Shown piece after piece: positions 1 to 33,499 of a stretch of DNA of 33,499 nucleotides. The position numbers and the translations under genes were made by a program. Numbering within the stretch: position 1 is the first letter of the stretch; every line of letters begins with the position of its first letter. Origin of the DNA: an uncultured Luminiphilus sp. (GTDB lineage: Bacteria > Pseudomonadota > Gammaproteobacteria > Pseudomonadales > Halieaceae). The stretch lies in assembly GCA_905478845.1 (NCBI GenBank), contig CAJQKG010000131.1, positions 1 to 33,499 on the forward strand. The letters are read 5' to 3'. The notes under the pieces were generated by a model. That model was given only the letters and a program-made list of their open reading frames with translations, was not told where the DNA came from and did not search any database.

Positions 1-66
1 TTCCACTTGCCACCACTCTTTGCTGCGGTCGCGGCGCTTGGGTTTGTCTTTTCCACCATAGAGTAG
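1..66 (+). CDS. Possible 3' end of a truncated membrane-protein CDS (…FHLPPLFAAVAALGFVFSTIE*)
   Basis: Frame 1 from base 1 is open to TAG at 64-66 and encodes a hydrophobic C-terminus. Only 21 codons are visible, so coding status is not secure. A minus-strand reading (MVEKTNPSAATAAKSGGKW…) starting at 59 is also possible. Confidence 0.3.
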   Translation, partial: FHLPPLFAAVAALGFVFSTIE

Positions 67-164
67 TCAACTATTCATTTGAGGAGCTAGCATACACACA
101 GGCGCACCGCCTTAACACCGTCTTGACGAGAAGATTTTGTCAGTAAACTCATTAACGCCGACGC

Positions 165-193
165 TGATCCGGCTCCCTGCGCGTCCCGTAACT
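165..193 (+). promoter_or_regulatory. Candidate ECF sigma (RpoE/ChrR-type, ECF11) promoter: TGATCC-N18-TAACT
   Basis: TGATCC at 165-170, exactly 18 nt, then TAACT at 189-193; lies 44 nt upstream of the probable GTG start at 238. Confidence 0.5.
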
Positions 194-237
194 ACTGTCA
201 CCTTCTTCTCATCCTGATGACCGGAGTTTTGTCAGCA

Positions 238-1503
238 GTGAATATTGCAGTCATTGGAGCGGGCATCTCCGGGCTGGGATGCGCTTATCAGCTGGCCAAA
301 AGAGGCCATCGCGTCAACATTTTTGAGGCCCGAGACCGCATTGGTGGGCATACGGCTACCTACGACGTGCAGTTGGGCGCCCGGCGTTTCGCCATTGATA
401 CCGGCTTCATCGTCTACAACGACCGGAATTACCCCAATTTAGTCAGCCTTTTTGATGAGTTAGGCGTGACAACCCATGAAACATCGATGGGTTTCTCGGT
501 CTGTGACGAGGCGACTGGTCTAGAATACGCCGGTAATAATCTGAATACCCTGTTCGCTCAGCGAGGTAACTTACTGTCCCCCAGCTTCCTCGGCATGGTT
601 CGGGAGATTCTTCGCTTCAACAAGCTGGCGGTGAGTGACCTCGACGCAGGTCGCTTATCACCCAATCAGACGGTGGGCGACTACCTCTCCAATAACGGTT
701 TCAGCGATCATTTTGCCCGTCAATACTTGTTAGCGATGACATCAGCCATCTGGTCTGCAGACGCTGAGGATGCACAAGATTTTCCGCTGGAGTTTTTTGT
801 TCGTTTTTTCCGCAACCACGGCCTGCTGTCGTTAAAAGACCGCCCGCAATGGCGTGTGGTAGAGGGCGGAAGCCGTGAGTATCTTGCGCCGCTGACACAG
901 CGCGTCGCCGACTCAATCCGCACGCGGATGCCAGTGTCGCGCATCATGCGGCCGCCGGGCAAACCCGTCATGGTGCAATTTACCAACGGCCTCATGCGGG
1001 AGTTTGACGAGGTGGTTATCGCGACACATTCAGATGAAGCGCTGAAAATGCTAGGCGATCCCACGGATCATGAAAGAGCCGTTCTGGGCGCCATGCCTTA
1101 TCGCGAAAACGAAGTCATTTTGCACACCGATACTCGCCTGCTACCGAAGACTCAGCGAGCATGGTCTAGCTGGAACTATCGATTAAAACCTGAGAATGGT
1201 CGCGCCACCGTGACCTACAACATGAATATTTTGCAGGGCCTTGATGCGCCGGAAACGTTTTGTGTCACCTTGAACGACACCGCTTCCATCAATCCACATC
1301 GCATCCTAGGACGATTCAATTATGCGCATCCTCAGTTCACGCTCGAGGGCATGCAAGCACAGCAACGCTGGGCTGATATTAATGGGCATAATGGCACCTG
1401 GTTTTGCGGCGCTTATTGGCAAAATGGTTTCCACGAGGACGGCCTCGCTAGCGGCCTGCGCGTCGCAGAGAACCTGTGCTCCGCCCGCCAGATGGCGGCG
1501 TGA
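238..1503 (+). CDS. FAD-dependent amine oxidoreductase-like protein (NAD/FAD-binding)
   Basis: N-terminal Rossmann motif VIGAGISGLGCAYQLAKRGHRVNIFEARDRIGG. ORF opens at 217, but GTG 238 places the start at the dinucleotide-binding fold and has GGAG at 223-226 upstream. Confidence 0.88.
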   Translation: MNIAVIGAGISGLGCAYQLAKRGHRVNIFEARDRIGGHTATYDVQLGARRFAIDTGFIVYNDRNYPNLVSLFDELGVTTHETSMGFSVCDEATGLEYAGNNLNTLFAQRGNLLSPSFLGMVREILRFNKLAVSDLDAGRLSPNQTVGDYLSNNGFSDHFARQYLLAMTSAIWSADAEDAQDFPLEFFVRFFRNHGLLSLKDRPQWRVVEGGSREYLAPLTQRVADSIRTRMPVSRIMRPPGKPVMVQFTNGLMREFDEVVIATHSDEALKMLGDPTDHERAVLGAMPYRENEVILHTDTRLLPKTQRAWSSWNYRLKPENGRATVTYNMNILQGLDAPETFCVTLNDTASINPHRILGRFNYAHPQFTLEGMQAQQRWADINGHNGTWFCGAYWQNGFHEDGLASGLRVAENLCSARQMAA

Positions 1504-1532
1504 AAGCGGCACTGTATGAAAGCGGCACTGTA
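1501..1532 (+). repeat. Exact 16-bp tandem duplication (TGAAAGCGGCACTGTA x2)
   Basis: 1501-1516 and 1517-1532 are identical; they span the stop codon of the FAD gene and the start of DUF1365. Confidence 0.95.
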
Positions 1533-2262
1533 TAAGGGTACGCTCCACCACGCCCGTTACACCCCAAAGAAACACGCCTTCTCTTACAGCGTCTTTATGC
1601 CATTTGTGGAGCTGGGCTCGCTGGACCAGCTCACGCAAACCTTACCACTGTGGTCCAGCCAACGCTGGGCACCAGCTCGCTTTGTCAGAACTGATTTTCT
1701 CGGTGCAGCAGAGATACCCCTCATTGAGGCCGTTCGAGATCGCATCTTTGAAGAAACGGGTGAACGACACTCCGGACCCATTTACTTGCTCGCTAACTGG
1801 CGCTATTTTGGCTATCAGAACAATCCCATCGCGGTGTACTACTGTTACTGCGAACAGAATAAGAACCTGCAATATCTCGTTGCCGAGGTCACCAACACCC
1901 CTTGGGGTGAGCGCCATAGTTATGTTTTACCGGTGCCCGATGACAACGCACCGCTGACCACAGAGTTCGAAAAGAAACTGTATGTATCTCCTTTTAACCC
2001 GATGAATATGACCTATCGCTGGCAGAGCAATGCACCCGATGACGCGCTGCAGATTCAGATCACGCTCTTTGCCGCTGACCAGCGCGTCTTTGATGCCCAG
2101 CTGTCGCTCTCAGCCACGCCGCTAGATGCACGTTCAGCAATAAAAGCCATCGCTGCCTATCCCTTTATGACAATCAAAGTGGTCATTGCCATCTATTGGG
2201 AGGCCTTGTGCCTGTTTTTGAAAGGCGTCAGCCTGCATGCGCATCCAAAAAGATCCCATTAA
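1516..2262 (+). CDS. DUF1365 domain-containing protein
   Basis: ORF 248 aa, MKAALYKGTLHHARYTPKKHAFSYSVFMPFVEL…, typical of DUF1365, located between FAD oxidase and CFA synthase as in many proteobacteria. Confidence 0.88.
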   Translation: MKAALYKGTLHHARYTPKKHAFSYSVFMPFVELGSLDQLTQTLPLWSSQRWAPARFVRTDFLGAAEIPLIEAVRDRIFEETGERHSGPIYLLANWRYFGYQNNPIAVYYCYCEQNKNLQYLVAEVTNTPWGERHSYVLPVPDDNAPLTTEFEKKLYVSPFNPMNMTYRWQSNAPDDALQIQITLFAADQRVFDAQLSLSATPLDARSAIKAIAAYPFMTIKVVIAIYWEALCLFLKGVSLHAHPKRSH

Positions 2263-2301
2263 TATGACGCTCGACGTCAACCATGTCTGCTGAGGGCCCG
2301 C

Positions 2302-3558
2302 ATGAGCGAGTATCGCGTTAAGAACATCTCCAAGCTACCCATGCTCTTTGGGCCAAAGCAGGGGGGACTGGCAAGAACCCTGATACACACAGTACTCGGG
2401 AAGCTTCAGGTGGGCTCCCTGACAATGGTAGAGCAGGATGAGACACTGGTATTTGGGTCAAAAGCGGATCTTGCAGGCCCTCATGCTGAAGTGCATGTTC
2501 ACGATCTTGACCTCTACCGACGTATCCTGACCGGCGGCAGCATCGCCGCAGGAGAAACCTTCATCGAAGGCCTGTGGAGTAGCCCTAACCTGACCGCGGT
2601 CACTCGCGCCTTTAGCGGCAATATGGCGATGCTCGAGGCGATGTCTGATCAACAAAATTGGCTGCTCCGCCTCGCCCTGAAAACAACGCACTGGGGCCGC
2701 AGGAATACGGCTTCCCGCTCGCGGGAGAATATTGCTGCGCATTACGATCTGGGAAACGCATTTTTTTCACTGTTCCTCGACCCTAGCATGATGTATTCCG
2801 CCGCCGTATTCCCAACACCAGAAAGTGATCTGGCGGCCGCGTCGCAACACAAGCTGCAGCTCATCTGTGAAGATCTAGAACTGAAACCGGAGGACCACCT
2901 CGTCGAAATTGGAACCGGCTGGGGCGGCATGGCGATCTACGCGGCAGAGCATTATCACTGTCGCGTCACCACCACCACTATTTCCAAAGAGCAGTTTGAC
3001 TACACCGTAAAGGCTGTTGAAAAGCGCGGCTTACAGGATCGCATCACGGTTCTCTTTGATGATTATCGAGACCTTGAGGGGCAATTTGATAAATTGGTAT
3101 CTATTGAAATGATCGAAGCAGTGGGGCATCAGTTCTACGACACTTATTTTAGTACGCTGAGTAGACTGTTAAAGCCCGATGGCAAAGCCGTTATTCAGTC
3201 GATTACGATGACCGACCAACGCTATGAGCAAGCCCGGGATTCGGTTGATTTTATCAAGCGATATATCTTTCCCGGCGGCTGCCTACCGTCACTCAGCGTC
3301 ATCAGCAATGCATTGGCCAACGTCACAGATATGCAACTCAGTGGTTTACGCGATATCACTCGTGACTACGCCGATACCCTACAAGATTGGCATGACACTT
3401 TTCTCAGTCAGCTTGATCAAGTTCGCGCAATGGGCTTTGATGACCAGTTCATCCGCATGTGGCGATATTATTTGAGCTACTGTGAGGGAGGCTTTCGAGA
3501 GCGTATTATCGGCACCTACCAAATCACGATGACGAAACCTTATTATCGACCTCACTGA
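2302..3558 (+). CDS. Cyclopropane-fatty-acyl-phospholipid synthase family SAM-dependent methyltransferase
   Basis: 418 aa; NIAAHYDLGNAFFSLFLDPSMMYSAAVF, VEIGTGWGGMAIYAAEHY and YIFPGGCLPS motifs; GAGGG SD-like sequence upstream of ATG. Confidence 0.93.
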   Translation: MSEYRVKNISKLPMLFGPKQGGLARTLIHTVLGKLQVGSLTMVEQDETLVFGSKADLAGPHAEVHVHDLDLYRRILTGGSIAAGETFIEGLWSSPNLTAVTRAFSGNMAMLEAMSDQQNWLLRLALKTTHWGRRNTASRSRENIAAHYDLGNAFFSLFLDPSMMYSAAVFPTPESDLAAASQHKLQLICEDLELKPEDHLVEIGTGWGGMAIYAAEHYHCRVTTTTISKEQFDYTVKAVEKRGLQDRITVLFDDYRDLEGQFDKLVSIEMIEAVGHQFYDTYFSTLSRLLKPDGKAVIQSITMTDQRYEQARDSVDFIKRYIFPGGCLPSLSVISNALANVTDMQLSGLRDITRDYADTLQDWHDTFLSQLDQVRAMGFDDQFIRMWRYYLSYCEGGFRERIIGTYQITMTKPYYRPH

Positions 3559-3567
3559 CCAGACTGT

Positions 3568-4986
3568 ATGTTGCTGTCGCTAGCACCGATTTTATTGCTC
3601 GTAGCGTTGCTGTCTGCGTCGGTCGCCCTGTTTGGCTCTGATGCTTCCTATGGCCCCAATCAGGTAGCACTCGTTGTTGCAGCCGCAGCGACCATGCTGG
3701 TCGGATGGTGGCGAGGCATGAGCTGGCAGCAAATTCAAGACGGTATGGTCAGTGCCATTACGGTCTCGATTATGCCTATGATGATCCTGCTCTCCGTCGG
3801 CGCTTTAATCGGTAGCTGGATTATCAGTGGCACCGTACCGGGCATGATTTTTTACGGCCTACAATTGCTCAATCCCGATATCTTCTATGCTGCCTCGGCT
3901 GTTATTTGTGCGCTAGCATCATTGAGTCTGGGCAGTTCATGGACGGTCGCCGGGACACTGGGTATTGGTCTCATGGGTATCGCGACGACTTATGGGTTAT
4001 CCCCTGCCATTACCGCGGGCGCTATTATCTCTGGTGCATATTTCGGCGATAAGCTCTCGCCCCTTTCGGATACGACCAATCTTGCCGCAGCGGCCGTCGG
4101 CGTCGACCTGTTCGAGCATATTAAAAATATGCTGTGGACGACTTTGCCGGCGTTTGCCTTGGCCTTGCTCTTTTTTGCCGCCATTGGCAGCGAGGGCGCG
4201 GCCGCACCCGATGACATCACCCGCATTCGAGCCGCACTATCTGACCAATTCGCCATCACCCCTTGGGTGCTGTCGCCTTTGGTACTGATGCTGGCGATGA
4301 TTTACTTCAAGATCCCGGCCTACCCTGCCATTTTACTGTGTACCTTTTGTGGTGCCGCTTATGGGGCGCTTTTTCAGCCCGAGGTGGTTCGCAGCATGGC
4401 CCTGACCGCACACCCGGAATCTCCCGCACCGCTGTTACAGGGGCTGTGGATGGCACTCTTCTCGGGCTACCAATCACCGATTGGCGCTGATCAATTAAGC
4501 CAATTGCTCGATAAGGGCGGCTTGGCCAGCATGCTCAATACCATCTTCTTGATTCTTACTGCGATGACCTTTGGCGGGCTGCTCGATAGCACCGGTATTT
4601 TACGACAGCTGCTCGACTGGGTTTTAAAAGGCGTGAAGCGCACAGGTGATCTGATACTGGCAACGGTGGGAGGCGGCATCATCACCAATATTTTAGCGGC
4701 AGATCAATTTCTCGCCATCACCTTACCGGGGCGATTGTTTATCTCTGCGTACGACGATCGCGGACTGAGCCGTCTGAGCTTATCGAGAACACTCGAGGAC
4801 TCAGCAACACTCACCTCCGTGCTGGTGCCCTGGAATACTTGTGGTGCTTTTATGGCGGCAACACTGGGGGTGGCTACCTTCGACTACGCCCCCTATGCGC
4901 TGTTCAATCTGATCTGTCCGGTCCTGGCGATTCTTTTTGGCTACCTGATGATTGCCCAGCCACAGCGGACCACTGTGAGCGTATGA
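3568..4986 (+). CDS. nhaC: Na+/H+ antiporter, NhaC family
   Basis: 472 aa polytopic protein; LSLGSSWTVAGTLGIGLMGIA, AGAIISGAYFGDKLSPLSDTTNLAAAAVGVDLFEHI motifs typical of NhaC. Confidence 0.88.
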   Translation: MLLSLAPILLLVALLSASVALFGSDASYGPNQVALVVAAAATMLVGWWRGMSWQQIQDGMVSAITVSIMPMMILLSVGALIGSWIISGTVPGMIFYGLQLLNPDIFYAASAVICALASLSLGSSWTVAGTLGIGLMGIATTYGLSPAITAGAIISGAYFGDKLSPLSDTTNLAAAAVGVDLFEHIKNMLWTTLPAFALALLFFAAIGSEGAAAPDDITRIRAALSDQFAITPWVLSPLVLMLAMIYFKIPAYPAILLCTFCGAAYGALFQPEVVRSMALTAHPESPAPLLQGLWMALFSGYQSPIGADQLSQLLDKGGLASMLNTIFLILTAMTFGGLLDSTGILRQLLDWVLKGVKRTGDLILATVGGGIITNILAADQFLAITLPGRLFISAYDDRGLSRLSLSRTLEDSATLTSVLVPWNTCGAFMAATLGVATFDYAPYALFNLICPVLAILFGYLMIAQPQRTTVSV

Positions 4987-5420
4987 ACTGGGATTATGAT
5001 CATCCGTTCACGCTCGCAGTGACCGTTCAACCACAGCACATCGACGCACTCGACCACACCCGTAATACCCATTACGTCGAATGGTGCATGGAAGCCGCCT
5101 GGGCCCATACCTCAGCTCTGGGGTTGGGACCCGAGGATTATCGGCGACTCGACCGCGCAATGGCGCTGACACATGCTGAGTATGATTATCTCAAGGCCAC
5201 ACGGTCGGGGGATAAACTACTCGTGGGCACCTGGATTACGGAATGGGTCGGCAAAATCAAAATGATTCGCCGACTTCAAATTCACTGCCAGCGCTCTGGC
5301 GATACGGTTTTTCGAGGCCACTTGGAATTCGTCTGTATCGAAATTTCCACGGGGCTGCCAAAAAGACCGCCTAAAGCATTTGTCGAGTTGTATGGGCAAG
5401 CTTTGATCAGCAATACGTAA
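4983..5420 (+). CDS. Acyl-CoA thioesterase (hotdog-fold, 4HBT/YbgC-like)
   Basis: MNWDYDHPFTLAVTVQPQHIDALDHTRNTHYVEWCMEAAWAHT…; ATGA overlap (4983-4986) with the nhaC stop. The longer ORF from 4839 runs antiparsimoniously inside nhaC. Confidence 0.85.
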   Translation: MNWDYDHPFTLAVTVQPQHIDALDHTRNTHYVEWCMEAAWAHTSALGLGPEDYRRLDRAMALTHAEYDYLKATRSGDKLLVGTWITEWVGKIKMIRRLQIHCQRSGDTVFRGHLEFVCIEISTGLPKRPPKAFVELYGQALISNT

Positions 5421-5464
5421 CCAGTCGGTTAGTGAGGCTCGTCAGTCCATGATTAGCCTCAACA

Positions 5465-6430
5465 TTAAGCACGATGCCAATCAAAGCTGAGTGTCTCGGC
5501 AAGGGTACTCACTCCTATCTGGAGGGCTAATAGTCGATCAACCCCCAGCGCAACACCGGCACAATCGGGCAATCCTTCGGCCTGAGCAGCGAGCAAGCGC
5601 TGGTCAAGCTCACGCAGGGGTAGCCCCCTTTGCTGACGCTGCTCATTGTCTGCTAAAAATTGCGCAGTGAGCCCTGCTACATCACATTGCTCCCAGTACC
5701 CGTTGGCCACTTCGCGTCCATCGATATAGCACTCGAAGCGAGCGGCAACGGTGCCGCTATCAACCGCCATCGTTCTGGCCAGAGCGGCTTGCGAAACCGG
5801 AAACTCCGTCACGAAAACAACCCCCCAATCACTGATTGCCGGCTCAATACAGTGGCTCATTAACAACGCCAACGTAGCGTCGTAATCGAGCCCTAAAGGA
5901 AGGTCGCCGATGCGCTGCTGTGCAATGTCGGCGAGTTGACGATGACCCATGTTGGGGTCAAAAAGGTCAATACTGAGGTGCTCTTGAAACAACGCGCGAT
6001 ACGTCCACACCTGCCAGCCGGTTCGACCTAGTACCTCGCAGACTAATTCAGCCACCTCGCGTATTAGCATTCGATGATCCCAGTCGACTCGATACCACTC
6101 CAGCAATGAGAATTCAGGATTGTGATGGCGACCCGACTCTTCTTTTCGAAAGGCTTTGCTAATCTGGAAAATATCGCCCGATCCGGCCGCGAGCAAACGC
6201 TTCATCGCGAACTCCGGTGAGGTTTGCAGAAACCGATAGAGGCTCGCATCAGTGACATCGGCTGACACCGCAAACACCTCAAGATTAGGATCAGGAACCG
6301 TTGCCTGCGCCAACAGTGGGGTCTCCACCTCCATGACCCCTCGCACTGCGAAAAAGGCGCGGAGCTGATGCAGTAACTTGGCGCGGGCCGCGATCGTATC
6401 GAGCGACGCAGAGGGTCGCCAATCACTCAT
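5465..6430 (-). CDS. epmA: Elongation factor P--(R)-beta-lysine ligase
   Basis: 321 aa class II LysRS-like: VETPLLAQATVPDPNLEVF, FLQTSPEFAMKRLLAAGSGDIFQISKAFRKEESGRHHNPEFSLLEWYR, GVALGVDRLLAL; directly adjacent to efp. Confidence 0.95.
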   Translation of the reverse strand: MSDWRPSASLDTIAARAKLLHQLRAFFAVRGVMEVETPLLAQATVPDPNLEVFAVSADVTDASLYRFLQTSPEFAMKRLLAAGSGDIFQISKAFRKEESGRHHNPEFSLLEWYRVDWDHRMLIREVAELVCEVLGRTGWQVWTYRALFQEHLSIDLFDPNMGHRQLADIAQQRIGDLPLGLDYDATLALLMSHCIEPAISDWGVVFVTEFPVSQAALARTMAVDSGTVAARFECYIDGREVANGYWEQCDVAGLTAQFLADNEQRQQRGLPLRELDQRLLAAQAEGLPDCAGVALGVDRLLALQIGVSTLAETLSFDWHRA

Positions 6431-6433
6431 CTG

Positions 6434-7006
6434 CTAGCTTCTGCTAGCGCGACTCACGTATTCGCCACTTCGCGTGTCAATACGGATCACTTCACCCTCA
6501 GTAATAAAAAGAGGCACTCGCACCACCGCACCGGTACTCAACGTCGCGGGCTTGCTCCCGCCTTGTGCGGTATCGCCTTTTAAGCCGGGATCGGTTTCTG
6601 TGATGGCCAGCTCAATAAAGTTCGGCGGCGTTATCGCCAATGGCGCGCCGTTATACAGCGTCACTTCGTATTGCTCTTGCTCTTTGAGCCACTTCGCCGT
6701 CTCGCCCACAGCGTCTCGATCTGCGCCGAACTGTTCGTACGAAGCGGGGTCCATGAAGTACCAGAACTCGCCATCGGTATAGGAATACTCCAGCGTCATG
6801 TCCATCACGTCGGCGCCCTCGAGAGAGTCCCCGGACTTAAAGGTGCGCTCCCAAACCCTGCCCGATTTTAAATTGCGCAATTTGACACGATTGAATGCTT
6901 GCCCCTTGCCGGGCTTCACGAACTCATTTTCAAGGATCGAGCAGGGGTCTCCATCCAGCATGACCTTCAAACCAGATTTGAATTCATTCGTCGAGAAGTT
7001 TGCCAT
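6434..7006 (-). CDS. efp: Elongation factor P
   Basis: [46 protein letters not shown]… [13 protein letters not shown]; loop lysine context PGKGQAF as in E. coli EF-P. ATG at 7006 preferred. Confidence 0.97.
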
Positions 7007-7075
7007 TGTCAAAGACCCATTTGGTAAAGACCATCATAATACCGCAGGCTGTTAGCAAGGTGCATCCGCCGATTG

Positions 7076-7996
7076 TTACGCCGCCGCAAATTCGCCTTCG
7101 TGACCCATCAGATAACAGACACCATCGAGACCGATATGCGTGATTTCGATGGGGCTCGCTGCCCGGACCGCAGGCTTGGCGTGAAACGCGATACCCAGAC
7201 CGGCAAGCGCCATCATAGACAGGTCGTTTGCACCATCACCCACAGCAATGCAATGGTCGGTTTCAATACCCAATCGACCTGCTAAGGCGCCTAATGCCTC
7301 AGCCTTGTACTCACGGTTCACAATAGGGGGGACAATCGTGCCGGTCACTTTACCGTCTCTAATTTCCAGCTCATTCGCGACGACATCATCAAACCCGTAA
7401 TCGTTTTTTAAGCGCTCCGCGATCGGCAAAAATCCGCCGGAAAAAATCGCCAACTTGAGACCGCGGGCTTTCAACGTCGTGGTCATCTCCCTCAGACCCG
7501 ACTGCACCGGAAGTTGTTCGGCCAATACATCGACCGCTCGCGCATCCAGCCCTTTTAATAACGCTAAGCGTGTGCGGAAACTCTCATCGAAGTCGAGCTC
7601 GCCGCGCATGGCGCGCGCGGTAATCTCTGCCACTTCAGCGCCAACACCGGCGACGCGCGCCAGCTCGTCAATGACTTCGCAGGCGATTAAAGTGGAATCC
7701 ATATCGAACACGGCTAAACCGTAGGGACGACAGCGGGATAAACGCGACTGCAGGGCAATATCGATGCGGTGCTGATCGGACAACTGCCGTAACTGCGAGG
7801 ATAAAATCTCGGGGTCAGGGCAATCAATCAGAAACTTGACCACCTCTCTGTGGTCGGCCAGCGAGACCGGCACGGCGACCCGCTGCGCGTCGACAACTTT
7901 GCCATGAACGGCGGATACCGCATTGTCGATCAATACTCGATTAAAAGGCGCCCCCGAGGGAACCATTACCACGATCACATACATCTGATCTGTCAC
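7076..7996 (-). CDS. serB: Phosphoserine phosphatase
   Basis: 306 aa; HAD motif AVFDMDSTLIACEVIDELA, FSGGFLPIAERLKNDYGFDDVVANELEI, AVGDGANDLSMMALAGLGIAFHAKP; N-terminal ACT-like extension. GTG start. Confidence 0.96.
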   Translation of the reverse strand: MTDQMYVIVVMVPSGAPFNRVLIDNAVSAVHGKVVDAQRVAVPVSLADHREVVKFLIDCPDPEILSSQLRQLSDQHRIDIALQSRLSRCRPYGLAVFDMDSTLIACEVIDELARVAGVGAEVAEITARAMRGELDFDESFRTRLALLKGLDARAVDVLAEQLPVQSGLREMTTTLKARGLKLAIFSGGFLPIAERLKNDYGFDDVVANELEIRDGKVTGTIVPPIVNREYKAEALGALAGRLGIETDHCIAVGDGANDLSMMALAGLGIAFHAKPAVRAASPIEITHIGLDGVCYLMGHEGEFAAA

Positions 7997-8094
7997 AAAA
8001 AATATCCTGAAATAAACGAGGGCTAGGGAAATCTGCGCACTAGGGTCAGTCTGTTAGAGTTTATACTGAACGCGGTGTCAATGGAGGCATCCTT

Positions 8095-9369
8095 TTGCAG
8101 CAGGTCATTCAACGATTGCGCAATCAGCCCCTTTCGCAGCAGCTCGCGCTCGCGGCGACAGGCTGGTGTCTGCTCGCCACACTGATACTCGTGGCAGTCG
8201 CTGCGCAATCAACGCAGTCGATTCAACAGCAAACACTGACTCAGCACGCTCACGCTGCCGCACAACAACTGGCCGCCAGAGCGAGTAACGAGCTCGCCGC
8301 AGGAGATCGACTCGGCTTATCGGCCGAGCTGCAATTCTTTACTGATCAAGCGTTATTTGCCGGCGCAAGGGCATTGGATATCGAAGGCGCGGAACTGGCC
8401 ATATCCGGGTTTATACCCCTGGGCGCCGATGCTTACACACAAACAATGTCCATCGATGGCAATACCGCTGGCACGGCGGAACTTTATTTGGATCTGAGCA
8501 AACAGCAAGCCGCCAGAGAAACGCTCATTTGGGGACTGATTGCACTGTCTGTATTACTCAGCGCCGCGGTTTATGCCCTCACACGCCCCATGGGACAGCG
8601 CCTCGCCAGCAACATTAATGATGCGGTGGCACAGCTTGATGCCATCAGCGATGAGGCGTCGGTATCGATCAATGAAGTCGATAAACTGAAAGACCGCATC
8701 GACTCACTGCCACTCGAGTTGCTTCGATCCCGGGATATTCAGAGCCAAGGTGACGAGCATTATCATGACACGGCTATTTTATGCATTGCGCTAAAAACCC
8801 TGCCGACCTACCTCGAGACGCTCGATGAAGCGCGTCTTCAAGCGTACGTGTCCTCTCTACACCGAATGGCCTACGGCAGCGCGGGATTTTATGGCGGCGA
8901 ACTGTCGGTCATTCGACAATTCGGCTTGGCGATTTTCTTCACAGGATCACACTCAGTCGGGTCACCCGTGTTGCGCGCCGCCAGTTGCGCGTGGCTGTTA
9001 TCGCGTTGCAGTGAAATGGCAGAAAAACAAGAACGACTCTCGTTTATGCCGGGGATGGCGATTGGTATCAGTGAATTAGGACGCGGTAATGACAAGGATA
9101 TCTATCCTGGTCTTTACACGCAGGCAACGCTGGATGACCTACTGGCGTTGGCGAATCTCGACGTAGACGCCATTCTTTTATCATCGCACGCTGCAGAAGA
9201 TAACGGTCTGACAACGTCTATTGGCGTCGACGTAATTGACGAGCAGTGGATGGCGATCGGGGACATCAGCAGTAGCCATCTTGATCTGCTGACGAGGCAG
9301 CTCCATATTCTACAGCGCGCGATCAAGCCCACCAGTGAAGACACGCCGCAGGGCTTCCTGCCGTTTTAG
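8095..9369 (+). CDS. AhpA/YtjB (SMP)-like membrane protein
   Basis: TTG start with GGAGG upstream; N-terminal TM segment, periplasmic-like region and second TM (LIWGLIALSVLLSAAVYAL); divergent from serB, as smp/ytjB-like genes are in other gammaproteobacteria. Confidence 0.7.
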   Translation: MQQVIQRLRNQPLSQQLALAATGWCLLATLILVAVAAQSTQSIQQQTLTQHAHAAAQQLAARASNELAAGDRLGLSAELQFFTDQALFAGARALDIEGAELAISGFIPLGADAYTQTMSIDGNTAGTAELYLDLSKQQAARETLIWGLIALSVLLSAAVYALTRPMGQRLASNINDAVAQLDAISDEASVSINEVDKLKDRIDSLPLELLRSRDIQSQGDEHYHDTAILCIALKTLPTYLETLDEARLQAYVSSLHRMAYGSAGFYGGELSVIRQFGLAIFFTGSHSVGSPVLRAASCAWLLSRCSEMAEKQERLSFMPGMAIGISELGRGNDKDIYPGLYTQATLDDLLALANLDVDAILLSSHAAEDNGLTTSIGVDVIDEQWMAIGDISSSHLDLLTRQLHILQRAIKPTSEDTPQGFLPF

Positions 9370-9377
9370 GGCGCCGG

Positions 9378-11627
9378 CTACGCCACCACGCTCAAGCGTG
9401 TCACCCGCTGGTAACCCTTGGGTAACTTGCTACCCCGCCGACCACGATCACCGCGAAAGTGTTCCAGCTCCGACCACTTAAAATTGCGATAATGGCCGCC
9501 TGATGTCACCTGCAGCATGTCGCCCTCCGAGAGCACGCAGAGCCCCACAACAAACTCCTCCCGCGATGCCGACCGAGCAGAGGGAATACCGATCAATTTA
9601 TTGCCCTTTCCTCGAGACATTTCTGGCAGTTCGGCCAAGGGAAACATCAACATTCGACCCTCATTGGTCGCTACCACGACAAAGGGTTCAGCCTCGCTGG
9701 TAACCGCGACAGGGGATAGCACCTGTGCAGCCTGCGGCAGCGTCAATACCGCCTTCCCTGCCTTGTTCTTGGCCTGCAACTGCCCAAACTGCACAACAAA
9801 ACCATAACCCGCATCGCTGGCCAGTAAAAATCGATCGGCCTCAGAACCTGTCAATAACCCCTCAAAAGTCGCACCGGATGGCGGGTTGATGCGACCCGTC
9901 AACGGCTCACCCTGCCCCCTCGCAGAAGGCAGCTGGTGGGTCGGTAAGGTGTAAGCGCGACCGGTTGAGTCAATGACTACCGTCGGCAGATTGGATTTGC
10001 CAAGCGCTGAGAAGCGAAAGCAATCGCCCGACTTAAAGCTCAATGATGAGGGATCAATGTCGTGTCCCTTTGCGGCCCGGATCCAACCCTTTTCAGACAA
10101 CACAATGGTAAGGGGGTCGACGCTAGCCAGTTCGAGTTCGCTAAACGCCTTAGCCTCTTCGCGAGCCGCCAGTGGTGAGCGGCGAGCATCTCCGTGTTGT
10201 TCAACCACCGCTTTGAGTTCGCGTTTAATCAGCGTCTTGAGCCGGGCATCGCTGCCTAATGTTTTTTCCAGCGTATCGCGCTCTGCCGCCAGCTCGTCCT
10301 GCTCACCCCGAATTTTCATTTCCTCAAGTTTGGCGAGATTACGCAGTTTTAAATCCAAAATCGCTTCGGCCTGAACGTCAGTAATCGCAAACGTTTCCAT
10401 CAAAATAGGCTTTGGACTTGCTTCCTCTCGAATGATGCGGATCACTTCATCGATATTCAAAAAAGCAATCAGATATCCTTCGAGCAGATGCATGCGTCGC
10501 TCGACGCGCTCTAATCGATAAGTTAATCGACGTTTCACCGTGGCTTTTCTGAATACCAGCCACTCGCTCAGTATCGTCACCAAGGATTTGACCGCTGGCC
10601 GGCCATCGACGCCGATCACATTAAGATTTACACGATAAGAACGCTCGAGATCTGTGGTGGCAAACAGGTGGCTCATGACCGCATCGATATCAATTCGATT
10701 CGATTTCGGCAGCAAGACGAGGCGTGTGGGGTGCTCGTGATCAGACTCATCGCGCAAATCAGACACCATGGGTAATTTGCGGGCCTGCATTTGCGCCGCA
10801 ATTTGTTCTAACACTTTGGCACCCGATACTTGATGCGGCAGCGCATGAATCACCACTGCGCCGTCCTCAATATGATACGCAGCGCGGACGCGCAACGCCC
10901 CGCGCCCCGTTTCATAGAGTGCAGTGAGCTCAGCCACCGGGGTAATGATTTCTGCCTCAGTTGGGAAATCTGGACCCTTGATGTGCGCGCAAAGGTCCGC
11001 CACGCTCGCCTTGGGGGAGTCGAGTAAATGTATCGTCGCCGCCACCACCTCGGTCAAGTTATGGGGGGGAATATCAGTGGCCATGCCCACGGCAATACCG
11101 GTAGTGCCGTTGAGTAACAAGTTGGGCACCTGCGCCGGCAAGACGGTCGGTTCGTCTAACGTCCCATCAAAATTAGGTTGCCAATCGACAGTGCCCTGAC
11201 CCAACTCAGTGAGCAGCACATCGGCATAAGCGGTCAAACGAGACTCGGTGTAGCGCATCGCGGCAAACGATTTTGGATCGTCGGGCGAACCCCAATTCCC
11301 CTGTCCATCAATCAGTGGATAGCGATAGGAGAAGTTCTGCGCCATCAGCACCATGGCCTCGTAAGCGGCGCTATCGCCATGAGGATGAAACTTACCGATC
11401 ACATCGCCGACGGTTCGGGCTGATTTTTTGTATTTCGCGGTGGCCTTAAGGCCGAGTTCGCTCATCGCATAAACGATGCGGCGCTGCACTGGTTTTAACC
11501 CGTCACCCACGTGAGGTAGCGCACGGTCGAGTATCACGTACATCGAATAATCGAGGTACGCTTTTTCGGCGTAGTCACGCAGAGACAGCTGCTCAACGTC
11601 GACGGGGGGCTCCATTAAATCGGACAT
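9378..11627 (-). CDS. parC: DNA topoisomerase IV subunit A
   Basis: 749 aa; [75 protein letters not shown]; length and C-terminus fit ParC rather than GyrA. Confidence 0.96.
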
Positions 11628-11786
11628 AGTGACGAGGGTCTCAAAAAGGGTGGGAGTTCACGCCGCCGTAAACTCTTGAACCGCGCTATGCTAACGCACC
11701 CTCATGCGGGAATACTACGAAACCGCGCTTTTCACGTTACGGCCGTCCACGTCAGGCTCGCTAACCCACACTAGGAGACAGGCACT

Positions 11787-12281
11787 ATGGCCGAAAAATC
11801 AACGATAGACCGCAAAGCGCTGGTCTGGCGGTGGCGGCATTTTGCACTATTCAGTGGACCGGAATGGCACCGATTACTGAACCTAAGAACCGCCATTTTT
11901 GTGGTGGAGCAGGCCTGCCCTTACTTAGAAGCCGACGAAAAAGATCCCGAATGCTGGCATCTCGAACTACTTCACGGCGAGCACCTCATTGGTACGCTGC
12001 GCGTGGCGCCACCCGGCATCAGTTATCCAGAATGCTCGATTGGCAGAGTGGCTGTTCACGCTGACTATCGTGAGTGCGGCTTAGGGAGAGATCTCATGGT
12101 CAGGGCCCTGGATTTCTGCGACGCGCGCTGGCCAGAAGGGGTCAGACTCAGCGCACAGGCGTATTTAACCGCGTTTTATGAATCGATGGGCTTCGTGATG
12201 ACCCACGGGCCTTACTACGAGGACAATATTGAGCATGTGGAAATGCTGAAAGAAAACCGGGGATTAAGCGGCACTGCGTGA
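11787..12281 (+). CDS. GNAT family N-acetyltransferase, ElaA-like
   Basis: 164 aa; LRTAIFVVEQACPYLEADEKDPECWHL, IGRVAVHADYRECGLGRDLMVRALDF; AGGAGA SD-like sequence upstream. Confidence 0.88.
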   Translation: MAEKSTIDRKALVWRWRHFALFSGPEWHRLLNLRTAIFVVEQACPYLEADEKDPECWHLELLHGEHLIGTLRVAPPGISYPECSIGRVAVHADYRECGLGRDLMVRALDFCDARWPEGVRLSAQAYLTAFYESMGFVMTHGPYYEDNIEHVEMLKENRGLSGTA

Positions 12282-14078
12282 GGCGCGTTTGCGTTCATGC
12301 TCTAAAAGCCATTTCTTACGCAAACGAATACTCTCTGGTGTGACCTCCACCAGTTCGTCCTCTTCAATAAACTCCAGGGCCTGCTCTAAGGAGTGCTTCA
12401 CCGGTGGAGACAGGGTCAACGCCTCATCGGTACCGGATGCGCGGACATTAGTGAGCTGCTTCGCTTTCGTTGGATTCACGACAAGGTCATTACCCCGGCT
12501 GTGCAGCCCTACTATTTGTCCTTCATAAACCTGAATATTGGGATCTAAGAATAGCCGCCCACGTTCTTGCAAGGCATGTAACGCATAGGCCAGGCTTTTT
12601 CCCGTCACCATCGATACCAACACACCATTTTGACGAGCAGCCAGCACGGCGGTGGTCACGGGTCCATAATGATCAAAGATGTGGGTCATGATGCCCGAGC
12701 CAGAGGTCATGGTCAGGAACTGAGAACGAAATCCAATCAACCCTCGGGCGGGAACAATAAATTCCAGCCGCACACGTCCCTTGCCATCGAGCCCTAGCTG
12801 AGTGAGCTCCGCTCGACGCAGACCCAGCTCTTCCATGACCCCGCCTTGATGCTGCTCATCAATATCGAGCACCAGTTGCTCGTAGGGTTCGCACACCGCG
12901 CCATCGATCGTTTTCTGAATCACCTCTGGTCGCGACACCCCTAACTCAAACCCCTCGCGGCGCATATTTTCAATGAGCACCGACAGGTGCAGTTCACCCC
13001 GCCCCGATACCTTGAACTTGTCGGCACTATCACCGGGCTCTACCCTGAGGGCTACATTGTGAATGAGCTCTCGCTCCAGACGCTCCTTTAAATTGCGAGA
13101 GGTTACATACTTCCCCTCGCGCCCAGCAAAAGGTGAGTCATTAACCTGAAAGGTCATGCTAACAGTGGGCTCATCGACGGTGAGCGGAGGCAGTGCCTCG
13201 GGTTGCGAGGGGTCGCACAACGTGTCGGATATTAACAGTCCATCAATACCGGTAATACAGACGATATCGCCCGCGTCTGCCGAGGATACCTCTGTCCGCT
13301 CGAGGCCCTCATAACCCATCACCTGCAGAATCTTGCCTGGCCGAGTGCTGCCCTCTCGATCGACAATCGTGACCTGCGTGTTGCCTTTTACAGACCCTCG
13401 AGTCACGCGACCCACTCCAATCACACCGACATAACTCGAATAATCTAAAGCCGATATTTGCAGTTGTAAGGGTCCGGCAATATCCACATCGGGCGCCGGC
13501 ACATGACGTTCGATTGCCTCAAAGAGCGGCGTCATATCCTCAGCCATTGAGGCGGGGTCATCACCCGCTATCCCTAATACCGCGGAGGTATACACCACAG
13601 GGAAATCGAGCTGAGATTCGTTTGCGCCCAAGGCATCAAACAAGTCAAAAATTTGGTCTACCACCCAGTCAGGACGGGCACCCTCTCGATCGATCTTATT
13701 GACCACCAAGATTGGGTTAAGCCCGCGCTCAAACGCTTTACTCGTGACGAAGCGCGTCTGGGGCATTGGGCCATCAACCGCGTCAACCAGCAGCAACACC
13801 GAGTCAACCATCGACAGGACGCGCTCTACTTCGCCCCCAAAGTCGGCGTGTCCAGGCGTGTCGACGATATTGATTCGATAATCTCGCCAGCCAATAGCGG
13901 TGTTTTTGGCCAAAATGGTGATGCCGCGCTCACGCTCCTGATCATTAGAGTCCATGACGCGCTCAGCGCCCGCCATTTTTCGGTCCAGCGTACCGGACTG
14001 CTGCAGCAGGCAATCCACCAGCGTCGTTTTGCCATGGTCGACGTGAGCAATAATGGCGATGTTACGAAGGGCTTTCAT
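12264..14078 (-). CDS. typA: Translational GTPase TypA/BipA
   Basis: 604 aa; [85 protein letters not shown]. Confidence 0.97.
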
Positions 14079-14174
14079 AGGTATCTCAAGTCAGTCGGCG
14101 ATCAGAGGTTTTTGGCGCGCGCGGAGTGTACACCAGTGAACATCAAGTGGTTCACCCTATTCAGCCCCGTCAAA

Positions 14175-14191
14175 AGCACCAATAAAGTGCG
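14175..14191 (+). promoter_or_regulatory. NtrC-type enhancer box 1 upstream of glnA (AGCACCAATAAAGTGCG)
   Basis: Near match to TGCACC-N5-GGTGCA; centre 32 bp from box 2. Confidence 0.65.
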
Positions 14192-14206
14192 CATTGTCGG
14201 CGAATA

Positions 14207-14223
14207 TGCACTATTATAGTGCA
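14207..14223 (+). promoter_or_regulatory. NtrC-type enhancer box 2 upstream of glnA (TGCACTATTATAGTGCA, perfect palindrome)
   Basis: 17-bp perfect inverted repeat matching the NtrC box layout. Confidence 0.8.
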
Positions 14224-14306
14224 TTACACTGAATGACGCTGGTAACAATTCTCTAAATAGTCTTAAAAAACAGAGCGTTACATGATTTTCGTCAATGACC
14301 AAAAGT

Positions 14307-14322
14307 TGGCATAGGGCTTGCA
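14307..14322 (+). promoter_or_regulatory. Sigma-54 (-24/-12) promoter for glnA: TGGCAT-AGGGC-TTGCA
   Basis: Matches TGGCAC-N5-TTGCW with one change; GG/GC spacing correct; 90 nt upstream of the glnA ATG. Confidence 0.85.
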
Positions 14323-14412
14323 CTGTATTAATCAGTCGACCAGTGCAAACGCACTATCCGCATTTTTAACATCCCGTCATGACGGGGCGAGACTTTACGA
14401 GAGGAAGAGGAC

Positions 14413-15819
14413 ATGTCAGAGCGCACGCTAGAGTTAATCAGCAAAAACGACGTCAGCTGGGTGGATCTCCGCTTTACTGATACCAAGGGAAAAGAGCAAC
14501 ACGTCTCCGTTCCCTCCCATACAGTGGATGAGGATTTTTTCGAGGGCGGCAAAATGTTCGACGGCTCCTCGATTTCGGGATGGAAGGGGATTAATGAGTC
14601 GGACATGATTTTGATGCCCGACGACAGCACCGCAGTACTCGATCCCTTCACCGATGACCCCACCATTATTTTGCGTTGCGATATTGTCGAACCAGACACC
14701 ATGCAAGGGTACGAGCGTGACCCCCGCAGCATCGCCAAAAAAGCAGAGGCATACCTGGTGTCGACTGGGTTAGGCGACACGGCCTTTTTCGGCCCAGAGC
14801 CAGAATTTTTTGTCTTTGATGACGTGAAGTGGAAAGTCGATATGAGTGGCGCCAGTTACTCGATCAATGCAGAAGAAGCCGCCTGGTCCTCTAACTTAGA
14901 TTTCGAAGACGGCAACACGGGACATCGCCCACGTGTCAAAGGCGGCTATTTTCCCGTCCCACCCGTAGATTCACTGCACGATATCCGCGCTGCCATGTGC
15001 TCAGCAATGGCGCAAATGGGATTAGATGTTGAGGTACACCACCACGAAGTCGGCACTGCGGGTCAGTGCGAGATTGGTATTAAGTTCAACACGCTGGTCT
15101 CTAAGGCAGATGAAGTACAGATTCTCAAATACTGTGTCTTCAATGTGGCACACGCTTACGGTAAAACCGCCACGTTTATGCCCAAACCAGTCGTCGGTGA
15201 TAACGGTTCAGGTATGCACTGTCACCAATCGATCGCCAAGGGCGGAGAAAACACCTTCGCCGGTGATGGCTATGCCGGCCTCTCCGATGCGGCGCTCTAT
15301 TATATCGGCGGCACGATTAAGCATGCTAAGGCGCTTAATGCCTTTACTAACGCTTCGACCAACAGTTACAAGCGCTTGGTGCCCGGTTTTGAAGCCCCGG
15401 TCATGTTGGCGTATTCCGCGCGCAATCGCTCGGCCTCTATCCGTATTCCTTATGAGCCGTCACCAAAAGGGAAGCGCATTGAGGTGAGATTCCCTGACCC
15501 GACTGCCAACCCCTACCTCGCCTTTGCGGCGTTGTTGATGGCCGGCCTCGATGGCATACAAAATAAGATTCACCCCGGCGATGCAGCAGACAAAGACTTA
15601 TACGACCTGCCACCAGAAGAAGCGGCCAACATCCCTACTGTCGCCTCGAGTCTCGAGATGGCACTGGATGCACTCGATGCAGATCGAGGCTTCCTGACCG
15701 CCGGCGGGGTATTCAGCGACGATATGATCGACGCCTACATCGAGCTCAAGCGGGAGGAGGTCGAGCGACTGAATATGACGACTCACCCGGCAGAATTCGA
15801 TATGTATTACTCCTTGTAA
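14413..15819 (+). CDS. glnA: Glutamine synthetase, type I
   Basis: 468 aa; [43 protein letters not shown], adenylylation-site-like context DLYDLPPEE. Confidence 0.98.
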
Positions 15820-15849
15820 GGGCGACGAACCCAGTGGTCGTTAAAACCC

Positions 15850-15874
15850 AAAAGCCCGCCCCGTGCGGGCTTTT
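15850..15874 (+). terminator. Rho-independent terminator after glnA
   Basis: AAAAGCCCGC-CCCGT-GCGGGCTTTT: 10-bp perfect stem with T tract, 30 nt after the glnA stop. Confidence 0.88.
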
Positions 15875-15902
15875 GACTCTTTAGACACTGCCTAAATCGG
15901 AA

Positions 15903-15919
15903 TGCACCAATATAGTGCG
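15903..15919 (+). promoter_or_regulatory. NtrC-type box upstream of DUF4124-ntrBC (TGCACCAATATAGTGCG)
   Basis: Close match to TGCACC-N5-GGTGCA; positioned between the glnA terminator and the next gene. Confidence 0.65.
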
Positions 15920-15969
15920 TGATGAGTGGGGCGCCATGTTAGCCAAACAGGACATCAAGACACCTACGC

Positions 15970-16524
15970 ATGAATGAAGGCCATGACAAACGCGTCATAC
16001 GTCAGCCCGCTAGGCGATGGGCCGCCGTGCTGTGGGCACTGTGTGCCGTCGCCGTGGCGTCACCCGTTTATAAAGTCACGGATAAGGACGGCAATATCGC
16101 CTTCACCGACCAACCTCCCACCTTGGACGCCGAATCAGTAGAGCGCCACGAGGTACAGCCCCTCAATACCGCAGCCCCCCTTGCGACCTTGCCGCTCGAA
16201 CCCGCGCCCAACCCCGCTGAAGTGTCCATCCCTTTTGTGACCCGTATTGAGCAGCCGGCTGATGGCAGCACCATCCCAATGGGGCCAGGTAATGTCACCG
16301 TCGAGGTGTCGATCAGCCCTGCCCTGAGCGACTCGGAGCACTTACAGCTGGAGATAGATGGCGCCCCCTATGGTGCGCCACAGAAACAGCGCCAGTGGTC
16401 CCTCACCAACATTTATCGTGGTGAGCATCGACTCCGTGTTCATCGGTTACACAGCTCGGGGGCACAGGTAGACGTCTCTGACACCAGCACGTTCTACGTC
16501 TTACGACCCTCTGTGATTCGCTAA
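15970..16524 (+). CDS. DUF4124 domain-containing protein
   Basis: 184 aa; VYKVTDKDGNIAFTDQPP signature following a signal-like hydrophobic N-terminus. Confidence 0.85.
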   Translation: MNEGHDKRVIRQPARRWAAVLWALCAVAVASPVYKVTDKDGNIAFTDQPPTLDAESVERHEVQPLNTAAPLATLPLEPAPNPAEVSIPFVTRIEQPADGSTIPMGPGNVTVEVSISPALSDSEHLQLEIDGAPYGAPQKQRQWSLTNIYRGEHRLRVHRLHSSGAQVDVSDTSTFYVLRPSVIR

Positions 16525-16528
16525 TCCT

Positions 16529-17596
16529 ATGCTCACACTGCCCGCTGACTACAACCTCGAACTGCTCGCCACCAGCGTGGTCCTGCTCGATGCCAAATTG
16601 AACGTCTGCGCGCTCAATTTGTCCGCCGAAAACTTATTGGGTATTTCTGCAAGTCGCGCCCGAGGGCATCCGTTAGACGCGCTACTCGATGAATCCAATG
16701 AGTGGTACCCCCTATTGCATCAGGCACTCTCAGAAAATTACCCCATGGTGCGCAGAGCCATATCACTGACGACTCGCTCTGACCAACAGAAAACGGTTGA
16801 TATTACGATCAGCCCCGTCACGACCAAGGTCGGGAGCCATAGCCTGCTGTTAGAACTCAATATCGTCGACCGACTGCAGGCGATAAGCCGCGACGAGAGT
16901 GAGTGGCAAGCTCAGGCTTCGCTGAAAGAAATCATGAAGGGTGTCGCCCACGAAGTGAAGAACCCACTGGGCGGCATCCGTGGAGCCGCCCAATTGCTGT
17001 CTGCGGAGCTCCCCGATCCAGCGCTCCAAGAGTACACCGACATCATCATTTCCGAAGTGGACCGACTTCATAAATTGGTGGATCGAATGCTCGGTCCCAG
17101 AGAGCGTTTAGAGCCGCATCCCACCAATATTCACGAGGTCACTGAACACGTTCGACAATTAATCGAAGCGGAAGCGGAAGGTGCGCTGCACATTGAGCGA
17201 GACTATGACCCCAGCCTGCCTGACTTTCTCGCCGATGCAGGACAGCTGACGCAAGCCTTGCTTAATTTAGTGCGCAATGCGTGGCAGGCGTGCGGCGCAG
17301 GGGGATTGATCACGCTCCGCACCAGGGTTTTTCGGCAATTTACCGTGGGCGGCAACCGACACAAACTCGTCTGCGCGCTGCAGGTCGCCGACGATGGTCC
17401 CGGCGTCCCAGACGAATTAATGCCGCGACTCTTCCTGCCCATGGTGACCGGTAATGCTCAAGGAACCGGCTTAGGACTCTCTATCGCGCAGCGGATCGCC
17501 AACCAACATGGCGGACTCATTCAAGTTAAGAGCGTCCCCGGCGACACCTGCTTCACCCTGCTCTTACCCATGGAGATGCAACATGCCCCTGACTGA
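16529..17596 (+). CDS. ntrB: Nitrogen regulation sensor histidine kinase NtrB (GlnL)
   Basis: 355 aa; PAS-like N-terminus, H-box VAHEVKNPLGGIRGAAQLL, N-box NLVRNAWQA, G-boxes DDGPGVPDELMPRLFLPMVTGNAQGTGLGLSIAQRI. Confidence 0.96.
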   Translation: MLTLPADYNLELLATSVVLLDAKLNVCALNLSAENLLGISASRARGHPLDALLDESNEWYPLLHQALSENYPMVRRAISLTTRSDQQKTVDITISPVTTKVGSHSLLLELNIVDRLQAISRDESEWQAQASLKEIMKGVAHEVKNPLGGIRGAAQLLSAELPDPALQEYTDIIISEVDRLHKLVDRMLGPRERLEPHPTNIHEVTEHVRQLIEAEAEGALHIERDYDPSLPDFLADAGQLTQALLNLVRNAWQACGAGGLITLRTRVFRQFTVGGNRHKLVCALQVADDGPGVPDELMPRLFLPMVTGNAQGTGLGLSIAQRIANQHGGLIQVKSVPGDTCFTLLLPMEMQHAPD

Positions 17597-18995
17597 ACAG
17601 GTATGGATTGTAGACGATGACAGTTCCATTCGATGGGTGATGGAAAAAGCACTCACGCGTGCTGGGCTGACCAGTCGACTATTTGAAACCGGTCAAGCGG
17701 TGTTGGACGCATTGGCGAGCCAAGAGCCGATGGTAGTCGTCAGCGACATTCGAATGCCCGGCATGGATGGCCTTCACCTGCTCTCTAAAATCAAAGCAAA
17801 GCTGCCACATTTGCCGGTCATTATTACCACCGCGCACTCTGATTTAGACAGTGCGGTGAATTCCTATGAAGAGGGCGCCTTTGAGTATTTGCCCAAACCA
17901 TTTGATATTGAGGAAATGGTGTCCATCGTATCGCGCGCCCAGGGGCAACGCAGCCAGACGATTGCGACGGACGTTGCCAGCCCTGACCACAACACGACAG
18001 AGATCATTGGCAACGCCGCTGCCATGCAAGAGGTTTTTCGTGCCATCGGACGCTTGGCACAAAGCCACATCACCGTTTTAATCAACGGCGAATCGGGAAC
18101 CGGTAAGGAGTTAGTCGCCCGGGCACTGCATCGGCACAGCCCGCGGGCCAACAATGCCTTTGTCGCGCTGAATATGGCGGCGATCCCGCAAGAGCTCATG
18201 GAATCAGAGCTTTTTGGTCATGAAAAGGGCGCCTTCACCGGTGCTAACCATCGCAGAGCAGGTCGCTTTGAGCAGGCCAAAGGAGGCACGCTATTTCTTG
18301 ATGAAATCGGCGATATGCCAGCCGCCACCCAGACACGGCTGTTGCGCGTCTTGCAAGACGGTGAGTTTTTTCGCGTTGGCGGCGTCGAGTCCATCACAGC
18401 CGATGTGCGCATTATCGCTGCCACGCATCAAAACCTAGAGGCCTTGGTGGAAACCGGCGCCTTTAGAGAGGATCTGTTTCATCGACTTAACGTGATACGG
18501 ATTCATGTCCCCAAACTCGCGGAACGACGCGAAGATATTCCGCAATTGCTGAATCATTTCTTAAAGGCAGCCAGTCAGGAGCTTGGCGTCGAGACGAAAA
18601 CCTTATCCAGCATCGCATTGGACTTTTTGACCGAGTTACCTTGGCCCGGCAACGTCAGACAGCTAGAGAATACCTGCCGCTGGCTCACGGTGATGGCGGC
18701 GGGACGGGAGGTACTGCTCTCTGACTTACCACCGGAGTTGATTCAGCATCCCGACGCATCACCTCGGAAAGAGGCTGATACCTGGCACACACAGCTGGCC
18801 GATTGGGCGAATCACCAACTTGCAGAGGGACACTCAAACGTCCTGCGTCAGGCGCTTCCCTTGTTTGAATCGATCATGATAGACGCCGCCTTGGATCACA
18901 CCGGTGGGCGCAAAGCAGAGGCGGCGGAACTGTTGGGGTGGGGGCGCAATACATTGACCCGAAAACTCAAAGAGCTTGATCGACCCGTCAAGTAG
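17583..18995 (+). CDS. ntrC: Nitrogen regulation response regulator NtrC (GlnG), sigma-54 activator
   Basis: Receiver VWIVDDDSSIRWVMEKAL…VVSDIRMPGMDGL, AAA+ GESGTGKELVARALH, ESELFGHEKGAFTGA, C-terminal HTH AAELLGWGRNTLTRKLKEL. ATG 17583 preferred over the ORF opening at 17508. Confidence 0.97.
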   Translation: MPLTEQVWIVDDDSSIRWVMEKALTRAGLTSRLFETGQAVLDALASQEPMVVVSDIRMPGMDGLHLLSKIKAKLPHLPVIITTAHSDLDSAVNSYEEGAFEYLPKPFDIEEMVSIVSRAQGQRSQTIATDVASPDHNTTEIIGNAAAMQEVFRAIGRLAQSHITVLINGESGTGKELVARALHRHSPRANNAFVALNMAAIPQELMESELFGHEKGAFTGANHRRAGRFEQAKGGTLFLDEIGDMPAATQTRLLRVLQDGEFFRVGGVESITADVRIIAATHQNLEALVETGAFREDLFHRLNVIRIHVPKLAERREDIPQLLNHFLKAASQELGVETKTLSSIALDFLTELPWPGNVRQLENTCRWLTVMAAGREVLLSDLPPELIQHPDASPRKEADTWHTQLADWANHQLAEGHSNVLRQALPLFESIMIDAALDHTGGRKAEAAELLGWGRNTLTRKLKELDRPVK

Positions 18996-19011
18996 CCGCC
19001 CCCACAGCGCG

Positions 19012-19515
19012 TTAGTGTGTCGCACCCTCGGGGGCCGCATCAGTTTCCGTTTCATCCGCTGCTTGCTGTGCGACGGCTTGACGATACAGCGCATCAAAAT
19101 TGACCGGTGCAATCATCAATGCCGGGAACCCGCCTCTCACCACTAAGCTGTCGATCGCCTCTCTCGCGTAAGGAAACAACATGTTGGGGGCGACGGTCGA
19201 CAACAACTGTCGTAGCGCCTCTCCTTCAATACCCGACACAAAGAAAATAGCGGCTTGCTGAACCTCCACAAGAAATGCCGTTTGCTCTTCAAGCTTTGCG
19301 GTAATGGTCAGCGTAAGGACCACCTCGTGGTTACCGTCCTCGTCAAGACGGCTACTCTTAGTATTGAGATCAACATTAACGTTAGGTTTCCACTCTTGCC
19401 GAAACACATTAGGTGTTGCAGGGGACTCAAACGAGATGTCTTTGGTATAGATTCGCTGCGTCACAAACTGTTGTTGTGACGCCTGCTCCTGTGCGGCGGC
19501 CTGTTCTTCAGCCAT
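19012..19515 (-). CDS. secB: Protein-export chaperone SecB
   Basis: 167 aa; [83 protein letters not shown]. Confidence 0.97.
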
Positions 19516-19560
19516 GGTCTTTCTCCTTACTTAAAGTATGTGGGGGGTCCCGCTGGGCCG

Positions 19561-19812
19561 TTACGCTAATAAAGGATCCAGTTCGCCGGCGTGCTCCAAT
19601 TCATAGAGCTCATCGCAACCACCTATGTGTTGTTCATCGATCCATACTTGCGGCACCGATGTTTTACCCGCTTTCTGCGCCATCTGCTGTCGGGCAGCTG
19701 GGTCGCCGTCAACTGGAATTTCCTGATAACTCACCCCTTTCCGATCAAGCAAAGCCTTTGCCTGTGTACAAAAAGGGCACCACCGGGTGGTGTAGATCAC
19801 GACGCCGGTCAT
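19561..19812 (-). CDS. grxC: Glutaredoxin 3
   Basis: MTGVVIYTTRWCPFCTQAKALLDRKGVSYQEIPVDGD… SVPQVWIDEQHIGGCDELYELE; ATGA overlap with the rhodanese stop at 19809-19812. Confidence 0.95.
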   Translation of the reverse strand: MTGVVIYTTRWCPFCTQAKALLDRKGVSYQEIPVDGDPAARQQMAQKAGKTSVPQVWIDEQHIGGCDELYELEHAGELDPLLA

Positions 19813-20204
19813 TGTGTCACGACAGGGAGTTTCTGTGCATCCCACTCCATCATGCCACCGGTCAACTTTTGTGCCCGCGCGAATCCCTCTGCCCTGAGCG
19901 TTTTGGTCGCGCCAGCAGCAGACTGACCCATTTTACACACGACCACTACTGGTTTTTCGCGGAATTTTTCGAGTTCACTCATCCGACCAGCAAGCGCGGC
20001 CGAGGGGATATTCATCGCGTGAGTAATGTGGCCTCGACCGAAATCCGCTGCATCACGGATATCAACAAATACGCCGCCCTCGCTATTCACCAGTTGCACC
20101 GCCTCATTGATCGATAAGGCGGGGCCCGCTTTTCGCGTTTCGTGAAACACCAACATCATCAGCGTCACAGCGAGTGCTGCGATGAGCACCCACTGCTCAG
20201 CCAT
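19809..20204 (-). CDS. Rhodanese-like domain protein (YibN-like, membrane-anchored)
   Basis: MAEQWVLIAALAVTLMMLVF TM anchor; VFVDIRDAADFGRGHITHAMNIP, VVVCKMGQSA; same neighbourhood (secB-grxC-yibN-gpmI-envC) as E. coli. Confidence 0.9.
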   Translation of the reverse strand: MAEQWVLIAALAVTLMMLVFHETRKAGPALSINEAVQLVNSEGGVFVDIRDAADFGRGHITHAMNIPSAALAGRMSELEKFREKPVVVVCKMGQSAAGATKTLRAEGFARAQKLTGGMMEWDAQKLPVVTQ

Positions 20205-20656
20205 AAATGGCACAATTAAGCTTGTCGACACGTTACTCCACCTCTTATCAAAGCCCACTCGGTCATGAAGCAGGCCAGCCATTCGCCTTGTTGTTGCGCC
20301 AGCTTAGGCCTGACCGCCCCGCCCGCGACAACCCATCGGCGGCCGGCGAGTATATCCGTTCACTCCGCCGCCCTCCAGTCAAGACGTGAGGCGGTGTGCC
20401 GACGCTGGTCAGGGAGCCGCCCAGAGTGCGCTGGTCAACCGCGACTGGAATCCAAAGTGCCCGGTTCCCATCAGGGGGCGATCAACCGCAGTCCTCTTTG
20501 CCCAGATCTGCACATACCGGCGAGACATAACGCCCGATGCATGGCTTAGCGGGGTCGGGTTAAGCAACCAATACCCGCCCGCCATCGTCTTAAAGGTGCT
20601 CAGTCGCCGCCACCGCGTTACAATCATACTTTCCTTTTATTTGAGTCTCACCGACC

Positions 20657-22189
20657 GTGGCCCCAATAAAACCGACAACGCTGCTCATGATCCTTGATGG
20701 TTTCGGTCACCGCGACGCAACACAGGACAATGCGATTAGCGCCGCTCAAACGCCCCACCTCGATCAACTATGGCGTGACGCGCCGCATACGTTGATTTCT
20801 AGCTCAGGCCTCGATGTAGGCCTACCCGAAGGGCAAATGGGCAACTCTGAGGTGGGACACATGAGTTTGGGTGCGGGAAGGATTGTCTATCAATCAATCA
20901 CGCGTATTGATCAAGCTATCAGCGATGGCGATTTCGACACCAATCCCGAGTATTGCCAGGCCATTGACGCCGCTGTTGCGACCGGTAAGGCCGTGCACAT
21001 TATGGGATTACTCTCGCCTGGTGGCGTTCATAGCCATGAGGAACATCTCTTCGCTGCTTTGAGGCTTGCCGCTGCGCGGGGCGCACAGCAGCTGTATTTG
21101 CATGCTTTTTTGGACGGCAGAGATACACCCCCTCGAAGCGCTCAAGCCTCTCTCGACAAAGCGGAAGCCGTGTTTGCCGAGCTCGGGGTAGGACGGATTG
21201 GCTCAGTGCAGGGCCGATACTGGGCGATGGACAGAGATAACCGATGGGAGCGCATCCAACAAAGCTACAACTTACTGACGCAGTGGGAGGCTCGCCACTA
21301 CACCCCATCGGCGGCGCTGGCATTGTCTAACGCTTATGACCGTGGCGAAGACGATGAATTTGTCGCCCCTACGGGCATCGGTGATCGCGCCACCCTGGCC
21401 GATGGCGATACTGTTTTATTCATGAATTTTCGCGCCGACCGCGCGCGACAGCTCACCCAAGTTCTCACAGACCCAGACTTTCAGGGCTTCGATCGTCCCG
21501 TTCAGCCAACACTGGCACTCGTGACCACCACTGAATACGCTGCATCGCTGGGCTGTACGGTTGCCTTTGCGCCTAGCCGCCTCGATAACAGCCTCGGTGA
21601 GATACTGGCAGAAAAAGGGCTGACACAGCTGAGGATTGCCGAAACGGAGAAGTATGCCCACGTCACTTTTTTCTTCAGTGGGGGTCGTGAGGCGACATTC
21701 ACTGGTGAGACACGAACGCTCATACCCTCCCCCGATGTGGCAACCTATGATCTGCAGCCCGAAATGAGCGCGCCTGAGGTGACCGATGCATTAGTGCGTG
21801 CCATTAGTGATGGGGAATACGATTTTATTGTCGTGAATTTTGCTAACGGCGATATGGTCGGGCATACAGGCCAGTTCGATGCGGCGGTGGCGGCGGTTGA
21901 AGCCCTAGACGCGTGTATTGGGAGAGTGGTGTCTGCGTTGCACGCGCACGGCGGCGAGGGTCTGATCACGGCTGACCATGGTAATTGTGAGCAGATGAAG
22001 GACTACGCGAATAACCAACCTCACACTCAACACACCACTGAGCGCGTACCGCTCATCTACCTTGGAACGCGTTTCCATGAACTGGATCCTACTGGCGGCA
22101 TTCTTGCCGATATTGCACCGACGATTCTGACGATGATGGACTTAGCGATTCCTTCCGCCATGTCGGGTCGCAATCTGTTGACCCGCTGA
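20657..22189 (+). CDS. gpmI: 2,3-bisphosphoglycerate-independent phosphoglycerate mutase
   Basis: 510 aa; [89 protein letters not shown] start. Confidence 0.97.
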
Positions 22190-22200
22190 GCTCGTCATCG

Positions 22201-23391
22201 ATGGCCCGCCATCGCGTGCCCCGCTATCAAACAACCCTCCTGCCGCGGTGCTGCCGGTTACTCATTGGCCTTTGCTATCTCGCCACACCGCTGCTTGCAT
22301 CGGCAGACACAGCCAACACGGTGACAACACAACAAGAAACCCAAGAGCAGATCACCGTATTACAAGCCGATATCGTTGCGACGCAAATACGCCTGACAGA
22401 GCAATCAGCCGCACGAGACGCATTGCAAGATGCACTGCGCAGCACCGAATGGCGCATCAGCAAAACCGATACACAATTATCAGATCTCAGCGCAGAGCGA
22501 ACAGCGCTCTCAGCGCAAATAACGACGCTCCAAAAAGAGAGTACCGAACTGCAAAGCCAACAGACTCAGCTAGAGAAAGCGATGGCGCTGGGTGTTCGCC
22601 AGCTTTGGTTAATGCACCAAGGGGGCGGATTGCGGGTATGGCTAGGGGATGAAAGACCTGACGATATCGCCCGTCATCTCGCCTACTACCAACTAGTGCT
22701 AACAGAGCAAAAAGCCACCGTCACGCGCTATCAAGCCGGGCTGAAGACCCTAGAGAACAATGCTATCGCTCTGCAAGCAGCGGAAAAAGAAGCCCTTCAG
22801 CAAACTGACGCCATCGCCACCTTACTGGAGCAACTCACCTCTCAGCAGGCGCAGCGCGAACAGACAATTGCGCGACTTAACGACCAATTGAAAACCGATC
22901 AGCAACGTCTGGCTGTGCTCATGCAGAATGAGCAAAACCTGAATACGCTGCTCGCGGGGCTATCGTTAGCCGCGCAAAGCACACCCATGAACCAGACTCC
23001 CTTTTCTGAGGCAGGAGGCGCGCTGGCAATGCCGGTCAATGGCAAACCGAGCAATCGATTCGGCGCCAAACGCAATACTGATATTCGCTGGCGGGGATGG
23101 CTCATCCCCGCAGCGCAAGGTGAGCCGGTCAGCGCTATTTTTGATGGGCACATCATCTTTTCAGATTGGTTACGCGGCCAAGGCCTCGTCATCGTCATCG
23201 ACCACGGAGAGGGATGGCTTTCCCTCTACGCACAAAACCATAGTCTGCTGCGCGGGGCAGGGGACCGAGTACGCAAAGGCGAGATCATTGCCAAAGTGGG
23301 GGCGAGCGGTGGCGGCGAACGGACCGGGCTCTACTTTGAAATCCGGCAACAAGGCGAGCCGGTAGATCCCGCAGATTGGATTCAACGCTGA
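22201..23391 (+). CDS. envC: EnvC-like murein hydrolase activator (coiled coil + degenerate LytM/M23)
   Basis: Signal peptide, long coiled coil, C-terminal LytM fold with YFEIR in place of the HxH metal ligand motif; downstream of gpmI. Confidence 0.88.
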   Translation: MARHRVPRYQTTLLPRCCRLLIGLCYLATPLLASADTANTVTTQQETQEQITVLQADIVATQIRLTEQSAARDALQDALRSTEWRISKTDTQLSDLSAERTALSAQITTLQKESTELQSQQTQLEKAMALGVRQLWLMHQGGGLRVWLGDERPDDIARHLAYYQLVLTEQKATVTRYQAGLKTLENNAIALQAAEKEALQQTDAIATLLEQLTSQQAQREQTIARLNDQLKTDQQRLAVLMQNEQNLNTLLAGLSLAAQSTPMNQTPFSEAGGALAMPVNGKPSNRFGAKRNTDIRWRGWLIPAAQGEPVSAIFDGHIIFSDWLRGQGLVIVIDHGEGWLSLYAQNHSLLRGAGDRVRKGEIIAKVGASGGGERTGLYFEIRQQGEPVDPADWIQR

Positions 23392-23446
23392 GCGCCACAG
23401 CGATAATCAGTTAAGATTCGTTATCGATTGTTTTTAGGATTGCACC

Positions 23447-24814
23447 ATGGAAGTGTTCCGCCGCCCGTTTGGACTTGGACTGATGATCACTGCGCTGATG
23501 TGCCAGCCCATTGCCGCGCAAGAAACACCCGAGGCCTCAGACGATAATCCTCACCAAACGGATCTTGATGAGCGCCAATCTTTACCCCTTGAAGAACTGC
23601 AGATGTTTGCCGATGTCTTTAATCAAATCCGTGAGGGCTATGTTGAATCGGTCCCAGATAGCAAACTATTTGAAATGGCCGTGCAAGGCATGCTATCCGG
23701 CCTTGATCCACACTCGGTCTTTCTAGAAGAAAAAGCCTACGACTCATTGCAAGAGAACACGCAAGGTGAGTTCAGCGGTTTGGGCATCGAGATAGGGCAA
23801 GACCGGGGTTATATCACAATCATCGCACCCATCGACGGCTCTCCCGCCGAGGCAGCGGGGCTGGAGGCGGGCGATGTGATCCTTAAAATTGATGGTGAAC
23901 CGATCCGCGATTTACCGGTGGATCGATCAGTAGACTTAATGCGCGGGCCAACCGGGTCAGAGGTAGTGTTGACGATCGGCAGACGCGGCACCCAAGATCC
24001 TTTTGATGTCACGGTAGTCCGCGACATCATTAAAGTGCCCAGTGTCAGAAGCCGTGAATTAATGGAAGGCTATTTCTGGTTGCGCGCTGCCCAATTTCAA
24101 AAGGATACCGGTAACGAAGCCATCGCGGTGCTAACAGAGGCAGTGGCGGAGGGTGAGCTCAAAGGGGTCGTGTTAGATTTGCGCAATAATCCCGGCGGTG
24201 TCCTCGGTGCTAGTGTTGATATGGCGGGGGCACTGCTAGATGGCGGACTAGTGGTGTACACCGAGGGGCGGCACCCACAAGCGGCAGAGCGCTTCGAAGC
24301 CTTACCGGGGGATATGTTAAACAACCTCCCCATCGTTGTTTTGATCAACGGTGGCTCCGCTAGCGCGTCAGAAATTGTCGCAGGCGCGCTGCAAGATCGT
24401 CGCCGCGCCGTCATTATGGGAACGAGAAGCTTCGGAAAAGGGTCGGTGCAAACCATCTTGCCAGTGACTGAGACCCGTGCGGTCAAATTAACCACCGCGC
24501 TGTATTACACACCCAACGGCCGCTCTATTCAGGCAGAGGGCATCGTCCCCGATATCGTCGTGGAAAGAGCAGAGGTGAAAAGCGTTGAGTCCGCTCGGAG
24601 AACGAAAGAGTCAGACCTTAAGGGCAGTCTGAGCGGCGGCGATCCGGCTGATACAGAGGCCGAGAGCGAATCGCTCACCGAGTTGCGGAATTCCGATAAC
24701 CAGCTCTATGAGGCCTTGACGTTGCTGCGCGGCATTACCCTACTGAGGCCAGACACAGCGCCCGAGCCCGCCCTTGATGGCGCCAACGCCTCGGCCGCGA
24801 CGGCATCCCAATAG
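23447..24814 (+). CDS. S41 family C-terminal processing peptidase (CtpA-like)
   Basis: 455 aa; PDZ domain GLGIEIGQDRGYITIIAPIDGSPAEAAGLEAGDVILKIDG, catalytic LINGGSASASEIVAGALQDRRRAVIMGTRSFGKGSVQTI. Confidence 0.95.
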   Translation: MEVFRRPFGLGLMITALMCQPIAAQETPEASDDNPHQTDLDERQSLPLEELQMFADVFNQIREGYVESVPDSKLFEMAVQGMLSGLDPHSVFLEEKAYDSLQENTQGEFSGLGIEIGQDRGYITIIAPIDGSPAEAAGLEAGDVILKIDGEPIRDLPVDRSVDLMRGPTGSEVVLTIGRRGTQDPFDVTVVRDIIKVPSVRSRELMEGYFWLRAAQFQKDTGNEAIAVLTEAVAEGELKGVVLDLRNNPGGVLGASVDMAGALLDGGLVVYTEGRHPQAAERFEALPGDMLNNLPIVVLINGGSASASEIVAGALQDRRRAVIMGTRSFGKGSVQTILPVTETRAVKLTTALYYTPNGRSIQAEGIVPDIVVERAEVKSVESARRTKESDLKGSLSGGDPADTEAESESLTELRNSDNQLYEALTLLRGITLLRPDTAPEPALDGANASAATASQ

Positions 24815-24875
24815 CGCCGATTGGCGGCGGATGACTTGCTAACCCCTGTCGCGCTGGGCACCCTTTGAACAGCGG

Positions 24876-25649
24876 TTACAGTCGCATCGGAATGCCTTGC
24901 GCGACCATAAACTGCTTGGCTTCTCGGACCGTGTATTCACCAAAATGAAAAATACTGGCGGCTAAAACGGCATCGGCACCACCCTGCGTGACCCCATCGG
25001 CGAGATGTTGGAGTGTGCCCACTCCACCCGATGCAATCACCGGGATATCAACGCTGTCGGTAATCTCCCGCGTGATGGTCAGCTCAAAGCCATCACGGGT
25101 GCCATCTCGGTCCATACTGGTGAGTAGCAACTCACCCGCACCCAGTGCGGCCATTTTTTTCGCCCAAGAAACCGCCTCAATACCAGTCGGTTTGCGGCCA
25201 CCATGCGTGAACAACTCGTATCGCGGCGGCGACCCTGGCTCGGAGACGCGCTTCACATCAATCGCCACGACGATGCATTGTGAGCCAAAACGCGCGGCGG
25301 CTGCACTCACCAAAGTGGGATCATGAATCGCCGCCGTATTAATACTGACCTTGTCGGCACCTGCATTGAGCATCGTGCGAATATCGGGTAGCGCACGAAT
25401 CCCACCCCCTACGGTAAGGGGAATGAAAACCTCGCGCGCAATTTGCTCAACCGTTTGTACCGTGGTGTCACGCTCTTCATGAGTAGCCGTAATATCGAGA
25501 AAGGTGATTTCATCGGCGCCCTCATCGTTATAGCGGCGCGCAACTTCAACAGGATCACCCGCATCTCTGATCCCCACAAAATTAACGCCCTTGACGACTC
25601 GCCCCCGATCGACATCGAGGCAAGGAATAATGCGCTTTGCTAGGGCCAT
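24876..25649 (-). CDS. hisF: Imidazole glycerol phosphate synthase subunit HisF
   Basis: 257 aa; [50 protein letters not shown]; 1-nt stop/start overlap with hisA. Confidence 0.98.
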
Positions 25650-26392
25650 TAATCGGCGCCTAAAAAGGCGTCGACCATTGCCTGGGCCGCACTGAGATCG
25701 AGGGTTCCCTCGTAAATGGCCCGACCGGTAATCGCACCCGTAATTCCTGCATGAGCATGATGCATCAACTGCTCAACATCTTCGATGCGACTGATGCCGC
25801 CCGAGGCAATCACAGGTAATCCAGAGGATTGTGCCAGCGCGACAGTGGCGTCCACATTGACACCCTGCATCATGCCGTCGCGATCAATGTCGGTGTACAC
25901 CACCGCATGCACACCCACGTCTGCAAATCGTTTCGCGAGATCGGTTGCGTCAAGCTCACTGTCACTGGCCCAGCCTTCTACCGCGACTCGACCCGCTCGT
26001 GCATCAATGCCGACCACAATATGGCCAGGAAATGCCGCACAGGCGGCTTTCACAAAGCCCGGGTCTTTCGCAGCCATCGTGCCAATAATGGCGTATTGAA
26101 CGCCTGACGCCAGATACCGTGAAATCGTCTCTAGGTCGCGAATACCGCCGCCAATTTGAATGGGTAGCTCAGGCAACGCCTTGGCGATACGCTCGATAAT
26201 AGGGGCGTTAACAGGCCTCCCCGCAAAGGCGCCATCCAAATCGACTAGGTGGAGTCGGCGCGCGCCCTGCGCGTGCCACTGCTGCGCCATGGCCACGGGG
26301 TCATCCGAAAAGACCGTACTGTCCGCCATATCTCCCTGGCGGAGGCGAACACATTGACCTTCCTTCAGGTCGATGGCGGGTATCACTAGCAT
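25649..26392 (-). CDS. hisA: Phosphoribosylformimino-5-aminoimidazole carboxamide ribotide isomerase
   Basis: [49 protein letters not shown]; inner ATG 26392 preferred over 26404. Confidence 0.98.
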
Positions 26393-27036
26393 GTTCCGTC
26401 CCAACTCAAAAAATTCTTTAATAAAGTGAGTCCAGCCTTGTGGCTTTTCTCAGGGTGAAACTGCGTGGCAAACACGTTATCGCGCGCCAGCGCCGCACAG
26501 CCAGCGAGCCCGTAGTCAAAGGTGCCAACCACTAAGCCCGGATCATCGGGTACCACGTGGTAACTGTGAACAAAGTAGAAATGGCTGCCCGATTCAATCC
26601 CGGTCCACAAGGGATGTGCCTGCTTTTGCACCACTTGATTCCAGCCCATGTGCGGCACTTTCAATCGAGTCCCGTCCGCCTCTTGGTGAGGACTTCCAAA
26701 AAACTTAACCTCCCCGGGTAACTGGTTTAAACACGCGACACCGCCATTTTCCTCTGAGGCAGTCATCAATGACTGCATCCCCACACAAATAGCGAGAACC
26801 GGTTTTCGCTCTACGGTGATGGCCTGCTCAAGCAGCTGATCGCATTCCAGCCGGCGAATCGCGTCCATGCAATCGCGGATACCCCCCACGCCGGGAAATA
26901 CCACTCGGTCGGCTTTCGTGATCGCCGCGTGATCATGCGTGACAACCACTTCGAGCGCGCCCACGTGCTCCAAGGCACTGGCAACCGAGTGCAGGTTGCC
27001 CATACCGTAATCAATAACGGCTACCCGTTGGGTCAC
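26386..27036 (-). CDS. hisH: Imidazole glycerol phosphate synthase glutaminase subunit HisH
   Basis: 216 aa; [59 protein letters not shown]. Confidence 0.97.
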
Positions 27037-27039
27037 AAG

Positions 27040-27648
27040 CTATAAAACCCCTTTAGTAGAGGGGCTGGCGCCTTTAAGCGCTGCGTCTCGGGTGATCGCC
27101 ATGCGTAACGCGCGTCCGAATGCCTTAAAAACAGTCTCTGCTTGATGGTGTGCATTGTGTCCACGCAGATTATCGACATGCAGCGTGACATTGGCATGAT
27201 TGACAAATCCTTGAAAAAACTCGATCACCAAGTCCACGTCAAAATCGCCCACTTTAGCGCGGGTAAAGGGCACGTGAAATTCCAGCCCAGGCCGCCCACT
27301 GCAATCGAGGACAACGCGCGATAGCGCCTCATCTAACGGCACATAGGCGTGTCCGTATCGGATGATGCCGGTTTTATCGCCAATCGCCTCATGAAATGCC
27401 TGCCCGAGGGTAATACCAATATCTTCAACCGTATGGTGAGCATCGATGTGGAGATCGCCCTTTGCGACGATGTTAATATCGATTTGACCATGCCGCGCGA
27501 TTTGGTCGAGCATATGCTCAAGGAACGGCAGCCCGGTGTCGAGTTCACATTGACCGCTGCCATCCAGACACAGCTGCACCTCGATTTGCGTCTCCAGTGT
27601 TGCTCGGCTAATTGTTGCCCGGCGCAGGCCGGTATCGTGCTGACTCAT
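27040..27648 (-). CDS. hisB: Imidazoleglycerol-phosphate dehydratase
   Basis: [51 protein letters not shown]…; ATG 27648 with GGAGAAAATAGC upstream preferred. Confidence 0.97.
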
Positions 27649-27754
27649 GCTATTTTCTCCGGTGTGCGCGACCAAACAGGGCGGTGACCGCTACACTAGG
27701 GACATTATTGTATAGAAAGAGTCTCCGTACTTCATTGCGAAGCTTTACCACTCT

Positions 27755-28825
27755 ATGACTGCCCAACACGCTTTTGCTGACGCATTACTGCACTGGTTCG
27801 ACCAGCACGGACGTTCGCATTTGCCCTGGCAACACAATCGCACGCCTTATCGAGTTTGGGTGTCCGAAATCATGCTGCAGCAAACACAGGTCACGACAGT
27901 CATTCCCTTCTATGAGCGCTTTATGGCGGCCTTCCCCACGGTGCACGATCTTGCCATAGCGCCTGAGGATACTGTTTTGCATTTGTGGACCGGTCTCGGG
28001 TACTACGCCCGCGCGCGCAACCTGCACCGCAGTGCTAAAACAATCTGCGCTGACCATGACGGTCGCTTTCCTGAGAATCTTGATGATTTGGTATCACTCC
28101 CCGGCATTGGTCGCTCTACCGCAGGGGCAATATTGTGTCTGGCGATGGGCGGGCGGGCACCCATTCTCGACGGTAACGTGAAGCGTGTGCTCGCGCGTTA
28201 CTACGCGGTCGAGGGCTGGCCCGGCCAACGCACCGTAAGCGACCAGTTATGGGCCCTAGCCGAGCACCATACGCCTCATCAGCGCGTCGCAGATTACACG
28301 CAAGCCGTGATGGACCTCGGTGCCACCTGCTGTAAGCGCACCCAGCCCACCTGCCCCACCTGCCCCCTGCAAGCAAACTGCAGCGCGCTCGCAACCCAAA
28401 ACCAAACGGCCTTTCCCGGTCGCAAGCCGCAAAAGCCAAAGCCCTCGCGGCAACGCTGGTTTGCCGTTGCAATCAGATCATCGGGCGAGGTGCTCTTGCA
28501 GAAACGTGCGGCTAACGGAATATGGGGCGGGTTATGGGCGCCACCCGAATTGTCGGATGAGCGCTCAGCGAGAGAGTGGCTGCATCACAATGTCGGCGTC
28601 AGTGCCGCCGAGTGTTATCTCGGAACCCCTTTTCACCACGTTTTTACGCATTTTAAACTTGAAGCAACGCCCGTTTATGGGCGGTGCGCAGAAAACCAAA
28701 CCCACTCGCCGAGCGTAAAATTTGATGATAATGACCTGCGCTGGTTCGGTTTGGATCCGGTACCATCGGTCGGGTTGCCCGCACCCATCGTGCGGCTCTT
28801 AAAGACACTGGGTAACGACGCCTAG
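27755..28825 (+). CDS. mutY: A/G-specific adenine glycosylase MutY
   Basis: 356 aa; LPWQHNRTPYRVWVSEIMLQQTQVTTVIPFYERFMAAFP, LPGIGRSTAGAIL, 4Fe-4S motif C-x6-C-x2-C-x5-C (CKRTQPTCPTCPLQANC). Confidence 0.97.
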   Translation: MTAQHAFADALLHWFDQHGRSHLPWQHNRTPYRVWVSEIMLQQTQVTTVIPFYERFMAAFPTVHDLAIAPEDTVLHLWTGLGYYARARNLHRSAKTICADHDGRFPENLDDLVSLPGIGRSTAGAILCLAMGGRAPILDGNVKRVLARYYAVEGWPGQRTVSDQLWALAEHHTPHQRVADYTQAVMDLGATCCKRTQPTCPTCPLQANCSALATQNQTAFPGRKPQKPKPSRQRWFAVAIRSSGEVLLQKRAANGIWGGLWAPPELSDERSAREWLHHNVGVSAAECYLGTPFHHVFTHFKLEATPVYGRCAENQTHSPSVKFDDNDLRWFGLDPVPSVGLPAPIVRLLKTLGNDA

Positions 28826-28840
28826 GGTGAGGAATGGTTC

Positions 28841-29113
28841 ATGACAAGAATGGTCAACTGTAGACGCTATCAGGAAACATTGGAGGGCCTTGACCGGCCC
28901 CCGCTGCCCGGCGCGAAGGGGCAAGATATTTTCGATCATGTCTCCAAAAAGGCATGGCTCGAGTGGCAAAGTCATCAAACCATGCTCATTAACGAAAAGC
29001 ACCTCAGCTTAATTGATGCTGAAGCGCGGCAATACTTGATGGGTGAAATGGATAAGTTTCTTGCCGGCGAGGCCTTTGATCAAGCCGAAGGTTATGTGCC
29101 ACCCAGTGAATAG
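28841..29113 (+). CDS. yggX: Probable Fe(2+)-trafficking / oxidative damage protection protein YggX
   Basis: 90 aa; [66 protein letters not shown]. Confidence 0.97.
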
Positions 29114-29167
29114 CCAAACCGTCTCATCGGCAACACGGTGCCGACCAATCAGCAGAGGTGCTGATCG

Positions 29168-30256
29168 ATGAAATGGAGAGCCTGGCTAATAACGGCGCTG
29201 TCTTGTTTAACGGTGACGGCGGTGCTGGCCGGCGTGAAGTACTCGCAGATTGCTCAAGCCATGGCGTTCATGGAAAGCTTTCCGCCACCGAGTGAAACCA
29301 TTACCGTCGCGCAGGTACGATCAGATAGTTGGGCGCCCACACGATTACTCAGCGGAACCGTGCGGTCCCCCGAGCATTTAGTCATTGCGACAGAGATACC
29401 CGGCCGGGTCGTCCAACTACCCTTTCACAGTGGTGATACGGTGCCCAAAGGAGCGGCCATTGTGGTGCTCTTTAACGATGATCTAGAAGCGCAACGGACG
29501 GCACTGCAGGCTGACTTGAACTTGGTGAATACGCAGCTCGAACGCAACCAAACACTAGAAGCGGATGCCCTGGTCTCTCGCGATCAACTCGATACGCTGA
29601 CTGCGCAAACGCTGTCCCTTACAGCGCAAATTGCCGTATTAAATGCACGTCTCAGTAGAATGACCGTGCGCGCGCCCTTCACGGGCACCTTAGGCATTTA
29701 CCCTCAACGTGTCGGTGATTTGATGCATCTCAGCGAGGTATTGACCACCCTCACGGGATTAAATGCGGAACGCTGGGTGGACTTTAAAGTGCCTCAAGGG
29801 CTTGCTGAGCTGAGCGTTGGCGACACCGTCACTATTCGCGATATCACGGGGAATGCGATCGGTCCTGCCAAAGTCATTGCGGTTTCAGATGCCTTCGCCG
29901 AGGGGACTCGCACCTATGATGTACGCGCAGCACTGCAAGCGGCAGGACTGCGCCACGGAGCACTCGTGCAGGTAGCAGTGAGCACAGGCCCCAGAGAAGA
30001 CGTGTTATCAGTGCCCGCGCGCAGCGTCCGCTGGGACCCGGAAGGCCCTCATGCGTTTGTGGTTGAGCCGTCTGATTCAGGAGCGCATCTTCCCCACAAA
30101 GCATCACTGCGCAGAGTCGAGGTACGGGGTGAGCGGGACGGCCGCTTTTTTATCTTGGGAGCGCTCAGCCCTGACGATCGCATCGCAGATAAGGGTGCTT
30201 TTAAACTGAGCGATCAAATTTTATTGCGGGTTCAGGCAGAGGTGCCACGAGGGTGA
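29168..30256 (+). CDS. RND efflux periplasmic adaptor subunit (membrane fusion protein)
   Basis: 362 aa; N-terminal TM, lipoyl-like EIPGRVVQLPFHSGDTVPKGAAIVVLFNDDLEAQ, RMTVRAPFTGTLGIYPQRVGDLMHLSEVLTTLTGL. Confidence 0.93.
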   Translation: MKWRAWLITALSCLTVTAVLAGVKYSQIAQAMAFMESFPPPSETITVAQVRSDSWAPTRLLSGTVRSPEHLVIATEIPGRVVQLPFHSGDTVPKGAAIVVLFNDDLEAQRTALQADLNLVNTQLERNQTLEADALVSRDQLDTLTAQTLSLTAQIAVLNARLSRMTVRAPFTGTLGIYPQRVGDLMHLSEVLTTLTGLNAERWVDFKVPQGLAELSVGDTVTIRDITGNAIGPAKVIAVSDAFAEGTRTYDVRAALQAAGLRHGALVQVAVSTGPREDVLSVPARSVRWDPEGPHAFVVEPSDSGAHLPHKASLRRVEVRGERDGRFFILGALSPDDRIADKGAFKLSDQILLRVQAEVPRG

Positions 30257-33200
30257 CCTCGCCTCAAAACCGACCGCGCTGGACTGATATTTTTATCGAG
30301 CGGCCCGTAGTCGCGGCGGTTTTTTGTCTCGCACTGCTGCTGGTTGGCATTCGTTCAGCCATTCATTTACCGGTCATCTCGTTTCCGGTGATTGAAAGTT
30401 CTTCCATCGCGATCTCAACCGTTTACCCCGGCGCTAGTGCCGAGACGGTACAAGGCTTTGTGACAGAGCCCATCGAGCGCGTAGCCAGCAGTGTACCGGG
30501 GCTCGACTATGTCGAATCAGTCACCATGGCTGGGGTCAGCACCGTAACGCTGTGGTTACGACTGAACCAAGATACGACCAAGGTATTAGCCGAACTGTCG
30601 ACACGGCTAAGTCAAATCCGCTTCGAACTCCCTGAAGGCACTGAAGACCCCTCGATCGAAATCAGCCGCGCTGATACCCCTTATGCCAGCTTTTATTTGG
30701 GGGTGAAGATCCCGCCCACGCGGACCTATGCAGAGGTCACTGACATCATTCAGCGCACCATTTTGCCGCGCTTGTCTGCCTTACCCAATGTGCAGAGAGT
30801 GGTCAATTATGGCTTGCCCCAGGCGATGCGTATCTGGCTGGATCCTTGGCGTATGGCTGCCTTAAACGTCGACACCAACGATATTCAACTCACACTGCGC
30901 CGCAATAATGTCATTGGTACCTTTGGCCAGGCTGAGAGTGGCTCGCAGCGCATCAACCTTCAAACGAACAGCGAAGCGAGATCTCCAGAAGATTTCGCCA
31001 ACATGCTGATCCGACAAGAGCATGGAACAGAGATCCGCCTCGGAGACGTCGCCACGGTCGAGGTGGGTACGATGGAAGTCTCTCGAATGGCGCGCTCTAA
31101 TCAGGATCAAGTCGTATTCATACCGGTCTACCCCGAGCCCGGTACGAGCGAAATCGCGGTAGGCAACCTCCTGTATGAGTCAGTTGACGAAATCAACAGC
31201 ACCCTTCCCCCTGATCTACAGCTCACTATTCCGTTTGATAATTCTCGCTACATGCGCGACGCCGTTGCGGAGATTTTTCTGACACTCGGTGAAACCGTTT
31301 TGCTAGTGGGTCTGGTGGTAGTGGCGCTAATGGGCTCAGTCAGAAGTGCGTTGGTGCCACTGTTGACCATACCCATTTCGATTTTGGGCACCGCCGCGGC
31401 CATGTCGGCAATGGGATTTTCTCTCAATCTATTGACGATTTTAGCGGTCGTGTTATCAGTCGGCCTGGTGGTCGACGATGCCATCGTGGTAGTCGAGAAT
31501 GTGGCGCGCAATCTGCGCGAGGGCATGAGCAGACGCGATGCCGCGCTGGCCTCCTCTCGGCGGCTACTGTCCCCCATTATTGCTATGACCATCACCTTGG
31601 GGGTGGTTTATGCGCCCATTGGCTTTCTAGCGGGGCTATCGGGCGTTCTGTTTAGAGAATTTGCGTTCACTCTCGCGGTAGCCGTTCTCATTTCAGGTTT
31701 TGTCGCCATGACGCTGTCGCCGATTATGAGCGCCTGGGTGTGTCCGGATCGTGGTCACGAGACGCGTATCACGCGTTGGGTCAATCGTTGGTTCGAGACG
31801 ATCTCGACGCGTTACGGGCGATTAATCGATTTTTCTCTGCGCTGGCGTTTGCAACTGATCGCAGCAGGCGGGTTTTTCACTCTATTAATCGTGCCGCTTT
31901 ACCTGTTTTCATTGCAAGAATTAGCCCCGGTCGAGGATCAAAGTGCAATCAATCTCGTGGTTGATGCAGCGCCAGAATCAACTATCGAAGAAACACTACA
32001 AGGCTTCACTGAGGCGGTAGACGTTCTCCTTAAAAGACCTGAGACCAGCTACATTTGGCAGACATTGGGTCCCTCCGGAGGCTACGGTGGGCATGAGTTC
32101 GTGCCACCCGATGAGCGAACGCTCAGCACCCACCGTTTATTGCCAACGATTCGATCAGATCTGGCAGCCTTACCTTCAGTGCGGGCCTTTCCAGCGACGA
32201 CACCAGCCCTGCCGACAGCAGGACAGTTCGATGTCGAAGTCGTGATTACTTCCACAGAGTCTACCCGTGAGATGCGCCCTCATGCGCTAGCGATGGTTGA
32301 AAAAGCGCAAGCTTCCGGGCTGTTTTTGTACTTTGATACCAGCTTACGCCTCGATCTCCTCTCGGTGGAATATCGGCTCGACAAGGATCGGCTCGCAGAC
32401 TTGGGCATGAGCCTTAATGCTGTCACCTCGCAGATGAGCTTGTTCGTATCAGAGGGGTATGTCACCCGATACGACGAGCGAGGTCGCGCCTATCGCGTTA
32501 TCCCCATGCTAAAACGCGATCTAAAAAGATCACCCGAAACGCTATTGGATACCCCCATCACGCTTCCTTCGGGTGGGCAGGTACCCTTCGGCACGTTCGC
32601 CACACTCGAGCGCAACACCACTGCCAGAGCACTCACCCGGTTTCAACAAAAAGGCAGTTTCAAACTGTTCGGTGGCGTGATTCCGGGGTACACCAAAGAG
32701 CAGGCGCTCAGTGAAATCGAGCGGATCGCGAGCAACACGCTACCACCCGGATATGTACTCGATTACACCGGAGAGTCACGCGAGATTCGTCGCGAGGGTA
32801 ATACCATGGTGGGGGTGCTAGGCGCCTCTCTCGTGATGGTATTTCTCGTATTGGCGCTGCAGTTTGACAGTTTTCGGGATCCCCTCATTATCTTGTTGGG
32901 GTCGGCACCCTTGGCTCTATTCGCGGCGATGGTGATTACTTTTACCGGCTTCACCACCATTAATATTTATTCTCAAATAGGGTTAATCACCCTCGTGGGG
33001 CTGATCTCCAAAAATGCGATATTAATCGTCGAGTTTGCTAATCAAGCGCAAATGGAGGGGCTCAGTAAGATCGAGGCCATTAAAGCTGCCTCAATGAATC
33101 GGCTGCGTCCGGTTCTGATGACGACGGGGGCCACGGTGTTCGGTCACTTTCCCCTGGTTCTGGTCACGGGCGCCGGGGCGGAAGCGCGCAACAGTATTGG

Positions 33201-33333
33201 GTTTATCTTGGTCATCGGGATGTTAATGGGGACCCTGTTTACCTTGGTATTGTTACCGGCTATCTACTCTTTGCTCGCGTCAGACCATCACGTCGCATCA
33301 CAAACGGAGCCAACGCACTCAATCCCAACGTAA
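30253..33333 (+). CDS. RND family efflux transporter permease
   Basis: 1026 aa; IFIERPVVAAVFCLALLLVG, VVDDAIVVVENVARNLREGMSRRDAAL, GLISKNAILIVEFANQAQ; GTGA overlap with the adaptor stop. Confidence 0.95.
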   Translation: MTSPQNRPRWTDIFIERPVVAAVFCLALLLVGIRSAIHLPVISFPVIESSSIAISTVYPGASAETVQGFVTEPIERVASSVPGLDYVESVTMAGVSTVTLWLRLNQDTTKVLAELSTRLSQIRFELPEGTEDPSIEISRADTPYASFYLGVKIPPTRTYAEVTDIIQRTILPRLSALPNVQRVVNYGLPQAMRIWLDPWRMAALNVDTNDIQLTLRRNNVIGTFGQAESGSQRINLQTNSEARSPEDFANMLIRQEHGTEIRLGDVATVEVGTMEVSRMARSNQDQVVFIPVYPEPGTSEIAVGNLLYESVDEINSTLPPDLQLTIPFDNSRYMRDAVAEIFLTLGETVLLVGLVVVALMGSVRSALVPLLTIPISILGTAAAMSAMGFSLNLLTILAVVLSVGLVVDDAIVVVENVARNLREGMSRRDAALASSRRLLSPIIAMTITLGVVYAPIGFLAGLSGVLFREFAFTLAVAVLISGFVAMTLSPIMSAWVCPDRGHETRITRWVNRWFETISTRYGRLIDFSLRWRLQLIAAGGFFTLLIVPLYLFSLQELAPVEDQSAINLVVDAAPESTIEETLQGFTEAVDVLLKRPETSYIWQTLGPSGGYGGHEFVPPDERTLSTHRLLPTIRSDLAALPSVRAFPATTPALPTAGQFDVEVVITSTESTREMRPHALAMVEKAQASGLFLYFDTSLRLDLLSVEYRLDKDRLADLGMSLNAVTSQMSLFVSEGYVTRYDERGRAYRVIPMLKRDLKRSPETLLDTPITLPSGGQVPFGTFATLERNTTARALTRFQQKGSFKLFGGVIPGYTKEQALSEIERIASNTLPPGYVLDYTGESREIRREGNTMVGVLGASLVMVFLVLALQFDSFRDPLIILLGSAPLALFAAMVITFTGFTTINIYSQIGLITLVGLISKNAILIVEFANQAQMEGLSKIEAIKAASMNRLRPVLMTTGATVFGHFPLVLVTGAGAEARNSIGFILVIGMLMGTLFTLVLLPAIYSLLASDHHVASQTEPTHSIPT

Positions 33334-33362
33334 GCCGCTCGGCCCACTCGATAACCCAAAAC

Positions 33363-33391
33363 TTGACGCGTAGGGGGTGCACAGGTTTAAT
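33363..33391 (+). promoter_or_regulatory. Sigma-70-type promoter for tRNA-Phe: TTGACG-N17-TTTAAT
   Basis: -35 33363-33368, 17-nt spacer, -10 33386-33391, followed by a GC-rich stretch ACGCGGCGC and the tRNA 31 nt downstream. Confidence 0.75.
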
Positions 33392-33422
33392 ACGCGGCGC
33401 TTCGGGCGCTAAACCCGTCGTT

Positions 33423-33498
33423 GCCCAGGTAGCTCAGTCGGTAGAGCAGTGGATTGAAAATCCTCGTGTCGGTGGTTCGATTCCGCCCCTGGGCACCA
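33423..33498 (+). tRNA. tRNA-Phe (GAA)
   Basis: 76 nt cloverleaf with perfect acceptor stem GCCCAGG/CCTGGGC, anticodon loop TTGAAAA (GAA at 33456-33458), TTCGATT T-loop and encoded CCA. Confidence 0.96.
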
Positions 33499-33499
33499 T

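Follow-up and report, generated by a model that had tools for sequence, protein, structure and literature searches.

The left end of this contig raises the question of whether a short promoter-like sequence in front of a cluster of lipid genes in an uncultured Luminiphilus is a genuine recognition site for an ECF11 sigma factor of the RpoE/ChrR type, and, if it is, what the genes behind it might make and which signal they might answer. The window (the whole stretch of DNA that was analysed, 33,499 nucleotides) is the entire contig C131 of a draft genome, referred to here as G000, and the FAD protein encoded near its left end is 96% identical to those of the closest named relatives (uncultured Luminiphilus/Halieaceae). 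An earlier note on this DNA had described TGATCC, exactly 18 nt, and TAACT, ending 44 nt before a GTG start, and this layout can be read directly at positions 165-170, 189-193 and 238 of the plus strand; relatives have ATG or GTG at the place aligned with GTG 238. The ECF11-type -35 element at 165 (plus strand) stands as described, but TAACT is not the -10 element, which is instead CGTAAC at 187-192. The parts of the predicted promoter are the following.

165-170, plus strand: TGATCC, predicted -35 element for the ECF11 (RpoE/ChrR) sigma factor, unchanged across 24 unique Luminiphilus sequences
171-186, plus strand: spacer of 16 nt, fixed in length and free in sequence (0.51 bits per base, versus 2.0 in the motif)
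187-192, plus strand: CGTAAC, -10 element (CGTA invariant), a consensus documented in PMC5507510, PMC4336711 and PMC5241685

The string TGATCC-N16-CGTAAC agrees fully with the ECF11 (RpoE/ChrR) consensus published for gammaproteobacteria, with both the TGATCC of the -35 region and the CGTA of the -10 region (187-190) present at the spacing N16. Promoters of this class are TGATCC-N16-CGTA in Pseudomonas syringae, as derived from ChIP-seq (PMC5507510), TGATCC followed by CGTATT or CGTAAT in Shewanella, where the transcription starts were mapped (PMC4336711), and TGATC-N16-18-CGTAW in Vibrio (PMC5241685). Transcription from the site in the window is predicted to begin near 198-200, and would lead into the genes listed here.

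238-1503, plus strand: FAD-dependent protein of the amine-oxidase family, an RSP_1091/UfaD-like fatty acyl desaturase (PF01593, E 1.5e-29; NAD_binding_8)
1516-2262, plus strand: DUF1365 protein, RSP_1090/UfaO-like (PF07103, E 5.2e-75)
2302-3558, plus strand: SAM methyltransferase of the CFA family, probably UfaM-like (PF02353, E 6.7e-86)
3568-4986, plus strand: NhaC-type Na+/H+ antiporter, gene 4 of the predicted operon (TIGR00931, 395.6 bits; cut-off 370)
4983-5420, plus strand: 4HBT-type thioesterase, last gene of the predicted operon (PF13279, searched with the frame 4839-5420; start chosen from the sequence)

These genes are separated by 12 nt (FAD to DUF1365), 39 nt (DUF1365 to the methyltransferase) and 9 nt (methyltransferase to nhaC), and the thioesterase gene overlaps the nhaC stop by 4 nt. 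The three enzyme types of the furan fatty acid pathway, UfaM, UfaD and UfaO, are thus found together in one predicted operon. In Rhodobacter sphaeroides the corresponding proteins of furan fatty acid synthesis are RSP_1091 (UfaD), RSP_1090 (UfaO, a DUF1365 protein) and RSP_2144 (UfaM), and in Rhodopseudomonas palustris the production of furan fatty acids was demonstrated for the genes RPA2571-2569, ufaD-ufaO-ufaM (PMC7380195). It might be argued that the third gene of the Luminiphilus cluster encodes an ordinary cyclopropane synthase, with the operon making cyclopropane lipids, as would fit the strong match of its product to the CMAS family (E 6.7e-86); this is unlikely in our judgement, since the protein reaches none of the cut-offs of the three canonical CFA synthase models (286.6 against 400, 271.4 against 600 and 230.7 against 650) and the order FAD-DUF1365-methyltransferase is that of ufaD-ufaO-ufaM in R. 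palustris. The designation "CFA" in the earlier note holds for the family; the enzyme itself is probably UfaM-like.

The sigma factor that would read the promoter had been placed by the same note outside the window. Its gene in fact begins inside, divergently from the operon and across an intergenic region of 178 nt.

1-59, minus strand: start (19 codons) of the divergent ECF11 sigma gene (rpoE-like), MVEKTNPSAATAAKSGGKW, cut by the contig end and aligned with L068/L097, MVEKTTQSAAPPAQNNGKW
89-97, minus strand: GTGTATGCT, a conserved element on the rpoE side and a candidate non-ECF11 -10 or operator, GTGTATNCT in most Luminiphilus

A complete orthologue of this sigma factor, taken from L068, finds the R. 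sphaeroides SigE structure 2Q1Z as its best match (E 1.1e-32), with the next best solved sigma factor at 1.2e-11. Most of the ECF11 sigma gene is absent from the assembly, and a search of the genome with the whole sigma protein returned only a sigma factor on contig C197 (28%), which we rejected as an ECF11 member because of its rpoE-rseA-rseB-rseC neighbourhood. The proposed search for rpoE-chrR in the rest of the genome was nevertheless productive, in that it recovered, in addition to the sigma start at window position 59 (minus strand), the C-terminal part of ChrR (G000:C183:4-255). This fragment matches TIGR02451 over positions 132-215 with 105.1 bits (E 1.2e-29) and falls below the cut-off of 124.5, with contig C183 beginning inside the gene; among relatives the model is found above cut-off in 42 of 58 genomes. 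On C183 the truncated chrR is followed by pntA, and those close relatives with enough flanking sequence have the order pntA-chrR-rpoE-intergenic region-FAD-DUF1365-CFA. From this synteny and the start of C183 within chrR, we infer that ~0.95 kb (a size taken from L097), holding the remainder of rpoE-chrR, is missing between C183 and C131.

By homology, the reading of this locus as a membrane-lipid response to light stress is well founded, and the site very probably does serve to switch on membrane-lipid genes under singlet oxygen generated by light and oxygen. In the scheme that we propose, positions 165-192 would be the promoter of a predicted five-gene operon (ufaD-ufaO-ufaM-like genes, nhaC and the thioesterase gene), and the sigma factor serving it would be the ECF11 protein encoded divergently on the far side of the 178-nt intergenic region. 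In the unstressed cell ChrR would hold the sigma factor, according to the mechanism published for relatives of this system (R. sphaeroides). Singlet oxygen, presumably formed in this host by bacteriochlorophyll or other photosensitisers, would bring about the turnover or loss of ChrR, and the freed sigma factor together with RNA polymerase would recognize TGATCC-N16-CGTA, so that the lipid enzymes are made. Going by the functions of their published relatives, these enzymes would methylate and desaturate cis-vaccenate and insert oxygen, giving a furan fatty acid, which may be consumed by singlet oxygen and may also be required for ChrR turnover. In mutants from which the furan genes are missing, the rise of sigma-E activity in response to singlet oxygen is impaired (PMC6852236).

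The main signal at an ECF11 promoter could conceivably be something other than singlet oxygen, such as organic peroxides, blue light acting in another way or a different stress, and there are precedents in the links of Shewanella RpoE2 to H2O2 and paraquat and of the Vibrio cholerae system to blue light, and in the increase of R. sphaeroides sigma-E activity by t-BOOH. We regard this as rather improbable here, because the bacteriochlorophyll reaction centre of the host is a major source of singlet oxygen and because the furan lipid genes needed for the singlet-oxygen branch of the response are part of the operon. The host carries pufL and pufM on contig C230 and ppsR on C35, from which it can be classed as an aerobic anoxygenic phototroph, consistent with what is known of Luminiphilus syltensis (PMC3679898).

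How far the promoter itself can be trusted depends on conservation. The loose motif, TGATCC-N17..19-TAA, occurs twice in the window against an expectation of 0.45, a count reached by 10 of 100 shuffles, and its second match, at 3782, falls within the nhaC gene and lacks CGTA; the loose motif by itself is weak evidence. For the strict motif, TGATCC-N16-CGTA, only ~0.00014 matches are expected on the plus strand of the 178-bp intergenic region, and the genome of 2.54 Mb as a whole has 5 matches with 4.7 expected by chance. Genome-wide counting thus gives no support, and it is the association with genes and the conservation of the site that do so. Among the matches in the genome, one on C102 was rejected as a promoter since it lies within an open frame of 412 codons and was judged coding, and one on C251 could not be dismissed as coding, being upstream of a DUF3429 gene; contig C264 ends with 40 nt that are repeated in the start of C251 (~190-230), a likely assembly duplicate, so that two of the strict matches are probably one. 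Across 37 genomes of the genus the spacing N16 gives 113 matches, compared with 68 for the control spacing N17. In an alignment that was anchored on the motif, the 34 Luminiphilus intergenic regions (24 of them unique) whose FAD proteins are at least 66% identical keep all ten motif bases and the spacing letter for letter, with 2.0 bits per base in both boxes of the unique sequences, as against 0.51 for the spacer and 0.33-0.38 for the flanking bases. A chance likeness to the consensus, with some other promoter driving the genes, might account for a loose motif count reached in 10% of shuffles and for a strict motif that is not enriched genome-wide, but is very hard to reconcile with ten bases and a spacing that are invariant in 24 unique sequences despite diverged spacers and flanks, at a site adjoining the cognate sigma gene. 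We are accordingly highly confident that 165-192 is a real ECF11 promoter, as the predicted site is conserved before the orthologous Luminiphilus clusters, agrees with the consensus of P. syringae, Shewanella and Vibrio and belongs to a genome with a ChrR gene; in this, the central proposal of the earlier note holds.

The divergent side of the same intergenic region might have had a different history. We placed promoter states (which allow TGAT[CT][CTA] and N15-17) on a tree of 61 FAD proteins. Among other Halieaceae the ECF11 motif is found on both the rpoE and the operon sides in 22 of 24 rows, as it is in genomes from other families of the order (for example G043 and G037), and two promoters therefore seem to be the ancestral state. 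In all window-type and 67%-clade Luminiphilus the motif is on the operon side only, and the rpoE side mostly has GTGTATNCT instead, which in most Luminiphilus intergenic regions lies ~30-40 nt before the rpoE start. An ECF11 motif on the rpoE side, as would serve the autoregulation that is usual in (though not defining of) ECF11 systems, was seen in no Luminiphilus row, and a search for a sigma-70 promoter on that side gave nothing over threshold. The apparent loss of the ECF11 motif from the divergent rpoE promoter throughout Luminiphilus is a new observation.

A further change is indicated in a sister clade of 13 rows (clade B, support 100/100), in which no ECF11 motif is found before the FAD-DUF1365-CFA operon. 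All 13 rows (L088-L096, L123, L124, L126, L131) have TGT-N12-ACA at -74 to -86 of the FAD gene, a pattern known as the PpsR/CrtJ site (PMC4452267). For stretches of the photosynthesis cluster in three Luminiphilus genomes, the spacer of 12 gives 15 intergenic matches compared with 1-8 for other spacers. The clade B ppsR genes have TGATC[CT]-N16-CGTA ~185-200 nt before the ppsR domain in 10 of the 10 genes examined (L297-L299, L311-L317), whereas outside clade B an ECF11-like motif (TGATCC) is present in one of 21 (G004, L296) and absent in the other 20. At the level of sequence patterns, then, a PpsR-type site would have replaced the ECF11 motif of the operon in clade B and an ECF11-like motif would stand before ppsR, which is also new.

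The published ECF11 core regulon consists of rpoE-chrR, phrB, cfaS and orthologues of RSP_1087, 1088, 1090 and 1091. The 1091-, 1090- and cfaS-type members are in the operon described here; DUF3833-like and DUF3429 genes carry the motif in relatives, and DUF3429 does so in the genome under study (G000:C251:193). With variable spacers allowed, a conserved ECF11 motif precedes DUF3429, or a DUF3833-like lipoprotein gene plus DUF3429, at 25 of 27 anchored Luminiphilus loci. The lipoprotein, assigned to DUF3833 by eye, is likely the counterpart of RSP_1088; its gene lies between promoter and DUF3429 in clades B and C and is missing from that place in the present genome (L344 versus L333 and L336). 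A conserved leader of 77-109 nt separates the motif from these genes in 25 unique sequences (L325-L354; here L344, G000:C251 ~219-310), and contains a hairpin with the invariant loop UCCCCC (CCATCT-TCCCCC-AGRTGG) followed by a GC-rich terminator with a T run. It is a candidate for an ECF11-driven small RNA or attenuator. An Rfam search of the leader RNA gave no family at gathering score, and the sub-threshold matches, including one to SorX (24.9 of 46.6 bits), were put down to generic terminator hairpins. The motif, with a variable spacer, is also seen ~174 nt before petA (Rieske, read from the sequence) in three sister-clade genomes (L290, L291, L292), and in its strict form ~200 nt before a gene for a long AMP-ligase (acyl-CoA synthetase-like, read from the sequence) in the sister clade (L285-L289, L293) and in the present genome (L269, G000:C192, 1118-1143, minus strand). 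The AMP-ligase spacer is nearly fixed, GGTAATAGTTGG, which suggests a further constraint. Photolyase, which the earlier note gave as a member of the R. sphaeroides regulon, does not appear to belong to the one predicted here, as no strict motif was found at the photolyase/cryptochrome loci of 12 Luminiphilus genomes.

Considered jointly, these patterns might reflect a stepwise rewiring in which rpoE-chrR autoregulation was lost first and the furan-lipid operon of clade B then passed from direct ECF11 control to a PpsR-type operator, with an ECF11-like motif standing before ppsR and, as an additional element, an ECF11-driven small RNA before the DUF3833-like/DUF3429 genes; we hold this tentatively and with slightly more doubt than belief. 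The product of ppsR is a repressor of photosynthesis genes, and such a rewiring, if true, would give singlet-oxygen sensing a direct connection to the regulation of the photosynthetic apparatus. Across the clades one promoter is retained, a second lost and a third exchanged, a natural series of living relatives in which one could test what positive autoregulation is worth to an anti-sigma circuit. The OM60/NOR5 clade, to which Luminiphilus belongs, and the Roseobacter lineage dominate the marine aerobic phototrophs (PMC3666943). In the literature surveyed we found no description of how Luminiphilus (OM60/NOR5) handles singlet oxygen, and the locus offers a testable regulon for this.

Among known systems, S. 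oneidensis RpoE2-ChrR, P. syringae PSPTO_1043/1042 and V. cholerae SigE/ChrR likewise have promoters of the TGATCC-N16-CGTA type and cfa-type regulon genes. The motif precedes rpoE itself in Shewanella, P. syringae and Vibrio, and photolyase is in the regulons of Shewanella and P. syringae, neither of which was seen in Luminiphilus. Other Halieaceae (Parahaliea, Halioglobus, Pseudohaliea, Kineobactrum and Seongchinamella) share the divergent rpoE-chrR / FAD-DUF1365-CFA locus and have ECF11 motifs on both sides, whereas Luminiphilus has them on the operon side only or, in one clade, on neither. The R. palustris genes RPA2571-2569 encode the same three enzymes in an order identical to that of the Luminiphilus operon, and we know of no nhaC or thioesterase gene associated with them. 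With R. sphaeroides sigma-E/ChrR (RSP_1092/RSP_1093) and its RSP_1091-1087 operon, which also adjoins rpoE as the locus numbers suggest, Luminiphilus has in common the ECF11 sigma factor, ChrR, the promoter class and the FAD and DUF1365 genes; it differs in having ufaM in the same operon, followed by nhaC and the thioesterase gene, in having the lipoprotein gene elsewhere (clades B and C) and in an rpoE gene without the ECF11 motif. Judging from the sequences compared, the switch is of a kind already known, and its wiring in Luminiphilus appears to have changed in unusual ways.
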